From contig JAJQIF010000011.1 of NCBI GenBank assembly GCA_021199355.1, forward strand, positions 1 through 64,000: 64,000 nucleotides of DNA. The letters are read 5' to 3'. The stretch comes from Oscillospiraceae bacterium. GTDB lineage: Bacteria > Bacillota > Clostridia > Oscillospirales > Ruminococcaceae. Below the pieces are notes generated by a model, which did not search any database, had not been told where the DNA came from, and saw nothing but the letters and a program-made list of their open reading frames with translations. Positions 1-64,000 of this stretch are shown in pieces; position 1 is the first letter of the stretch; each line of letters starts with the position of its first letter. The position numbers were made by a program, and so were the translations under genes.

Positions 1-483
1 AGTCGGGTATATTCAATCTGGATTTGCATGAATATGGATGAGTGCATCTGGAATCACGTCCACCTTACAAACGACGCCGTAATGGCAAACCACGACTGGA
101 AAGGCAAGCTTGATATGCTGAATATCGTCCTCTTGGGGCTTCCGAAGGAGCTTCCGCCGCAGGATGAGGAGCACAAGCTACATCGGATGTTGAGCGCGCT
201 TTTCACATTAGGATTGACATCAAACGAAAGAATAGATATATTGGAAAATGAGTACAGCATCCCTGCTGTGCACGAATTCGGAGAGGAGCTGAACACTATG
301 TGCAACTTAGGACAAGGAGTTTATGAAAGAGGCATCGAAAAAGGGGCTGAAAGGCTTCAAAAAGACCACAAAGCAACAGCAGTATATCTGCACAGTATAG
401 GCTTGGATGCAAAAACCATTGCAGAGGCTGTCAGCGAAACACCCGAACAAATTAAAGAATGGTTAATGGAGACTCTTTCGTAA
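1..483 (+). CDS. Rpn-family PD-(D/E)XK nuclease/transposase, C-terminal part
   Basis: The reading frame is open from base 1, so the start lies outside the window and only about 160 C-terminal residues are present. The first residues read VYSIWICMN, a block I recognise from Rpn (recombination-promoting nuclease, PD-(D/E)XK transposase-like) proteins of Clostridia, just after the nuclease core. The remainder is helical, with an ERGIEKGAE-type stretch and a C-terminal region resembling a small HTH (GLDAKTIAEAVSETPEQIKEW). Rpn proteins are multicopy nuclease-like proteins in these genomes; catalytic residues lie upstream and cannot be checked. It stands alone, about 95 bp before an ABC exporter gene. 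Confidence 0.7.
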   Translation, partial: SRVYSIWICMNMDECIWNHVHLTNDAVMANHDWKGKLDMLNIVLLGLPKELPPQDEEHKLHRMLSALFTLGLTSNERIDILENEYSIPAVHEFGEELNTMCNLGQGVYERGIEKGAERLQKDHKATAVYLHSIGLDAKTIAEAVSETPEQIKEWLMETLS

Positions 484-578
484 GAAGCTCAACACTATAC
501 GTAATTATGCGTTTGCCGTCGGTAAGCGTATAATCTTTTGAATATGTTAATACAAAACCCTACATAAAGGAGCAAAAT

Positions 579-2357
579 ATGACCCAAACCCCTCAAAAAC
601 CCCACATTCTCCGCCGGTTTTTGCCTTACTTACTCAAGTACAAGTGGATGATGGTCTTCGACCTGTTCTGCGCGGCGCTGACGACGCTTTGCGACATCGT
701 TCTGCCGAAGATGATAAGCTACCTGACGAATGCGGCGGTGGATTCAAGCATAGCCTTGACCGTCGAGAGCGTTCTAAGGCTCGCTCTTGTGTACGTCGTC
801 CTCAGAATCATCGACGCGGCGGCGAACTTCTATATGGCGTCGACCGGGCACATCATGGGCGTTTATATCGAGACGGACATGCGCACCGATGCCTTCAAGC
901 ATCTCCAACGCCTGAGCTCCACATATTACTCGAACACCAAAGTCGGCACCATCATGGGCAGAATCACGAACGACCTCTTCGACGTCACGGAATTCGCCCA
1001 CCATTGCCCCGAGGAGTTCTTCATTGCGGCAATCAAGCTCGTGGCGTCGTTCGTCATCCTTTGCGGGACGAGCGTTGCGCTGACGGCGATAATCTTCGCT
1101 GTCGTGCCGCTGATGATTGTCATAAGCTTCACGCTGAACAAGCATCTCAAAGCCATCTTCTACAAACAGCGCGTGAAAGTCGGCGAGCTCAACTCCACAA
1201 TCGAGGACAGCCTCCTCGGTCAGCAGGTAATCAAGACTTTTGCGGCAGAGGATGAAGAAGAGGAACGCTTCGAGCGCAATAATCAGGAATTCAAGCAGGT
1301 CAAGAAAAAGAGCTACTACATTCAGGCGACGCTCAATACCTCGACCCGTCTTTTCGACGGAATTATGTATACCGTAGTTCTGCTTGCAGGTGGACTTTTC
1401 CTCGTGAACGGCAGAATCAACGCCGGCGACCTGGTCGCATACGTCATGTACGTCGGCACGCTTATCACCACAATCAGGACTATAGTCAACTATCTCGAGC
1501 AGTTCCAGAGGGGAATGACCGGCATCGAGAGGTTCCTCGAGATTATGGACACGCCGATTGACATCGCCGACAAGCCGGACGCTACGGATTTAGAAGTTAA
1601 ATCCGGTGAAATCGAATTTAAGAACGTCAGCTTCGAGTATCCCGACGACCACAACAGGGTTCTCCACAACGTCAATCTTCGGATTAATCCGGGCGAGAAG
1701 CTTGCGCTCGTCGGACCTTCGGGCGGCGGCAAAACGACCCTCGTCAGCCTGATTCCGAGGTTTTATGACGTGACCGACGGCGAGATTCTCATCGACGGGC
1801 AGGACATCCGCGACGTCACCCTCAAGAGCCTTCGCACCTCCGTCGGCGTCGTTCAGCAGGACGTCTATCTTTTCAGCGGAACGGTTGCCGAAAATATCGC
1901 TTACGGTGATTTTGGCGCCTCCCGTGAAGACATCATCCGAGCCGCCAAGCTTGCGGGTGCGGACAGCTTCATAAGTGAACTCAAGGACGGCTACGACACC
2001 TATGTCGGCGAGCGTGGCGTCAAGCTCTCCGGCGGACAGAAGCAGAGGATTTCCATCGCCCGGGTGTTCCTCAAAAATCCCCCGATTTTGCTATTAGATG
2101 AGGCGACAAGTGCCCTCGACAACGAGAGCGAAGTATTGGTAGGGCGGAGCCTCGACCTTCTTGCCGAAGGCAGAACCACCCTGACCATCGCCCACCGGCT
2201 CACCACCATTAAAAATGCAGACCGCATCATCGTCCTCGGCTCGGACGGCATCGAGGAAGAGGGCACGCATGAGGAATTGCTATCCCATGAAGGGCTGTAT
2301 TATAGACTGTGGAATGGGTTGATTGAAGGGGAGACGATGGGAAACAGGGCTGATTAG
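579..2357 (+). CDS. ABC exporter, fused permease-ATPase (MdlB/MsbA type)
   Basis: This 592-residue half-transporter joins an N-terminal type I exporter membrane domain (about residues 15-310, six predicted helices) to an ATPase domain (about 345-580). Walker A GPSGGGKTT lies near residue 379, the signature LSGGQKQR near 483, Walker B ILLLDEATSALD near 503 and the switch histidine in TIAHRLT near 536, so the ATPase looks intact. The start is the ATG preceded by AAAGGAG. The product acts in the cytoplasmic membrane as a dimer. No partner half-transporter is adjacent, which suggests a homodimer, although a partner could be encoded elsewhere. The substrate cannot be deduced; members of this family export lipids, drugs or peptides. 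Confidence 0.93.
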   Translation: MTQTPQKPHILRRFLPYLLKYKWMMVFDLFCAALTTLCDIVLPKMISYLTNAAVDSSIALTVESVLRLALVYVVLRIIDAAANFYMASTGHIMGVYIETDMRTDAFKHLQRLSSTYYSNTKVGTIMGRITNDLFDVTEFAHHCPEEFFIAAIKLVASFVILCGTSVALTAIIFAVVPLMIVISFTLNKHLKAIFYKQRVKVGELNSTIEDSLLGQQVIKTFAAEDEEEERFERNNQEFKQVKKKSYYIQATLNTSTRLFDGIMYTVVLLAGGLFLVNGRINAGDLVAYVMYVGTLITTIRTIVNYLEQFQRGMTGIERFLEIMDTPIDIADKPDATDLEVKSGEIEFKNVSFEYPDDHNRVLHNVNLRINPGEKLALVGPSGGGKTTLVSLIPRFYDVTDGEILIDGQDIRDVTLKSLRTSVGVVQQDVYLFSGTVAENIAYGDFGASREDIIRAAKLAGADSFISELKDGYDTYVGERGVKLSGGQKQRISIARVFLKNPPILLLDEATSALDNESEVLVGRSLDLLAEGRTTLTIAHRLTTIKNADRIIVLGSDGIEEEGTHEELLSHEGLYYRLWNGLIEGETMGNRAD

Positions 2358-2374
2358 CACAGAATAAAACAAAC

Positions 2375-2405
2375 ATCGCCCACCCGAATCCCTCGAGTGG
2401 GCGAT
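2375..2405 (-). terminator. Hairpin terminator between convergent genes
   Basis: A 9-bp stem (ATCGCCCAC / GTGGGCGAT) lies between the ABC exporter and the convergent aminotransferase. On the minus strand it is followed by a T-rich stretch, as expected for a Rho-independent terminator of the aminotransferase mRNA. It may also slow plus-strand transcription. Confidence 0.7.
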
Positions 2406-2418
2406 AATTATATCAAAA

Positions 2419-3693
2419 TCACTTCATCAGCTTCTCCGCCGCCGCGACCTTTGCCGCAACCACGAAAATCTCCATCGCCTTGCCGAGCTCGTCAAGTGAC
2501 GGGTAGGACGGGGCGATTCTTATATTTGTGTCCTTCGGGTCGACTCCGTAGGGGAAGGATGCGCCCGCACCGGTCATGGTGACGCCGGCGTCCTTGCAGA
2601 GGGCTACGATGCGCTTTGCCGTTCCCTCGGGACCGTCGAACGAGACGAAATAGCCGCCCTTCGGGTTGCTCCACTTGCCGATTCCGAGAGGCGCAAGCTC
2701 TTTCTCAAGAGTCTCGACAACGAGGTCGAACTTCGGCTTGAGGATAGCTCTGTGCTTCTTCATGTGCTCCATAATTCCGTCGTAATCTTTAAAGAATTTG
2801 GCGTGTCTCAGCTGGTTCAGCTTGTCATAGCCGATAATCTGGTAGGACATCTGCTTGCGCATGAATTCCATATTTTCCTCGCTTCCGCCGACTGCGGCGA
2901 TTCCTCCGCCGGGGAAGGAAATCTTCGAGGTCGAAGCGAAAATGAGGGGCATGTCGGGCTTGCCGGTCTTCTTGCACTCCTCAAGGATGTTGAGGATTTC
3001 GGCGTGCTCGTCGGTCAGGTCGTGGACGCAATAGGCGTCGTCCCAGTAGATTCTGAAATCGGGAGCTTTGGGCTTGAGGTTCGCAAAACGTCTTACGACC
3101 TCGTCGGAATAGACGACACCCGTCGGGTTTGCATACCTCGGGACGCACCAGATGCCCTTGATGTCCTCGTCCTCCGAAACAAGCTTCTCGACCATGTCCA
3201 TGTCGGGACCGTCTTCGAGCATCGGGACGGTTATCATCTCCATGCCGAAAGCCTCGCAGATTGCGAAATGCCTGTCATATCCGGGAGCCGGGCAGAGCCA
3301 CTTGACCTTTTCCCTGCGGCACCACGGCTCGGGGCTTCCCTTGACGCCGAGGAGCATCGCACGGGCTAATGTATCATACATGAGCTGCAGGCTCGAATTT
3401 CCGCCGATTATAATCTCGTAGCGCCCGACGCCCATCATCGGCATCATAAGGCGCTTTGCTTCGTAGATTCCGTCAAGGACGCCGTAATTTCGGCAGTCGA
3501 TGCCAGTCTCGGAGATGTGGTCGCCGTCGAGGCAGTGGGTGAGCATTTCGTTGGAGAGGTCGAGCTGCTCCGGCGAGGGCTTGCCTCTTGACATATCAAG
3601 CTTCAAGCCGAGGGACTTGTATTCCTCAAGCTTGGCACACTGTTCTTTATAAAATTTTTCGACATCGGTCTTTGAAAATTCGGCTAACTTCAT
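2419..3693 (-). CDS. PLP-dependent aminotransferase, class I/II fold (aspartate aminotransferase subgroup)
   Basis: This 424-residue fold-type I PLP enzyme has a probable Schiff-base lysine at K257 in STSKISFPGGG. It also has the substrate/cofactor block YANPTG (188-193), the pyridine-nitrogen aspartate in YWDDAYCVHDL (about 218) and a C-terminal arginine in NIRIAPSYP. The N-terminal KLDMSRGKPSPEQLDLS resembles the divergent aspartate/alanine-type family (Pfam Asp_aminotransf, formerly MocR-like) common in Clostridia and Actinobacteria. It probably transfers an amino group between an amino acid and a 2-oxo acid; aspartate/2-oxoglutarate is the best guess. An RBS, GGAGG, precedes ATG. The gene is monocistronic, with its own promoter upstream. 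Confidence 0.88.
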   Translation of the reverse strand: MKLAEFSKTDVEKFYKEQCAKLEEYKSLGLKLDMSRGKPSPEQLDLSNEMLTHCLDGDHISETGIDCRNYGVLDGIYEAKRLMMPMMGVGRYEIIIGGNSSLQLMYDTLARAMLLGVKGSPEPWCRREKVKWLCPAPGYDRHFAICEAFGMEMITVPMLEDGPDMDMVEKLVSEDEDIKGIWCVPRYANPTGVVYSDEVVRRFANLKPKAPDFRIYWDDAYCVHDLTDEHAEILNILEECKKTGKPDMPLIFASTSKISFPGGGIAAVGGSEENMEFMRKQMSYQIIGYDKLNQLRHAKFFKDYDGIMEHMKKHRAILKPKFDLVVETLEKELAPLGIGKWSNPKGGYFVSFDGPEGTAKRIVALCKDAGVTMTGAGASFPYGVDPKDTNIRIAPSYPSLDELGKAMEIFVVAAKVAAAEKLMK

Positions 3694-3725
3694 GTTTCAG
3701 TCCTCCGTAAAATAATACTCCCATA

Positions 3726-3754
3726 ATTATATGCTCATAAAAGAAAAATTGCAA
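3726..3754 (-). promoter_or_regulatory. Sigma-A promoter of the aminotransferase gene
   Basis: On the minus strand, TTGCAA (3754-3749) and TATAAT (3731-3726) are separated by 17 bp, about 35 bp upstream of the aminotransferase start. Confidence 0.7.
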
Positions 3755-3777
3755 GTTCTTTTGATCCGAACTTGCAA
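3749..3777 (-). promoter_or_regulatory. Inverted repeat overlapping the -35 box (operator or upstream terminator)
   Basis: A perfect 10-bp inverted repeat (TTGCAAGTTC / GAACTTGCAA, 9-base loop) includes the -35 hexamer of the aminotransferase promoter. On the minus strand it is followed by TTTTTCTTTT, so it could instead end an upstream minus-strand transcript. Both readings are possible. Confidence 0.5.
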
Positions 3778-3915
3778 AATTACTCCCTTATGCACGAAAA
3801 TCCGGGCATTTTCGAGGACTTTATAAAACATTTTGACCGAGAGGATTGCAGATTTTGAAGCAGAGACAAGTTCATACAATAGCTTGATTACGCTGTGGAT
3901 TTCTGCTTGAATTAA

Positions 3916-3944
3916 TTGACAGATGTCGATTCGTATGTTATAAT
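3916..3944 (+). promoter_or_regulatory. Promoter of the type I toxin mRNA
   Basis: Consensus TTGACA (3916-3921), 17-bp spacer, TATAAT (3939-3944). The expected transcript start is near 3951, within AATAGCAAGAGAG, which is half of a 13-bp inverted repeat whose other half lies at 4210-4222. Confidence 0.8.
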
Positions 3945-3999
3945 GTCAATAGCAAGAGAGTAGGTTTGACCTTTAATAAAACTGAGGAGGTGACCTGCT

Positions 4000-4104
4000 A
4001 TGACGATTTTCGAAGTGATTTCCACCGTGATTTCGCTTTTGAATCTGATGGCGGTCATTATCTTTGGCATTCTCGATTTGATAATCGGGAATAAAAAGAA
4101 ATAA
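4000..4104 (+). CDS. Small hydrophobic peptide, holin-like type I toxin candidate
   Basis: This 34-codon gene follows a near-perfect RBS (GAGGAGGTGA, 3984-3993). The product begins MTIFEVISTVISLLN, has a single hydrophobic segment of about 25 residues and ends in NKKK. The MTxxExIS start, one membrane span and lysine tail match the putative holin-like toxin peptides (Pfam Hol_Tox; TxpA-like) of Firmicutes type I systems. The mRNA would end at a terminator at 4236-4260, so it is a short (about 310 nt) single-gene RNA with a long 3' UTR. An antisense promoter faces it from the 3' side. By analogy the peptide would insert in the membrane, with translation blocked by the antisense RNA. Toxicity is inferred. 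Confidence 0.7.
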   Translation: MTIFEVISTVISLLNLMAVIIFGILDLIIGNKKK

Positions 4105-4216
4105 CCGCCCTAATCTAAATACATAAAGGAACGGTCAATTTCCAACTATAGTGCAGACTCGGTATCTGCACATTTGAGGTTGAACCGCGACTGCGTGCAT
4201 TCAGTTCGGCTCTCTT
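4092..4216 (-). ncRNA. Antisense RNA of the type I toxin-antitoxin locus (RatA-like)
   Basis: The start is predicted from the strong minus-strand promoter at 4251-4223. The RNA would contain a GTGCAGA/TCTGCAC hairpin (4151-4171) and end at a weaker stem (ACCGTTCC/GGGCGGT, 4135-4104) followed by a T-rich run (4103-4091). It would be complementary to the whole toxin 3' UTR and the last few toxin codons. The ends are predicted, not mapped. Confidence 0.6.
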
Positions 4217-4222
4217 GCTATT

Positions 4223-4251
4223 ATTATACTCCGTTACTGTTGCTTTGTCAA
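4223..4251 (-). promoter_or_regulatory. Antisense RNA promoter
   Basis: On the minus strand, TTGACA (4251-4246), 17-bp spacer, TATAAT (4228-4223). The -35 box lies inside the terminator stem of the toxin mRNA. The predicted RNA begins with the same AATAGCAAGAGAG as the toxin mRNA. Confidence 0.78.
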
Positions 4252-4260
4252 CAGTTTTTT
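4236..4260 (+). terminator. Terminator of the toxin mRNA
   Basis: ACTGTTG / CAACAGT stem, six-base loop, then TTTTTT. It overlaps the antisense -35 hexamer. A very similar hairpin ends the second type I-like locus near 34430. Confidence 0.7.
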
Positions 4261-4300
4261 ATTATGAAGGCTTTCTGATAGAGACTTTTGAGTCAGTGCA

Positions 4301-4330
4301 TAAAATTGAGGCGCCAATCCGGCACCTCAA
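4301..4330 (-). terminator. Terminator of the M18 peptidase mRNA
   Basis: On the minus strand, a 10-bp stem TTGAGGTGCC / GGCGCCTCAA is followed by TTTTA. A second, related hairpin (TTGAGATGCC...CTCAA, near 4339-4368) lies between it and the stop codon, so the two look like a tandem duplication. Confidence 0.65.
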
Positions 4331-4366
4331 AATCCTGACTTGAGCTTCCAATTTGGCATCTCAAGT

Positions 4367-5935
4367 TTATTTTATCGTAACAACCCCGTCTCCGACAGCC
4401 TGAATTTTCGTCCTATAAAACTCCGCAGAAGCTCTTTCGAAATAAAGCGTGTCCATCGAGCCTGCCGTCTCATAGCTCGAGTGCATGGCTAATTGCGGCA
4501 AGCCTATATCTACCGTACTCACCGAGAGCTGACTTGTCGAGAGGTTTCCAAGGGTCGAGCCGCCCATAAGGTCGCTTCTGTTAGAGAAGGTCTGCGTCGG
4601 GACGCCCGAGGCTTTGCAGACGCGCTTGAAGACGGCTTCGCTCATGCCGTCGGTGGCATAGGCTTCGTTGCCGTTGTACTTGATGACGATGCCCTGATTC
4701 ATGAAGGGGCGGTGCGTCGGGTCGGCATATTCGGGGTGATTCGGGTGAACCGCATGGGCGTTGTCCGCCGAGATTACGAAGCTCGAGGGGAGCATTTCGT
4801 TCAAGTCCTGTCCGAGGCTTTGGGCGATTCTCTCGCAGACTGTTCTTAAGAAGTTCGAGCGTGCCCCCTGCTTGGTGCCGCTTCCGACCTCTTCGTTGTC
4901 GAAGACGCTGAGCATCGAAATCGTGTCGGGGTTCTCCCCAACCAAAAAGCCCTGCATCGAGGCATAGGCGCACTGGAGGTCGTCAAGCTGTGGGCTCGAG
5001 ACATACTCCCCGTCGCTCCCCCAGACGGTGCCCTTGGTGCGGTTGTAGAGGAACAGGTCGCTCCCGATGATGCTCTTTTCCTTGACGCCGGCGCTCTCGG
5101 CAATCAGCTTCCCGAGCTCGCCCTTCGCGCTGAGACTCCCCATAAGCGGAACCATGTCGGTTGCGGGATTAAATGTAAACCCGTCGTTAATCTTTCTCTG
5201 CATGTGAATCGCGACGTTCGGGATGATCAAGAGGTCTTTGTCGATCGAGACGAGCTTGGTTCTGAGGCTGTTCCCCTCCGAGACGATGACGCGCCCGGCG
5301 ACCGAAAGCGGTCGGTCCATCCATGTGGACATAATCATGCCGCCGTACTTTTCGGTGTTGAGGCGGATGTAGTGCCCGAGGGTCTCCATCTCGGCGTTCG
5401 GCTTGATTTTGAAGGTCGGCGAGTCGCAGTGGGAGCTGATTATGTTGAAGCTCGTCGGGTTATCGCTTCCGATTTTGAAAGCCGCAACCGTGGAAAGATT
5501 TCTTACGACGAAATACTTCCCGCCCTTTTCAAGATTCCACTTTTCGCCCTCAAGGAGCTCGGTGAAGCCCTCGTTCGAGAGCCTGCGGGTGATGTTCGCA
5601 ATCGCGTGATACCTTGACGGGCTGGTGCCGATGAAGTCAAGGAGCTTGCGGGCGGAGGTCTGGTGGTCGGTCATGCCGACAATGGTTTCGCTGTAGCCCG
5701 ACTGCGACGAGCTGTCGGAGGACGAACCCATCACGTCGGTGAGCCCGAGGACATACTCGGTCGAGACGTTATAGAGCCTTGAGAGCTTCTGGATGGCTTC
5801 GGGGCTCGGCTCCGAGTCTCCCCTTTCATAGCGTGAAAGCGACTTGTTCCCGATTCCGGTGGCTTCTGCCGCCTGAACCTGCGAAAGTCCCGTCTTTTTC
5901 CTTGCCGCCTTCAGGCGGTCTCCGAGTGTCAACAT
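4367..5935 (-). CDS. M18-family aminopeptidase with an N-terminal XRE-type HTH domain
   Basis: This is a 522-residue fusion. Residues 4-65 form a Cro/C1-type HTH (LKAARKKTGLSQVQAAEA, then SLSRYERGDSEPS). A serine-rich linker (70-80) follows, and from M88 a complete M18 (aspartyl aminopeptidase-like) zinc peptidase begins. Metal-site motifs are present: ISSHCDSP (H169, D171), QLDDLQC, NEEVGS, SADNAHAVHP and a late MHSSYET. M18 enzymes remove N-terminal acidic or neutral residues as large oligomers in the cytoplasm. The internal M88 lacks a convincing RBS, whereas the fusion start is preceded by GGAGGG, so I read one polypeptide. It follows the nucleosidase gene by 17 bp, probably in one operon. 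A transcription factor role is inference. Confidence 0.88.
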   Translation of the reverse strand: MLTLGDRLKAARKKTGLSQVQAAEATGIGNKSLSRYERGDSEPSPEAIQKLSRLYNVSTEYVLGLTDVMGSSSDSSSQSGYSETIVGMTDHQTSARKLLDFIGTSPSRYHAIANITRRLSNEGFTELLEGEKWNLEKGGKYFVVRNLSTVAAFKIGSDNPTSFNIISSHCDSPTFKIKPNAEMETLGHYIRLNTEKYGGMIMSTWMDRPLSVAGRVIVSEGNSLRTKLVSIDKDLLIIPNVAIHMQRKINDGFTFNPATDMVPLMGSLSAKGELGKLIAESAGVKEKSIIGSDLFLYNRTKGTVWGSDGEYVSSPQLDDLQCAYASMQGFLVGENPDTISMLSVFDNEEVGSGTKQGARSNFLRTVCERIAQSLGQDLNEMLPSSFVISADNAHAVHPNHPEYADPTHRPFMNQGIVIKYNGNEAYATDGMSEAVFKRVCKASGVPTQTFSNRSDLMGGSTLGNLSTSQLSVSTVDIGLPQLAMHSSYETAGSMDTLYFERASAEFYRTKIQAVGDGVVTIK

Positions 5936-5952
5936 GATAATCCCTCCGAATT

Positions 5953-6639
5953 CTATTTGTCTATTTTATCTATGATTTTTAAAAGCGTCGTAACGGCGAC
6001 CCGAGCCGCCTTGTTCGCCATTTCGGTGAATTCCTCCGCACCGCCGGTTGCGCTGTCCGAAACGGCTTTTATGAGAAGAGCGGGCACCCCACACCTGTTC
6101 GCCGTTAAGAGTATTCCTGCCGATTCCATTTCGCAGATTTCGGCATTATAGAGCTTATGTAGCTCGGTTTTTCTCTCTGGATTCCCGACGAATTTGTCTG
6201 CAGAAGCGCAAATCACTTCCCGAAGCTTCGGGGAAACCTCCTTTGCAAGCTTGATAAGCTTCCTGTCAGCCGGAATATAGCAGTCGGCATACCCGGGATA
6301 CTGCCCGATTTCAACCGGGTCGAGTTCAGAAACGTCGTAATCATAATGCACGACTTTATCCACAATAACTGTGTTGCAGAGCGACATCTCGTCCGTCAGT
6401 CCCCCGCAGATTCCAAAATTCAGGAGCATTTCCGCTCCGAAATGCGAAATCAATAACTGCGCCGCCCCTGCGGCATAAATCTCTCCGGCACCGCTGTTTG
6501 CGACAAAAAGCTCGTGCCCGCCTACGTTATATTCACGGATAGCGATTCCCGCCACCGTCTCACTCTTCACCGGCTCGCCCATCTCAGCGAGCATAGCCTC
6601 AATCTCGTCCGCAATGGCGACGATTAGACCGATTTTCAT
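5953..6639 (-). CDS. mtnN: 5'-methylthioadenosine/S-adenosylhomocysteine nucleosidase-like protein
   Basis: The protein has 228 residues from the ATG at 6639, chosen because GGAG lies nine bases upstream; a longer frame exists but lacks an RBS. It belongs to the phosphorylase/nucleosidase superfamily. Residues begin MKIGLIVAIADEIEAML, placing E12 as in E. coli MTAN, with FGICGGL in the middle, CEMESAG for ribose binding and SDSATGG carrying the general-acid aspartate. It would hydrolyse MTA or SAH to adenine plus a thioribose or S-ribosylhomocysteine, in the methionine salvage/SAM cycle. Substrate preference within the superfamily is uncertain. It leads an operon with the XRE-M18 peptidase. 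Confidence 0.85.
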   Translation of the reverse strand: MKIGLIVAIADEIEAMLAEMGEPVKSETVAGIAIREYNVGGHELFVANSGAGEIYAAGAAQLLISHFGAEMLLNFGICGGLTDEMSLCNTVIVDKVVHYDYDVSELDPVEIGQYPGYADCYIPADRKLIKLAKEVSPKLREVICASADKFVGNPERKTELHKLYNAEICEMESAGILLTANRCGVPALLIKAVSDSATGGAEEFTEMANKAARVAVTTLLKIIDKIDK

Positions 6640-6665
6640 TGGTATCAACTCCATTTCTACCCACA

Positions 6666-6694
6666 ATTTTACCACTTTCCGTCCGAAATTTCAA
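6666..6694 (-). promoter_or_regulatory. Promoter of the nucleosidase-peptidase operon
   Basis: On the minus strand, TTGAAA (6694-6689), 17-bp spacer, TAAAAT (6671-6666), about 27 bp upstream of the mtnN start. A weaker -10 match (TATAAT, 6759-6764) on the plus strand may serve the divergent response regulator. Confidence 0.6.
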
Positions 6695-6812
6695 CCTCTC
6701 AAGATAAAACATTGAACTATCCGTAAAATTTCATAATTCCGACACATTTATACGTTATTATAATGACAGCAGGCGTATTGTGTCTGCTAAAACCTGAAAG
6801 GACGTTTTTAAA

Positions 6813-7520
6813 ATGGCTGATGTATCAAGAATCTTAATAGTTGACGACGAACAGAAGATAAGGGAAGTCGTCAAGGAATACGCCCTGTTTGAGGGTTACG
6901 AGGTCGACGAAGCCGCCGACGGTATGGAGGCTATCGAAAAGGTCAAGAACGCCAAAAAGGGCTATGACTGCATAATCATGGATATAATGATGCCGAGGCT
7001 CGACGGCTATTCCGCATGCAAGGAAATAAAGAAATATTCAAACGCTCCCGTCATCATGCTTTCGGCGCGTGGCGAAGAATATGACAAGCTTTTCGGCTTT
7101 GAAGTCGGAATTGATGACTATGTCGTAAAACCGTTCTCCCCGAAGGAGCTTATGGCAAGAGTCAAGGTCGCCATCAAGAGAAGAAAGAACCCCGACTCGG
7201 TCGACGTGTTGAGATACAAGGGGCTCGAAATCAACTTCGCCGCAAGAGAAGTCATCATCGACGGCAAGAAGGCTCAGATGACCCCGAAGGAATACGACAT
7301 CCTCTTCTATCTTGCGAAGAATATGAACATCGCGATGTCCCGAGAAAAGCTCCTCGAAGAGGTCTGGGGCTATGACTTCTACGGCGATGACAGAACGGTC
7401 GACACTCACATAAAAATGCTCAGAAACAGCTTGGGTCCGTACAGAGACCTGATTGTAACCTTGAGAGGAATGGGATACAAGTTTGACGACATCAACAAGA
7501 GAAGCGAAAGCGACGACTAA
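6813..7520 (+). CDS. OmpR/PhoB-family response regulator
   Basis: 235 residues. The receiver domain (about 5-118) has an acidic pocket in IVDDEQK, the phospho-acceptor aspartate in IIMDIMMPRLDG and the conserved lysine in YVVKPFSPKEL. A winged-helix DNA-binding domain (about 132-228) contains EVWGYDFYGDDRTVDTHI. It is the cognate partner of the histidine kinase that overlaps its 3' end by 38 nt, so the two are translationally coupled. Regulated genes are not evident; the receiver and HTH look intact. Confidence 0.95.
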   Translation: MADVSRILIVDDEQKIREVVKEYALFEGYEVDEAADGMEAIEKVKNAKKGYDCIIMDIMMPRLDGYSACKEIKKYSNAPVIMLSARGEEYDKLFGFEVGIDDYVVKPFSPKELMARVKVAIKRRKNPDSVDVLRYKGLEINFAAREVIIDGKKAQMTPKEYDILFYLAKNMNIAMSREKLLEEVWGYDFYGDDRTVDTHIKMLRNSLGPYRDLIVTLRGMGYKFDDINKRSESDD

Positions 7521-9102
7521 GTCCGCTAAGTCCGCCAAAAACTCAAATCCGAATAAAAAGGCGCCAACCCTGCGCTCGACGATATGGCTGTATTTCTCCG
7601 TATTTACAGCCGTTATCCTTATACTCATCTGGTTGTTTCAGGTTGTCTCGCTGAGCGACTATTACGAGGTCTCTAAGAAGCGGAAGATTATCTCCTCTGC
7701 GGCTCAGATTGCGGCGGCTTTCGATTCCGAAGAGCTTGACTCCTCGGACGAGCTTATCGAAGAGCTTGCCTATGACAACGGCATGGCAATCATCATCACC
7801 GACTGGGCGGGAAACGTCGTCGTTCAGAGCGACTATATGGGTTCGTCGGTTCTTGCGAGCAGCACTAACATCCTTCTGTTCCAGTACCGCAACGAGCTCC
7901 TCAATTCCGATTCGCAGAAAATCATCATCACGAACAACAACGAGCGCTTCGGCACCACCGAGCTTATCTACGGCGAGGTGCTCGAGAAGCCCGCAGTCGG
8001 TTCGAGCGGCTATCTCCTCTTTATAAACGCATCATTGGAGCCGATAAACTCGACCGTCGAAATCATAAAGGAGCAGTTCGTAATCATCGCCCTCGTCACT
8101 TTCGTCATCGCGCTTATCATCACCCTTATGCTCTCGTCAAGGCTTTCGCGACCGTTCACGAATATAACGGCTCTTGCTCATCGCCTTGCGGCGGGAGATT
8201 ATAGCGTCCGCTTCCCCGAGGGCTCCTATGCCGAGGTCAACGAGCTTGCGGAAACGCTGAACTATGCGGCGTCCGAGATGTCGAAGACTGAAGAGCTCCG
8301 AAACGATCTGATTGCAAACGTCTCGCACGACTTGAGAACGCCCCTCACGATGATAAAGGCTTATGCCGAGATGATTCGGGACCTTTCGGGCGACAACCCC
8401 GAGAAGCGCGAGGAGCACCTGAACGTAATTATCGAGGAAACCGACCGTCTTTCCCTCCTTGTTTCATCACTCATGGAGCTCTCGAAGCTCCAGAGCGGAA
8501 GCGCAAGCGTCAACCGCACCGAATTTTCTTCGAAGGACTTTTTGGACGAGATACTTTCGAAGTATCAGATATTCTCCGAAAAGCAGGGCTTCGAATTCGT
8601 CTTCGAAGAGGACGAGGACGTCACCCTCTGGGGCGACCGGGAGAAGCTCGGGCAGGTTATGTATAACTTCATCAACAACGCCGTCAACTACTCGGGCGAC
8701 TCGAAGAAGATTATCATCCGCCAGATAAATCAGCCGGAGACCGTCAGAATTGAGGTTCAGGACTTCGGCGTCGGAATCGAGAAGGACAAGCTCTCAAAGG
8801 TCTTCGACCGCTACTATCGCGGCGAGCGCACCAAGCGGGACGTTATCGGAACGGGTTTGGGGCTCTCGATTGTAAAGGAAATCCTCGAGCTCCACGGCTA
8901 CCGCTTCGGAGTTTCGAGCGAAGTCGGCAAGGGCTCAACCTTCTGGTTTGAGATAAAGCGCACAGAGCCGTTGAAGCAACAAAAGTCGGAGCCGAAGAAG
9001 CCTCAGAAAGAGCCTATGCCTCAAGAGTCTAAGCCTCAGAAAGAGCCTAAGCCTCAGAAAGAGTCTAAGAATGAAGACACAGACGCAGGCAAGACTGATT
9101 GA
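7483..9102 (+). CDS. Membrane sensor histidine kinase
   Basis: 539 residues from a TTG start inside the regulator gene; no ATG or GTG is available before the first membrane segment. Two membrane segments (about 33-53 and 195-215) flank an extracytoplasmic sensor of about 140 residues. Then come HAMP, the dimerisation domain with the phospho-histidine in NVSHDLRTPLTMI (about 283), and the ATP-binding domain with NFINNAVNYSG, DFGVGIEKD and GTGLGLSIVKEI. The last 45 residues are a charged tail built from repeats of KPQKEP/KPQKES, unusual after a kinase core. The 3' end overlaps the next gene by 32 nt. The signal sensed is unknown. Confidence 0.94.
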   Translation: MTTSTREAKATTKSAKSAKNSNPNKKAPTLRSTIWLYFSVFTAVILILIWLFQVVSLSDYYEVSKKRKIISSAAQIAAAFDSEELDSSDELIEELAYDNGMAIIITDWAGNVVVQSDYMGSSVLASSTNILLFQYRNELLNSDSQKIIITNNNERFGTTELIYGEVLEKPAVGSSGYLLFINASLEPINSTVEIIKEQFVIIALVTFVIALIITLMLSSRLSRPFTNITALAHRLAAGDYSVRFPEGSYAEVNELAETLNYAASEMSKTEELRNDLIANVSHDLRTPLTMIKAYAEMIRDLSGDNPEKREEHLNVIIEETDRLSLLVSSLMELSKLQSGSASVNRTEFSSKDFLDEILSKYQIFSEKQGFEFVFEEDEDVTLWGDREKLGQVMYNFINNAVNYSGDSKKIIIRQINQPETVRIEVQDFGVGIEKDKLSKVFDRYYRGERTKRDVIGTGLGLSIVKEILELHGYRFGVSSEVGKGSTFWFEIKRTEPLKQQKSEPKKPQKEPMPQESKPQKEPKPQKESKNEDTDAGKTD

Positions 9103-9670
9103 GCTGATACTCTCGGAGGGTGCGATGTCCCGCTCGGAGATGTCGCGCCGTCTCGGAATTTCGAATTCTCTTGTGACCGAGGCGACAGCCCCGCTTATCG
9201 AACGGGGAATCCTGCGGGAGTGCGGCTATAAGAACACCCCCGGCAAGGGCAGGCGCAATCAGCTTCTGGATGTTGACATCTCCTGCGGCTTCGCCCTCGG
9301 GATGGGGCTTTATGAGAAGACGCTGAGCATCGGGCTTTGCACCCTCAAGGGCGACACCCTCTCCCACAGAATAATCACGCTCCCCGAAAATGCCGACGGC
9401 GAGTATATCATGAAAACCGGAAAAGCCACCGCAGAGGAAATCCTTGGGGACTGCTGTGTCGGCGAGGAAAAGCTCTTCGGAGTCGGCTTCTGCATGACTG
9501 AAAGCGATTTTGAGAAGCTCGGAATTTCGGAAACGCATTTCGGCAACATGCCGACTGTGTTCGAGCCAGCCGACCGGATTATCGAATATTCGGAAAGCAC
9601 CGGCATGCCGGTGAACCCCGAAGGGATGTATGTCTTCGGGTGCGCCGGAGTGGTACGAAAATTATTTTAA
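9071..9670 (+). CDS. Short ROK/NagC-type regulator (HTH plus partial ROK domain)
   Basis: 199 residues. Residues 5-65 form a MarR/ROK-type winged helix (LIELILSEGAMSRSEMSRRL, then VTEATAPLIERGILRE). Residues 70-130 resemble the first strands of a ROK ATPase-like domain (LDVDISCGFALGMGLYEKTL). Typical ROK repressors have about 380-400 residues, so most of the sugar-binding/kinase half is missing. It may be a shortened functional regulator or a decayed gene. It begins inside the 3' end of the histidine kinase gene in another frame and stops just before the rpmG promoter. The frame is clean to its stop, with no sign of the lost part downstream. Confidence 0.65.
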   Translation: MKTQTQARLIELILSEGAMSRSEMSRRLGISNSLVTEATAPLIERGILRECGYKNTPGKGRRNQLLDVDISCGFALGMGLYEKTLSIGLCTLKGDTLSHRIITLPENADGEYIMKTGKATAEEILGDCCVGEEKLFGVGFCMTESDFEKLGISETHFGNMPTVFEPADRIIEYSESTGMPVNPEGMYVFGCAGVVRKLF

Positions 9671-9678
9671 AAAAACAC

Positions 9679-9707
9679 TTGACAACCCGCGAAGGATATG
9701 GTATCAT
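9679..9707 (+). promoter_or_regulatory. Promoter of rpmG-secE-nusG
   Basis: TTGACA (9679-9684), 17-bp spacer, TATCAT (9702-9707), giving a leader of roughly 135 nt. A GCGGGG followed by seven T near 9722-9737 lies early in the leader and might cause pausing. Confidence 0.75.
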
Positions 9708-9847
9708 GATTCTACCTCTTTGCGGGGTCTTTTTTTGGTGTGCATTTTTGTGCGCCTTGGGCTTCCCGCAGACAGAGGGAGGCAAACACTTGCGGAAGGG
9801 GGCAATCCCCGAAACCGCAGGAAAAATTCTTAGGAGGTGCCGAAAAA

Positions 9848-9997
9848 ATGAGAAACAACGTGATTCTTGCCTGCACCGAGTGCAAGCAGAGAAACTACAC
9901 CACAAAGAAAAACAAGAAGAACGATCCCGACAGACTTGAAATGAACAAGTATTGCAAGCACTGCAGGAAGCACACTCTTCACAGAGAGACCAAGTAA
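9848..9997 (+). CDS. rpmG: 50S ribosomal protein L33
   Basis: 49 residues from the ATG preceded by AGGAGGTG. Four cysteines in two pairs (CTEC, CKHC) mark the zinc-binding, C+ form of L33. It is first in the rpmG-secE-nusG group typical of Firmicutes, with secE starting 12 bp later. Confidence 0.95.
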
Positions 9998-10009
9998 GGA
10001 GGACCCGGC

Positions 10010-10246
10010 ATGGCAGACGAAAACGTCAAGGTCGAGAAAAAGACCAAGAAGAAGGCTAAGAAGCCGAACAGGCTTGTCAAGTATGTCAGAGATCTCATTT
10101 CCGAAGTAAAGAAGGTTGTATGGCCTTCCCGCAAGCAGGTCCTGAACAACACCGGTGTTGTATTGGCAGTGTGCATTATCAGCGGCGCGGCTCTGTTCGC
10201 AGTCGACTCGATATTCGGACTTCTTTTGCAGCTCGTCACGGGCTGA
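10010..10246 (+). CDS. secE: Preprotein translocase subunit SecE
   Basis: 78 residues: a lysine-rich N-terminus, the conserved amphipathic block YVRDLISEVKKVVWPSRKQV and one membrane helix (about 50-74). This is the short single-span SecE form. It clamps SecY in the membrane channel for protein export. It lies 12 bp before nusG. Confidence 0.95.
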   Translation: MADENVKVEKKTKKKAKKPNRLVKYVRDLISEVKKVVWPSRKQVLNNTGVVLAVCIISGAALFAVDSIFGLLLQLVTG

Positions 10247-10258
10247 TAGGAGATTAAT

Positions 10259-10822
10259 ATGGAAGATAACGCTCAGGCGAAATGGTATGTTGCTCACACC
10301 TATTCCGGATATGAGAACAAGGTAAAACAGAATATTGAAAAGGTTGTTGAGAACCGCAGACTTCAGGACATGATTCAGGAGGTCCGCATTCCGCTTGAAA
10401 CCACCGAAGAGACCGAAGCTCCCGTAGAGGAAGAAGAGGGCGGAAGAAAGCGCAAGAAGGAAGACAATAAGCTCTTCCCAAGCTATGTCCTCATCAAAAT
10501 GGTGATGACCGACGACACATGGTATATCGTCCGCAACACCAGAGGAGTCACGGGCTTTGTAGGTCCCGGCTCGAAGCCGGTTCCGCTTTCCGACAAGGAA
10601 GTTGCGGCTTTGGGCGTTGATTTCAAGAAGGTCTCCGAGGCGACCGTCGGCTTCAAGGTCGGCGACACCATCACCGTCACAGGCGGTCCCTTCAACGGAT
10701 GGCTCGGCTCGGTTACGGCTATTGACATGGACAACCAGACGGCGGATATCGTCGTTTCGATGTTCGGTCGTGAGACACCGGCGACCATCGCAATTTCTCA
10801 GCTCAAGAAGTTAGAGGATTAA
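10259..10822 (+). CDS. nusG: Transcription elongation/antitermination factor NusG
   Basis: 187 residues. The N-terminal NGN domain begins KWYVAHTYSGYENKVKQNIE and contains FPSYVLIKMVMTDDTWYIVR. An acidic-basic insertion (about 45-74, EEEEGGRKRKKEDNK) interrupts it, a variation seen in clostridial NusG. The C-terminal KOW domain holds VGDTITVTGGPFNGWLGSV. It binds RNA polymerase and links it to Rho or ribosomes. The gene is followed by rplK after a 166-bp spacer. Confidence 0.96.
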   Translation: MEDNAQAKWYVAHTYSGYENKVKQNIEKVVENRRLQDMIQEVRIPLETTEETEAPVEEEEGGRKRKKEDNKLFPSYVLIKMVMTDDTWYIVRNTRGVTGFVGPGSKPVPLSDKEVAALGVDFKKVSEATVGFKVGDTITVTGGPFNGWLGSVTAIDMDNQTADIVVSMFGRETPATIAISQLKKLED

Positions 10823-10988
10823 GAAACAAAATTCAGTGGGAGAGCATTATAGATTGCTCGCCTAATAGATGAACGGGTGTTGTGCAAACAATTTGCAAGC
10901 AAATTGGAAAATAGCTTCGCTATTTTCGGTTCTGTGTTTGTTTATTGTAACCTGTTTACCTATCACCACAAAATTGGAGGAAATTATT

Positions 10989-11414
10989 ATGGCACAGAAA
11001 GTTACAGGAATTATCAAGCTTCAGATTCCCGCCGGCAAGGCAACCCCTGCACCGCCGGTTGGTCCTGCGCTCGGTCAGCACGGCGTAAACATCATGGCGT
11101 TCACCAAGGACTTCAACGAAAGAACCAAGAACGACATGGGTCTTATCATCCCGGTTGTCATCACCGTTTACTCCGACCGTTCGTTCACATTCATCACCAA
11201 GACTCCGCCGGCAGCCGTTCTTATAAAGAAGGCTTGCGGAATCGAGACCGCTTCGGGTACACCTAACAAGACCAAGGTTGCAACCATCACCAAGGATCAG
11301 GTAAGAGCTATCGCCGAGCAGAAGATGCCCGACCTCAACGCCGCTTCCGTAGAAGCCGCTATGAGCATGATTGCAGGAACCGCCAGATCAATGGGAGTAG
11401 TAGTTGCCGACTAA
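10989..11414 (+). CDS. rplK: 50S ribosomal protein L11
   Basis: 141 residues from the ATG with GGAGG upstream; a longer in-frame extension lacks an RBS. Motifs are [22 protein letters not shown] at the N-terminus and the rRNA-binding C-terminal domain ending in [13 protein letters not shown]. It binds 23S rRNA at the GTPase centre. The upstream spacer holds GTGGGAG (about 10836), also seen before rplA. Confidence 0.96.
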
Positions 11415-11461
11415 ACGTCGCTAACTACTGTGTGCAAAGTTTGAACGAACTATAACAAATA

Positions 11462-11495
11462 AGTGGGAGGAATTACCCTTTTCCGCTAAACCACT
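11462..11495 (+). promoter_or_regulatory. Candidate L1-binding mRNA leader hairpin before rplA
   Basis: AGTGG (11462-11466) pairs with CCACT (11491-11495) around GAGGAATTACCC and TTCCGCTAAA. L1 is known to repress its own operon by binding a 23S-like mRNA site in the leader. The GTGGGAGG...CGCTAAACCAC arrangement resembles leaders I recall before rplA in Firmicutes. The function is inferred. Confidence 0.45.
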
Positions 11496-11519
11496 ATTCT
11501 AATGAAGGAGTAAATTTAC

Positions 11520-12215
11520 ATGAGACACGGAAAGAAATATGTCGATTCGTTAAAGACTATAGACAAAACAAAGGCTTATGACGTCAAGGAGGCTGTTGCA
11601 CTTTCGAGCTCGAATGCAAAGGCTAAGTTTGACGAGACCATCGAAGTACACATCCGCTTGGGCGTTGACTCCCGTCACGCAGACCAGCAGGTAAGAGGTG
11701 CGGTTATCCTTCCTCACGGAACAGGTAAGACCGTCAGAACCCTCGTCTTCTGCAAGGAGGATAAGTACGAAGCCGCCAAGGCAGCAGGAGCTGATTATGT
11801 CGGCGGCATCGAGTATGTCGACAAGATCATGAAGGAAAACTGGTTCGACTTCGACGTCGTTATCGCTTCTCCCGACATGATGGGCGTTGTAGGACGCCTC
11901 GGTAAGGTCCTCGGTCCTAAGGGACTCATGCCTAACCCGAAGTCCGGCACCGTTTCGCCCGACGTTGCAAAGGCTGTTGCAGAGGCTAAGGCTGGTAAGA
12001 TTGAGTATCGTCTCGACAAGACCAACATCATCCACTGCCCCATCGGCAAGGCTTCCTTCGGTGAGGAAAAGCTCGCCGAGAACTTCGAGACCCTTCTTGA
12101 AGCAATCGTAAAGGCTAAGCCCGCCGCCGCTAAAGGTCAGTACCTCAAGAGCGTCGTAGTAGCATCCACCATGGGTGTCGGCGTCAAGGTCAATACGGCT
12201 AAGTATGGGGTATAA
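11520..12215 (+). CDS. rplA: 50S ribosomal protein L1
   Basis: 231 residues, full family length. Conserved blocks include [12 protein letters not shown] at the start, [12 protein letters not shown], the [15 protein letters not shown] motif and [19 protein letters not shown]. It binds the L1 stalk of 23S rRNA and is expected to autoregulate rplK-rplA. A block of palindromic repeats separates it from the rplJ promoter. Confidence 0.97.
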
Positions 12216-12225
12216 TTAGTCGGTT

Positions 12226-12471
12226 ACGACGACTTCGTCGTCTCCGCCGACGCGATTTCAGGCTTCGCCTGAAATCGCACCCCTCAGTCAGCTGCTTCGC
12301 AGCTGCCAGCTCCCCTTTCAGGGGAGCCTATAACTGCACTCTCACAAGCGCTTGTCCAGAGGCAGTTAAAGCCTCCCCCGAAGGGGGAGGGGGACCGCCG
12401 CCGAAGGCGGTGGTGGAGGGGTGCTATTTCCGGCAACGCCGGAAATAGCAATTTCGGCGACAGCCGAAATT
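12226..12471. repeat. Palindromic repeat block (family 1, copy 1) with nested hairpins
   Basis: The core (12279-12422) is a two-arm element: ACCCCTCAG...CTCCCCTTTCAGGGGAGCC on the left and a related inverted arm ending GGTGGAGGGGT on the right. Each arm holds two small hairpins. Outside it sit paired hairpins: 12252-12278 (GCGATTTCAGGC stem) and 12423-12449 (GCTATTTCCGGC stem), which resemble each other, then 12226-12241 and 12450-12471. Related arms occur at 49115 and 56521. It lies between rplA and the rplJ promoter and holds no gene. No transposase is seen; a MITE- or REP-like element is likely. Confidence 0.8.
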
Positions 12472-12487
12472 AAATTGTCCATCGCTC

Positions 12488-12516
12488 TTGACAAAATTCA
12501 AGGGATATGGTATAAA
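12488..12516 (+). promoter_or_regulatory. Promoter of rplJ-rplL
   Basis: TTGACA (12488-12493), 17-bp spacer, TATAAA (12511-12516). The leader runs from about 12523 to 12690 and contains the L10 leader and an attenuator. Confidence 0.8.
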
Positions 12517-12527
12517 TAATATGCTTC

Positions 12528-12600
12528 GTTTCTAAAGACAGCCGGTATTACTCGCAACAAGTTGCGAGATGTAAATCCTGCCGAGGAAAAGAGTAGTTTT
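12528..12600 (+). promoter_or_regulatory. Ribosomal protein L10 leader
   Basis: The leader contains TAAAGACAGCCGGTATTACT, a variable hairpin (CTCGCAAC/GTTGCGAG) and AAATCCTGCCGAGG, matching the Firmicutes L10 leader (Rfam L10_leader). L10(L12)4 binds this kinked RNA and promotes termination at the downstream hairpin, holding rplJL expression in balance. Confidence 0.8.
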
Positions 12601-12610
12601 ATGATTCTAC

Positions 12611-12647
12611 GTCCTTTTCCCGACCTGTCGGGAGAAGGACTTTTCTT
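12611..12647 (+). terminator. Attenuator of the rplJL leader
   Basis: A long stem, GTCCTTTTCCCGAC / GTCGGGAGAAGGAC (12611-12624 with 12627-12640), is followed by TTTTCTT. Its place directly after the L10 leader fits the known attenuation mechanism. Confidence 0.8.
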
Positions 12648-12690
12648 ATAGGACCGGGGCATCCACTAAATTCATAAAGAGGTGAAATCA

Positions 12691-13194
12691 ATGCCCAACG
12701 CAAATGTTCTTAGCGCCAAGAAGGCTAAGGTCGCTGGAATCAGCGAGATGCTCAAGAACTCCAAGGCAGGCGTTCTTGTCAGCTACAGCGGTATCACCGT
12801 TGAAGAGGACACCGCCCTCAGAAAAGAGCTTCGTGAAGCAGGTGTCAAGTACACCGTCGAGAAGAACACTCTTCTCAGATTCGCAATGCAGGATTCCGGC
12901 TATGACGCTTTGACTGACGTCCTTTCCGGCACCACAGCAATCGCAGTTTCCGCTGACGACGAAACCGCCGCCGCAAGAATCCTCGGCAAGTACGCCGAAG
13001 AGCACGAAAACTTCAAGCTCAAGGCCGGCTTCATCGGCTCCGAAATCTATGATGCTGACGGAGTTATGGCTCTTTCGAAGATTCCTTCAAGAGATGTACT
13101 TCTCAGCCAGCTCGTCGGTTCTCTTCAGGGTCCCATGCAGAAGCTTGCGGCAACGCTTCAGGCTTTGGCAGACAAGCAGGAGGAAGCGGCTTAA
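12691..13194 (+). CDS. rplJ: 50S ribosomal protein L10
   Basis: 167 residues from the ATG with AGAGGTG upstream; a GTG nine bases earlier is part of that RBS and is rejected. Conserved features are the N-terminal RNA-binding domain with VSYSGITVEEDTALRKELRE, and the C-terminal helix (LVGSLQGPMQKLAATLQALAD) that carries L7/L12 dimers. It forms the ribosomal stalk base and represses its own operon through the leader. Confidence 0.97.
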   Translation: MPNANVLSAKKAKVAGISEMLKNSKAGVLVSYSGITVEEDTALRKELREAGVKYTVEKNTLLRFAMQDSGYDALTDVLSGTTAIAVSADDETAAARILGKYAEEHENFKLKAGFIGSEIYDADGVMALSKIPSRDVLLSQLVGSLQGPMQKLAATLQALADKQEEAA

Positions 13195-13255
13195 TCAAAG
13201 CTTCGCAATCCTCACCAACAATTTTGATTATTACATTTAAAGGAGATTTACTAAA

Positions 13256-13627
13256 ATGGCTTCAGAGAAAATTTTAAAGTTTGTAGAAGACGTCAAGGGT
13301 CTTTCCGTATTGGAACTCAAGGAACTCATTGACACAATCCAGGAAGAATTCGGCGTTACCGCCGCAGTTGCCGCTGCTCCCGCTGCAGGTGCTGCCGCTG
13401 CTGCTCCCGCTGAGCAGACCGAATTCACCGTTGTCCTCGCTTCCTTTAACGACGCTAAGATGCCCGTTATCAAGGCTGTCAAGGATATCCTCGGCTTGGG
13501 TCTTAAGGAGTCCAAGGAATTCGTCGAAGGCGCTCCGAAGAACGTCAAGGAAGGCGTTTCCAAGGCAGAGGCTGACGAACTCAAGGCTAAGCTCGAAGAG
13601 GCTGGCGCTACTGTTGAGATCAAGTAA
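13256..13627 (+). CDS. rplL: 50S ribosomal protein L7/L12
   Basis: 123 residues. The N-terminal dimerisation domain (1-35) is joined by an alanine-rich hinge (about 38-55) to the C-terminal factor-binding domain with [15 protein letters not shown] and [14 protein letters not shown]. Standard length. It is the stalk protein that recruits translation GTPases. A strong terminator follows. Confidence 0.97.
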
Positions 13628-13644
13628 TAGGCGAAGCCTATTAG

Positions 13645-13676
13645 AAAAATCCGTCCCAAACGGGACGGATTTTTTT
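13645..13676 (+). terminator. Terminator of the rplJL operon
   Basis: Perfect 9-bp stem ATCCGTCCC / GGGACGGAT with loop AAAC, flanked by A and T runs (TTTTTT). It may also act on minus-strand spo0A transcripts. Confidence 0.92.
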
Positions 13677-13748
13677 GTAGGGGCGGATATCATCCGCCCG
13701 AAACCCTCGGCAGTGCTTTTAAGCGGGCGGATAATATCCGCCCCTACA
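13676..13748. repeat. Dispersed palindrome (family 2, copy A)
   Basis: TGTAGGGGCGGATATCATCC... and its inverted copy ending ...GGATAATATCCGCCCCTACA form 27-bp terminal arms around a 20-bp spacer; each arm is itself palindromic. Close copies are at 61592-61660 and, as a half element, at 63176-63205. It lies between the rplL terminator and the spo0A stop. Confidence 0.85.
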
Positions 13749-13754
13749 TATGCG

Positions 13755-14582
13755 TCACGCAAATTGCCTGTACCTCAATTTAATCCTATCCGCCACAAGT
13801 GCAATAAACTCCGAATTGGTCGGTTTGCCTTTGCCGGTGTTGACGGTGTAGCCGAAGAAAGAATTGAGTGTTTCGACGTCTCCCCGGTCCCACGCTATCT
13901 CGATGGCATGGCGGATGGCGCGCTCAACACGCGACGGAGTTGTTCCGAAGTCCTTCGCGACGGTCGGATACATGATTTTCGTCACGCTCTCTAACATCTG
14001 CGGGTCGCGGACCGAGTAGATAATCGCCGCCCGGAGATAGTGATAGCCCTTGATGTGCGCCGGCACGCCGAGCATGTGAATCATCTCGGTCACGACGATA
14101 TCTATCTCGACGCCGTTGGCGATTGGGCTCGCTGTGAGCTTGTTTTCGTTCTGCGAAAAAGTAATCTCGTTTGCGCCGACGACCTCGTAGCCCATCAGCT
14201 CCTTGATTCTGTCGCCGAGAACCGAATAGTCGAACGGCTTCACCATGCAGTAGCTTGCGCCCTCGCCCATCGCCTGCCTGATTGCGAACTCGTTGTCGCA
14301 CGGGGTCGCAACGACGAACATCGTCCCCGACTGCCCCGATTTCCTGAGCTTGCGCATAATCTCGACCGCATCAAGGTTCGGCATCCACATGTCCATCACC
14401 GCCACGTCGGGCGCTTCGTCCCTGATTGCCTCGAGGATGATATTCCCGTCCTTCGGGCGCATGATGCAGAAAAACCCCGCATCACGAAGTGCGGTTGCGC
14501 ACCTGATGCCATATTCCTCGCTGTCGTCGCCGATAAGTATCTTTATTTTTTTGGATTTGTCTGCAAAGTTATTTGCTGTCAT
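13755..14582 (-). CDS. spo0A: Sporulation master response regulator Spo0A
   Basis: 275 residues from the ATG at 14582 (GGAGG nine bases upstream; a TTG six bases before is less likely). The receiver has GDDSEEYG, phospho-acceptor D in VAVMDMWMPNLDA and K in MVKPFDYS. The C-terminal Spo0A domain is unmistakable: HMLGVPAHIKGYHYLRAAI, YPTVAKDFGTTPSRVERAIR and FFGYTVNTGKGKPTNSEFI. It binds 0A boxes and starts sporulation when phosphorylated. The gene is monocistronic here, convergent with rplL, and not next to spoIVB/recN as in many relatives. Confidence 0.95.
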   Translation of the reverse strand: MTANNFADKSKKIKILIGDDSEEYGIRCATALRDAGFFCIMRPKDGNIILEAIRDEAPDVAVMDMWMPNLDAVEIMRKLRKSGQSGTMFVVATPCDNEFAIRQAMGEGASYCMVKPFDYSVLGDRIKELMGYEVVGANEITFSQNENKLTASPIANGVEIDIVVTEMIHMLGVPAHIKGYHYLRAAIIYSVRDPQMLESVTKIMYPTVAKDFGTTPSRVERAIRHAIEIAWDRGDVETLNSFFGYTVNTGKGKPTNSEFIALVADRIKLRYRQFA

Positions 14583-14643
14583 CTTCAATTTTCCTCCGTT
14601 ATTGTTCTAAAGAAGACCCCGCGGAAAGCCTTAACTCTTCCAG

Positions 14644-14672
14644 ATTCTACCATATCACTTATAAAATTTCAA
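14644..14672 (-). promoter_or_regulatory. Candidate spo0A promoter
   Basis: On the minus strand, TTGAAA (14672-14667), 17-bp spacer, TAGAAT (14649-14644), about 60 bp upstream of the start. The rest of the 14583-14840 gap shows nothing else convincing. Confidence 0.6.
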
Positions 14673-14840
14673 GACTTTTCCAGCAAAATACCCGACTTAG
14701 GGCTGATTTTCGGCTGATTACACAAAAAACGGAGAAATAAACGTGTTTTCAGCGTGGGGAAACGTGTTGAAGCGCGTCGAAAAGAGGGAGTTCGTCAATC
14801 TGCACAAATTACGACGACAGTAATTGTACAATATGTCTAA

Positions 14841-14869
14841 TTGAAATCGGGACGAAAAAGTTGTATAAT
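14841..14869 (+). promoter_or_regulatory. Promoter of the orphan binding-protein gene
   Basis: TTGAAA (14841-14846), 17-bp spacer, TATAAT (14864-14869), about 30 bp before the RBS (AGGAGG) and ATG at 14902. Confidence 0.72.
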
Positions 14870-14901
14870 ATTAGAATCAAATACAATTAGGAGGACTCCT
14901 G

Positions 14902-16368
14902 ATGAAGAAGATTATTGCATTGCTGTTGGCTTCCATAATGATTTTCGCTCTTGTCGGATGCGGAAGTTCAAACCGTGAAGTTGTACAGCTTACATTTGCC
15001 ACACAGGATGCCGAGGCTATCCTCAATGCGGCGGGAATTTATCTGCCGGATGCCGAGGACACCGAGGTGTCTGGAAGCTCCATCACATGGTTCGCGTGGT
15101 ATGACGACATGCAGAACTATTCCGAGGACGAAATCATAAACTCCGGCTACTGGACCTTCCAGGAGAAATACGGTTGCTCGATCGAGTGGTACGAGTGCAC
15201 CTGGGACACAAGATATGATGAGCTCGCAAACCTGATTCTCGCGTCCAACTCGCCCGACTTTTACCCCGGCGACAACGAGGTCTTCCCGAACAGCTGTCTG
15301 AAGGGCATCTTCGTCCCCGTCGACGACTATATCGACTATGACGATCCCCTCTGGGAGGGCGAAAAGGAATATGCCTACACCTACTTCTCCATCAAGGACA
15401 GACCTTATATAATAGTATACGACAACACCTTCACCAATGTCGTCGCGTATAACAGAAGAGTTATGGACGAAAACGGCTTCGACGACCCTGCCGAGCTCTA
15501 TTATAATGATGAGTGGACCTGGGATGTCTTCTATGAGATGTGCGTCGAGTTCTCCGATGCTGACGAGGACAAGTATGCTCTTGACGGCTTCTGGTACAGC
15601 GCAGGTATCATGCATTCCTGCGGCGAGACGATAGTCGTCTATAACACCGAGACCCAGCAGTTCGAAAACAATTCCGACTCGGCGGCAATCGAGAGAGCGG
15701 CTTCGCTCCTCTATGACCTTTCGAAGAACGGTTGCATCTATCCGAGATGGAACAACGAAAACTGGAACACAAGAAACAACTCCACCACCGGCGGCGGTAT
15801 CAAGGAGGGTCTTTGCCTCTTCTATGTCGGCGGCTCGTGGATGTTCACCGACACGGTTGAGAATATCGAAGCTGTCTGGGGCGATATGTCCGAGGGCGAG
15901 CTCATGTTCGTTCCCCTTCCCCGTGACGACGACGGCAACGGCTACTACTATACCGAATCCGCTTCCTCCGGCTACTGCATAGTTCAGGGCGCTCCGAACC
16001 CCGAGGGTGTTGCGCTTCTTGCGGCTTGCATGAGATTCAAGGTCCTCGATCCGACGGTCGTCGACATCGACAGACTTCAGCTTGAGGAGACCTACCTCTG
16101 GACTTCCGACATGCTCGACATGTACGACGTGTGCTATGAGCTCTCGACCTCGACCGACAACATCCTCGTTGTCTACGGCGCAGGCTACGGCACCAAGCTC
16201 GAATCGGTCGTTTCGACCTATGAAGGCATCGCCGACTCGGCAGATCCGACCACCTGGGCACAGCTCAAGGAGTCCTATGACGAACAGCTTGAGTACTATA
16301 TCCAGCAGCTGAACAGCCAGATTGCGGAGTATGACCCGTATAGTCTGGATAGCGATTATGATAGCTGA
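14902..16368 (+). CDS. Extracellular solute-binding lipoprotein (sugar-type, family 1)
   Basis: 488 residues. A lipoprotein signal (MKKIIALLLASIMIFALVGC) ends in the lipobox LVGC, so the protein is anchored outside the membrane at C20. The body resembles ABC family 1 (maltose/oligosaccharide-type) binding proteins: ITWFAWYD at the first strand, then FQEKYGCSIEWY and a mid-protein WTWDVFYEMC. It is rich in Asp, Tyr and Trp. No permease or ATPase gene is adjacent, so it either feeds a transporter encoded elsewhere or is a receptor. It has its own promoter and terminator. The ligand is unknown. Confidence 0.75.
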   Translation: MKKIIALLLASIMIFALVGCGSSNREVVQLTFATQDAEAILNAAGIYLPDAEDTEVSGSSITWFAWYDDMQNYSEDEIINSGYWTFQEKYGCSIEWYECTWDTRYDELANLILASNSPDFYPGDNEVFPNSCLKGIFVPVDDYIDYDDPLWEGEKEYAYTYFSIKDRPYIIVYDNTFTNVVAYNRRVMDENGFDDPAELYYNDEWTWDVFYEMCVEFSDADEDKYALDGFWYSAGIMHSCGETIVVYNTETQQFENNSDSAAIERAASLLYDLSKNGCIYPRWNNENWNTRNNSTTGGGIKEGLCLFYVGGSWMFTDTVENIEAVWGDMSEGELMFVPLPRDDDGNGYYYTESASSGYCIVQGAPNPEGVALLAACMRFKVLDPTVVDIDRLQLEETYLWTSDMLDMYDVCYELSTSTDNILVVYGAGYGTKLESVVSTYEGIADSADPTTWAQLKESYDEQLEYYIQQLNSQIAEYDPYSLDSDYDS

Positions 16369-16387
16369 TTGCGAATGTTGATATGAA

Positions 16388-16415
16388 AACGCCGCCCTGT
16401 TGGGCGGCGTTTTTC
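16388..16415 (+). terminator. Terminator of the orphan binding-protein gene
   Basis: Stem ACGCCGCCC / GGGCGGCGT, four-base loop, then TTTTT. Confidence 0.9.
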
Positions 16416-16650
16416 ATTCCCCCATCATGAATTATCGAAATCTCAAACTTGCAAAATCCTCGCTTTTGTGCTCGAAAAATTGCCGAATATGAATTTTTTC
16501 GTGCACGAACCGTCATGGCGGATTTTATGTTTCCTTAACAAAGGCTTCCAGTTTCGTCTACTTTTCGGGTATCAGAACCTAAAAATTGTCCAAAACGGCG
16601 AGAAAAATCTCGCTCGTTTTTTGCATTATCGCCTAAATTTGCAAGGTCTA
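16416..16650. other. Gene-free spacer
   Basis: AT-rich sequence between a terminator and the next promoter. Only short implausible frames are present; I see no RNA gene or clear repeat. Confidence 0.5.
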
Positions 16651-16679
16651 TTGACAAGTGAACTTAAAAGGCGTATAAT
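16651..16679 (+). promoter_or_regulatory. Promoter of the oligopeptide importer operon
   Basis: TTGACA (16651-16656), 17-bp spacer, TATAAT (16674-16679). A structured leader of about 185 nt follows, with a CGTGA...TCACG hairpin near its 5' end (about 16689-16717). Confidence 0.82.
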
Positions 16680-16869
16680 GAAACAATCGTGAAGGTAGGG
16701 GCACCCTCCTCTCACGGAGTCAACACTTTTTGTGGCTGATTTCAGTGATTGAAAAGGATGAAACCGCCTCACACGGGAAACAGCTCGCATGAAAATGCGA
16801 ATTTCCAAAGCACGCATCGGGCGTTGTGCTAAAAACGCCTGCGCGAAATTTATTGGAGGTAAATCTAAC

Positions 16870-19131
16870 ATGAAAAGACTACTTGCTATGATCTTAGCTG
16901 TTGCAATGGTTCTTTCCTGCTTCTCCGCTTGCGGCGACACTGCTACTAATGACAGTTCCACCACCAATTCGGCTGACAGCACCGGCGATTCCACTGCTAC
17001 AGACGACACAGCTACAGAGAATCCTACCGAGCCGGTAGATCCCTATGCTGACTATGAGATCTGGGTCGAGAACGAAGATGGAACCACTTCCATCGACTTC
17101 GAGCAGTACACTGCACTTTCTGCAGCTATCTACTCCGACGTTCTTGGCGAATACTACGATTACTATCAGGCAGCTTCCGAGGCTGAGACCGTTTCTGAAA
17201 AGTACGCTCTCTATGCTATCGCTGAGGCTAAGCTCCTTGAAGAGTGCGTATTCGTTTCCACTACTTACAACGGTGGCGGACAGGCTATGAGCCGCGTTAT
17301 GGTTCGTTCCGGCGACTATGCTCTTTGGGGCTCTGACTCCGACAGAATGCACAACTACGTTGTTACCAACGAGATCATCTCTGTTGCTGACAGAACCTAC
17401 CTCAAGGAACTCTGGGAAGAGCTCAAGGGCACAGGCACCTACCTCGAGACTGCTAAGGCTTATCTCACCGAGCAGGGCTACACCTTCGACGATGAGTATG
17501 TAAACAGCTACACCGGTGATGCCGAGACCTTCGACGTTCTCGCTACTTCACAGGCTACCGACTCTGAGAAGGTTATCCAGTGCTACGACGGACTCGTTGA
17601 GTACGATTCTGAAGGCGTTCTTCAGCCGGCACTCGCTGAGAGCTGGGAAGTTTCCGAAGACGGTCTTACCTGGACCTTCCACATCCGTGAAGGTGTTACA
17701 TGGGTTGACTCTCAGGGCAGATATGTAGCAGACGTTACTGCTGACGACTGGGTTGCAGCTATGCAGCACATGCTCGATGCAGCCGGCGGACTTGAGTACC
17801 TCGTTGACGGCGAAGTCGGTATGGCTATCGTTGGCGCTTACGAGTATCTCTCCGGCGAAATCACCGACTTCTCTGAGGTTGGCGTTAAGGCTGTTGACAC
17901 CTACACCCTTCAGTACACCCTCGTAGAGCCTTGCTCTTACTTCGAGACTATGCTCGGCTACTCCTGCTTCGCTCCTATGAGCAGAAGCTACTATGAGTCC
18001 CAGGGCGGTAAGTTCGGCGCTGATTATGATCCTTCTGCTTCCGACTACTACTATGGAACTACTTTCGAGAACATCGCTTACTGCGGTCCGTACATCATCA
18101 CTCAGTACACCAACGAGAACACCATCAAGTGGGAGTACAACGAGTCCTACTGGAATCCTGACAATGTTCAGATCCACTCTATCACTTGGCTCTACAACGA
18201 TGGTTCCGACGTTACCAAGCAGTACAATGACTTCATCTCCGGTTTGGTTGACTCTGTAAGTATCTCCACTTCAATCGCTGCTATCGCAGAGGCTGATGGA
18301 TACTCCACCGACAACTACATCTACCGTGCTGACCTCGGTACTACTTCTTACCTCGCATTCTACAACATCTACAGAACCTGCTTCGCTAACTTCAACGACA
18401 GCACCGTTCTCGTATCCGGTCTTTCCGAAGAAGAGGCTACAAGAACCAACGTCGCAATGCTCAACACTCACTTCAGAAGAGCTATCACTTATGCTGTAGA
18501 CAGAATTTCCTACAACGCTCAGTTCTACGGCGAGGATATCGCTGCAGTTCGTGTATCCAACTCTTACGTTCCCGGTGACTTCGTTGTCCTCGAGGAAGAA
18601 GTAACTGTTGACATTAACGGCACTGCTACCACCTTCCCGGCTGGCACCTACTACGGTGAAATCCGTCAGGCTCAGCTCGATGCTGATGGCGTAGCTATCA
18701 AGTCTTGGGATCCCGAGACCAACTCTTCCGCAGGTTACGATGGATACTACAACGTTGACAACGCTGTTGCTGAACTCGAAATCGCTATCGAAGAGCTCGC
18801 TGCTCAGGGCGTAGTTATCGACGAGGATAATCCTATCCACATCGAATTCGTTACCACCGGTGCTGTTGAGACTTATGTAAACGGCGCTAACGCTTGGAAG
18901 CAGTCTGTTGAGTCCGCACTCGGCGGAAAGGTCGTCATCGACATCGTCGCTGCTGACGCTACCTCCGATTGGTACTATGCTTGCTACTACTTCAGCTATG
19001 GTTACGAAGCTAACTTCAACATCAACACCTTGTCCGGTTGGGGTCCTGACTACGGCGATCCTTCCACTTATCTCGGAACCTTCCTCGACAGCTACTCCGG
19101 CTACATGGTCAAGAGCATCGGTATCTATTAA
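16870..19131 (+). CDS. Oligopeptide-binding lipoprotein (SBP family 5), apparently circularly permuted
   Basis: 753 residues from the ATG after GGAGGT. Lipobox FSAC (C21) and a Ser/Thr/Asp-rich linker (22-60) anchor it outside. From about residue 210 it reads as the beginning of an OppA-type protein (SYTGDAETFDVLATSQATDS, PALAESWEVSEDGLTWTFHI, then NTHFRRAITYAVDR). It stops abruptly after GWGPDYGDPSTYLGTF, where relatives continue for 100-150 residues. Residues about 75-205 look like that missing end: YYDYYQAASEAETVSEKYAL, IAEAKLLEECVF, AMSRVMVRSG. The order is therefore C-part then N-part. Codons ending in T/C (GCT, GTT) suggest high expression. It is first of five importer genes. Confidence 0.85.
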   Translation: MKRLLAMILAVAMVLSCFSACGDTATNDSSTTNSADSTGDSTATDDTATENPTEPVDPYADYEIWVENEDGTTSIDFEQYTALSAAIYSDVLGEYYDYYQAASEAETVSEKYALYAIAEAKLLEECVFVSTTYNGGGQAMSRVMVRSGDYALWGSDSDRMHNYVVTNEIISVADRTYLKELWEELKGTGTYLETAKAYLTEQGYTFDDEYVNSYTGDAETFDVLATSQATDSEKVIQCYDGLVEYDSEGVLQPALAESWEVSEDGLTWTFHIREGVTWVDSQGRYVADVTADDWVAAMQHMLDAAGGLEYLVDGEVGMAIVGAYEYLSGEITDFSEVGVKAVDTYTLQYTLVEPCSYFETMLGYSCFAPMSRSYYESQGGKFGADYDPSASDYYYGTTFENIAYCGPYIITQYTNENTIKWEYNESYWNPDNVQIHSITWLYNDGSDVTKQYNDFISGLVDSVSISTSIAAIAEADGYSTDNYIYRADLGTTSYLAFYNIYRTCFANFNDSTVLVSGLSEEEATRTNVAMLNTHFRRAITYAVDRISYNAQFYGEDIAAVRVSNSYVPGDFVVLEEEVTVDINGTATTFPAGTYYGEIRQAQLDADGVAIKSWDPETNSSAGYDGYYNVDNAVAELEIAIEELAAQGVVIDEDNPIHIEFVTTGAVETYVNGANAWKQSVESALGGKVVIDIVAADATSDWYYACYYFSYGYEANFNINTLSGWGPDYGDPSTYLGTFLDSYSGYMVKSIGIY

Positions 19132-19201
19132 TTTAGAACCTGCTCCGAATCAGATCAATTTAATCTGAATAGCAAAGCTTTAAATCTTAATCAGAGTATC
19201 T

Positions 19202-19229
19202 GCCCCCAAGAGTCAAGGCTTTTGGGGGC
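19202..19229 (+). other. Stem-loop after the binding-protein gene
   Basis: GCCCCCAA / TTGGGGGC stem without a T run, in the 254-bp gap before the permease genes. It probably protects or partly ends the abundant binding-protein mRNA, so the downstream genes are made at lower level. Confidence 0.6.
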
Positions 19230-19385
19230 TCTCTGATAAAGAATCTTTTAGGGCTTTAAAGAGGAATCAACATTTTCTTGGAATCCGACGACTTAAGGGT
19301 CGGATTTCCGCAGGAGAACCTAACGACTAAAAACAACAATGGGGAATGGCGGCGGTTGTTTCCCGCGTAAGGAACGGTGGACAAA

Positions 19386-20957
19386 GTGGCAAAATATCTA
19401 GTAAAAAGAATACTAACGGGTTTGCTCTCTATCATTGCAGTCATAGCAATCGTCATGGTCCTGATATATTCCCTTATGGACAGGACGCTGATATTCGCAC
19501 AGGACACTGTTTACTCGAAACAGAGCAACAATAACAAAACCATCTACCAGTATCAGAAGTGGGAGGAGTATGGCTACCTTGACTATGTAACCTACAACGA
19601 CTATCTCAACGAACTGGTGGCAAACGGCGAGATTGATGAGGACACCAAGTCTACAGTCACTTCAATCGCCAGAAAATCGGAAAACGACTCGGAAGAAGTC
19701 GCGGAATATGTTCAGAAGTTCACTGAATACTATCAGAGTCAGGGCTATACTGTTATAAGGTTGGACGCTGTTATGATGACCGACACCAAGGTTGCGACCG
19801 GTGGTAACCAACAGCTCTTTGCTTATAAGAATATACCCGTCATCTCCCGACTCTGGACGTATCTTACAAGCATTTTGACATTCGACAACATCAACGCAGT
19901 TACCGACGACGTCGGAGAGCGTGGACTCACCTTTACATGGTACGACCCTGTTTACGGCGGAGACACCTTCTCGCCCGCAATCATCGGCAACGGCACAACA
20001 CATAAGTACCTATTATACTTTGACAACGAGTTCCCGTTTATCCATCAGAACTTTGTGACGATAAACCTGGGAGTTTCATACACAGTCAATCAGGGTATTG
20101 ATATCACCAATACCATGTCAGACAAACAAGGTAGCTACTCAAAGAGAGAGGTTACATACCCGACGGGCTTGACGGAACAGAGCGCCGATAATCTTCACAC
20201 GGCGAAGTATGTTTCGGGAAGCCTTGAGAGTAATATCGTCTACTCGGAGAGATATACCGACAACTACACCAATACGACCACCTACAAGACAGGACGTTCG
20301 AGAATCGGTTATTCGTTCATAATCGGTATCCTTTCGACGATTATGGCTTATGTCCTCGGTATTCCTCTCGGAATCCTCATGGCACAGCACAAGGACGGAT
20401 TCCTTGACAAGCTCGGAACTCTTTACATCATCTTCATGATTGCGGTTCCTTCGCTTGCATATATCTTCCTGTTCAAGGCAATAGGCGGAAACCTCGGGTT
20501 CCCGACGACGTTCATTATCGACACGGAAGTCCCGGCGATGTACATCCTGCCTATCGTTTCACTGGCTTTGCCTTCGGTTGCAAGCCTGATGAAGTGGTTG
20601 CGTAGATACATGATCGACCAGATGAATTCCGACTACGTCAAGTTTGCACGCGCAGGCGGTCTTTCGGAAGGCGAAATCTTCAGAAACCACATCTTAAAGA
20701 ATGCGGTTATCCCGATTGTACACGGTATTCCCGGAAGCATCCTTGGAGCTCTTACAGGCGCCATCATCACCGAGCGTGTATACTCGGTTCCCGGTACCGG
20801 TAACCTCCTCACGAGAGCTATCAACGCTTACGATAACTCGGTTATCGTCGGTGTAACGCTCTTCTATGCAGTGCTGTCCGTTGTCTCGCTTATCGCCGGC
20901 GACCTTCTTATGAGCGCTGTCGACCCGAGAATCAACTTTACTTCGAAAGCGCGGTGA
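19386..20957 (+). CDS. Oligopeptide ABC permease (OppB/AmiC-like) with a large external domain
   Basis: 523 residues from GTG at 19386, placed 11 bases after AAGGAA; a GTG nine bases earlier is too close to it. The start MAKYLVKRILTGLLSIIAVI is typical of OppB. After the first membrane helix comes an external region of about 220 residues (about 45-270), then five helices with the BPD_transp_1 core and coupling motif FARAGGLSEGEIFRNHILKN. Plain OppB proteins have about 310 residues; AmiC of streptococci has a comparable external insert. The external domain may contact the unusual binding protein. Six bases separate it from the next gene. Confidence 0.9.
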   Translation: MAKYLVKRILTGLLSIIAVIAIVMVLIYSLMDRTLIFAQDTVYSKQSNNNKTIYQYQKWEEYGYLDYVTYNDYLNELVANGEIDEDTKSTVTSIARKSENDSEEVAEYVQKFTEYYQSQGYTVIRLDAVMMTDTKVATGGNQQLFAYKNIPVISRLWTYLTSILTFDNINAVTDDVGERGLTFTWYDPVYGGDTFSPAIIGNGTTHKYLLYFDNEFPFIHQNFVTINLGVSYTVNQGIDITNTMSDKQGSYSKREVTYPTGLTEQSADNLHTAKYVSGSLESNIVYSERYTDNYTNTTTYKTGRSRIGYSFIIGILSTIMAYVLGIPLGILMAQHKDGFLDKLGTLYIIFMIAVPSLAYIFLFKAIGGNLGFPTTFIIDTEVPAMYILPIVSLALPSVASLMKWLRRYMIDQMNSDYVKFARAGGLSEGEIFRNHILKNAVIPIVHGIPGSILGALTGAIITERVYSVPGTGNLLTRAINAYDNSVIVGVTLFYAVLSVVSLIAGDLLMSAVDPRINFTSKAR

Positions 20958-20963
20958 TAGAAT

Positions 20964-21938
20964 ATGACAACAGCTGAAATATCTGAAAAGTACGGTCTTT
21001 CAAAGGAAGAGCTCTTCGCACACGTTGAGAACGATGCAGAAGAGGCAGAAAGAATAACCGCTCCGCGTTATTCCTACTGGCACTCGGTCTTCCGCGTATT
21101 CTTCCGCAAGAAGATTAATATCGTAATCCTCGCACTCCTCGCATTCATCGTCATATTTACATATGTCTATCCGGCGGTCACCAATTACGACAAGTTTGCA
21201 AACATCATGGATGCAAGTGCGAAGCACCTTACTCCTGCCGCCGCAATGGAGAAGTTCGGCTACAATATCCACTGGATATTCGGTGCCGGCGCTTCAGGTC
21301 AGTCGACCTTTGACGCTATCTGGTATGGTGCAAGAATCTCTGTATCGCTCGCATTCATCTGCGCCGCAATCAACATGGTTATCGGTGTAGTCTTGGGTGC
21401 TGTCTGGGGCTTCTCGAAGAGAGTTGACTCCATCATGATTCCGATTTACAACATCGTCGGAAACATCCCTTATGTACTCCTCATCTCCGTACTCGTAATG
21501 CTCTTTACCGCTTCGTTCTGGACGATGGTATTCGCCCTGACGATAACGGGCTGGATCGGAATAGCCTACTTCATTCGAACGCAGGTTGTAATCATACGAG
21601 ACCGAGAATATAACCTCGCATCAAAGTGTCTTGGAACGTCCACCTTCAAGATAGCTATAAAGAACATCCTGCCGTTCATGACCTCCGTCATCGTTACTCA
21701 GGCGGCTACCGAAATTCCTTCCTACATAGGCTACGAAGTATTCCTTGCCTACATCGGAATGGGTCTTTCGGACATGTCTCTCGGTCGTATGATTTACGAC
21801 GCCGAGTCCGCAATGGTAACTCCCGGCTGGCAGTTCGAGTTCTGGTGCCCGGTTGCTGTAGTCTCCATCATCACAATCGTTCTTTACGTTGTCGGTCAGA
21901 ACTTAGGCGATGCTACCGACCCGAGAACACATATGTAA
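20964..21938 (+). CDS. Oligopeptide ABC permease (OppC/AmiD-like)
   Basis: 324 residues: a cytoplasmic N-terminus of about 45 residues, a first helix (about 53-72), an external loop with FGAGASGQSTFDAIWYGARIS (the usual OppC ...G.D..G rDvfsR/wGaR region), then the BPD_transp_1 core. The coupling loop is LASKCLGTSTFKIAIKNILP. It forms the channel with the OppB-like subunit and ends 15 bp before the first ATPase gene. Confidence 0.93.
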   Translation: MTTAEISEKYGLSKEELFAHVENDAEEAERITAPRYSYWHSVFRVFFRKKINIVILALLAFIVIFTYVYPAVTNYDKFANIMDASAKHLTPAAAMEKFGYNIHWIFGAGASGQSTFDAIWYGARISVSLAFICAAINMVIGVVLGAVWGFSKRVDSIMIPIYNIVGNIPYVLLISVLVMLFTASFWTMVFALTITGWIGIAYFIRTQVVIIRDREYNLASKCLGTSTFKIAIKNILPFMTSVIVTQAATEIPSYIGYEVFLAYIGMGLSDMSLGRMIYDAESAMVTPGWQFEFWCPVAVVSIITIVLYVVGQNLGDATDPRTHM

Positions 21939-21953
21939 TGGGGGTGTAGCTAC

Positions 21954-23708
21954 ATGGAAAATAATGAGAAAAAAGTGTTGCTCTCCGCTAAGGATGTGCA
22001 TCTCCAGTTCAAGGTAAGAGGACGTGTCCTCACAGCCATCCGTGGCATTTCCCTCGATATTTACGAAGAGGAATCCATCGCAATAGTCGGTGAGTCCGGC
22101 TCCGGTAAGTCCGTTTTCACAAAGTGCTTCACCGGTATGAACGACCAGAACGGCTACATCAGCGGCGGCGAAATCATCTATAACGATCCCGAGCTTGCGG
22201 ACACTCACGTTGCCCTCTCAAGCAACATCAAGAGAATCGAAGCAAGCGCAAAGAAGAAGCTTGACGAATATTCAAAGCTCGAATTGGGAGCTGAAACCTA
22301 TAAGGAAATCCTTAATCTCGAATCCGAGAAGAAGGAGCGCGAGGGCTTGAGCTCGGATGAGCTCGGAGAGGAGAAGGCAAAGGAGTCTGACCTTATTGCG
22401 GACAGAACCGACGCCTATAACCTCAAGCTCACGCTCGACTCAAAGAAGGACAAGGCTCAGATCAAGGAGCTGAACGCGAAGATTGACGAGTACGACGCAG
22501 AGCTCAAATCCTTGAGAGCAAAGGCGAAGTCCATCGAGGCTGAGCACAAGAAGGCTCTCAAAGCCGACACTGCTTATCTTGCCACCTATAACGAGAAGAT
22601 GGCGGCTCTGAAGTCGAAGTATCAGCAGGAAATTTCCGGCGAAATCTCCGACGAAACGAGAGAGCGCAACACCGTTCTTGCAAAGGAAATCTGCCTTTCA
22701 ATCGGCAGATACGACATGAAGGACCGCTATTCGCTTCTGAATAAGCTCCTCAAAGCCCTTAAGAAGGCTATGAAGCTCGGCGTTGACCTTGACGATGACA
22801 AGCAGAGAAACTCTGTTTTCGATACCGTTGCGTTCAGAGTTCAGTACCTCGACGAGACCGAGGAAGCTCTTCATGGCACCTGCGTTTTGAACCTTGCAAA
22901 TGTCAAGTTCGATAAGGACTGGGCACAGATTCGCGGTAAGAGAATCGCGACCGTCTTCCAGGACCCGATGACTTCTCTTAATCCGATTATAACAATCGGC
23001 AAGCAGATTACTTCAATCATCATCAAGCATCAGGGATGCAGTGAGGTTGAGGCAAGAAGAAAGGCTCTCGACCTTATGCACAAGGTCGGTATTCCGAACC
23101 CCGAGAAGAGATTCGACGATTATCCCTTCCAGTATTCAGGCGGCATGAGACAGAGAATCGTTATTGCGATTGCCCTCTCCTGCCAACCGAAGATTCTTAT
23201 CTGCGACGAGCCGACAACCGCTCTTGACGTTACGATTCAGGCTCAGATTCTGAAGCTACTCAAGGACCTCCAGAAGGAGTTCCACTACACGATAGTGTTC
23301 ATCACCCATGACCTCGGTGTTGTTGCAAACATTGCTGACAGAGTCGCAGTGCTCTATGCCGGACAGATTATTGAGCTCGGCACCGTCGAAGAGGTATTCT
23401 ATGACCCGAAGCACCCCTACACTTGGGCACTGTTGTCGTCGCTTCCTCAGCTCACACAGAGAAATACAAAGCTCTATTCAATCACCGGTACGCCTCCGTC
23501 GCTTTATAACGAGGTTGTCGGAGATGCGTTTGCGCCGAGAAATCCCTATTGCCTTAAGATAGACACCCTTGAGGAGCCGCCGATGTTCAAGGTCAGCGAC
23601 ACTCACTATGCAAAGACGTGGCTTCTTGATCCCGATGCGCCGAAGGTTGAAAAGCCTGAAGCTATCGACGATATTCACGGTAAGCTCATCAGAGCGTTCA
23701 ACATATAA
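21954..23708 (+). CDS. Oligopeptide ABC ATPase (OppD/AmiE-like) with a coiled-coil insertion
   Basis: 584 residues, against about 330-350 for usual OppD. Walker A GESGSGKS is at 46-53. The chain then departs from the family after GGEIIYND (71-78) and returns near WAQIRGKRIATVFQDPMTSL (about 323). The Q-loop is at 334-338, signature YSGGMRQR at 394-401, Walker B ILICDEP at 414-420 and a C-terminal peptide-importer tail follows. The roughly 235-residue insertion is Lys/Glu/Leu/Ala-rich and helical (ELNAKIDEYDAELKSLRAKA), suggesting an antiparallel coiled coil. ATPase motifs look intact. The role of the insertion is unknown; it sits between Walker A and the Q-loop. Confidence 0.92.
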   Translation: MENNEKKVLLSAKDVHLQFKVRGRVLTAIRGISLDIYEEESIAIVGESGSGKSVFTKCFTGMNDQNGYISGGEIIYNDPELADTHVALSSNIKRIEASAKKKLDEYSKLELGAETYKEILNLESEKKEREGLSSDELGEEKAKESDLIADRTDAYNLKLTLDSKKDKAQIKELNAKIDEYDAELKSLRAKAKSIEAEHKKALKADTAYLATYNEKMAALKSKYQQEISGEISDETRERNTVLAKEICLSIGRYDMKDRYSLLNKLLKALKKAMKLGVDLDDDKQRNSVFDTVAFRVQYLDETEEALHGTCVLNLANVKFDKDWAQIRGKRIATVFQDPMTSLNPIITIGKQITSIIIKHQGCSEVEARRKALDLMHKVGIPNPEKRFDDYPFQYSGGMRQRIVIAIALSCQPKILICDEPTTALDVTIQAQILKLLKDLQKEFHYTIVFITHDLGVVANIADRVAVLYAGQIIELGTVEEVFYDPKHPYTWALLSSLPQLTQRNTKLYSITGTPPSLYNEVVGDAFAPRNPYCLKIDTLEEPPMFKVSDTHYAKTWLLDPDAPKVEKPEAIDDIHGKLIRAFNI

Positions 23709-23720
23709 GGGGGTTTTGAC

Positions 23721-25031
23721 GTGGCAAAAGAAAACAAAAAGACTGCAACGCAGTCGCATTTCCCGGAGCATGGTCCTGTAGACGAAAACGGCAGAGAAAT
23801 ACTTCTCCAGCTCAAGAACGTCGATATCACCTTCGGCAAGGGCGACAGCGCCGTAAAAGCTGTCAAGAACGCAAGCTTCGACATCTACAAGGGCGAGACT
23901 TTCTCGCTCGTAGGTGAGTCGGGCTCAGGTAAAACAACAATCGGTCGTGCCGTTATCAGAGTAAATCCCTGTGCGGCAGGCGAAATCCTCTATAAGGGCG
24001 TCAGAATTTCAGGAAAGATTCCGCATTCTTTGGACCGTGAGGTCATAAGAAATATCCAGATGGTATTCCAGGATCCGGCGGCATCTCTTAACGAGCGTGC
24101 AACGGTTGACTATATCGTATCCGAAGGACTTTACAACTTCCACCTCTACGAAGACGAGGCGGACAGAGTCCGTAAGGTCGAGGACATCATCAAGGAAGTA
24201 GGACTTCTCCCGGAGCATCTGACAAGATATCCGCACGAGTTTTCCGGCGGTCAGAGACAGAGAATCGGCTTGGCAAGAGCGATGGTTATGAAGCCTGAGC
24301 TGGTTGTCGCCGACGAGCCTATCTCGGCTCTCGACGTCTCCATCAGAGCACAGGTTCTGAACCTCATGAAGAAGTTCCAGGAGGAAGACGGTGTAACATA
24401 CCTCTTCATCGCCCACGACCTTTCAATCGTAAGATTCATTTCCGACAGAATCGGTGTTATCTACAAGGGCGACATCGTTGAGATTGCTGATGCGGAGGAG
24501 CTCTTTAACTATCCGCTTCACCCGTATACTCACTCGCTCATTTCGGCTATCCCGATTCCCGACCCGAAGCTTGAGAAGAACAAGGTGCTCTATACCTACG
24601 ACCCGTCTATCCATGACTACAGCGAGGACAAGCCGGTGCTTACAGACATCGGTCACAACCACTTTGTCTATGGCAACAAGAAGGAAATCGAGGAGTATAA
24701 GGCACTCAGAGAAAAGAACGAGATTATCAAGTCGGTCACCATCCTTGAAGAGGGCGAGACCTATGAGCCCACCGTCGAAGAGATCGACGCAACCGAGAAG
24801 GCTGCCGAGGAGCAGTTCCTCAACGCGCCTATCCACGACACCGGCTCGAAGTGGTATGCAGTTCTTTCCTTCCTGCTTCCTATCTTAGGAATCATCTTGG
24901 GACAGATATTCAAGGCAAGAAGGCACTTCCGCAACTGGAAGATGTGCCGCAAGGGCGCCATTGCAGGATTTGTGGTAATCGGAATTATCATTGTTCTGTT
25001 CCTGCTGATGCTTCTGCTGGCTGTAATCTGA
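23721..25031 (+). CDS. Oligopeptide ABC ATPase (OppF/AmiF-like) with a C-terminal membrane tail
   Basis: 436 residues, about 100 more than usual OppF. Walker [10 protein letters not shown] (about 65), [15 protein letters not shown], signature FSGGQRQR, Walker [14 protein letters not shown] and an H-loop in IAHDLS form a complete ATPase. The family tail [18 protein letters not shown] is present near residue 275. After it comes an acidic helical linker and then two hydrophobic segments (about 377-395 [20 protein letters not shown] and 408-434), resembling small DUF4190-like membrane modules. A membrane tail on a cytoplasmic importer ATPase is unusual. A strong terminator follows the gene. Confidence 0.92.
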
Positions 25032-25072
25032 TAACTTTTAAGACAGAACCGCAAATAACGCTTAGTAGTAAG

Positions 25073-25113
25073 TCCGACCCGTCCGGAATATTCGGACGGG
25101 TTGGATTGTTTTT
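25073..25113 (+). terminator. Terminator of the importer operon
   Basis: 13-bp stem TCCGACCCGTCCG / CGGACGGGTTGGA (one G-T pair), then TTGTTTTT. Confidence 0.88.
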
Positions 25114-25124
25114 GGTGAGATAAT

Positions 25125-26372
25125 ATGAAATCTACAAGGTCACGAATTCATACAAGTAACGCGAGCCCTAAACCGGTCGAGAACGTCGAGATTTCGTCCT
25201 CGCATGTCGGTCTACGGATTGTCGCGGTTGTCCTTTTGGTGCTGATTGCGGCGACGGCGTTTGGCTATGCCATCAACGGGCTTTTTTCCGGCACGGACGG
25301 TTGGCAGCAGATTGAGGCGGACGTCGATGACCTGAGCGTCGCGACCGAGCTTACGTTCATGTACGACATCGGTGCCGGTTCGGAATCCGCGACCACCGAG
25401 CGCAAGGCGATAGTCGTCATCTATTCGGACGCCTGCGAAACGGCTTATCAGCTCTTCACGCCCGATACGGAATATGAATATGTCTTCAACGTCTGGTATA
25501 TAAACAACCACCCGAACGAGGAAATAGTGGTCGACGAGGTGCTCTATTCGGCTCTTGAAACGATGGTCGAATCGGGCGGACGTGAGATTTATCTCGGACC
25601 GATTTATGCGGAATACGAGAGCCTTTGCTTCTCGGCTGAAGACTGGCAGGCGGAGGAATTCGACCCTCTTTATAACGACGTCGAGGCGGAGTATTTCGCC
25701 GAAGTTCTCGGGTTTGTCGGTACGGATGAGCATGTATCTCTGGAGCTTCTTCAGGACAACACGGTTATATTGCACGTTTCGGACGAGTATCTTGAGTATG
25801 CCGAGGAAATGGAAATCAACAGCTTCATCGACTTTTCGTGGATGACGAATGCGTTTGTTGTCGACTATATTTCGGATGTGATGATTGAAAACGGCTATAC
25901 AGCCGGAATAATCGGCTCCAATGACGGCTTCACCCGAAACCTTGGCGGTTGCGACGAGCTGTTTTCCTATACTCTCTATTCAAGGGAGGGCGACACCGTT
26001 TACTCTGTCGCTGACTTGATTTATGAGGGAACGATGAGCTTTGTTTATGCTCATGACTATGCAATCACCTCGGACGACGCAATGCACTACTACACCTATG
26101 AGAACGGTGAGGAAAGAAACCCCTATATCGACGCCGCCGACGGTCTCTGCAAAGCCGCAACGGAGGACCTGGTGCTCTATTCCGATTCGGCGACCTGCGC
26201 CGACCTGCTGCTCGGGCTTGTAGACACCTATATCGCCGACACCCTCGACGAATCAAAGCTCGAAGCCCTTGCAAATGACGGAATCCACTCGGTCTATTAC
26301 GACGGCTTCACGATTGTCTGCACCGATGACGATATTGTGCTGTCTGATGTGGAGGAGGGGTTTGGAGCTTAA
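25125..26372 (+). CDS. Membrane-anchored protein with a degenerate ApbE-like domain
   Basis: 415 residues: a cytoplasmic tail, one membrane helix (about 29-52) and an acidic external domain. The external part follows the order of ApbE (FAD:protein FMN transferase). YEYVFNVWYINNHPNEE and ALETMVESGG stand for the iN...S.Gafd region, INSFIDFSWMTNAFVVDYIS for iDLGgiaKGyavD, and RNPYIDAADG with SDSATCADLLLG for the HiiDPxTG...aDal region. Key residues (KG lysine, catalytic and metal Asp/His) appear replaced, so flavin transfer is doubtful. The match is by eye and weak. It is followed after one base by a CotH gene, probably co-expressed. Confidence 0.5.
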   Translation: MKSTRSRIHTSNASPKPVENVEISSSHVGLRIVAVVLLVLIAATAFGYAINGLFSGTDGWQQIEADVDDLSVATELTFMYDIGAGSESATTERKAIVVIYSDACETAYQLFTPDTEYEYVFNVWYINNHPNEEIVVDEVLYSALETMVESGGREIYLGPIYAEYESLCFSAEDWQAEEFDPLYNDVEAEYFAEVLGFVGTDEHVSLELLQDNTVILHVSDEYLEYAEEMEINSFIDFSWMTNAFVVDYISDVMIENGYTAGIIGSNDGFTRNLGGCDELFSYTLYSREGDTVYSVADLIYEGTMSFVYAHDYAITSDDAMHYYTYENGEERNPYIDAADGLCKAATEDLVLYSDSATCADLLLGLVDTYIADTLDESKLEALANDGIHSVYYDGFTIVCTDDDIVLSDVEEGFGA

Positions 26373-26373
26373 C

Positions 26374-28851
26374 ATGAATACAAGCAAGAGTAAAACTAAA
26401 TATAAGATTATCCTGACGGCTGTCGTGGCGGTTTTGCTTGCGGTGCTCGTTTTTGTGACATGCTTGGCGCAGAACTGGGTGAGCTTTCATGCTTCGGAGA
26501 TTACTGTGTCGTCGCTCGTTTCCGATTCGGTCGGATCGACCGATCAGGAGCCGGTGCGGTTTTCGATTGACTGCGGGTTCTATTCGAGCACGCAGAGGCT
26601 TTACCTGAGCTCTTCGGCTTCGGGAGACCTTGAAGTCACCGACATTCTTTATACCACAGACGGCAGTGAGCCGCAGACCTCGGGCGAGAGCTATTCGGGC
26701 GGCATCACACTTTCGGTCAAGGACAGCGAGGAGTGCATACTTTATACAATCCGAGCCTGCGCCGTCTATTCGGACGGGAGCTGTTCCGAAACCGTCACCC
26801 GGAGCTATTTCCTCGGGGCGAACATCGACGAACGGTTTGACTGCCTCGTTTTCTCGATTTCAATCGACCCCGATTACCTCTATAATTATGAGGACGGAAT
26901 TTTCATCGCCGGAAAGATGCGGGACGACTACCTCGCCACCGACCCGGAGGGCGACATCGAGCCGACCGACCCCGCCAACTGGAATCAGAGCGGGATGGAG
27001 GGCGAACGCCCCGCCTATGTTGAGGTGTATGAATACGACGGCACCTGCGTCATTTCGCAGGCTTGCGGACTCCGAATCTACGGCGGATGGTCACGCTCCA
27101 ACAGTCAGAAGAATTTCAGGCTTTATGCCCGCGAGGAATACGACTCCGAAAACGACCGGTTCAGATATGAATTCTTCACCGACGAAACGGACGTGAACGG
27201 CGACAAGATAAAATCCTATAACAAGATTTCCCTTCGTGCCGGCGGCAACGACAACGGCTATCTCTTCGAGCGCGATGAGGTTATATCCTCGCTTGCCGAC
27301 GATGCCGGACTTGACGCCAAGAACTGCCGTGCGGCGGCGGTCTTCCTTAATGGCGAATACTACGGCTTTGCGTGGGTTCAGGACACCTATTCCGAGGACT
27401 GGCTCGACCATCAGTATGCCGTCGAGCAGGGCACATGGGACATCCTCGAGGGTTGCGAATACATGATGACAAGCGGCAACAACGACGACCGCTTTGAAGA
27501 AGCCAAGAGCGACTGGGAAACGGTTCAGGCTTACGCCTATAAGGATCTCACCGACGACGAAGTTTTTGCGGAGCTTGAAGAACTGCTCGACATTGATAAT
27601 ATGCTGACCTACTATGCCCTGTGCGCCTATGTCGGCAACGGCGACTGGCCAAATAATAACTACAAAGTATACAGATTTGTCTCGGGAGACACTTCGCTTT
27701 CAAGCGAAGAAGACGTATTCGACGGCAGATGGCGGTTCCTGATTTACGACAGCGACTTCGCCCTTGGGCTCTACGGCTCGAGCTTCTTTGAGTACAACAT
27801 AAAAGACCTGTTCGACGAGGAGTATTTCGGGCTTATCCCCGAGGACTGGTATGACGACGTCCACGACGAGGGCGAGAAATACACCCGAAGCGACCTGCTG
27901 ATTGCCCTCTGCAAGAGGGACGATATCAAAGAAAAATTCGTCAACATCCTTTGCGACATCATGAACTGGTATTGCGATTCGGACAAGGTTTCCGACAAGC
28001 TGGACGAGCTCAACACCGAGCGGCTTCACGAGATTGTTGAAGCGGGCGAGGCGGGGACGACCTCCACATGGAGCATTTCGAGCGAGCTTGCGAATGCGAA
28101 AGAGTGGATAGAGGGCAGATCCTACTCTGCCAAGACGCAGATTACCGCAATCTTCCCGGAATACGACTCAAAATCAACCTATTATGTCCGCATCGAGACC
28201 TCCGATTATGCCGAAATCACCTATAATACAGCCCGGATAGATGTGGGCGACGAGTACACCTTCAGCGGCTACTACTTCGACGGGACGTCACAGACGCTCA
28301 GTTGCGAAGTTGTCGACGGCTATAAATTTGAATACTGGGAAATCAACGGCGAGAAGGTCTATGACGAGACGGTCGAGATTTCGGGCGAGCTTTACGGAAA
28401 TAACATCAAAATCAGCCTTGTTACAAGCTGTGACACCGCGGGCTTGAAGATTTCCGAGGTCTGCTATAAGGGCAGTTATCAGGATTACATAACGATTAAG
28501 AATTACGGCGAGGAGACGGTCAGCCTCTCGGGTCTCACCGTTTCCGACGGCACCTACGCCTATACCATCACCTCCGGCACCCTTGCTTCCGGCGAGGAGC
28601 TCAAGCTCGTCTGCGAGAATTACATTCGGGATGACGCCGTGGGGCTGGTTCAGCTCAGTTTCAACCTGAGTGAATTCGAGACCGTGACCCTCACAAGCGC
28701 CACCGGTGAAGTGATTTCGGTGGTGTATCTCCGCGACGCCGCAAAGAATTCGGCGCTCAAGTATGACGAGTTGACGGGCAATTATGTCCAGTTCACGCCT
28801 TATCCGAAAACGAGGATTATAGAGGCGGAATTGCCGTCACGGTGGTGGTAA
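26374..28851 (+). CDS. CotH-kinase family cell-surface protein
   Basis: 825 residues from the ATG with GGAG seven bases upstream. One N-terminal membrane helix (about 9-30) is followed by a chitobiase/hexosaminidase C-terminal-like beta module (about 60-150; ILYTTDGSEPQTSG). The CotH domain (about 155-520) has CGLRIYGGWSRSNSQKNFRL, YNKISLRAGGNDNG, NGEYYGFAWVQD and WRFLIYDSDFALGL. CotH proteins are atypical kinases that phosphorylate spore-coat or surface proteins. A repeat-type region (about 600-690) and a lamin-tail-like domain (LKISEVCYKGSYQDYITIKN) end the chain. It is probably extracytoplasmic and partnered with the ApbE-like gene before it. Its substrate is unknown. Confidence 0.85.
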   Translation: MNTSKSKTKYKIILTAVVAVLLAVLVFVTCLAQNWVSFHASEITVSSLVSDSVGSTDQEPVRFSIDCGFYSSTQRLYLSSSASGDLEVTDILYTTDGSEPQTSGESYSGGITLSVKDSEECILYTIRACAVYSDGSCSETVTRSYFLGANIDERFDCLVFSISIDPDYLYNYEDGIFIAGKMRDDYLATDPEGDIEPTDPANWNQSGMEGERPAYVEVYEYDGTCVISQACGLRIYGGWSRSNSQKNFRLYAREEYDSENDRFRYEFFTDETDVNGDKIKSYNKISLRAGGNDNGYLFERDEVISSLADDAGLDAKNCRAAAVFLNGEYYGFAWVQDTYSEDWLDHQYAVEQGTWDILEGCEYMMTSGNNDDRFEEAKSDWETVQAYAYKDLTDDEVFAELEELLDIDNMLTYYALCAYVGNGDWPNNNYKVYRFVSGDTSLSSEEDVFDGRWRFLIYDSDFALGLYGSSFFEYNIKDLFDEEYFGLIPEDWYDDVHDEGEKYTRSDLLIALCKRDDIKEKFVNILCDIMNWYCDSDKVSDKLDELNTERLHEIVEAGEAGTTSTWSISSELANAKEWIEGRSYSAKTQITAIFPEYDSKSTYYVRIETSDYAEITYNTARIDVGDEYTFSGYYFDGTSQTLSCEVVDGYKFEYWEINGEKVYDETVEISGELYGNNIKISLVTSCDTAGLKISEVCYKGSYQDYITIKNYGEETVSLSGLTVSDGTYAYTITSGTLASGEELKLVCENYIRDDAVGLVQLSFNLSEFETVTLTSATGEVISVVYLRDAAKNSALKYDELTGNYVQFTPYPKTRIIEAELPSRWW

Positions 28852-28891
28852 CAAGTTCGACTGCGTCGAACTTAGAGAGTTCAGAAAGCTG

Positions 28892-28948
28892 TTGACAATA
28901 AACCGAAGATAGGATATAATAAAAGTAGGAAATTCCTACTTTCCTACT
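28892..28948 (+). promoter_or_regulatory. Promoter and operator of the AbrB-PIN module
   Basis: TTGACA (28892-28897), 17-bp spacer, TATAAT (28915-28920). Immediately downstream, AGTAGGAA-A-TTCCTACT (28924-28940) is a palindrome and a third half-site TTCCTACT follows (28941-28948). The position over the transcript start fits autorepression by the AbrB-like protein. Confidence 0.75.
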
Positions 28949-28970
28949 TCTTAAGACTGGAGGTCTTTAT

Positions 28971-29243
28971 ATGCCTGATGTATTGGTGAACGATGCAAGA
29001 GTAATGTCCAAGGGACAGGTCACAATTCCGAAGAATATTCGGGCGGCTCTCGGTATTTCGACGGGAGACCGTGTGACGTTCATATTCGAAAACGGAACGG
29101 TAAAGGTAGTCAATTCGGCTGTTTATGCTATGCAGAAATTTCAGGAGCAGATGAAGGGTGAAGCTCAAAAAGCCGGCTTCAACTCTGAGGATGATGTTGC
29201 GGAGTGGATTACCGCTTCAAGACGTGAGGAAAACGAAGAATGA
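28971..29243 (+). CDS. AbrB/SpoVT-type antitoxin
   Basis: 90 residues. The N-terminal swapped-hairpin AbrB domain reads VMSKGQVTIPKNIRAALGIS followed by GDRVTFIFENGTVKVV. The C-terminal 40 residues, which would bind the toxin, are helical and charged. It overlaps the PIN gene by 4 nt (ATGA), the classic antitoxin-toxin layout. It probably neutralises the PIN ribonuclease and represses the promoter through the three half-sites upstream. Confidence 0.88.
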   Translation: MPDVLVNDARVMSKGQVTIPKNIRAALGISTGDRVTFIFENGTVKVVNSAVYAMQKFQEQMKGEAQKAGFNSEDDVAEWITASRREENEE

Positions 29244-29644
29244 GAGTTATGCTCGATACCAACATAATTATTTCTGCGGCTCTTTTCCCGAACGGCAAGG
29301 TTGCTTCCGCTTTCTATAAAGCGGTCAACCCGCCGTTTCAGCCGATTGTCTGCGATTATGTTGTGGATGAACTGCATAGAAAATTCAGGGAGAAGTTTCC
29401 CGAGCGCATAACCGAGATGGAAGCGTTTTTGTACAATGCGCTTTCGTATATCCGACTTGTCAAGACACCGGAGGAAGAAACCGATGTCGAAAAAGAAATC
29501 CGCGACCCTAAAGACCGCCCGATTCTCAGAGCGGCACTTGATGCCCATGCGGATTTGTTTTTAACGGGAGACAAGGACTTTTTGGAATCGAATATAACCG
29601 ACCCGAGAATTATCGGTGTAGGTGAATTTTTGGAATTGATGTAA
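29240..29644 (+). CDS. PIN-domain toxin
   Basis: 134 residues, PIN_3-type (putative TA toxin, PIN family). The acidic site is recognisable: D6 in MLDTNIIISAAL, an E in VVDELHRKF, D in RDPKDRPIL and D in LFLTGDKDFL. PIN toxins are Mg-dependent RNases that cleave tRNA, rRNA or mRNA. It is coupled to the AbrB-like antitoxin. DegV follows after 15 bp, possibly in the same transcript. Confidence 0.88.
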   Translation: MRVMLDTNIIISAALFPNGKVASAFYKAVNPPFQPIVCDYVVDELHRKFREKFPERITEMEAFLYNALSYIRLVKTPEEETDVEKEIRDPKDRPILRAALDAHADLFLTGDKDFLESNITDPRIIGVGEFLELM

Positions 29645-29659
29645 TTTGAGGTGATATGG

Positions 29660-30511
29660 ATGACCAAAATAATCATAACCTGCGACTCTACATGTGACCT
29701 GAGTCCAGAACTTTATGAGAAGTATGAAATCAAGCCTGTGCCGCTTGGGACTATCCTGGGTGAGGAGATGAGGCGGGACGGAGTGGACGTTACGCCGCTC
29801 GAGATTTTCGACTACGTCAGGAAGACAGGAGTCCTGCCGAAGACCTCCGCCGTGTCGGTCTCCGAATATACGGACGTTTTCAAGCCTTATGTCGACGAGG
29901 GCGCCGAGATTGTCCACATCAATATCTCGAGCGAGTTTTCCTCCTGCTATCAGAACGCCTGCATTGCCGCCGAAGAGCTCGGGCATGTCTACCCGATTGA
30001 CTCAAGGAACCTCTCGACCGGCTCGGGGCACCTTGCAATCAGGGCGAGGGAGCTCGCGAACGAAGGGCTTTCGGCTTCGGAAATCGCGGATAAGCTGAAC
30101 GAGATGAAAGAGAAGCTGGATGTCAGCTTCGTTTTGCAGACGCTCGACTATCTTCAGAAGGGCGGCAGATGCAGTGGAGTGACTGCGTTCGGCGCGAATC
30201 TTCTGAAAATCCGCCCCGAAATTGTCGTTTCCGAGGGCACCATGATTGTTGGCAAGAAATATCGCGGCGCGATGGAGAAGTCGATTCTTGATTATGTCCG
30301 TGGACGCCTCGAGAGCAGAACGGATATAGATACCAGTCGTATCTTCATCACCCATTCGCATGTGCCGGATGATATTGTTAAGAAGGTGCGTGCGCTCGTC
30401 AAGGAGCTTCAGCCGTTCGAGGACGAGAATATCTTAGAAACCTACGCCGGTTGCACGGTGTCATGTCACTGCGGACCGAATTGCTTGGGTGTGCTCTTCT
30501 TCAAAAAATAG
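29660..30511 (+). CDS. DegV-family fatty acid-binding protein
   Basis: 283 residues from the ATG seven bases after GAGGTG; a GTG inside that RBS is rejected. The start ITCDSTCDLSPELYEKYEI, the middle PKTSAVSVSEYTDVF, NISSEFSSCYQNA and IDSRNLSTGSGHL, and the end CHCGPNCLGVLF are family blocks. DegV proteins bind fatty acids in Gram-positive bacteria and, as FakB, present them to FakA for phosphorylation. The fakA partner is not in this window. Cysteines near the C-terminus (TVSCHCGPNC) are more numerous than usual. Confidence 0.92.
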   Translation: MTKIIITCDSTCDLSPELYEKYEIKPVPLGTILGEEMRRDGVDVTPLEIFDYVRKTGVLPKTSAVSVSEYTDVFKPYVDEGAEIVHINISSEFSSCYQNACIAAEELGHVYPIDSRNLSTGSGHLAIRARELANEGLSASEIADKLNEMKEKLDVSFVLQTLDYLQKGGRCSGVTAFGANLLKIRPEIVVSEGTMIVGKKYRGAMEKSILDYVRGRLESRTDIDTSRIFITHSHVPDDIVKKVRALVKELQPFEDENILETYAGCTVSCHCGPNCLGVLFFKK

Positions 30512-30528
30512 GGTTTTAGGGGTCAAAA

Positions 30529-32133
30529 ATGTTCAAACGCAATCTGAATTATGTCAAAAATATCGCCCTGCCGGGGCTGATATTCAGCTTCATAGCGGGA
30601 ACGCTTACGGGGGCTTTTATCGTTCTGTACCGGTTTGCGGCGAACAAGGTCATAAACCTTTCGGAGACGGTCTATTCAACCGTGAGGGAAAGACCGGTGC
30701 TCGTTATCCCCGCTGTTCTCGTTCTCGGGGCGATGGCGGCGATTCTCGCATTCGTATATAAGCAGACGCCGAACCTCAAGGGCGGCGGCATCCCGACTGC
30801 TATCGGAATCCTCAGAGGCGGAATCCGCTTCAACTGGCTCAAGAACCTTGTCGGAGTAACGTTGGCGTCGCTTTCGACCTTCTTTGTCGGAGTGCCTCTC
30901 GGAAGTGAAGGACCGAGCGTGCAGATCGGTACAGCAATCGGTCGCGGAACCGTCAAGACGATGGCAGGGAAAAATCAGGCTTGGGACAGATACGTCATGA
31001 CCGGCGGCGCCTGTGCCGGCTTCACCGCGGCGACAAACGCGCCGATTGCCGGAATCATGTTTGCAATCGAAGAGGCTCACCAAAGAATCAGCCCGATGAT
31101 AATAATGACGGCGTTCTCGTCGGTCATGTTCTCGTCAATCACAGTCCGGTGGATGTGCCCGCTTCTCGGGATGGACGCCGACATGTTCCCCGGAATTTCG
31201 GAGCACGTCAGGGAGCTCGGGCTCTCTCAGCTCGGGGTTATCGCCATCTGCGCGATAGTCGTGGGACTTATGTCGGTCATCTTCCTTCGCTACTTCATGG
31301 TGATGAGAAAATTCATCGGGGAGAAGCTCTCGGCGATGAGCCTCCGCTTGAAGATTTTCATCGTCTTCATGCTCACCTTTGCGTTCGGGCTTATTTCCTA
31401 TGACTTCATCTCGACCGGTCATGACCTCGTCGACAGCTTGCTCGAAGGAAATGTCCTGTGGTATATTATCCTTGCGATTCTCTTCTACAGAGCTACGATG
31501 CTCCTGGCGGCGAACAACACCGGCATCAACGGCGGTATGTTCGTCCCGATAATCGCTCTGAGTGCGCTTGTCGCCTCGCTCGTCGCGAAGGTTACAATCG
31601 GTGCGGGGCTTATCGGTGCGGATTACTACAGCACCATTGTGGTCTTGGAAATCACTGCCGGAATCTCCGGCATGATGAAGTGCCCGCTTACGGCAATGGT
31701 CTTCTCGATTGAAGCCCTCGGTTGTTCAGAGAACATTCTGCCGGTAATACTGGCGGCGGCGCTTTCCTACATAATCACCGAAGCCTTCGGCACCGAGTCA
31801 ATCAACGAAGAGGTCGTTGCGGGACGCATCAGAGAGATTAATTACGGCAAGGTCCCGAAGGTAATAGATACATTCGTAACCGTCGGCAGGAACACCTTCG
31901 CCGTCGGCAAGCAGATCAGAGATATCTTCTGGCCGCAGAACCTGTTCGTTCTTTCGGTCAAGCACGGCGAAACCGCCGGCGCCGAGGTCGACAGCCACGG
32001 CGACAACACCCTTCAGGAGGGCGACATCCTCCACGTCCGCTATATGACCTATGACAACTCCGCCACGAAAGAGGAGCTATATGCCATCGTCGGCGAGCAG
32101 AAGATAGAATCGCGACGAGCGGTTGACGTTTAA
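30529..32133 (+). CDS. ClC-family chloride channel/transporter with a C-terminal TrkA-C domain
   Basis: 534 residues. Selectivity-filter motifs are present: GGGIP, GSEGPSVQIG (gating glutamate), and GGMFVPII. A double glutamate in GIMFAIEEAH matches the proton-path glutamate region of antiporter-type ClCs, so Cl-/H+ exchange is more likely than a pure channel. Ten or more membrane helices span about 10-440. The last 75 residues (FVLSVKHGET to LYAIVGEQ) resemble a TrkA-C ligand-binding domain rather than the CBS pair seen in some ClCs. It follows DegV by 17 bp. Confidence 0.93.
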   Translation: MFKRNLNYVKNIALPGLIFSFIAGTLTGAFIVLYRFAANKVINLSETVYSTVRERPVLVIPAVLVLGAMAAILAFVYKQTPNLKGGGIPTAIGILRGGIRFNWLKNLVGVTLASLSTFFVGVPLGSEGPSVQIGTAIGRGTVKTMAGKNQAWDRYVMTGGACAGFTAATNAPIAGIMFAIEEAHQRISPMIIMTAFSSVMFSSITVRWMCPLLGMDADMFPGISEHVRELGLSQLGVIAICAIVVGLMSVIFLRYFMVMRKFIGEKLSAMSLRLKIFIVFMLTFAFGLISYDFISTGHDLVDSLLEGNVLWYIILAILFYRATMLLAANNTGINGGMFVPIIALSALVASLVAKVTIGAGLIGADYYSTIVVLEITAGISGMMKCPLTAMVFSIEALGCSENILPVILAAALSYIITEAFGTESINEEVVAGRIREINYGKVPKVIDTFVTVGRNTFAVGKQIRDIFWPQNLFVLSVKHGETAGAEVDSHGDNTLQEGDILHVRYMTYDNSATKEELYAIVGEQKIESRRAVDV

Positions 32134-32183
32134 TTCGCCAATTCTCGCCCCGTTCCGCTAAAGAAGATTGTGCAAAAAATACT

Positions 32184-32212
32184 TTGATTTAGTCCGCATA
32201 TTGTGCTATACT
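32184..32212 (+). promoter_or_regulatory. Promoter of the antiporter-kinase pair
   Basis: TTGATT (32184-32189), 17-bp spacer, TATACT (32207-32212). Confidence 0.65.
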
Positions 32213-32265
32213 TGATAACTGATCAGAAAAAACTCTTTAAATTTCAGAAAAGAAGTGGGTCAAAA

Positions 32266-33534
32266 ATGAAGGAAATTCTGATATGTTTATCACTCGCAAT
32301 GATTTGCGGACTTTTGATGACAAGACTGGCGAAGCTCGTGCACCTTCCCGCCGTAACGGCGTATCTGGTCACGGGTATACTTTTGGGTCCGTTCTGCCTC
32401 GGTTCTCTCGGAATTGAGGGCTTGGGCTTTACCTCCCTTGAGCAGGTCGACAGCTTTTCGATTATTTCACAGGTAGCACTGGCATTTATAGCGTTCTTAA
32501 TCGGTAACGAGTTCAAGGTTTCGGAGCTCAAGTCGATGGGCAGGCAGGCGATAACGGTCGGCATCTTGCAGGCTGTCGTCACGACGATTGTCGTCGACAT
32601 CGGGCTTATTGCTTTGCACTTCATCTTCCCGAACGCTATTTCTCTTCCGGCGGCTATCACCCTCGGCGCAATCGCCTCGGCAACCGCTCCGGCGGCAACG
32701 CTCATGGTCGTAAACCAGTACAAGGCGCATGGACCGCTCACAAAGCTTTTACTTATGGTAGTAGCAATCGACGACGCGGTCGGCTTGGTGCTCTTCTCAG
32801 TTTCATATGGAATTGCGGACGCACTCGAGCAGGGCAGAGTTTCGGTTGTCAACATCGTCCTTGAGCCGGTTATAGAGATAGTTCTGTCGGTAGTTCTCGG
32901 CGTCCTTATGGGGCTTATCCTCAGATGGTTCGAGAAGTTCTTCAAGTCGAGAGCCAACAGAATGTCCATCTCGATTGGTGTAGTAATTCTCGCCGCGGCG
33001 GTTTCGATGTCGGAGTTTGAGATTGGCGGAGTCAAAATCGGCTTCTCGCTTCTTCTCACCTGCATGATTACGGGCGCAATCTTCTGCAACACAAGCGAGC
33101 TTTCGCCCACCGTTATGGAGAACGACGACAGGTGGACATCCGCTTTGAACGTCCTCTTCTTCGTAATTTCCGGTGCGGAGCTTGATCTGAGCATCCTGAC
33201 ACAGCCGCTTGTGCTTCTGGTCGGCATCACTTATATCATCTTCCGCTCGGCGGGCAAGATTTTCGGAGCGTTCAGCTCCACCAAGATGACCGGTTGCAGT
33301 CCGGAGATTCAGAAGTACCTGGGCATCACGCTTCTCCCGCAGGCAGGCGTTGCGCTCGGAATGGCGACAACAGCCGCCAATCTGCAGGACGGTGCGCTTA
33401 TAAGAAATGTGGTTCTCTTCTCGGTAATGGTCTATGAGCTCGTCGGACCGACGCTCACCAAGATCGCTCTCAAGAGAGCAGGGGAGATTGACCCCGATGC
33501 GGATAAACCGGCGAAGAAAGCGGCTAAAGCATGA
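32266..33534 (+). CDS. CPA2-family cation/proton antiporter
   Basis: 422 residues from MKEILI; the longer upstream frame overlaps the promoter and is rejected. About 12 membrane helices. The first crossover region reads ASATAPAATLMVVNQY and the ion-site helix VVAIDDAVGLVLFS has paired aspartates, as in electrogenic NapA-like Na+/H+ exchangers. A later GITYIIFRSAGKIFGAF helix is typical. No RCK/TrkA-N domain is attached. It overlaps the following sugar-kinase gene by 4 nt, an unexpected operon partner. Confidence 0.9.
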   Translation: MKEILICLSLAMICGLLMTRLAKLVHLPAVTAYLVTGILLGPFCLGSLGIEGLGFTSLEQVDSFSIISQVALAFIAFLIGNEFKVSELKSMGRQAITVGILQAVVTTIVVDIGLIALHFIFPNAISLPAAITLGAIASATAPAATLMVVNQYKAHGPLTKLLLMVVAIDDAVGLVLFSVSYGIADALEQGRVSVVNIVLEPVIEIVLSVVLGVLMGLILRWFEKFFKSRANRMSISIGVVILAAAVSMSEFEIGGVKIGFSLLLTCMITGAIFCNTSELSPTVMENDDRWTSALNVLFFVISGAELDLSILTQPLVLLVGITYIIFRSAGKIFGAFSSTKMTGCSPEIQKYLGITLLPQAGVALGMATTAANLQDGALIRNVVLFSVMVYELVGPTLTKIALKRAGEIDPDADKPAKKAAKA

Positions 33535-34430
33535 TTACCACGGTAACTCTCAGCCCGTGTCTTGACAAGACTGTGAAGACCGATAAGCTCGACCTCGATG
33601 CCATGAACCGGGTCGAGCCAGTGAGCCTCGACATCGGCGGCAAGGGTATCAATGTGAGCAGAGCTCTTTCGAGATTGGGAGTCCCGAGCCGTGCGCTCGG
33701 CTTCAATTTCGACGGTGGTGAGGCTATCCCCGAAACCCTCGGGAGTGAGGGAATCGAGTGTAGGTTTACCCAGTGCCCGGGTTCGCTCAGAACGAATTTT
33801 AAAATCATGGAGACCGAGCTCGGCAGGACCGTTGAAATCAACGAGTCGAACCCCGAGGTTACACCAGAGAGCATAGAAGCATTGAAGGCATCTGTTGTCG
33901 AATCCGCCCGTGACAGCGAGTTTATCATCCTTGCGGGGAGCGTCCCGAAGGGCACCCCGACGGATATTTACCGTCAGCTCGGAGAATTTGCAAATACAAA
34001 AGTGATTTTGGACGCGCAGGGCGAGCTCCTGAGAGAAGGCTTGAAAGCGCATCCCTTCATGATAAAGCCGAACATTTTTGAACTTGAAACGCTCGTCGGA
34101 AAGATTTCCTCCGAAAGTGAGATAATCTCGGCGGCAAGGAAGATAATTTCGGATTACGGCGTGCAGGTTGTTTTGGTTTCGCTTGGAGCCGATGGAGCAA
34201 TTATCATTTCGGAAACCGAGTGCCACAAGGCTCCGGCTGTGAAGGTGCCCGTGAAGAGCACCTCGGGAGCGGGCGACAACATGCTTGCCGGGGCGATACT
34301 TGCCTTGACCAAGAACTTGCCACTCGAAGACGTCCTCAAGTACGCCGTCACCACGGCGGCGGGAGCAATCTCGCATGAAGGGACGACGTTCTGCACGAAG
34401 GAAGAGTTTGAAGAGCTCCTCGGAAAATAA
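33531..34430 (+). CDS. 1-phosphofructokinase/tagatose-6-phosphate kinase-type PfkB kinase
   Basis: 299 residues of the LacC/FruK group: TVTLSPCLDKTVKTDKLDL at the start, the GGKGINVSRALSRLG motif and, near the C-terminus, STSGAGDNMLAGAI with the catalytic Asp. Such enzymes phosphorylate fructose-1-P or tagatose-6-P at the other end of the sugar. No PTS genes are adjacent, so the substrate is uncertain. It is coupled by a 4-nt overlap to the antiporter gene and ends at the edge of the second type I-like locus. Confidence 0.88.
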   Translation: MITTVTLSPCLDKTVKTDKLDLDAMNRVEPVSLDIGGKGINVSRALSRLGVPSRALGFNFDGGEAIPETLGSEGIECRFTQCPGSLRTNFKIMETELGRTVEINESNPEVTPESIEALKASVVESARDSEFIILAGSVPKGTPTDIYRQLGEFANTKVILDAQGELLREGLKAHPFMIKPNIFELETLVGKISSESEIISAARKIISDYGVQVVLVSLGADGAIIISETECHKAPAVKVPVKSTSGAGDNMLAGAILALTKNLPLEDVLKYAVTTAAGAISHEGTTFCTKEEFEELLGK

Positions 34431-34453
34431 AAAAGCTGTTGACAAATCAACAG
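34426..34453 (-). terminator. Terminator of the minus-strand peptide mRNA (locus 2)
   Basis: On the minus strand, CTGTTGA / TCAACAG stem with TTTG loop, then CTTTTTT. It overlaps the -35 box of the plus-strand antisense promoter, the same arrangement as at 4236-4260. Confidence 0.68.
34429..34447 (+). repeat. 19-bp direct repeat, left copy
   Basis: AAAAAAGCTGTTGACAAAT occurs here and again identically at 34758-34776, bracketing locus 2. Both copies carry the -35 box of a promoter. Confidence 0.75.
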
Positions 34454-34467
34454 CGGTGGGGTATAAT
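34439..34467 (+). promoter_or_regulatory. Promoter of the locus 2 antisense RNA
   Basis: TTGACA (34439-34444), 17-bp spacer, TATAAT (34462-34467). There is no protein-coding gene directly downstream on this strand. Confidence 0.75.
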
Positions 34468-34473
34468 ATAAGT

Positions 34474-34577
34474 GGTGAGAGGTACCTGAAGTGGCATTCA
34501 GGCACGATTACTCTTTCCATAGCGTTAACTACAAAATTCGCAATCGCACTTGATGTTAATCAGGTGCGGTTATTTCT
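34474..34577 (+). ncRNA. Candidate antisense RNA (locus 2)
   Basis: Starts after the promoter above, holds a CCTGAA/TTCAGG hairpin and ends at a 13-bp stem (34542-34554 with 34559-34571) followed by ATTTCT. It is complementary to the 3' UTR of the minus-strand peptide mRNA. Ends are predicted. Confidence 0.5.
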
Positions 34578-34601
34578 AACGGCGATCGCCGAGGCTAAGA
34601 C

Positions 34602-34658
34602 CTAAGTTGATGAAGCTATTACAAGAAGTAAAAGCTGAAGGATATCTGCAATTTCCAT
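34602..34658 (-). CDS. 18-residue hydrophobic peptide, type I toxin-like candidate
   Basis: The frame reads MEIADILQLLLLVIASST. It is preceded at ideal distance by GGGAGGTGG (34674-34666), a very strong RBS, and lies on an RNA expected to run from about 34708 to the terminator at 34453-34426. The peptide is almost wholly hydrophobic but lacks the basic tail of locus 1, so it may be a minimal, degenerate or non-toxic relative. The support is the RNA architecture rather than sequence similarity. Confidence 0.5.
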   Translation of the reverse strand: MEIADILQLLLLVIASST

Positions 34659-34714
34659 CGGGACTCCACCTCCCTTCTTCAGGGAAAGAGCAACCGTATC
34701 CTCCCACCGAGGAC

Positions 34715-34744
34715 ATTATAACACAGGGTGTAGCTTGCTGTCAA
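34715..34744 (-). promoter_or_regulatory. Promoter of the locus 2 peptide mRNA
   Basis: On the minus strand, TTGACA (34744-34739), 18-bp spacer, TATAAT (34720-34715). The predicted RNA starts with a GGTGGGAGG stretch that can pair with CCTCTCACC near its own 3' end. Confidence 0.72.
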
Positions 34745-34757
34745 TAAATAAATTTTG

Positions 34758-34776
34758 AAAAAAGCTGTTGACAAAT
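34758..34776 (+). repeat. 19-bp direct repeat, right copy
   Basis: Identical to 34429-34447. It carries the -35 box of the rimP promoter. Confidence 0.75.
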
Positions 34777-34796
34777 GGGAGGCAAAGGGGTATACT
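34768..34796 (+). promoter_or_regulatory. Promoter of the rimP-nusA-infB operon
   Basis: TTGACA (34768-34773), 17-bp spacer, TATACT (34791-34796), 78 bp upstream of rimP. Confidence 0.78.
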
Positions 34797-34873
34797 ATAT
34801 TTAATAACTCTTATGAAAGGCTGGAATTTCGTTCCGGTCTTTTGTTTTGGATAGCCTTGAAAGGGGTGAAAGT

Positions 34874-35365
34874 ATGTCTGTAATCAAATCCGACAGCCCG
34901 ACAGTCGCGAAGGTTCGCGAGATTGCCGAGCCTATGTGCGAGGAATTGGGGCTTTATCTCTGGGACGTCAGATATGAAAAAGAGGGGGCTTCGTGGTACC
35001 TTCGGATTATCATCGACAAGGACGGCGGGGTTGACATGAACGACTGCGAGGCGTTGCACCGTCCCTTAAGCGACAAGCTTGACGAGCTCGACCCGATAAA
35101 GCAGTCCTATATCTTCGAGGTGTCAAGCCCGGGACTCGGGCGGGAGCTTCGGCGGCTCGACCACTTCGAGGTCTGCATCGGTGACCCGATCCGGATCAGG
35201 TTCATAAGACCTCGTGATGGTGAGAAGGAGATACTAAGAGTCCTCACCGGCTACGACAAGGACGGAATCACGGTTTTGGATGAAAACGAACAGGAAGAAA
35301 AAATCAGCTTTGAAGAGTGCGCAAAGATTACGCTCTTCGATGACGACGATTTGGAATTAGATTGA
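34874..35365 (+). CDS. rimP: Ribosome maturation factor RimP
   Basis: 163 residues from the ATG after AAGGGGTG; an upstream frame extension lacks an RBS. Motifs YEKEGASWYLRIIIDKDGG and YIFEVSSPGLGRELRRLDHF are diagnostic. RimP assists late 30S assembly. It opens the conserved operon that continues to gltX. Confidence 0.95.
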   Translation: MSVIKSDSPTVAKVREIAEPMCEELGLYLWDVRYEKEGASWYLRIIIDKDGGVDMNDCEALHRPLSDKLDELDPIKQSYIFEVSSPGLGRELRRLDHFEVCIGDPIRIRFIRPRDGEKEILRVLTGYDKDGITVLDENEQEEKISFEECAKITLFDDDDLELD

Positions 35366-35396
35366 TTACTACCAAGAAAGGACTGGTTAAAACAAT

Positions 35397-36533
35397 ATGA
35401 AGAGAAAAACTAAGGCGGCTCAGAGCCATGAGCTTAATTTGGATGAGCTGTTCGGTGCTATCGACGGCTTGCAGGAAGAGAGCGGCATTCAGCTTGACGA
35501 ACTGTTAGAGAAGATAAAGCAGGGCATCCTCAAGGCTGTAAAGAGGGACTATCCCGGAAACGAGAACGTCAGGGTTGACCTTGACCCCGAAACCAAGAAA
35601 TTTGAAATCCACATTATGAAGACTGTCGTCGAGGGCGAGCCGGAGGACCCGGCTAACGAAATCTCCCTCGAGCAGGCAAGGACATACGATGCAAACGCCT
35701 ATGTCGACGGAACGGTCGAGATTCCCGTTTCACCGTCGGCATTCGGAAGAGTTGCGGCTTCCTCCGCAAAGCAGTCGATTCGCTCCGACCTCAAGCAGTT
35801 CGAGCGTGACAGACTTGTTTCGCAGTATAAAGACAAGGAGCACGAAATCGTCTCCGCAACCGTCCAGAAGGTCGAGCCGGCAACCGGCAACGCCATCCTC
35901 ACCATCGACAAGGACGAGATTTACTTCCCGAAGGGAGAGCAGATTCCCGGGGAGGAGCTCAAGCCCGGCGACATCATCAAGGTTTATGTCGTCGGCATAC
36001 TTAATCCCGACAGAAAGCCCTCGGTCAAGGTCTCAAGAACTCACCGCGACTTTGTAAGAAGGCTGTTTGAGCTCGAGGTTCCCGAGATTTACGACGGAAT
36101 CGTCGAGATAAAGTCCATAGCCCGTGAGCCCGGCTCAAGAAGCAAGATTGCGGTCTCCTCGAACGACGAGAATGTCGACGCCATCGGCGCCTGCATCGGT
36201 AACCACCGCTCGAGAATCGGCGCGATTGTTTCGGAGCTTGGCGGCGAGAAGATTGACCTCATCAAGTACTCCGAGGACGACGCCGAATTCATCAAGCAGG
36301 CTTTGTCACCTGCCGAGGTCATGAGCGTCACCATCGAAAGCGACGAGATAAAGTCGGCGAGAGTTGTCGTTCCCGAGTCTCAGCTTTCGCTTGCTATCGG
36401 CAACCGTGGACAGAACGCCAAGCTTGCGGCTCGCCTTACCGGCTACAAGATTGACATCGTTTCTCCCGAGAAGCTAGCAGCTGCTGTCGCAGCTGAAGAA
36501 GCCTCTGACGAGTCTTCTTCCACCGGAGAGTAA
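35397..36533 (+). CDS. nusA: Transcription termination/antitermination factor NusA
   Basis: 378 residues: N-terminal RNA polymerase-binding domain (about 1-135), S1 domain (about 140-210; KEHEIVSATVQKVE), KH1 (about 235-300; GSRSKIAVSS, IGACIGNHRSRI) and KH2 (about 305-365; LSLAIGNRGQNAKLAARLTG). The acidic C-terminal repeats of proteobacterial NusA are absent, as in Firmicutes. It controls pausing and termination. ylxR begins one base after its stop. Confidence 0.97.
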   Translation: MKRKTKAAQSHELNLDELFGAIDGLQEESGIQLDELLEKIKQGILKAVKRDYPGNENVRVDLDPETKKFEIHIMKTVVEGEPEDPANEISLEQARTYDANAYVDGTVEIPVSPSAFGRVAASSAKQSIRSDLKQFERDRLVSQYKDKEHEIVSATVQKVEPATGNAILTIDKDEIYFPKGEQIPGEELKPGDIIKVYVVGILNPDRKPSVKVSRTHRDFVRRLFELEVPEIYDGIVEIKSIAREPGSRSKIAVSSNDENVDAIGACIGNHRSRIGAIVSELGGEKIDLIKYSEDDAEFIKQALSPAEVMSVTIESDEIKSARVVVPESQLSLAIGNRGQNAKLAARLTGYKIDIVSPEKLAAAVAAEEASDESSSTGE

Positions 36534-36534
36534 T

Positions 36535-36831
36535 ATGATTAAGCAGAAGAAAAAGCCTATAAGAACCTGCCTCGGGTGCGGTGAGCCCAAGGAGAAGAGG
36601 TCGCTTGTAAGGATTGTGAGAACCCCCGAGGGCGAAATCCTCGTCGACCCGACCGGAAAGAAGTCGGGAAGAGGAGCGTATATCTGCCCGAATAAGGAAT
36701 GTCTCGAAAAGGCTCGCAAGAAAAGATGCCTTGAGAGAAGCCTTGAGTGCGAAATCCCCGCAGAGATTTACGAAAGATTGTCGCACGATATAGCGGAGGT
36801 CGAGACCTTGGAAGGCGGCGAAGATGGCTGA
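36535..36831 (+). CDS. ylxR: YlxR/RnpM RNA-binding protein
   Basis: 98 residues. Conserved RTCLGCGEPKEKRSLVRIV and GRGAYICPNKECLEKA identify the YlxR family, recently named RnpM in Bacillus for modulating RNase P. It overlaps the next gene by 8 nt. Confidence 0.93.
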   Translation: MIKQKKKPIRTCLGCGEPKEKRSLVRIVRTPEGEILVDPTGKKSGRGAYICPNKECLEKARKKRCLERSLECEIPAEIYERLSHDIAEVETLEGGEDG

Positions 36832-37135
36832 TATAATGAATTTACTGAGCATCTGCCGAAGGGCAGGAAAGCTCACCCTCGGAATGGACGAAGTCAAGGG
36901 CACAGTCCGCTCCGGAAAAGCATATATCGTCCTTGTCACCAAAGACCTGGCAGAGCGTTCGAAAAACGAGATTACCCGCATTTGCGAAGAGTATGAAACT
37001 CCTCTTTACGAGATTCCCGAGAGCATGTATGACGTCGGGACTTCGCTCGGAAAGGTCTACGGCATCATGTCCGTGACCGATGCGGGATTTGCGAAAGCCG
37101 CCAAAAAACGGTTGACAAGCACCAGTCCGAAATAA
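36824..37135 (+). CDS. L7Ae-family ribosomal protein (YlxQ)
   Basis: 103 residues of the L7Ae/L30e/S12e fold: LLSICRRAGKLTLGMDEV at the start, then LVTKDLAERSKNEI and GTSLGKVYGIMSVTDAGFA. YlxQ-type proteins bind kink-turn RNA. It sits in its conserved place between ylxR and infB. Confidence 0.93.
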   Translation: MADIMNLLSICRRAGKLTLGMDEVKGTVRSGKAYIVLVTKDLAERSKNEITRICEEYETPLYEIPESMYDVGTSLGKVYGIMSVTDAGFAKAAKKRLTSTSPK

Positions 37136-37147
37136 GGAGATTTGCCT

Positions 37148-39589
37148 ATGATTACGAAATATAAATTATCAAACCTTGCCAAAGACCTGGGCGTGCCGGT
37201 GAACGACATTATCGACTGCCTCGCGCCCGTCTATGGCGCAAAGAAAGGCTCGACAATTCTCGTGACGGAAGAGATTAACTATGTCTTTGAGGTCTTCACC
37301 CACAAGAATCAGGTGGAGAACTTTGACGACTACTTCTCCTATCGTCCCGTAAGAAAGCCGAAGCCCCCGAAGCCGGAAAAGAAGGAAGAGCCAAAGGCTG
37401 AGCCTAAGCCGGTTGAGAAGGTCGAAGAGCAGAAGACTGTTGAGAAGCCGGAGGTCAAGGCGGAAGCCGCTCCCGTTCAGGAAGCAACAGCCAAAGCTGA
37501 GGAGAAAAAAGAGCACCGCAAAGAGGACAAAAAGCCCGCCAAGAAGAAGGAGCGCGGCGAAAGAATCCAGCTCGTCACCGGAAAGTCGGAGAGCACCACC
37601 TATGCTCAGCGTGAGAAGACCCACGTTGTCGACACAAGGGAAAGCTATGTAAATATCGACAAGTATAACGAGCACTACGACAACCTTGCGGACTCGAAGA
37701 ACCGCGGCGGCGACAACTATCAGAAGAAGCAGAAGCTCACCCAGAAGTCCCGTCAGCAGAAGAAGGAGAAGCTCTCGACCAAGCGCGAGACCGAAGCCGA
37801 GAGAATGAAGCGCATGGAGCTCGAGCGTGCAAGAAAGCTCAAAGTTCGTGTTCAGATTCCCGATGAAATCACCGTTTCCGAGCTCGCAACGAGACTCAAG
37901 GCTACAGTTTCAGACGTTATAAAGAAGCTCATAGGCCTCGGAGTTATGGCATCCCAGAACGAGGTCATCGACTTCGACACCGCGGCACTCGTTGCCGAAG
38001 AAATGGGAGCAAAGGTTGAGAAGGAAGTCGTCGTCACTATTGAAGAGAGACTCATCGTTGACGAAGAGGACACCGCCGAAAACCTTCAGCCGAGAGACCC
38101 CGTTGTCGTTGTCATGGGTCACGTCGACCACGGCAAGACCTCGCTTCTTGACAGGATTCGTCATGCAAACGTCACAGCAACCGAGGCGGGCGGCATCACC
38201 CAGCATATCGGTGCTTACAGAGTTTCCATCGACGGCAGAGACATTACATTCCTTGACACCCCCGGTCACGAAGCCTTCACGGCTATGAGACTCAGAGGCG
38301 CTATGGTCACGGATATCGCAATACTCGTTGTTGCGGCGGACGACGGTATCATGCCGCAGACGGTTGAGGCTATCAACCACGCAAAGGCGGCGGGAGTTTC
38401 CATCATCGTCGCCATCAACAAGATGGATAAAGAGGGCGCAAACCCCGACAGAATCATGCAACAGCTCACCGAGCACAACCTCGTTGTCGAGGCTTGGGGC
38501 GGCGACGTCATGTGCGTCCCCGTTTCGGCTAAGACAGGAATGGGTATAGATGAGCTCCTTGAGGACATAATTCTTGTAGCTGATGTAAAAGAGCTTAAGG
38601 CGAACCCGAACCGTCCTGCAAAGGGCTCGGTTATCGAGGCTCGGCTTGACAAGGGACGTGGACCGGTTGCGACAGTTCTCGTTCAGAACGGCACCCTTCA
38701 CTCGGGCGATGTTATCATTGCGGGAACAGCCGTCGGACGTGTCAGAACGATGACCGACGACAAGGGCAGAGCAGTCGAGACTGCTGGACCTTCTGTCCCT
38801 GTTGAGATTACAGGTCTTGCGGAGGTTCCGGCGGCGGGCGACACATTTAATGCCGTTGCCGACGAAAAGCTCGCAAGAGAGCTCGTTGAAAAGAGAAAGC
38901 AGGAAGCGAAGGAAGAAGTCTTCAAGCAGGCTCAGAAGGTCAGCCTTGATAACCTCTTCGACCAGATTTCGGAAGGTGAAATCAAGGAGCTTCCCATCGT
39001 CGTCAAGGCGGACGTTCAGGGCTCGGTCGAAGCAGTCAAGCAGTCGCTCGAGAAGATTTCGAACGACGAGGTCAAGGTTAAGGTCATCCACGGCGGCGTA
39101 GGTGCGATTTCCGAATCGGATGTCATGCTTGCGGGCGCATCGGGAGCGATTATAGTCGGATTTAACGTCAGACCCGACCCCGTTGCCAAGGAGAACGCCG
39201 AGCGCGACGGAGTTGAGCTCAAGACCTACAGAGTTATTTACGAAGCCATCGAAGAGATTGAGGCGGCTATGAAGGGCATGCTCGCGCCGAAGTATACCGA
39301 GGTCGACACAGCCCGTGTCGAGGTTCGACAGGTCTACAAGATTACCGGCGTCGGTCAGGTTGCGGGATGCTATGTCACCTCCGGAAAGATTTCAAGAAAC
39401 GACCTCGTTCGTGTTGTTCGTGACGGTATCGTCATTGCGGAAGACAAGATGTCGAGCCTGAAGCGCTTCAAGGACAACGTACGCGACGTTGCACAGGGCT
39501 ATGAGTGCGGCATCACGCTCGAGAAGTTCACCGACTTCAAGGAAGGCGACATCTTCGAGGCTTATCAGCTTAATGAAACCGAAGTGTGA
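37148..39589 (+). CDS. infB: Translation initiation factor IF-2
   Basis: 813 residues from the ATG eight bases after AAGGAGA. A short N-terminal IF2_N block ([17 protein letters not shown]) and a Lys/Glu/Pro-rich linker (about 65-230) precede a second IF2_N motif and the GTPase domain: [16 protein letters not shown] (about 320), [21 protein letters not shown] and NKMD. Domains II-IV follow, ending [20 protein letters not shown]. It places initiator tRNA on the 30S subunit. rbfA starts ten bases downstream. Confidence 0.97.
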
Positions 39590-39599
39590 GGGATATTAA

Positions 39600-39959
39600 A
39601 TGGCTGACCATAAGGCGGAGCGGTTCTCGTCCGACTTGCAGAGGATTCTGAGCACCATGCTCGGGGAGCTGAAAGACCCCCGAATCAAGGACAGGATGCT
39701 CACGATTGTCAGGTGCGAGGTCACGAGAGACCGTTCGAGCGCAAGAGTTTACGTTTCAAGTTTAAACGGTATTGAAGAGGCGAAGGAAGCTGTGAAGGGG
39801 CTTGAAAGCGCGTCGGGGATGATTAAAAGAAGAATCTCCGACAGCCTTCACATAAGAAAGGCTCCCGAGCTCAAGTTTATAGCGGATGATTCGAGCGAAT
39901 ACTCCGCACACATTTCCAAGCTACTGAGGGAAATGGACATCAGGGAGGACGAGGACTAA
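39600..39959 (+). CDS. rbfA: 30S ribosome-binding factor A
   Basis: 119 residues. DHKAERFSSDLQRILSTML at the start and the KH-like core VTRDRSSARVYVS, ending in KAPELKFIADDSSEYSAHIS, match RbfA. It acts in 16S 5' end maturation. nrnA follows after one base. Confidence 0.95.
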   Translation: MADHKAERFSSDLQRILSTMLGELKDPRIKDRMLTIVRCEVTRDRSSARVYVSSLNGIEEAKEAVKGLESASGMIKRRISDSLHIRKAPELKFIADDSSEYSAHISKLLREMDIREDED

Positions 39960-39960
39960 G

Positions 39961-40920
39961 ATGGAAAATACGAGACTTACAAGCTACGAAGAGGTGGCGG
40001 AAATCCTTCGGGGCTGTGACAACGTGAGCATTCTCACGCACAAGAGCCCCGACGGCGACTGCATCGGTGCGGGAATGGGGCTTTGCCTCTATCTGAGATC
40101 TTTAGGAAAGAAGGCAAACGTCCTTAATTCCGACGGCTTCCCCGACAGATTCGATTTCATGATTGGGGACTATACTCCTATGGATTTCGAGGAGCAGTTC
40201 GTCATCTCGGTCGACATTTCCGACACAACGCTTCTGGGCGATGAGCTTGAGAAATATGCCGACAGGATTGACCTCTGCATCGACCACCACGGCTCAAACA
40301 GGTTCTTCGCAAAGAAATCTTATGTCGACGCGCAGGCTTCGGCGGCTTGCCTCATAATCTTCGAGCTCCTTGAGCATATGGGCGCCGACATCACCCTTCC
40401 GATTGCGACGAACCTCTATACGGGTCTTGCGACCGATACAGGGTGCTTCAAGTTCCAGAACACCACTCCGTCAGCTCACAGAGCGGCGGCGAAGATGTTT
40501 GAGATGGGCGTCGACTTCGAGCACATCAACAGAAAGATGTTTGACATCAAGTCAAGAGGCAGAGTCATGTGCGAGCAGAAGCTCATCAGCGAGATGCGCT
40601 TCTTCGAGGACGGACAGATCGGAATCCTGACCGCCACCAATAAGGACATCGCCGACTTCCAGATTGACCGCTCGGAGCTCGACGCATTCGCGCAGATTCC
40701 TCTTACAATCGAGGGCGTCCGGTTCGGATATACCCTCAAACAGCAGGAGGACAACCCCGAGATGTTCAAGGTATCTCTCAGGACGACCGATGCCGATGCC
40801 GCGGCAATCTGCGGCGAGTTCGGCGGCGGAGGGCATCTCCGTGCATCCGGTTGCACCGTCGAGGGCAAGGCAAGAGAAGTCATGATGAAGCTTCTTGAAG
40901 TCACAAGGAAGTATCTGTGA
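39961..40920 (+). CDS. nrnA: Bifunctional oligoribonuclease/pAp phosphatase (NrnA, DHH family)
   Basis: 319 residues. The DHH domain has ILTHKSPDGDCIGAGMGL, VDISDTTLLG, the signature DHHGSN and TDTGCFKFQNTT. The DHHA1 domain ends in GGGGHLRASGCTVEG. NrnA degrades 2-5 nt RNA and 3'-phosphoadenosine 5'-phosphate with Mn2+. All metal-binding residues appear present. It overlaps truB by 4 nt (GTGA). Confidence 0.94.
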   Translation: MENTRLTSYEEVAEILRGCDNVSILTHKSPDGDCIGAGMGLCLYLRSLGKKANVLNSDGFPDRFDFMIGDYTPMDFEEQFVISVDISDTTLLGDELEKYADRIDLCIDHHGSNRFFAKKSYVDAQASAACLIIFELLEHMGADITLPIATNLYTGLATDTGCFKFQNTTPSAHRAAAKMFEMGVDFEHINRKMFDIKSRGRVMCEQKLISEMRFFEDGQIGILTATNKDIADFQIDRSELDAFAQIPLTIEGVRFGYTLKQQEDNPEMFKVSLRTTDADAAAICGEFGGGGHLRASGCTVEGKAREVMMKLLEVTRKYL

Positions 40921-41810
40921 CAGTCCCGAATGGAATCTTGCTGATAGACAAGCCTTCGGGGTATACGTCTTTTGACGTTATCGCAGTGTTGCGTGGGCTC
41001 TTGCACGAAAAGAGGCTCGGGCACACCGGAACCCTCGACCCTATGGCGACGGGTGTCCTGCCGGTCTTAATCGGCAAGGCGACCGGGGCAAGCGACATAC
41101 TCCCGATTGATGAAAAGACATATCGAGCTGATTTCATACTCGGAAAAAGCACCGACACTCAGGATATAACCGGAGCAGTTTTGTCGGAATCGGATAAGCC
41201 GGTTTCGGAAGCCGAAATCTTGGGAAAATTGCCGCAGTTTCGGGGAACTATCTCCCAACTCCCGCCGATGTATTCGGCTGTGTCCGTGGGCGGCAAGCGG
41301 CTTTATGAGCTTGCAAGGCAGGGCGTGAGCGTCGAGAGGACGCCGAGAGAGATTACAATCTACAGTCTCGAGCTCGAAGCCTATAGCGAAGCCGACAGGA
41401 CGGGAACGCTTCTTATCTCCTGCTCGAAGGGCACATATATCCGCACGCTTATAAACGACCTGGGCGATTCGCTCGGGGTCGGCGGTTGCATGACTGCTTT
41501 AAGACGCATTTCGGCGCATGGATTCGGAATTGATGATTGCATTCCCCTTGAAGAGCTTCGTGCAAGCGAAAACGCCCTTGAAATCGCGACCGAGAGAATC
41601 ATCCCGACGGACAAGCTTTTCGGGTGCTATGGGGAGCTCAGGCTTTCCGAAGCTCAGACCCGTATGTATAAAAACGGCGTGAAGCTTGACGCAAAGAGGG
41701 TTCGTGGAGCTCAAGAAGGCGAAACGTTCAGGATTTACGGCGATTGCGGATTCTTGGGGCTATGCCGGGTCACGAACGGCGAAATCAGAATAGTAAAGAA
41801 TTTCTGGTGA
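40917..41810 (+). CDS. truB: tRNA pseudouridine-55 synthase TruB
   Basis: 297 residues from a GTG that overlaps the nrnA stop. NGILLIDKPSGYTSFDVI and the catalytic-aspartate motif GHTGTLDPMATGVLPV are followed by SKGTYIRTLINDLGDSLG and a C-terminal PUA-like end. It makes the universal T-loop pseudouridine. It overlaps ribF by 4 nt. Confidence 0.95.
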   Translation: MTVPNGILLIDKPSGYTSFDVIAVLRGLLHEKRLGHTGTLDPMATGVLPVLIGKATGASDILPIDEKTYRADFILGKSTDTQDITGAVLSESDKPVSEAEILGKLPQFRGTISQLPPMYSAVSVGGKRLYELARQGVSVERTPREITIYSLELEAYSEADRTGTLLISCSKGTYIRTLINDLGDSLGVGGCMTALRRISAHGFGIDDCIPLEELRASENALEIATERIIPTDKLFGCYGELRLSEAQTRMYKNGVKLDAKRVRGAQEGETFRIYGDCGFLGLCRVTNGEIRIVKNFW

Positions 41811-42694
41811 TTGACATAAATAATACAGTAAAAAGGGCGGTGCTCTTAGGGCTCTTCGACGGGGTTCACATCGGGCATCAGGCGGCTCTTCGGGCTCTTT
41901 GCGACACGAAGGCTGACGAGAAAATCGTCTACACATTTCGTTCAAGCGAAGTCGACACCAAGGGGCATCGAAGCTTTGTATTGACTGATTCCGAAAAAGA
42001 GCAGAAGCTCAGGGAATACGGCGCCGACAGGGTCATATTCGCGAGCTTCCCCGAGGTCAGGGACACAAGCCCCGAGGACTTCGTAAGTAGGATTCTCAGG
42101 GAAGAGCTCAGGGCTGACATAGTGCTCTCGGGCGAGAATTTCCGGTTCGGAAAGGACGCCGCAGGAGATGCGGAGCTTCTGAAAAAGCTCTGTGGGTCTT
42201 GCGGGATGACGCCCGAAATCGTCGGGCTTGTGGAGCATGGCGGCGATACGGTTTCGACAACGAGAATAAGAGCCCTTATCGAAAGCGGGAACATGAGTGA
42301 AGCAAACGAGCTCCTCGGGTATAAGTACTTTCTTGGCGGCAATGTCACCCACGGCATGAGCATGGGGCGCGAGATGGGCATAAGGACCGTCAATATCCCC
42401 CTGACGCCGAAGAAAATAGTCCCCCGATTTGGGGTCTATTCGAGCGACGTGACTGTACTTTCGACCGGCGAGAAGTTCAAGGGCATTTCAAACGTGGGAG
42501 TCAAGCCGACCGTCAGCGACTCGGGCGAAATCGGGCTCGAGACGCACATCTTAGGCGATGTCGGCGACCTGTACGGCATGGATATAAAAGTGGAGCTGAG
42601 AAAGTTCTATCGGGACGAGAAGAGATTCTCGTCCGTCGAAGAGCTCACCGCCACTATCAATAAGGACATAGACAAAAGAAGGGAGGAAGACTGA
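41807..42694 (+). CDS. ribF: Bifunctional riboflavin kinase/FAD synthetase
   Basis: 295 residues from the GTG at 41807, chosen because it overlaps the truB stop (GTGA) as truB does with nrnA. The FAD synthetase part has LGLFDGVHIGHQAALR, EDFVSRIL, SGENFRFG and STTRIRALIESG. The kinase part has GREMGIRTVNI and FKGISNVGVKPTV. The usual riboflavin kinase motif GR.LGFPTAN is altered (R and V replace P and A), which could change kinase efficiency. It makes FMN and FAD. Confidence 0.93.
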   Translation: MIDINNTVKRAVLLGLFDGVHIGHQAALRALCDTKADEKIVYTFRSSEVDTKGHRSFVLTDSEKEQKLREYGADRVIFASFPEVRDTSPEDFVSRILREELRADIVLSGENFRFGKDAAGDAELLKKLCGSCGMTPEIVGLVEHGGDTVSTTRIRALIESGNMSEANELLGYKYFLGGNVTHGMSMGREMGIRTVNIPLTPKKIVPRFGVYSSDVTVLSTGEKFKGISNVGVKPTVSDSGEIGLETHILGDVGDLYGMDIKVELRKFYRDEKRFSSVEELTATINKDIDKRREED

Positions 42695-42729
42695 TGGAAA
42701 ACCCATCGGTCACCGAAGAAAATGAGTGA
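42694..42729 (+). CDS. 11-residue leader ORF overlapping ribF stop and gltX start
   Basis: ATG overlaps the ribF stop (TGATG). It has the strong RBS GGGAGG at 42681-42686, reads [11 protein letters not shown] and stops at 42727-42729, just past the gltX ATG (42722) in another frame. gltX itself has no strong RBS, so translation of this ORF may deliver ribosomes to gltX. Confidence 0.45.
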
Positions 42730-44176
42730 AGTAAGAACGAGGTTTGCGCCGTCACCAACCGGCTATATGCACATAGGCAACCTGAGAACGGCACTTTATA
42801 CCTATATCATAGCCAAGAAGTACGGAGGAAAGTTTATACTCCGTATCGAGGACACCGATCAGGAAAGATATGTCGAGGGCGCAGTAGATACGATTTATCG
42901 CACGCTCAAGGCAGTCGGACTTAACTGGGACGAAGGACCGGACGTCGGCGGCGATTACGGACCGTATATCCAGTCGGAAAGAATGGGCATTTTCAAGAAA
43001 TACGCTCTTGAGCTTGTCGAAAAGGGAGGAGCATACTATTGCTTCTGCGACAAGGATAGACTGACCGAGCTTAAAGCCGTTCAGGAAGCCGCAGGCATCA
43101 GCCCGATGTACGACCGCCACTGCCGCAATCTCTCAAAAGAAGAGATTCAGGCAAAGCTTGATGCCGGAACACCCTATGTTATCCGTCAGAAGATTCCGCT
43201 TGAAGGCACCACCACCTTCCACGACGAGCTCTTCGGGGACATCACCGTTGAGAATTCGACCCTTGACGACCAGATTCTTCTTAAGGCGGACGGAATGCCG
43301 ACCTATAACTTTGCGAACGTCGTCGACGACCACCTTATGGGCATCACCCACGTCGTAAGAGGCAACGAGTATCTCGCCTCCGCTCCGAAGTATAACCTCC
43401 TCTATGAGGCTTTCGGCTGGGACGTTCCGAAGTATATCCACGTCGCACCGATTATGAAGGACAAGCACAACAAGCTTTCGAAGAGAAACGGCGACGCATC
43501 GTTTGAGGATTTGGTTTCGAAGGGATACCTGAGCGAAGCTATCATAAATTACATTGCGCTACTTGGTTGGGCGCCGAAGGGCGAAAGAGAAATCTACACT
43601 CTCCCCGAGCTCATCGAAGAGTTCGAAATCGACGGGCTTTCGAAGTCCCCGGCTATCTTCGACCCGTTGAAGCTTCGTGCCATCAATGGCGAGTATATCC
43701 GTGCTCTCACACCCGAAAAGTTCGCCGAGTATGCAGAACCCTATATCAGAAGTGTAGTTAAGAAAGACGTCGACATCGCAAAGATTGCGGCGCTCCTCCA
43801 GAACCGCACCGAAGTATTTTCGGAAATCCCCGAGCAGGTCGACTTTATCGACGAGATGCCCGACTATGACCTCAGTCTCTACGAGAACAAGAAGATGAAG
43901 ACCAATCGTGAGACGGCTGTTGACGCCCTGACGAAGGCTCTTCCCGTCCTCGAAGCTATCCCCGAGAGCGAGTGGAACTTCCAAGTTTTGCACGACAAGC
44001 TTTTCGAGCTTATTTCGGAGATGGGAGTCAAGAACGGCTATGTCCTCTGGTCGCTTCGTGTCGCCATCAGCGGCAAGCAGTTCACCCCCGGCGGAGCCTT
44101 TGAGATTGCCGAAATCATCGGTAAAGAGGAAACCGTCAAGAGAATCAACCGCTCGCTGGAGATGCTTACGAAATAG
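42722..44176 (+). CDS. gltX: Glutamate-tRNA ligase
   Basis: 484 residues. [20 protein letters not shown] carries the HIGH-type signature, followed by the insert [11 protein letters not shown] and the KMSKS-type loop [12 protein letters not shown]. The anticodon-binding helical domain is complete. It charges tRNA-Glu and, in many Firmicutes, also tRNA-Gln for amidation. It ends the rimP-infB operon here. No T-box is visible upstream. Confidence 0.96.
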
Positions 44177-44268
44177 CAGTTTCAATGAGTTGACACAATG
44201 TGTACACAAAAACGGTGTATAATGTGTGGAGTATATATCGGAATTTACCGGAAAGGACGTAATACCCG

Positions 44269-45282
44269 ATGATTGAGGTAAAAAACCTTTGTAAATCCTA
44301 CGGCGATAAACTGGCGGTCGACAACATAAGCTTCGAGGCTCACAACGGTGAAATCCTGGGCTTCCTCGGACCGAACGGCGCAGGAAAATCCACGACAATG
44401 AACATCCTGACGGGCTATCTCTCCTCCACAAGCGGAGAAGCGTATATAAACGGCAAGGAAATCCTTGAGGAGCCGCTTCTTGCAAAGAAGGAGATAGGAT
44501 ATCTCCCCGAGTTCCCGCCGCTCTATCTCGACATGACCGTAAAGGAGTACTTAAACTTCATGTACGAGCTCAAGGGGTGCAAGATTCCAAAGAACACGCA
44601 CCTGCAGGAAATATGCGAGCTTGTCAAGATTGAGGAGGTCTATAACCGCCTCATCAAGAACCTTTCAAAGGGTTATAAACAGCGTGTCGGCTTGGCTCAG
44701 GCACTTGTCGGCAACCCGAACGTCCTTATCCTTGACGAACCGACAGTAGGTCTTGACCCGAAGCAGATTATCGAGATAAGAACGCTGATTAAGAAGCTCG
44801 GAAAGAACCACACGGTTATCCTTTCGTCGCACATCTTAAGCGAAGTTCAGGCGGTCTGCGACAGGATTGTAATCATAAACAACGGCAAGATTATCGCCGA
44901 CGACACCGCCGACAACCTCTCGAACACCTTGACCGCCGACCACAAGCTGGTCGCAAGAATCGACGGTCCGAGAGAGGAAGTAATAAAAGTAATAAGCTCG
45001 ATTCCCGGAGTTGTTTCCGTCCTTGCGGATATGCAAAGAGAAAAGGGCGTCTGGGAATACAATATCGAAGCTGTCGAGGGAACGGATATAAGACGCGAGC
45101 TCAACAAGCGTCTTTCAGCCCGAAACTGGTACATCATGGGGCTTCGTCCTTCGGAGCTTACTCTTGAAGACATATTCCTAAGACTTACGATGGGCGAAAG
45201 CGTCGACGAGTTTATGAACCAGAAAGCGGAGTCAATGGACGTAAAGTCCTTGAATAGTCACGGGGAGGCGAAAAAGGCATGA
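44269..45282 (+). CDS. ABC-2 type ATPase (GldA-like)
   Basis: 337 residues. Walker A GPNGAGKSTT (about 38), signature LSKGYKQRVGLAQAL, Walker B VLILDEPTVGLDP and a C-terminal extension (ADHKLVARIDGP onward) give the GldA type. It is first of a four-gene set with an ABC-2 permease, a GldG-type protein and a DUF4340 protein, overlapping the next gene by 4 nt. In Bacteroidetes Gld proteins serve gliding; in Firmicutes the set is common with unknown cargo. A TATAAT (44218-44223) lies upstream but its -35 spacing is poor. Confidence 0.93.
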   Translation: MIEVKNLCKSYGDKLAVDNISFEAHNGEILGFLGPNGAGKSTTMNILTGYLSSTSGEAYINGKEILEEPLLAKKEIGYLPEFPPLYLDMTVKEYLNFMYELKGCKIPKNTHLQEICELVKIEEVYNRLIKNLSKGYKQRVGLAQALVGNPNVLILDEPTVGLDPKQIIEIRTLIKKLGKNHTVILSSHILSEVQAVCDRIVIINNGKIIADDTADNLSNTLTADHKLVARIDGPREEVIKVISSIPGVVSVLADMQREKGVWEYNIEAVEGTDIRRELNKRLSARNWYIMGLRPSELTLEDIFLRLTMGESVDEFMNQKAESMDVKSLNSHGEAKKA

Positions 45283-46007
45283 AAGCAATATTCAAAAGAG
45301 AGCTGAATTCATACTTCACCTCGCTTATCGGCTACATCTTCCTGACGGCTTTCTATGCCGCTTCGGGCGTCCTGTTCGGAATAACAGCCGTTTCGACAAG
45401 CTCGCTTGACGGGCTCCTTTATATGACGAGCGATATGTCGACGATGTTCACCCTTTTATTCTATGTCCTGATGGTTCTTATCCCGATTTTGACGATGAGA
45501 ACGATTTCCGAGGACATGAAGAACAAGACCGATCAGTGCCTTCTGACGGCTCCGATAAGCCTCACTTCACTTGTGGTCGGAAAGTATCTGGCGGCGCTCG
45601 TGGTTTATGCGATGGGCGTTGCAATCACCTTTGTATATGCAATCGTGCTTAACTTCTTCGTCGAGGTTCAGTGGCTCGAGGTCATGGGAAATATCGTCGG
45701 GCTTCTCTTAATCGGTGCGGCGTTCATTGCAATCTGCATGTTCGTCTCGTCCCTGACGGAGAATCAGGTAATCGCCGCTGTCGGCGGATTTGCCGCAATA
45801 CTTTGCATGTATCTCATCTCGTCGATTGCGTCTCTTATCAACGTAAGCTGGATTTCGAACATCCTGTATGAGCTGTCAGTCGTCACGAGATACACCTATT
45901 TCACCTATGGAATTTTCGATTTTTCAAACGTCCTCTTCTTTGTAAGCATGGTGGTCGTCTTCCTGTTTTTGACCGTCCGTGTTATTGAAAGACGCCGTTG
46001 GAGCTAA
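45279..46007 (+). CDS. ABC-2 type permease (GldF-like)
   Basis: 242 residues with six predicted membrane helices, beginning MKAIFKRELNSYFTSLIGYI, which is typical of GldF/ABC-2 permeases, and a conserved ILTMRTISEDMKNKTDQCLL cytoplasmic turn. It forms the membrane channel for the GldA-like ATPase and is followed 14 bp later by the GldG-like gene. Confidence 0.92.
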   Translation: MKAIFKRELNSYFTSLIGYIFLTAFYAASGVLFGITAVSTSSLDGLLYMTSDMSTMFTLLFYVLMVLIPILTMRTISEDMKNKTDQCLLTAPISLTSLVVGKYLAALVVYAMGVAITFVYAIVLNFFVEVQWLEVMGNIVGLLLIGAAFIAICMFVSSLTENQVIAAVGGFAAILCMYLISSIASLINVSWISNILYELSVVTRYTYFTYGIFDFSNVLFFVSMVVVFLFLTVRVIERRRWS

Positions 46008-46021
46008 GGAGGGCGAAGAAA

Positions 46022-47626
46022 ATGAAGTTAGAATTGAAGAAAAAAGAAGCAAACGAGAACGCCGGAACAGTCGTTAAGCCGAAGCGTGAAAGAAAGCCGC
46101 TTAACAAGCGCAAGCTCATGCACGGCTCGTTCGCGACGGCGATGACCGTTCTGTTTGTTGCCGCAGTAGTTTTAGTCAACATCGTCATGACGATGCTTTT
46201 CGACCGCTTCCCGATTACAATCGACCTGACATCTGACAGCATCTATTCCGTTTCGGACGAGACTGTTGAGTATATCGAGGGAATCGACGTAGCGGTTCAG
46301 GTGACCGTTATGTGCACCGAGGACGAATACCGCTCGATAAGCGACTATACCGTCCAGTGCGCAGAGCTCCTTGACAAGTACTCCCAGTACAACCCGCTTA
46401 TAGTCGTAAGCTATAAGGACCTCAACTCGAACCCCGACTTTGTCGCGAACTATTCGCAGTCTCTCGAGACCGGCGACATCATCATCGAGCTCGGTGACGG
46501 CGACCACACAAGAGTCAAGATTGTATCTCTTACGGATATAATCGAGGTTGCCGAGGATTATGAGAGCTATCTGAGCTCCTATGCTTCCTCCTATGGCGCA
46601 CTCTATACCCACGAGATGTTTGATGCCTACGGGCTGATAACCGGCTCCTGCGCCGAGCAGGCGATAACGAGCGCTATCATGACCGTAACGGATGCGAACC
46701 CCGTGACCGTCGCAACTCTCACGTTCCCGGGCGCAAACGAGTCGGACGTATCGGGCTTAACAGATCTTCTTGACAAGAACGGCTATATCCTGACTGAAAT
46801 AAATATTCAGACGGAAGATATTCCGGAAGACGTCGACCTCGTCATCATTCCGGCTCCGAAGATTGACTACACCACAGATGAGATTTCGAAGATTGAGACA
46901 TGGCTCTATAACAACGGCGAGCTCGAGAAGGATTTAATTTATGTCGCTTCCGTCGAGCAGGCGGAAACCCCGAACCTTGATGCTCTTCTCTACAAATACG
47001 GTCTCACGGTTGAATCAAAAGTAATCTATGAGACCAGCACGAGCTATTACGCAAACTATCAGAACTATACCTTCCAGACCATAGTTTCGGAGGACTACAG
47101 CGACGATATCGCCAACCCCTATCTCTCGCTCTATGTTCCGAATTCAAGAGCGGTTTCCACGAGATTTGACGACGGCGACGGTTATTACACCTGCCAGATA
47201 CTCGTTCAGACTTCGGAAAATGCTGTCCTCAAGGACATGTATGACACTTCCGACGACTGGTCGACCGACGACGCCACCGAGCGTGGAAGCTTCTACTCTG
47301 TCGCGATGGGAACCTATAAGGTTCTCAATCAGGACACCCATATTTCGGGATATACGCATGTTATAGCCGTTGGCTCCGACCAGATGCTTCTTTCGACGCT
47401 CATGTCGAGCTCGCAGTTCAACAACGGCGACTTCTTCATAAGCCTCATTAACGAGATAACCGAGAAGACCGAGGGCATCACAATCACCTCGAAGACGATT
47501 TCTTCGAGCGGAGTTGTGGTTTCGGAATCCGTCCAGAACGGACTTAACGTTGCCTTCGCCGGAGTTATCCCCGTAATCACAATCGTAATCGGCGTTGTTG
47601 TATGGATGAGGAGGAGACACAGATAA
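46022..47626 (+). CDS. GldG-type ABC auxiliary membrane protein
   Basis: 534 residues from the ATG after AAGGAGGG. A basic cytoplasmic tail (1-35), an N-terminal membrane helix (about 40-62), a large external domain of the ABC_transp_aux/Gldg family (DLTSDSIYSVSDETVEYIEG, VVSYKDLNSNPDFVANY, DLVIIPAPKIDYTTDE) and a C-terminal helix (about 505-525) make a double-anchored external protein. Its stop overlaps the next ATG by one base (TAATG). It probably handles the cargo of the ABC-2 transporter. Confidence 0.9.
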   Translation: MKLELKKKEANENAGTVVKPKRERKPLNKRKLMHGSFATAMTVLFVAAVVLVNIVMTMLFDRFPITIDLTSDSIYSVSDETVEYIEGIDVAVQVTVMCTEDEYRSISDYTVQCAELLDKYSQYNPLIVVSYKDLNSNPDFVANYSQSLETGDIIIELGDGDHTRVKIVSLTDIIEVAEDYESYLSSYASSYGALYTHEMFDAYGLITGSCAEQAITSAIMTVTDANPVTVATLTFPGANESDVSGLTDLLDKNGYILTEINIQTEDIPEDVDLVIIPAPKIDYTTDEISKIETWLYNNGELEKDLIYVASVEQAETPNLDALLYKYGLTVESKVIYETSTSYYANYQNYTFQTIVSEDYSDDIANPYLSLYVPNSRAVSTRFDDGDGYYTCQILVQTSENAVLKDMYDTSDDWSTDDATERGSFYSVAMGTYKVLNQDTHISGYTHVIAVGSDQMLLSTLMSSSQFNNGDFFISLINEITEKTEGITITSKTISSSGVVVSESVQNGLNVAFAGVIPVITIVIGVVVWMRRRHR

Positions 47627-49116
47627 TGACCTCAAAGAAAAGAAGCCTTATAGTCGTTGCTGTTTTCGTACTCTGCTTGCTTGTTGTTCTGGGAATACTT
47701 CTTCTCACTCAGGTTGACGTCAGCATTTCGACCGACGATACAACCGAGGACACGACGACTTATGTCTACAGCGGAAGCCGCGACGACATCGCGACGATGG
47801 TCATCTCGAACGAATACGGCGAATACACCGTCACTCAGGACGATGACGGAACCTTCACAATAGACGAGCTCGAAGGACTCAATCAGAACTCCACCACCCT
47901 TGCGGCGGCAGGAAACTGCATCTCTTCGATAACCGCTCAGTCCTTGGTTGAAGAGAACGCCGAGGACCTCGCAAAATACGGGCTTTCCGAGGACGACCCG
48001 ACCGCAAAGGTAGTCGTAACCTTAAACGACGGCACCGAGTACACCGTTTATTACGGAATCGACTCGGCGGATTCGACTAGCTCGACCGTCTATGTAAGAA
48101 TGGGCGACTCAAATGACGTCTACACCGTTCTCTCGAACTCCTCGAGATACTTCTACTATGCAAAAGAGGACTTCATCAGCCTTATAATCCTGAGCGAGCT
48201 CACCTCGACGAGCACCTCGCCGACCATCGACTATATGATAGTCACGAGGAAGGACCTCGATTACGACATCACCTTCGAGGACGACACCAAGAACTATGCG
48301 ACGGACGAAGTCTCGATGGCTTCCTCGCAGGTCATGACCTCGCCGGTTTACGCATATCTTGATATCACCAACTCAAACGACGTTATCTATGGTCTCTGGG
48401 GACTGACTGCTTCGGACGCTGTCTGCCCCTTCCCGACCGAGGAGGACTGGGACTACTACGGACTTTCAGACCCGTTCTGCACCGTCTATATCGAGGCGGA
48501 GCTCCAGACCTATTCTCTGATAATCGGAAATGTGGCGTCATATGCAACCGATGACTCGGGCAACGACACCAGTGAGCCGGCTTACTACTACGGCTACTAC
48601 GAGGGAATCGACTGCGTCTATACCTTCGCGGTTGACGACCTTCCGTGGACGACATTCATGCCGGTTGACATCATGTCCAGCCTGATGACCTCGAACTACA
48701 TCTACAGAGTCGACTATATCAACATCGAATTCTACGAGGACGGTGAGACCACCGATTACTACTTCGACGTAACCGCCGACGAGGACGAGGATTACCTCGT
48801 TGCGACCTATAACAACGAGTTTGTCGATATTGATACTTTTAAAGTGCTCTATCAGTTCATTCTGAAGTGTCCGATTGACGACCTCTGTCTTGAGGACCCC
48901 GACGAAGATTCTGAACTTATCTGCAAGATGGAGATCATAACCGAGACGGGCGGAGATGTCCTCGAGTTCTACGACGACGGCAACAATCGCGTCACGATAA
49001 AAATGAACGGCACCACCTCATTCAGTCAGCCGATAAGCTATATCCAGACGCTTCAGACGAACTTGGAGACGTTTATTAATGGCGGCACGAGCGATGATAT
49101 TTTGATGGCTTGGTAA
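47626..49116 (+). CDS. DUF4340 membrane-anchored external protein
   Basis: 496 residues with a signal-anchor (about 7-28) and an acidic external domain. DUF4340 blocks are visible: LEGLNQNSTTLAAAGNCISS, DLAKYGLSEDDPTAKVVV and VTLNDGTEYTVYYG, repeated in a divergent second half. It is the usual fourth gene after GldA/F/G. Asp, Thr and Tyr dominate. Its stop codon is formed from the first bases of a dispersed palindromic repeat. Confidence 0.9.
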   Translation: MTSKKRSLIVVAVFVLCLLVVLGILLLTQVDVSISTDDTTEDTTTYVYSGSRDDIATMVISNEYGEYTVTQDDDGTFTIDELEGLNQNSTTLAAAGNCISSITAQSLVEENAEDLAKYGLSEDDPTAKVVVTLNDGTEYTVYYGIDSADSTSSTVYVRMGDSNDVYTVLSNSSRYFYYAKEDFISLIILSELTSTSTSPTIDYMIVTRKDLDYDITFEDDTKNYATDEVSMASSQVMTSPVYAYLDITNSNDVIYGLWGLTASDAVCPFPTEEDWDYYGLSDPFCTVYIEAELQTYSLIIGNVASYATDDSGNDTSEPAYYYGYYEGIDCVYTFAVDDLPWTTFMPVDIMSSLMTSNYIYRVDYINIEFYEDGETTDYYFDVTADEDEDYLVATYNNEFVDIDTFKVLYQFILKCPIDDLCLEDPDEDSELICKMEIITETGGDVLEFYDDGNNRVTIKMNGTTSFSQPISYIQTLQTNLETFINGGTSDDILMAW

Positions 49117-49168
49117 CCCCTCCACCACCGGCTTCGCCGGCGGTCCCCCTCCCCTTTCAGGGGAGGCT
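49115..49168 (+). repeat. Palindromic repeat arm (family 1, copy 2)
   Basis: AACCCCTCCACCACCGG..., with a CCGGCTTCGCCGG hairpin and CTCCCCTTTCAGGGGAG followed by GCTTT. It matches one arm of the elements at 12279 and 56521. It begins inside the DUF4340 stop codon and may end transcription. Confidence 0.8.
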
Positions 49169-49211
49169 TTGAGTGCCTTGCACTACATTTTGAAGAAAGG
49201 AACGGAATGTT

Positions 49212-49484
49212 ATGGCAGAACAGTTTTTTGAATATAAGGGCATGCCGCTTGTTCGCAAGGGCAACGAGCTCTATTATGGGAGCATGGGAGACAAGGAAGT
49301 TGTCTACATGCAGATAGCCGCTTCCGAGAAGCAGGGCGACGTCGACGTCGCGACGAAGGTCAGGGTTTACAGAATGCTGACCGACGAGAACGTCCCCGTC
49401 ATGGAGCGCATAACCAAGACGACCGAGAAAAAGAGCCTCTTCGAGGCGATTGATCTGGCACACGATTGGTTGGCGACGAGATAA
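49212..49484 (+). CDS. Conserved small protein of unknown function
   Basis: 90 residues. The sequence (FFEYKGMPLVRKGNELYYGS, DKEVVYMQI, FEAIDLAHDWL) recalls a short protein common in Oscillospirales genomes with no assigned role. It appears soluble, with no signal or membrane segment. It is preceded by GAAAGGAA and followed by a good terminator, so it is a single-gene unit or the last gene of the DUF4340 operon. Confidence 0.8.
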   Translation: MAEQFFEYKGMPLVRKGNELYYGSMGDKEVVYMQIAASEKQGDVDVATKVRVYRMLTDENVPVMERITKTTEKKSLFEAIDLAHDWLATR

Positions 49485-49491
49485 ACAAGTC

Positions 49492-49523
49492 AAAAAAGTC
49501 CCCGCGGTGAGCGGGGATTTTTT
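49492..49523. terminator. Bidirectional terminator
   Basis: AAAAAAGTCCCCGC / GCGGGGATTTTTT with a five-base loop, between convergent genes; its end overlaps the ToxN-like stop codon region. Confidence 0.88.
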
Positions 49524-50118
49524 ATGCTATAGGCAGAGGCTGTTGTTCTTCACAGAATTTTTTGCAGGCTTCTTCGAGCTTTGAAAAGTTACAATAGAAC
49601 GGTCGTATTATACCGGAATTCTTTTGATCGGAGTAAATCTGTGCAACATTAGTGGCGATTTTATCCCTGATGCTCAGACAGAAGCGGTATTCTTTTTCAA
49701 GTATTCCACGGTATACGGTGTCGGAAATGTTGGAAAAGTTTATTCTGTGATAGAGTCCCGATGGTATCGGAATCATCTTTTTCAAATCCAATACAGCTAT
49801 AATATGTTTGACTTTTCCGTTGTTGTCCGGCTTGCATATTGCTTTCGGTGACAGATTATCTTTGTTCACAATCTCGTATATCAAAAAGCAGTCACGGGAG
49901 ACGTTTTTCCAGTTCAGATGCTTCGGTTTGCTGGAAGAAAAGGGAACGAAATATGTAAAACTGTCTACGCCGGTGCCAATACCGATGATTATTCCGAGAA
50001 ACGGCTTTGTTTCATAACGGTTAGGCAAGTAAAACACCTCGCTGTCGACATCATGAAGATATTTCAGATAAGGAACATCAACCGTGTAGATGCCGAAGTC
50101 GCTGAATTGTACGTCCAT
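49522..50118 (-). CDS. ToxN/AbiQ-family type III toxin (endoribonuclease)
   Basis: 198 residues from the ATG at 50118 (AGAGG upstream; a longer frame runs into the terminator and is rejected). ToxN/AbiQ traits are clear: FGIYTVDVPYLKYLHDVD near the N-terminus, KPFLGIIIGI, YFVPFSSSKPKH (the conserved S.PK motif), AVLDLKKMIPIPSGLY and a helical C-terminus. ToxN toxins cut RNA and are held in check by binding their RNA antitoxin repeats; they act in phage defence. Three 40-nt repeats and a terminator lie directly upstream, the type III layout. Confidence 0.9.
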   Translation of the reverse strand: MDVQFSDFGIYTVDVPYLKYLHDVDSEVFYLPNRYETKPFLGIIIGIGTGVDSFTYFVPFSSSKPKHLNWKNVSRDCFLIYEIVNKDNLSPKAICKPDNNGKVKHIIAVLDLKKMIPIPSGLYHRINFSNISDTVYRGILEKEYRFCLSIRDKIATNVAQIYSDQKNSGIIRPFYCNFSKLEEACKKFCEEQQPLPIA

Positions 50119-50133
50119 AGTCAACCTCTTACT

Positions 50134-50157
50134 AAAAGAGGAGGACAAAGCCTCCTC
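50134..50157 (-). terminator. Terminator between RNA antitoxin and toxin
   Basis: On the minus strand, GAGGAGG / CCTCCTC with a CTTTGT loop, then TTTT. Partial read-through would set a high RNA-to-toxin ratio, as in known ToxIN loci. Confidence 0.85.
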
Positions 50158-50159
50158 AG

Positions 50160-50291
50160 TTCTTTACAAGCCCGCACTTTTTGTATAGGCGGCGGAACGC
50201 CTTCTGACAGTTCGCACTTTCTTGTCGGGCGGCGAAACGCCCTCTTTACAGCTCGCACTTGGGGTACAGGCGGCGAAACGCCTTCTTTACG
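50160..50291 (-). ncRNA. ToxI-like RNA antitoxin: three 40-41 nt tandem repeats
   Basis: On the minus strand each unit contains GGCGTTTCGCCGCC (core at 50282-50269, 50241-50228 and, as GGCGTTCCGCCGCC, 50201-50188) followed by AGTGCG. Periods are 41 and 40 nt. Flanking TAAAGA-type joints recur at each boundary. Each unit has a short GGCG..CGCC hairpin and single-stranded parts that could form a pseudoknot. The toxin would process the precursor into single repeats. Confidence 0.88.
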
Positions 50292-50308
50292 GATTTTCAT
50301 CCATCTAT

Positions 50309-50337
50309 AGTATACACTATCCGTAAGAAAAATGCAA
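50309..50337 (-). promoter_or_regulatory. Promoter of the type III module
   Basis: On the minus strand, TTGCAT (50337-50332), 17-bp spacer, TATACT (50314-50309). The start would be near 50302, about ten bases before the repeats. Confidence 0.75.
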
Positions 50338-50805
50338 CTGGTTTTTAAAAAAATCTCTTTGTAATAGTTTTACAGAACAGTAAAGTTTGAAGAGTCATGA
50401 TTTTCGGGGCAAAAATATATTGAAAAGTCAGGCGGGGGGAGTTGAAGGGGGCAGAATTAACAAAATACTTCTTCGAAGTTCCCGAATCTTCTCCGAAAAT
50501 TATTCGTGCTTTTTCGACGGCTTGTTCTATATTTTTTCATTTACAATCGGTATTCTTCGAATTTTTGTTGAAAACTCGGTTGAAAATGTTGAGAACCCCT
50601 TGATTTCGGGCTTTTATTTTCAACAAACTCACAGAGTTTTCAACATTCTTTATTTGGGTGAGTTAAGGTATACTAAGGGTAATATTCCCCGCCGAAAGGG
50701 ATTGCCTTTACGCAAATTTAACCCTCCCGTGCTATCAAACTTTACACATCATTGCTTATAATAATCCCGAATATGATTAAAATATAAAGATGGGGGAATG
50801 CGGCA
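50338..50805 (+). other. Gene-poor region with four GTTGAAAA boxes upstream of ppx-ppk
   Basis: No credible gene. GTTGAAAA occurs at 50567 and 50579, and inverted (TTTTCAAC) at 50617 and 50637, together forming an imperfect inverted repeat (50567-50591 with 50621-50644). A -10-like TATACT (50669-50674) follows, so the boxes could be an operator for ppx-ppk. A plus-strand open frame at 50387-50761 has unlikely composition and is not called. Confidence 0.4.
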
Positions 50806-51708
50806 ATGATTTGCGGAATTGTTGACATCGGGTCGAACACCATACGGCTGTCGGTTTATAAGTGTGAGGGCGGAGAGAACCGGCTTCTTATGCACAGAAA
50901 GACTATGGCGGGAATTGCGAGCTATATCAAGTCGGGGAGGCTTCCTTCGGAGGGCGTAAGGATTATCTGCAAGACCCTGACCGAGTACAAGAGACTTCTT
51001 GACAACCTTGACATCAAGGACATGCACGTCTTTGCTACGGCTCCGCTTCGGAACATCTCGAATACCGAGGAGGTCGTCGCAAGTATACTTGACGAGACGG
51101 GGATTCCGGTCAATGTTATTTCGGGAGAGGAAGAGGCGGTTCTCAGTTTTACGGGAGCTACCCTCGGGATTACGCACAAAAAGGGCGTTATGATTGACCT
51201 TGGCGGCGGCTCGACCGAAATCCTCCGTTACGAAGACGGAAAAATCCTCTCGACCTACAGCCTGCCGATCGGAAGCCTGAACCTCTTCAATCGCTACGTC
51301 AAGGGCTTCTATCCGACAGAGGACGAGCGCAAGGCGATTAAGAAAGCCGTTGAGGAGCAGCTGGAGCGTGCGAACGTTGACCTTTCGCCTGCCGCCCATA
51401 TCTGCGGGGTCGGCGGGACGGTACGGGCGGCTTCGCAGGTCGCAAACCACTTCTTCTGCCGCTCGGATGACTATAATATCATCTCGGTTGAGGAGCTCAA
51501 AATGCTTCTTAAACGCATCAGGAAGCAGGACAGCGACAACGTCCACGAGCTTTTAAAAATCGTCCCCGACAGAATCCACACCATCATCCCCGGGCTCATC
51601 GTCCTCGAGACCGTCTCAAAGGCACTGAACGCCGAGGAGATAACCGTGAGCATGTGCGGAGTTCGGGAAGGGTATCTTATGAAAAACGTAATCGGGGAAG
51701 GGCATTGA
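50806..51708 (+). CDS. ppx: Exopolyphosphatase/pppGpp phosphatase (Ppx/GppA)
   Basis: 300 residues, the short single-domain-pair form. The actin-like phosphatase blocks are GIVDIGSNTIRLSVY, TAPLRNISN, VISGEEEAVLSFTGA and MIDLGGGSTEI, with GVGGTVRA at the second nucleotide-binding motif. It removes terminal phosphate from polyphosphate or pppGpp. It lies one base before ppk, so the two probably set polyphosphate levels together. Confidence 0.92.
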   Translation: MICGIVDIGSNTIRLSVYKCEGGENRLLMHRKTMAGIASYIKSGRLPSEGVRIICKTLTEYKRLLDNLDIKDMHVFATAPLRNISNTEEVVASILDETGIPVNVISGEEEAVLSFTGATLGITHKKGVMIDLGGGSTEILRYEDGKILSTYSLPIGSLNLFNRYVKGFYPTEDERKAIKKAVEEQLERANVDLSPAAHICGVGGTVRAASQVANHFFCRSDDYNIISVEELKMLLKRIRKQDSDNVHELLKIVPDRIHTIIPGLIVLETVSKALNAEEITVSMCGVREGYLMKNVIGEGH

Positions 51709-51709
51709 A

Positions 51710-53824
51710 ATGGATAAGGATTTGAGGTATACTCAGGACAGGGAGCTTTCGTGGCTTCGGTTCAACGAAAGAGTTCTCGAGGAGGCGAAGGACGAGAGCG
51801 TGCCGCTGATGGAGCGGCTCAAGTTTGCGGCGATTTTCACTTCCAACCTCGACGAGTTCTTCATGGTTCGCGTCGGGTCGCTTCACGATATGAGCTTACT
51901 CAAGGAGGAGCACATCGACAACAAGACCGGCAAAACGCCCTCGGAACAGCTTTCGGCGATATTCAAGGCGCTGATACCACTATACAAAAAGAGAGATAAG
52001 GTCATGGCGGAGCTCGAATCCCTCTGCCGGGCTTGCAACATATGCAGATTTTCCTACGGAGACCTTAGCGAGAAGGCGAAAAAGCAGGTAACGCTATGGT
52101 TCGAGGACGAAGCCCGACCGATTCTTTCACCGCAGATTGTCGACATGCACAACCCCTTCCCACATCTGCCGAACAAGGGGCTTAATATAATCCTGTCCCT
52201 CAAGCGGGACGGTCAGGAGCTCATCGGGATTCTTCCGGTGCCGAATGAGCTTCCGAAGTTCGTAAGGCTCGAGGAGCGGGGAGTGCACTTTATTCTGACG
52301 GAGGACATTCTCTGCGAGTTCGCAAGCCTTGTCTTCCCCGAGTACGAAATCACCGAGAAAGCAATCATTTCCGTCACCCGTAATGCCGACATCTCGCCCG
52401 AGGACGAGGCATACGACGTCGAGACCGATTTCAGGCGGCTTATGCAGAAGATAGTGAAGAAGCGTCGCCGTCTGGCGCCTGTCCGTCTCGAAATCGAGGG
52501 GACTCTCAGCGAAAAGCTCATCATAACGCTTTGCAAAACGCTGTCCCTCAGCCGTGAGCAGGTCTTCACGACAAAGTGCCCGATTCACCTTGATTATTTA
52601 TTCTCACTCAGCGACCTATTGCCGAAAGAAAGCGTTGCGACTTTGTGTGATCCAATCTATAAGCCGCACTTCACGCCATACCTCAACAAAAACGAGAAGA
52701 TTATCCCGCAAATCGAAAAGCAGGACGTCCTCATGTTCTATCCCTACGAGTCGATGGAGCCGTTTTTAAGAATGATTGCGGAGGCATCGGTCGACCCGAG
52801 CGTGCTTTCAATCAAGATTACCATCTACCGCCTCGCCGCAGGGGCAAGGCTCGTCGAATACCTCTGTGCCGCCGCGGAAAACGGCAAGCACGTCGTCGTT
52901 CTGATGGAGCTGAGAGCACGGTTTGACGAGCAGAACAACATCTATTGGGCGGAGCGGCTCGAGGAGGCAGGATGCACCATCCTCTACGGCTTTGAGGGCA
53001 TCAAGGTCCATTCGAAGATATGCCTCATCACGAAGAGGGAGCATAGCCGCCGTGGCGGCGGGAACGTCAGATACATCACCCAGATTGGCAGCGGAAACTA
53101 TAACGAGAAGACCGCGAAGCAGTATACTGACCTCAGTCTCATGACCGCCAATCAGGAAATCGGCGAGGATGCGGCTTTGCTCTTCCAGAACATGGCAACC
53201 GCAAACCTTGACGGCAAGTATCAGCATCTCCTCGTCTCGCCGTTCAGCCTCAAGGAGCGTGTCATCGAGCTCATCGACGAAGAGATTAAAAAGAAGTCGG
53301 ACGGCTATATCTTCCTGAAGCTCAATTCCCTCACCGACCGCGAGATTATCGACAAGCTTGCCGAAGCGTCTCAGGCAGGGGTTGAAATAGTCATGAATAT
53401 CCGAGGAATCTGTTGTCTCTTACCCGGGATTGAAGGCTTGACGGAGAATATCAAGGTATTCTCGATAGTCGGACGTTATCTCGAGCACTCAAGAATCTAC
53501 TGCTTCGGCAGAGGCAACGACGCAAGCCTCTACATCGCTTCAGCCGACTTTATGACGAGAAACACCGAGCGAAGGGTTGAAGTCGCCTGTCCCGTTACAG
53601 ACAAAGAGACCAGAAAGCGCCTTCTTCACATCATAGACGAGCTCCGGCTCGACAACGTGAAAGCCCGCGTGATGGCGCCCGACGGGACCTATCACCGGAT
53701 CAAGGACTCGGCAAGCCCGAGAAGCTGTCAGGAAATCTTTCAGCAGGAGGAAACCCAGCTTGCGGAGGAGATAAAGCACAAGAGCGGGCTGTGGGCGAAA
53801 ATCAGGAGATTTTTCAGAGCTTGA
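51710..53824 (+). CDS. ppk1: Polyphosphate kinase 1
   Basis: 704 residues, full length. The N-terminal domain has RELSWLRFNERVLEEA and FTSNLDEFFMVRVGSL. The two phospholipase D-like catalytic domains carry the histidines in KVHSKICLI and EHSRIYCFG, with QIGSGNYNEKTAKQYTDLSL between. It makes polyphosphate from ATP reversibly, through a phosphohistidine. A new promoter begins at the end of the gene. Confidence 0.96.
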   Translation: MDKDLRYTQDRELSWLRFNERVLEEAKDESVPLMERLKFAAIFTSNLDEFFMVRVGSLHDMSLLKEEHIDNKTGKTPSEQLSAIFKALIPLYKKRDKVMAELESLCRACNICRFSYGDLSEKAKKQVTLWFEDEARPILSPQIVDMHNPFPHLPNKGLNIILSLKRDGQELIGILPVPNELPKFVRLEERGVHFILTEDILCEFASLVFPEYEITEKAIISVTRNADISPEDEAYDVETDFRRLMQKIVKKRRRLAPVRLEIEGTLSEKLIITLCKTLSLSREQVFTTKCPIHLDYLFSLSDLLPKESVATLCDPIYKPHFTPYLNKNEKIIPQIEKQDVLMFYPYESMEPFLRMIAEASVDPSVLSIKITIYRLAAGARLVEYLCAAAENGKHVVVLMELRARFDEQNNIYWAERLEEAGCTILYGFEGIKVHSKICLITKREHSRRGGGNVRYITQIGSGNYNEKTAKQYTDLSLMTANQEIGEDAALLFQNMATANLDGKYQHLLVSPFSLKERVIELIDEEIKKKSDGYIFLKLNSLTDREIIDKLAEASQAGVEIVMNIRGICCLLPGIEGLTENIKVFSIVGRYLEHSRIYCFGRGNDASLYIASADFMTRNTERRVEVACPVTDKETRKRLLHIIDELRLDNVKARVMAPDGTYHRIKDSASPRSCQEIFQQEETQLAEEIKHKSGLWAKIRRFFRA

Positions 53825-53849
53825 CAATATCCCCGGAGCGTGTTATACT
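53821..53849 (+). promoter_or_regulatory. Promoter of the 248-residue membrane protein gene
   Basis: TTGACA (53821-53826, overlapping the ppk stop), 17-bp spacer, TATACT (53844-53849). Confidence 0.78.
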
Positions 53850-53885
53850 TACTCGTGAATCGATATTAGCAGGGGATTTCTGTAT

Positions 53886-54632
53886 ATGGAAAGCGAAAAA
53901 GTGAAAAAGCAAGGAAGCTTCAAAGCTTTCTTATTGGGTTTAGCCGCCGTTTTGCTGATTGCCATAATCTATGGCGGCGTGCAGCTCGCGAATTATCTCT
54001 ACTTCGGCAACTGGGTGGTTCGCTATAAGCCGATGCTCGACGATTTCTTCGGCGAGGGTAACTGGAGGGTCGTCAGCGATGAGACCGAAAAAGAGCTTAT
54101 CGCATCGACCACATACGACAGGTGGGGCACGAACACCGTGCATTATAAATATCGCAACTGGACAATTTCGACATCCGACGGGGAAGAATACACCATCACC
54201 AACCATACCTATCTCATAAGCTTAAGAGAGAGCGGGAATAAGTATACCCCCAAGCAGGCGTTGATTCAACAGCTCATGTTCGTCGCCCACGAGCACGCCG
54301 GGAAGATTGTTATTGACGGAATTCTGAGCGAAATTCTTTCCGAGTCGGAAATAGCATGCCTCGATGTGGACATCAGCTGGAGAAACGGCAACCTGAAGCC
54401 GTCGGTTTATTCGAAGCTTGCAAAGGAGGAGTGGTTCGGTTACGACTCGACCGTTGCCGACTGGCTCTCGACCGATTTGTACGACTTTTATCTCTGGATT
54501 CGGGCGTTTGACTATAGGGTTGAAAAGCTTACGGAAGAGGAGCAAGAGCATCTTGAATCGAGCGCAGACGAAATAGCCGAAGCCCTGAAAAATGCCCTCG
54601 GTGATGATGTGGATTATGAATTGAGTTTGTAG
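53886..54632 (+). CDS. Membrane-anchored protein of unknown function
   Basis: 248 residues. A basic N-terminus (KVKKQGSFK), one hydrophobic segment (about 13-38) and an external or cytoplasmic charged domain ending in a Glu-rich helix. I do not recognise the family. The domain has many aromatic residues (WVVRYKPMLDDFFGEGNWRV, then SDGEEYTITNHTYLI). It has its own promoter and terminator, so it is a single-gene unit. Confidence 0.75.
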   Translation: MESEKVKKQGSFKAFLLGLAAVLLIAIIYGGVQLANYLYFGNWVVRYKPMLDDFFGEGNWRVVSDETEKELIASTTYDRWGTNTVHYKYRNWTISTSDGEEYTITNHTYLISLRESGNKYTPKQALIQQLMFVAHEHAGKIVIDGILSEILSESEIACLDVDISWRNGNLKPSVYSKLAKEEWFGYDSTVADWLSTDLYDFYLWIRAFDYRVEKLTEEEQEHLESSADEIAEALKNALGDDVDYELSL

Positions 54633-54653
54633 AGGAAGAAACTGACCGATAAG

Positions 54654-54685
54654 AAAAGCTAACGCCGGAACTGACGTTAGCTTTT
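54654..54685. terminator. Bidirectional terminator
   Basis: AAAAGCTAACG / CGTTAGCTTTT stem between convergent genes, T runs on both strands. Confidence 0.85.
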
Positions 54686-54694
54686 AATTCTTGT

Positions 54695-54919
54695 TTACAG
54701 CAATCCTTGCTGTTTCTTTTGCTTGAACTCATGAATTTTGGCGATTGTTTCGTCCGGGTCGACGTCGGGCTCAGCCTGACGCTCACTCGTGTAATCGCCA
54801 TACCCGGGATTGTATTGCCGGATGAATCTGACAGCTCCAACAGGACCAAGCGCCTCCTTAAGGGCATTCATACCGACAATCTGGATTTCCATCGGATTAT
54901 TAAGATTAACCTGCAACAT
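54695..54919 (-). CDS. Small partner protein of the PIN gene
   Basis: 74 residues from the ATG at 54919 with GGAG nine bases upstream. The sequence has EIQIVGMNALKEALGPVGAV then RFIRQYNPGYGDYTSERQ and a charged tail. I recall similar small proteins beside PIN genes in Clostridia; no formal domain name is certain. It follows the PIN gene with a small overlap of RBS and coding sequence. An antitoxin role is plausible but the order (toxin first) is unusual. Confidence 0.7.
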   Translation of the reverse strand: MLQVNLNNPMEIQIVGMNALKEALGPVGAVRFIRQYNPGYGDYTSERQAEPDVDPDETIAKIHEFKQKKQQGLL

Positions 54920-54923
54920 AATT

Positions 54924-55373
54924 TCATCTCCCATATAATTCTTCTAAAACAAACTTGACCGGATTGATAACTCTTACTTTCAATGACAAATATGACGCCA
55001 TTTTTTCGAGCTTATAATCTGTAGTCAACATTACTTCAGCTTCACCGGCTTCGGCATAGGCAATCTGAAGACTGTCCAGAAAGTGAATATTTGATTGCTC
55101 TCTGATTTCCTTGGCACGTTCGTTGATTTTATCGGCTTCTTCAATCCGAAGTTTTACACTTTCCTCATAAAGGTCAATAACGTTCTGCCTTTTTATAGGG
55201 TCTTTGATTTGGTAAAGCTCATACTCAAGAGCATCACTGCCGACTATTTCGTAAGTTCCTTCAAGGGCTTTGGACAGGATATTCAGAATAGTTTCACTTT
55301 CAACGTGGATTATCTCCTGATTCAGGTCGTCAAACGGACGATTGTAACAACAACTGTCAAGATAAATTCGCAC
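54924..55373 (-). CDS. PIN-domain protein
   Basis: 149 residues from GTG at 55373 (GAGGTGG eight bases upstream; another GTG four codons earlier overlaps that RBS). The N-terminal VRIYLDSCCYNRPFDD, the EYELYQI block, NIHFLDSLQIAYAEAG and LTTDYKLEKMA give the four acidic PIN positions. It is probably an RNase toxin. Its promoter is divergent from the EamA gene. The gene downstream encodes the likely partner. Confidence 0.85.
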   Translation of the reverse strand: MRIYLDSCCYNRPFDDLNQEIIHVESETILNILSKALEGTYEIVGSDALEYELYQIKDPIKRQNVIDLYEESVKLRIEEADKINERAKEIREQSNIHFLDSLQIAYAEAGEAEVMLTTDYKLEKMASYLSLKVRVINPVKFVLEELYGR

Positions 55374-55426
55374 GAAAATCACCACCTCAAGCTGAGATAC
55401 TTCTCTATCGTAACCCTACTGATAAG

Positions 55427-55455
55427 ATTATACCACATAAAACTTGGTTTTACAA
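55427..55455 (-). promoter_or_regulatory. Promoter of the PIN-partner pair
   Basis: On the minus strand, TTGTAA (55455-55450), 17-bp spacer, TATAAT (55432-55427). Confidence 0.7.
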
Positions 55456-55506
55456 CCCCATGAAAAAAGTTTCATATCAGGGGGCGGAAAAGCTGAAATA
55501 TCACTC

Positions 55507-55535
55507 TTGACAACCTCCCCCAACTATGATATACT
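55507..55535 (+). promoter_or_regulatory. Promoter of the EamA transporter gene
   Basis: TTGACA (55507-55512), 17-bp spacer, TATACT (55530-55535). Confidence 0.78.
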
Positions 55536-55594
55536 TTCAAATCGTGCAAACTTGCACTTTGTTGAAAACTATTATTAGTTGGGAGATTAACATT

Positions 55595-56518
55595 ATGTGG
55601 TTTTTATTCACGCTTTTGACGACGCTTCTCTGGGGTGCCGCCGACCTGTTTTATAAGAAGGGTGCGGACGAAACCGAAAAATACAGTCACTATCTGACCG
55701 CCATCGCAGTCGGTCTCATCATGGGCATTCAGGCGATAATCATGCTCGTGGCAAACGGGTTTGACTACAACCCGCTGAATCTGATTTACTATCTGCCGAC
55801 CTCGCTCATGTACATAATCTCGATGGTCGTCGGCTATGCGGGACTTCGTTACCTTGAGCTCTCAATCTGCTCGCCGGTTGAGAATTCCTCGGGAGCGGTC
55901 GTAACGATTCTCTGCATCATCTTCCTCGGGCAGAGCCTCGACTTGATGTCAGCAGTTTCGGTAATTCTCGTCACCGTCGGCGTTGTCTATATCGGAATTC
56001 TCGAGAGGCAGGAAGTCGGGGACATCAAAGACACCGACAAAAAGTATATCAACGGCTTCGTTGCGCTCATCTTCCCGCTTGTCTATGCGGTTCTGGACGC
56101 ACTCGGCACCTTCTTCGACGCCTTCTACCTCGACATCGAGCTCACGCCGCTCGTCGACGTTACGGAAGAGAACATCGAGGACGTCGCGAATATTTCTTAT
56201 ATGCTGACCTTCCTGATTGTCGCGTTGATTCTTCTTTTCTATGTCTTGGTCATTAAGAAGGAGAAGATAGCCCTCCCGAAGCAGGGCGACAAGGTCGCCG
56301 CCGCAATCTTCGAGACCGCTGGACAGTATTTCTATGTCTACGCCATGAGCGGCAACGCCATCGTCGCGGCGCCCCTCATCTCGGCATACAGCATAGTTTC
56401 GATAGTCCTTTCAAGAATCTTCCTGAAAGAAAAGCTCACCGCAAAGCAGTATATAGCCATCGCGATTGTCATGGCGGGTATACTCGTTATGGGGGTTGCA
56501 GAGGGATTGGCGGAATAG
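55595..56518 (+). CDS. EamA/DMT-superfamily transporter
   Basis: 307 residues from the ATG after GGGAGA; an upstream frame extension overlaps the promoter. About ten membrane helices in two EamA repeats (MWFLFTLLTTLLWGAADLFY at the start; LISAYSIVSIVLSRIFLKEK near the end). A loop of about 30 residues with a Val/Asp/Glu-rich stretch (DVTEENIEDVANIS) divides the halves. It is a metabolite exporter or importer of unknown substrate. Its stop abuts a palindromic repeat. Confidence 0.9.
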   Translation: MWFLFTLLTTLLWGAADLFYKKGADETEKYSHYLTAIAVGLIMGIQAIIMLVANGFDYNPLNLIYYLPTSLMYIISMVVGYAGLRYLELSICSPVENSSGAVVTILCIIFLGQSLDLMSAVSVILVTVGVVYIGILERQEVGDIKDTDKKYINGFVALIFPLVYAVLDALGTFFDAFYLDIELTPLVDVTEENIEDVANISYMLTFLIVALILLFYVLVIKKEKIALPKQGDKVAAAIFETAGQYFYVYAMSGNAIVAAPLISAYSIVSIVLSRIFLKEKLTAKQYIAIAIVMAGILVMGVAEGLAE

Positions 56519-56520
56519 GA

Positions 56521-56651
56521 AACCCCTCCGGCACTTCGTGCCACCTCCCCTTTCAGGGGAGGCTTTTTATATTCTGTCAAAAGTTACATAGAACGCAAAA
56601 AGGCTCCCCTGAAAGGGGAGCTGGATGCGCGAAGCGCAGACTGAGGGGTTT
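56521..56651. repeat. Palindromic repeat element (family 1, copy 3, two arms)
   Basis: The left arm (56521-56567; AACCCCTCCGGCACTTCGTG, then CTCCCCTTTCAGGGGAG and GCTTTTT) and inverted right arm (56600-56651) enclose a 32-bp spacer. The right end overlaps the argD stop codon and the left end lies two bases after the EamA stop. Hairpins with T runs on both strands should end both transcripts. Confidence 0.85.
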
Positions 56652-57831
56652 ACGCCAAGACTTTTGATAATTTCTCCACCATCTCATCCACATCCGCTTC
56701 CGTGATAACCAGCGGCGGCACAAATCTGATGACGTTTGTCCCGGCGGAGATGAGAACTAAGTGCTCGTCTATGAGTGCAGACTTCACGATGTCCGCGACG
56801 GGGGTGTTGAACTCGAGACCCTGAATCAAGCCTCTGCCGCGGTGGGCGACAATTTTATCGGAAGACTGCATGAGGGCTTCTAATTTATCCCAGAGATATC
56901 CTCCGACATTCCTGACATGTCCGGGGATGTCTTTTTCTTTATAGATGTCTAAGACCTTCGAAGCGACGGCGCAGACGAGAGGATTGCCGCCATAGGTCGA
57001 GCCGTGATCGCCGACGGTCATCGCGTTTGCGGCTTCGCCCTGAGCGAGGAAAGCACCAATCGGGAAGCCGTTTCCGAGAGCCTTCGCGACCGTCATGACG
57101 TCCGGCTTGACGCCGTAGGTCTGCCAAGCAAACATGTTGCCGCTTCGTGCCATTCCACACTGGATTTCATCGAGGATGAGAAGCGCGCCGGTCTCGTCGC
57201 AGAGGGCTCTTACACCCTTGAGGAACTCCTCGGTTGCCGGATAGATTCCGCCTTCGCCCTGAATCGTCTCCATGATGACGGCGGCGGTCTTGCCTGAGAA
57301 GAGAGCTTTGACGCTGTCAAGGTTGTTGTACTCGGCAAACTTAATATTCGGAATCAGTGGGTCGAACGGCTCGCGATAGTGGGCGTTGCCGGTGACGGAG
57401 AGAGCGCCGAGGCTTCTTCCATGGAAGGAGTGCTCCATCGCGATAATTTCGTAGTCACTCGGCAGTCCACGATTATAGGCGTGGCGCTTCGCAATCTTGA
57501 GGGCGCCCTCAATCGCTTCGGTGCCGCTGTTCGTGAAGAATACCCTGTCCATCTCCGAGACTTTCAACAGCTTTTCGGCGGCTTCGGTTGTGGGGATGTT
57601 ATAAAAGAGGTTGGAAGTGTGAACGAGCTTGTCAATCTGGCTCTTCGCCGCTTCGTCGACCCCGGGATAGTGATACCCGAGACCCATAACGGCGATTCCG
57701 GCTCCGAAATCGAGGTATTCGGTGCCCTTGTCGTCGTACAATCTTACGCCCTCGCCCCGCTCGAACACGACGGGGAAGCGGGAATAGGTCTTATAAAGTG
57801 CGCCCTCGGCACGGTCAACATATGTAGACAT
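56650..57831 (-). CDS. argD: Acetylornithine aminotransferase
   Basis: 393 residues from the ATG at 57831, eight bases after AAGGAG; a GTG overlapping the argB stop is less suited. PLP motifs are FFTNSGTEAIEGALKIAKRH, HSFHGRSLGALSVTG, ILDEIQCGMARSG and the lysine in TVAKALGNGFPIGA. It converts N-acetylglutamate semialdehyde to N-acetylornithine. It is the last gene of the arg operon here. Confidence 0.96.
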   Translation of the reverse strand: MSTYVDRAEGALYKTYSRFPVVFERGEGVRLYDDKGTEYLDFGAGIAVMGLGYHYPGVDEAAKSQIDKLVHTSNLFYNIPTTEAAEKLLKVSEMDRVFFTNSGTEAIEGALKIAKRHAYNRGLPSDYEIIAMEHSFHGRSLGALSVTGNAHYREPFDPLIPNIKFAEYNNLDSVKALFSGKTAAVIMETIQGEGGIYPATEEFLKGVRALCDETGALLILDEIQCGMARSGNMFAWQTYGVKPDVMTVAKALGNGFPIGAFLAQGEAANAMTVGDHGSTYGGNPLVCAVASKVLDIYKEKDIPGHVRNVGGYLWDKLEALMQSSDKIVAHRGRGLIQGLEFNTPVADIVKSALIDEHLVLISAGTNVIRFVPPLVITEADVDEMVEKLSKVLA

Positions 57832-57836
57832 TGCGC

Positions 57837-58748
57837 TCACTCCTTGTAGTATCTTTCCCCGCCGTCACGGATGATGGCGGTGCCGATTCCCTTATTGGTG
57901 AAGATTTCGAGCAGGAGGCAGTGTGCGATGCGTCCGTCAAGAATATGCACACGGTTGACGCCGTGGTTGATGGCGTCGATGCAGTTCTGCATTTTGGGGA
58001 GCATTCCGCCGCCGAAGCTTCCTTCTTCGACAAATTTCTGAGCCTCCGAAACGGTCATCTCTGAGATGAGAGAAGATTTGTCGTTGAAATCCTTGTAAAC
58101 GCCCTCGACATCCGTGAGGAATGCGAGCTTTTCGGCGTTCACGGCTCTTGCAATAGCGCAAGCCGCGTCGTCGGCGTTGATGTTGTAGCTGTAGAAGTCA
58201 TTGTCAAATCCAATCGGGCAGATAATCGGGAGGAAGTCTTTTTCGAGGAGATCATAGATTATCTTCGGGTTCACTTCCGTAATCTCTCCGACAAAGCCGA
58301 TGTCTTCGCCGCCCGAGAGCTTCTTCTCGCACTTAAGGAGCATTCCGTCCTTGCCGCTGATGCCGACCGCCTTGACGCCGAGCTCGTTGACGAGCTGAAC
58401 AAGGCTCTTGTTGACACGGTTTAAGACCATTTCGGCGATTTCCATCGTCGGTTCGTCGGTGACTCTGAGCCCATTCACAAAGTGCGGTTCCATTCCGACC
58501 TTTCCGACCCAACGGCTTATTTCCTTGCCGCCGCCGTGGACGATGATGGGCTTGAATCCGACAAGCTTCAGAAGCACGACGTCCTGAATGACGCTGTACT
58601 TGAGCTTTTCGTCGACCATCGCGCTCCCGCCGTACTTGACGACGATTATTTTGCGATTGAACCGCTGTATATAGGGCAGTGCCTCGATGAGCACCTGCGC
58701 CTTCTGCATTACGTCCATATCCGGGACGGCATTAGTATTTTCTGTCAT
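57837..58748 (-). CDS. argB: Acetylglutamate kinase
   Basis: 303 residues. [23 protein letters not shown] and [11 protein letters not shown] are family motifs, with [12 protein letters not shown] and [14 protein letters not shown] near the end. An N-terminal helix of about 20 residues is present, a feature of arginine-inhibited hexameric enzymes. It phosphorylates N-acetylglutamate. Confidence 0.96.
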
Positions 58749-58762
58749 TTTATATAGCTCCT

Positions 58763-59992
58763 TTATGAACGATAGTCGGCGTTGATTTTAACGTAGTCAT
58801 ATGTCAGGTCACAGCCCCATGCCGTGGCGGTTGCTTTTCCGTCGTGGACATCGGCGATAACCGTCACTTCGGGTTCCGAAAGAATCTTTGTGGCGAATTC
58901 TTCGGAGTAGTCCGTCGCCATGCCGTTCTCGACGACCCGGAGCTTTCCTGCGGCACTGATGAAGTACAAATCGGTTGTATCGGGATTGAACTTCGCACCC
59001 GAATAGCCGAGAGCGCAGAGGATTCTTCCCCAGTTGGCGTCATGCCCGTATATTGCCGCTTTCGTCAGGCTCGAGCAGACGACCGACTTTGCAAGAGTTT
59101 TTGCTGTCTCTTTGTCGGAGGCGTTCACAACTTTTACTTCCAAGAGAGCCGTGCAACCCTCGCCGTCGCCGGCAATCTTCTTGGCGAGCGTTTCGGTGAC
59201 GATGCGAAGAGCTTTGCAGAAGAGTTCATAATCTTCATTCTCAGCAATAATCTCCGGATTTCCGGCAAGACCGTTCGCCATGAGAATTACCGTGTCGTTC
59301 GTCGAGGTGTCGCCGTCGACCGAAATCATGTTGAATGTGTCCTGAATGTCGGCTTTGAGCGCCTTCGTAAGAAGCTCTTTCGAAATAGCAATGTCAGATG
59401 TGATGAAGCAGAGCATCGTGCACATATTCGGGTGAATCATGCCGGAGCCTTTGCACATGCCGCCGATTGTGACGGTCTTGCCGCCGAGCTCAAACCTGAC
59501 GGCGACCTCCTTCGGCTTTGTATCCGTGGTCATGATTGCTTTTTCAGCCGCAGTGCCGTGGGCTTCATCGGCGCCGAGTCTTTCGGAAAGTGCTCTGACG
59601 CCCGCCTTGAGCTTGTCAACCGGGAGCTGTTTGCCGATAACGCCTGTTGAAGCTACCAAAACCGAGCCCTCGCCGAGCCCGAGAACCGACTTAGCTTCGT
59701 CCGAAACTTCATTACAGCAGTCGAAGCCCTCTTTGCCGGTGCAGGCGTTGGCGATGCCGGAATTTATGACTATTGCTTGCGAAGTTTCGTAGCTCTCGAC
59801 AATCTCTTTATCGAAGAGGACGGGAGCGGCTTTCACAAGGTTTGTCGTGAACGTTCCCGCAGTGACGGCAGGAACCGAGCTTAAAATCATAGCCATATCG
59901 TCCCGCCCCTGATATTTTATTCCCGCCGCATAAGAACCGGCAGAAAAGCCGATAGCGGCAGTTACGCCGCCCGAAATTTTTTCGATTTTCAT
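58763..59992 (-). CDS. argJ: Ornithine acetyltransferase/N-acetylglutamate synthase
   Basis: 409 residues. The self-cleavage site lies in [15 protein letters not shown], where the threonine of CTML becomes the N-terminal nucleophile of the beta chain. [15 protein letters not shown] and [15 protein letters not shown] are also conserved. It recycles the acetyl group from N-acetylornithine to glutamate. AGAGGGA precedes the ATG. Confidence 0.96.
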
Positions 59993-60003
59993 TGTAATTC
60001 CCT

Positions 60004-60468
60004 CTATAGATTTCTTTTTATTTTATTTTCGTCATTGAGAACCAAATCATAGACGTTTACGTCCTCCCTCGGCGACCAGCCGGTCGATTGCCAGAAGGAG
60101 TTGCCGAGGCGGTTTTGCTTGAAGGCGATGAGGCTTATTTTGTTGACGCCGTCGGCTTTCAGAGCCTCGGTGCAGAACCGCACCATGTCCGAGCCGATGC
60201 CGTGGTTGCGGTAGCTTCTTTCGACGCAGACGTGATAGAAATAGCCCGTTCTGCCGTCGCTCCCGCAGAGAATAGTCCCGACAAGCTTGCCGTCGAGCTC
60301 AGCAACGACGCTCAGTCCCGGGTTCCTCGCGAGAAAGCGTTTTACGCCGTCATACGAGTCGTCAATACTGCGAATCGCGAATCCCTCGATGCTCTCCCAG
60401 AGGGTGAACACCTCGGGGTAGTCTGCTATTGTCATGGGGCGCAAATTCGCGCCGGATTTATTCTCCAT
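60004..60468 (-). CDS. GNAT-family N-acetyltransferase in the arg operon
   Basis: 154 residues with the acetyl-CoA motif YRNHGIGSDMVRFC and VAELDGKLVGTILCGSDG, of the YpeA/RimI-like type. It sits between argC and argJ with 11-13 bp gaps, so it is surely co-transcribed. Possible roles are acetylating glutamate to prime the cycle or acting on another amine; sequence alone does not decide. Confidence 0.85.
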   Translation of the reverse strand: MENKSGANLRPMTIADYPEVFTLWESIEGFAIRSIDDSYDGVKRFLARNPGLSVVAELDGKLVGTILCGSDGRTGYFYHVCVERSYRNHGIGSDMVRFCTEALKADGVNKISLIAFKQNRLGNSFWQSTGWSPREDVNVYDLVLNDENKIKRNL

Positions 60469-60481
60469 TTTGTGCTCCTAA

Positions 60482-61522
60482 TCAGACGGGAAGTTGGTCG
60501 ATTCCCTTAGCCTCGGGGAGACCAAACATCAGGTTCATGTTCTGAATCGCCTGTCCTGCGGCACCCTTGACCATGTTGTCGATGGCGCCCATCATGATGA
60601 CACGGTTTGTGCGCTCGTCCAGTTTGCAGGAAACGTCGGCAAGGTTCGAGCCACGAACCCATCTTGTCTCGGTCGGCACGCCATACGGGAGGACACGGAC
60701 GAAATGCTCGTCCTTGTAGCAGGCTTCATACGCCGCATGGAGCTCCTCCGGAGTTACGGATTTTGCGAGGCTTGCGTATGCCGTCACCAAGATTCCTCTT
60801 TGCATCGGAACGAGATGCGGGGTGAAGCTGATTCTTATGTCACGTCCTGCAATATTCGACAACTGCTCTTCAATTTCGGGAACATGCCGATGTGCGGCGA
60901 CGGAATAAGCCTTGATGGATTCATTGACCTCGCAGAAGAGGTTTGCGGTCTTCGCACCTCTGCCGGCGCCCGAGGTGCCGCTCTTTGCGTCGATGATAAT
61001 CGTGTCGGGGTCTATGTAGCCCGCCTTGAGAAGCGGATAGATGCTTAAGAATGAGCAGGTCGGATAGCAACCCGGGTTAGCAATGAGCCGGGCGCTTTTT
61101 ATTTTATCCCGATTGATTTCGGGCAAGCCATAGACGGCTTCTTTGATGAATTCGGGGCAGGGATGATGAATCTTGTACCACTGCTCATAGATTTCGGGGT
61201 CGGTTATTCTGAAATCGGCGCTGAGATCGATAATCTTGCATTCCGAAAGAATTTCCTCGGTCACCTGAGAGGCGCAAAAGCCCTGCGGAGTGGCGGTGAA
61301 GATAACGTCGCAATTCTTCGACATTTCCGTCATATCCTCGCCACAGCATTCGTCGTCTTCATAATCACGAAGAGCGCCGTATTCGTTCGAGAAGGGCGTT
61401 CCGGCATAGCTACGCGACCCGAGCCCGACGATTTCCACGTCATCTCTCTGTTTCAACAATCTTACCAACTCGGCACCGGCATAACCCGTCGCACCGATAA
61501 TACCTACTTTTATTTTGCTCAT
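60482..61522 (-). CDS. argC: N-acetyl-gamma-glutamyl-phosphate reductase
   Basis: 346 residues. The NADP-binding start KVGIIGATGYAGAELVRLL, the active-site cysteine in LIANPGCYPTCS, and SGTSGAGRGAK are diagnostic, with HRHVPEIEEQL further on. It reduces the acyl phosphate from ArgB to the semialdehyde. It leads the operon. Confidence 0.97.
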   Translation of the reverse strand: MSKIKVGIIGATGYAGAELVRLLKQRDDVEIVGLGSRSYAGTPFSNEYGALRDYEDDECCGEDMTEMSKNCDVIFTATPQGFCASQVTEEILSECKIIDLSADFRITDPEIYEQWYKIHHPCPEFIKEAVYGLPEINRDKIKSARLIANPGCYPTCSFLSIYPLLKAGYIDPDTIIIDAKSGTSGAGRGAKTANLFCEVNESIKAYSVAAHRHVPEIEEQLSNIAGRDIRISFTPHLVPMQRGILVTAYASLAKSVTPEELHAAYEACYKDEHFVRVLPYGVPTETRWVRGSNLADVSCKLDERTNRVIMMGAIDNMVKGAAGQAIQNMNLMFGLPEAKGIDQLPV

Positions 61523-61552
61523 ACAAATATCCCCTTTAAGTCACATGCAACA

Positions 61553-61581
61553 ATTATACATGATATTCATCTTTTTTGCAA
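61553..61581 (-). promoter_or_regulatory. Promoter of the arg operon, with possible ARG box
   Basis: On the minus strand, TTGCAA (61581-61576), 17-bp spacer, TATAAT (61558-61553). The spacer and -10 contain ATGAATATCATGTATAAT, loosely like an ArgR/AhrC ARG box (TGAAT.....ATTCA), so arginine repression is plausible. Confidence 0.65.
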
Positions 61582-61591
61582 TAGTTATTTT

Positions 61592-61660
61592 TGTAGGGGC
61601 GGATATTATCCGCCCGAAAAGTTTTCGCAAAGATGCGGGCGGATGATATCCGCCCCTACA
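61592..61660. repeat. Dispersed palindrome (family 2, copy B)
   Basis: TGTAGGGGCGGATATTATCC... with inverted arm ...GGATGATATCCGCCCCTACA around an 18-bp spacer. It lies between the divergent arg promoter and the mraZ promoter. Confidence 0.85.
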
Positions 61661-61719
61661 CTAATCGCCTTTATCGAGAAAAAATTTCTCCGAAATCGAA
61701 AATACCTTGAAATTCCCTA

Positions 61720-61748
61720 TTGCATTTTGGAAAATATAATGCTATAAT
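61720..61748 (+). promoter_or_regulatory. Promoter of the mraZ/dcw cluster
   Basis: TTGCAT (61720-61725), 17-bp spacer, TATAAT (61743-61748). Confidence 0.75.
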
Positions 61749-61758
61749 TGGTGTACTG

Positions 61759-61793
61759 AGTGGTATCGAGTGTTAAAAGGTGGCAATAAGTGA
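61759..61793 (+). promoter_or_regulatory. MraZ operator: four direct boxes at 10-bp spacing
   Basis: AGTGG (61759), AGTGT (61769), GGTGG (61779) and AGTGA (61789) are spaced exactly one helical turn apart at the transcript start. MraZ is known to bind such direct repeats and repress its own cluster. Confidence 0.78.
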
Positions 61794-61803
61794 GGTGAAT
61801 CCG

Positions 61804-62238
61804 ATGCCGGAAGAGTTAAAAATGAGCGGCGAGCTCCCTTATACGATTGACGTGAAGGGCAGAATGAGCTTCCCGCAAAGATTTCGTGACGTATTGGGCG
61901 ACAGCTTTGTCTTGACAAGAGGCGCAGACCATCGGCTGGTTGCATACTCAACCGAGCATTGGAACACACTTCGTGACAAGATTTCACTCATGCGTGAGGG
62001 CAAGGACAAGGAAATCCTCAAGCAGATTTACATCAAGGGAGCTATTCAGGTCGAAACGGATAAGCTCGGAAGAATTCTGGTGCCACAGGCTTTGAGAGAA
62101 TACGCCCGGCTCCTCAAGGACGTTTATGTCGTCGGAGCTATCGACACGGCGGAAATCTGGGACAAGAACACCTATGAAGAGTTCACGCAGTCGATTTCGC
62201 CGGATGACCTCTATGCGGCTCTTGAAGCGTTGGAATAA
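61804..62238 (+). CDS. mraZ: Transcriptional regulator MraZ
   Basis: 144 residues from the ATG after GAGGTGA; an upstream GTG lies inside the operator. Two AbrB-like halves are seen: YTIDVKGRMSFPQRFRDVL and VETDKLGRILVPQALREYA (the DxxGR motifs). It represses the division and cell-wall cluster through the boxes upstream. Confidence 0.96.
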   Translation: MPEELKMSGELPYTIDVKGRMSFPQRFRDVLGDSFVLTRGADHRLVAYSTEHWNTLRDKISLMREGKDKEILKQIYIKGAIQVETDKLGRILVPQALREYARLLKDVYVVGAIDTAEIWDKNTYEEFTQSISPDDLYAALEALE

Positions 62239-62256
62239 AGAAATAAGGAAAGTTTC

Positions 62257-63180
62257 ATGGAATTTCGGCATATACCGGTTCTACTGGATGAGTGTATAGA
62301 CGGACTTAATATCAAGCCCGACGGGATTTACGTTGACGGCACGGCAGGCGGTGCGGGGCACTCAAGAGCGATTGCAAAAAAGCTTGTCACGGGCAAGCTC
62401 ATAGCGATTGACCGCGACCCCGAGGCTGTGGAGGTCGCCCGTGAGCGGCTTTTCGGACTGAACGCCACAGTTGTGGAAGGGACGTTCGGAAACGTCGACA
62501 AGATACTTGACGAGCAGGGAATCGAGGGCATCGACGGCTTGCTCCTTGATATCGGCGTCAGCTCCTATCAGCTTGATAATCCCGACAGAGGGTTCTCCTA
62601 TCACTCGGAAGAGAGCGATCTCGACATGAGAATGAGCGAGAGTGGACTTAGCGCCCGGGACGTCGTCAACACATATTCGTATGAAGATTTAACGAGAATT
62701 CTCTTTGAGTACGGCGAAGAAAAGTTTGCGAAGAGCATCGCCTCGAACATCGTCAAAGAGCGTGAAAAGAACGAGATAAAAACCGTCGGCGATCTGGCGG
62801 ATATAATAAGAGAGTCGGTTCCGGCAAAGGTGAAGCGGGAGAAGAATCCCTGCAAGAAGACCTTTCAGGCAATCAGAATAGAAGTAAACAACGAGTTTGG
62901 CGAGCTTTCGGAAGCGTTGGACAAGGGCTTTGAGCGCTTGAAGCCGGGCGGAAGGCTTTGCGTGATTACCTTCCACTCGCTCGAGGACAGAATGGTGAAG
63001 CAGAGATTTCTTAGCTTCGCGCAGGGCTGTATCTGCCCGCCCGAGTTCCCCGTGTGCGTATGCGGCAGAACCCCGAGGGGCAAGATAATCACCAAAAAGC
63101 CCATCGAACCGAGCGAAGCGGAGTTAGAGAGCAATAATCGAAGCCATTCGGCTAAGCTACGCATAATAGAAAAACTGTAG
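62257..63180 (+). CDS. rsmH: 16S rRNA m4C1402 methyltransferase
   Basis: 307 residues. HIPVLLDECIDGL, the SAM-binding YVDGTAGGAGHSRAI, LLDIGVSSYQLD and FHSLEDRMVKQRFL are diagnostic. It acts with RsmI on the 30S decoding centre. Its TAG stop is formed by the start of a family 2 repeat. Confidence 0.96.
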   Translation: MEFRHIPVLLDECIDGLNIKPDGIYVDGTAGGAGHSRAIAKKLVTGKLIAIDRDPEAVEVARERLFGLNATVVEGTFGNVDKILDEQGIEGIDGLLLDIGVSSYQLDNPDRGFSYHSEESDLDMRMSESGLSARDVVNTYSYEDLTRILFEYGEEKFAKSIASNIVKEREKNEIKTVGDLADIIRESVPAKVKREKNPCKKTFQAIRIEVNNEFGELSEALDKGFERLKPGGRLCVITFHSLEDRMVKQRFLSFAQGCICPPEFPVCVCGRTPRGKIITKKPIEPSEAELESNNRSHSAKLRIIEKL

Positions 63181-63205
63181 GGGCGGATATCATCCGCCCG
63201 AAACC
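63176..63205 (+). repeat. Dispersed palindrome, half element (family 2, copy C)
   Basis: TGTAGGGGCGGATATCATCC then GCCCGAAACC, matching the left arm of copies A and B; the inverted arm is absent. It overlaps the rsmH stop and ends just upstream of the ftsL-like gene RBS. Confidence 0.8.
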
Positions 63206-63220
63206 AAAGGACGTGAAAAA

Positions 63221-63724
63221 ATGGCGTATCGTGACGACAATTTAGCTTATGATATTTCGGTCTATGAGCCGAAGAGCAATGTCCAGCCGAAGACTCAGCC
63301 GAAGGCGGAGCCAAAGCGCAAGCCCCGTATCGAAATACGGCATAACACAATCGCTCTGCCGCAGAACCTCTTCACGATTTTCGTAACCGCCGCAGTCGTC
63401 TTTGCGGTGATGTTCGCACTTCTCTATGGTAAGGTCGAGAGCAACCGTCTCTTCAACGAGATTTCGACGCTTGAGAGCAGTCTTTCGGAGCTCGAGAGCG
63501 ACAACGCAAGTCTCGCCGCCGAGTACGAGTCGAAAACATCGCTGAAGACCGTCGAGGAATACGCCCAGAACGTTCTTGGGCTTGAGAAACTGGACAAATC
63601 CCAGATTGAATATGTCGAGGTCGAGGCGGACACCGTCATCGAGGTTGTAGAAACGGAGAGCTCAAACATATTTGTAATCTTAAAAAACTGGTTTGACGAC
63701 CTGTTTGAATATCTTGGGTTCTGA
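63221..63724 (+). CDS. ftsL: FtsL/DivIC-type septum protein
   Basis: 167 residues: a Lys/Pro-rich cytoplasmic part (about 20-36), one membrane helix (about 50-70), an external coiled coil (SLSELESDNASLAAEY) and an acidic tail with a final amphipathic stretch. Position after rsmH and before the PBP gene identifies the FtsL role. It would bridge division proteins in the septum. Sequence identity within this family is always low. Confidence 0.82.
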   Translation: MAYRDDNLAYDISVYEPKSNVQPKTQPKAEPKRKPRIEIRHNTIALPQNLFTIFVTAAVVFAVMFALLYGKVESNRLFNEISTLESSLSELESDNASLAAEYESKTSLKTVEEYAQNVLGLEKLDKSQIEYVEVEADTVIEVVETESSNIFVILKNWFDDLFEYLGF

Positions 63725-63760
63725 TTAAATAGTATTGGTAATGAGATAAGTGTATCGAGG

Positions 63761-63809
63761 GAAAGTTAAGTTTTGCCTTCTTGAATATTGAAGGGTAAAC
63801 TTAGCTTTC
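63761..63809 (+). other. Long imperfect hairpin in the ftsL-PBP spacer
   Basis: GAAAGTTAAGTTT...CCTTC pairs with GAAGG...TAAACTTAGCTTTC around a TTGAATATT loop. No T run follows, so it is more likely an mRNA control or processing structure than a terminator. Confidence 0.45.
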
Positions 63810-63863
63810 TTCAGTAAGAGGCAAAAAGTCGGAACGTGTTATTTTTTGCAAGAAGGAGTTAAA

Positions 63864-64000
63864 ATGTCAGAACAAAAAAAGACAACTCCAAAAATGAAGC
63901 GGCGACTGATGATACCGCTACTGGCAATCATGATGGTGGCGCTTGTGTATGTCACATACACCATGTATCAGGTTGCGATTGTTGACAGTGAAACGTATCA
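63864..64000 (+). CDS. Penicillin-binding protein (SpoVD/FtsI type), N-terminal part
   Basis: The first 45 codons only; the gene runs off the window. AAGGAG precedes the ATG. A basic start (MSEQKKTTPKMKRRL), a membrane helix and AIVDSETYQ match the N-terminus of class B PBPs, and this is where pbpB/spoVD lies after ftsL. Transpeptidase motifs are outside the window. Confidence 0.72.
   Translation, partial: MSEQKKTTPKMKRRLMIPLLAIMMVALVYVTYTMYQVAIVDSETY

Follow-up and report, generated by a model that had tools for sequence, protein, structure and literature searches.

The gene P0001, at positions 16870..19131 (+ strand) of the window (the whole stretch of 64,000 nucleotides of Oscillospiraceae bacterium DNA analysed here), very probably encodes a naturally circularly permuted Ami-type oligopeptide-binding lipoprotein (SBP family 5, cluster C), which is the best explanation overall of the Pfam, phmmer and profile evidence. 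In profile comparisons, the last ~110 residues of the canonical protein (AmiA ~537-646) come first, and the equivalent of AmiA ~33-533 comes after them and runs to the stop. The open reading frame (753 aa) begins with an ATG at 16870, ends with a stop codon at 19129-19131, and is preceded by a ribosome-binding site read directly from the sequence (GGAGG, 16855..16859, + strand); an alternative longer frame from 16789 (780 aa) adds residues that all lie upstream of the signal peptide. The frame, coordinates and motifs given in the first-pass annotation were thus correct.

The predicted protein is divided as follows, all features being on the + strand. A lipoprotein signal peptide (16870..16932) with the lipobox FSAC and Cys21, predicted by reading and pattern, marks P0001 as a putative bacterial lipoprotein; a lipobox-like Cys is present in 59 of the 62 permuted ORFs with an intact 5′ edge, one of these 59 (L071) being spurious. 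The Ser/Thr/Asp-rich linker that follows (residues 22-75, 16933..17094), defined from sequence and predicted structure, has pLDDT values below 50 through residue 50 and block means of 78-89 from residue 51. The front module (residues 76-187, 17095..17430) was delimited by profile searches, with residues ~84-187 homologous to AmiA ~537-646, i.e. the canonical C-terminus. A junction (residues 188-209, 17431..17496), within which a helix is predicted at 191-201, connects the old C-terminus to the old N-terminus. The core (residues 210-753, 17497..19128) represents the old N-terminal and middle part according to Pfam, phmmer, profiles and structure match, and ends in the new C-terminus (residues 741-753, 19090..19128), with Y753 aligned with AmiA 533. 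Membership in SBP family 5 is evident from Pfam SBP_bac_5 (PF00496), which scores 163.3 bits against a curated cut-off of 32.4 and spans residues 251-742, corresponding to profile positions 2-364 of 368.

The first-pass annotation had proposed that the N-terminal part of the protein is the C-terminal end of an SBP family 5 protein, and had suggested searching this part against SBP_bac_5 profiles. No match was obtained in such a comparison, and this result alone would wrongly speak against permutation, since the Pfam model ends before the displaced segment. More generally, the first 195 mature residues of P0001 alone match no binding-protein family in Pfam or NCBIfam, and no SBP match was found for the front part with Foldseek. 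Together these observations would fit a truncated binding protein carrying an unrelated N-terminal domain, whose likeness to a canonical tail is due to chance, but this explanation is extremely improbable and is refuted by the profile searches described below, in which the front module is found at the single expected place (E-values from 1.6e-9 to 3.8e-18, against 0.033 at best for shuffled controls), and by the presence of the same module at the other end of 49 canonical ORFs.

In a phmmer search of the PDB, residues 209-752 of P0001 align to AmiA, AliB, AliC and AliD (E 1.8e-75 to 6.4e-63), with AmiA as the best solved relative of the core (E 1.8e-75) and the first non-Ami chain at 2e-22. 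In each of the three alignments listed by this single-sequence search, a second stretch in permuted order also connects residues 93-184, or part of them, to the chain C-terminus, weakly so for AmiA (93-184 to 525-620, i-E 0.81), AliB (3.6) and AliC (7.4). A profile built from 41 front modules (alignment A3, residues 76-209) and searched against all PDB chains recovered AliC (E 1.1e-13), AmiA (2e-11), AliD (1.4e-9) and AliB (1.6e-9). These are the four distinct PDB sequences with E of 0.001 or below, and they are matched at positions 502-630 in chains of 626-638 residues; the next match, DppE (E 0.09), likewise lies near the C-terminus (451-490 of 521). The likeness of the front part to the C-terminal end of SBP family 5 proteins is thereby confirmed, and AmiA/Ali proteins are the nearest solved relatives of both parts of the chain, as expected for an Ami-type protein.

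Profile-profile comparison gave the same arrangement. Against a profile of 8 canonical members, the front module (43 rows, 41 of them used by the program) falls at columns 522-619 of 626 (E 3.9e-13) and the core at columns 44-512 (E 4e-101). With 36 canonical sequences, the front module occupies columns 490-589 of 603 (E 3.8e-18) and the core columns 10-481 (E 3e-115), without overlap; of 50 front modules with shuffled columns, the best reached E 0.033. At the level of sequence profiles, front module and core thus tile the canonical Ami-type protein once, non-overlapping and in swapped order, in support of the circular permutation proposed at first pass. No counterpart of the front-module profile was found in the permuted core (E 0.15), and the rest of the chain indeed holds no complete C-terminal lobe. 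A rotation scan of P0001 points the same way, though weakly, whole-sequence scores being almost unchanged by rotation: the best alignment rises from 337 bits in native order (canonical 34-509) to 349 bits (35-617) with a cut after residue 191. Finally, the helix predicted at residues 172-185 (17383..17424, + strand) aligns to the matching stretch of Ami proteins and appears equivalent to alpha-19, the extra C-terminal helix on lobe 1 reported as a hallmark of the Ami type and absent from OppA (PMC11192437). P0001 does not display the canonical chain order, with the N-terminus in domain I of lobe 1, and is therefore classed as a permuted variant and not as an ordinary Ami-type member.

The closest known systems are AmiA, AliA, AliB, AliC and AliD of Streptococcus pneumoniae (PDB 8a42, 8qlj, 8qlh, 8qlc), all canonical Ami-type lipoproteins. 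P0001 differs from them in having the segment after AmiA 533 at the front, in its length (~95 residues more, with a linker that appears longer), and in its new termini, which would lie in lobe 2 near P2 and place the anchor on the other lobe. OppA and DppA proteins of cluster C (e.g. Salmonella OppA and Bacillus DppE) also show the canonical order, with far lower similarity to P0001. Among tethered substrate-binding proteins, a natural circular permutation has been described for Tp0684 (TpMglB-2) of Treponema pallidum and relatives in gut Gram-positive bacteria (PMC4990184). Tp0684 is reported there to be a cluster B glucose-binding protein, to have the sugar-binding fold of that cluster, to be cut at a different point and to have acquired a fourth lobe crossing. 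P0001 does not belong to this TpMglB-2-like class (cluster Bc, Tp0684 being compared by its description only), as its Pfam and structural matches are to family 5/cluster C. In the open-licence PMC literature, no permuted family-5 or oligopeptide-binding protein was found, and Tp0684 was the sole natural permuted binding protein noticed; natural permutation is thus already known for another class of binding proteins.

The distribution of the two arrangements was determined by scanning every ORF of 150 aa or more from 154 loci with the front-module and core profiles (module threshold E <1e-3). Among 113 distinct ORFs with the module, it precedes the core in 64 and follows it in 49; none of the 113 has the module inside the core or carries two copies. 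The 64 include partial or repeated copies, namely L115 (P0001 itself, truncated where the locus ends), L112, L113, L114 and L116 (also cut by locus ends) and L050 (frameshift or gap). Full-length relatives of P0001 without inner stops are present in 17 of 30 genomes of the same genus, and the matches listed include none from the 68 other relatives sampled. Searches with the front module detected the permuted type (at least 144 bits, match extending to model position 133-134, open frame of 730-789 aa) in 11 of 295 genomes of the order, in 7 families, as well as in 5 of 391 genomes at the level of the class and 2 of 398 at that of the phylum, these samples overlapping and the window's genome being counted in each. 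All other hits in the three samples score at most 76 bits and end at model position 109-121; in the order sample, they end at 109-112, whereas the 11 permuted-type hits reach into the junction (133-134). Among the matches listed, permuted loci derive from Ruminococcus, Oscillospiraceae, Lachnospiraceae, Roseburia, Acetatifactor, Clostridiaceae, Erysipelotrichaceae and Solobacterium, and one genome (G323) contains a permuted and a canonical Ami-type gene together. Nearly all of the records and named carriers among these matches are metagenome-assembled, as might be expected for an assembly or annotation artefact, but such an origin may be considered negligible in view of the independent assemblies with full-length relatives in the same genus and in other families, and of purifying selection across the junction.

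This selection is seen in comparisons with seven close congeners, which gave dN/dS values of 0.24 for residues 76-186, 0.20 for the junction and 0.19 for the core, compared to 0.59 for linker residues 22-60. The corresponding values for two more distant congeners were 0.32, 0.39, 0.30 and 0.53. The P0001 gene is under purifying selection, junction included. In a tree based on the core alone (99 rows, 98 of them different, with 62 permuted and 37 canonical; a midpoint-rooted quick tree without bootstrap, built without L115, L050 and the 12 canonical rows whose cores were short or weak), one branch separates all 62 permuted rows from the canonical ones (SH-aLRT 98), and by this sequence tree the permuted proteins form one conserved clade. 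The permuted set is patchy, with the window's genus in several sub-branches, a pattern suggestive of exchange among lineages or of recurrent loss.

As to its origin, the permuted form would have arisen by duplication of an Ami-type gene with subsequent loss of the outer parts. A tandem pair of canonical Ami-type genes, an arrangement expected ahead of permutation by duplication, was observed in locus L077 (1998-5845). The front module may also have come from a different Ami-type paralogue by gene shuffling, in which case the protein would be a chimera whose topology is permuted although it does not derive strictly from one gene. Canonical Ami-type genes do occur adjacent to each other or in several copies (the tandem pair of L077, a back-to-back pair in L076, five genes in G1006), and paralogue shuffling was raised as a possibility for Tp0684 by its authors (PMC4990184). 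We consider this route unlikely, though worth keeping in mind: Ami-type proteins are the nearest solved relatives of both modules, and after one old event the two routes are hardly separable by sequence, while topology and function would be the same for either.

The P0001 gene heads an opp operon, all genes of which are on the + strand. It is separated from oppB by a spacer (19132..19376) with strongly structured RNA (folding versus shuffles, z -5.86); a long GC-rich hairpin within this spacer may act as an attenuator and reduce expression of the permease. The oppB gene (19377..20957, 526 aa) is similar in length to AmiC, with a long insert ahead of the permease domain (328-519). The window OppB aligns over residues 4-524 of 526, insert included, with the OppB encoded beside the canonical Enterococcus asini gene (L072), whereas the ends alone align with OppB of L075 to L078. 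Genes for the oppC permease (20964..21938), the oppD ATPase (21954..23708, 584 aa) and the oppF ATPase (23721..25031, 436 aa) follow. OppD features a long insert within its ABC domain, and its best named match is NCBIfam MMSYN1_0167 (a 561-position OppD model; 712 bits, below the cut-off of 740). Downstream lies a gene for an operon-linked protein of 415 aa with a hydrophobic N-terminal stretch (25125..26372). This gene follows oppF in 35 of the 43 permuted loci of the genome collection; of the remaining eight, seven meet the contig end first and L071 shows no opp genes. It is found in none of the four canonical loci in which opp genes were visible (L072, L075, L076 and L077, the contig of L076 being perhaps too short). 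Against Pfam up to E 10, the sole match of the 415-aa protein was EutQ (0.071, under the cut-off). ApbE (FMN transferase) is weakly matched by 7 of 27 of its relatives (best E 2.4e-4) and not by the protein itself, which may be a degenerate or distant ApbE relative tied to the importer.

In locus L071 (7850-11965), BspA-type LRR and SLH domains precede the permuted binding protein in one fused chain, and no opp genes were found next to it; the S-layer may hold this fusion in place of a lipid, or the fusion may be a chimeric assembly. The L071 case would suit a permuted protein that now serves as peptide sensor or surface adhesin and no longer as transport receptor, the operon having been kept by chance. 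This is improbable for P0001, given that oppB follows the permuted gene in 42 of the 43 permuted loci (as two frames in L036), that the ligand residues are invariant, and that no second Ami-type binding protein was found in the genome that carries P0001. These residues, W724 and D727 (19039..19050, + strand), are conserved in all 43 rows of the alignment, as expected for an Ami-type protein, and are positioned like AliD W498 and D501, which bind the amino end of the peptide (PMC11192437). The genome of the window encodes one other SBP_bac_5 protein (L002), of canonical order by reading, and oligo_HPY matches in this genome are confined to the two ATPases of the P0001 operon. The simplest reading of these sequence data is that the operon would supply the genome's own importer of oligopeptides, one whose receptor is permuted; peptides would most likely still be bound between the lobes and passed to the operon's own permease.

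Superposition of an AF2 model on 8a42 without permutation aligned 493 residues, and the cut point maps to AmiA 533 by structure comparison. The loop containing this position is reported to form peptide pocket P2 (PMC11192437), and the cut therefore maps to lobe 2, which should carry the two chain ends together with the lipid anchor. Following the published anatomy of AliD and AmiA, alpha-19, the old C-terminal helix on lobe 1, would connect to the first strand of domain I through the short junction, and lobe 1 would therefore consist of one continuous chain. Lobe 2, which grips the peptide N-terminus, would be built from both chain ends, two lobe crossings would be retained, and the lipidated N-terminus would exit via the flexible linker from lobe 2 beside pocket P2 and not from lobe 1. 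The membrane anchor is thus probably on the opposite half of the clam-shell from the usual one. The initial proposal that permutation would relocate both termini and could change anchoring or hinge motion is thereby refined, not proved, in that the cut is assigned to lobe 2 and the number of lobe crossings would stay unchanged.

The new C-terminus is itself conserved. Starting with the W of a WGPDY motif, the chain extends for 28-32 residues in all 57 permuted ORFs examined, with Y (36), F (14) or W (3) as last residue in 53 cases and other residues in 4; seven of the 64 were set aside (five cut by locus ends, the broken L050, and L036, whose WMPDY lies outside the pattern). A C-terminal motif, GYMxKxIG[IL][YFW], is present in most permuted rows. 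This conservation suggests that the free C-terminus of the permuted proteins may form part of pocket P2. In the canonical proteins of L074 and L126, the WGPDY motif is internal and leads into the loop at which permuted proteins are cut open, with GYYMKAMGLEAG and GYYLKAMGLGEVG at the position of the permuted stop. Both also have an internal GYYxKAMGL, the motif of the permuted C-terminus, and may be close to the ancestral form, a point that the tree does not settle. It is tempting to speculate that this clade of gut bacterial oligopeptide receptors is tethered not via lobe 1 but via lobe 2, which recognises the peptide, and that the cut opened the P2 specificity loop such that the free C-terminus lines the pocket for residue 2, although we put this forward tentatively, as a possibility somewhat short of even. 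If true, one topological change would have rebuilt both anchoring and specificity, with the hinge kept.

To our knowledge, permutations of such size in large three-domain receptors are rare in nature. The case described here is fixed in a clade across several families, with canonical relatives at hand and both forms present in genome G323. More such cases may exist, as PF00496 stops before the displaced segment and thus hides them. Whether tethering favoured permutation was asked for Tp0684, and the question of tether place was raised there but left open (PMC4990184). The permuted Ami-type receptors provide a natural experiment on how the place of the tether bears on binding-protein closure and on docking to the ABC importer, and in the window the permuted receptor belongs to what looks like its genome's only Opp-type importer.
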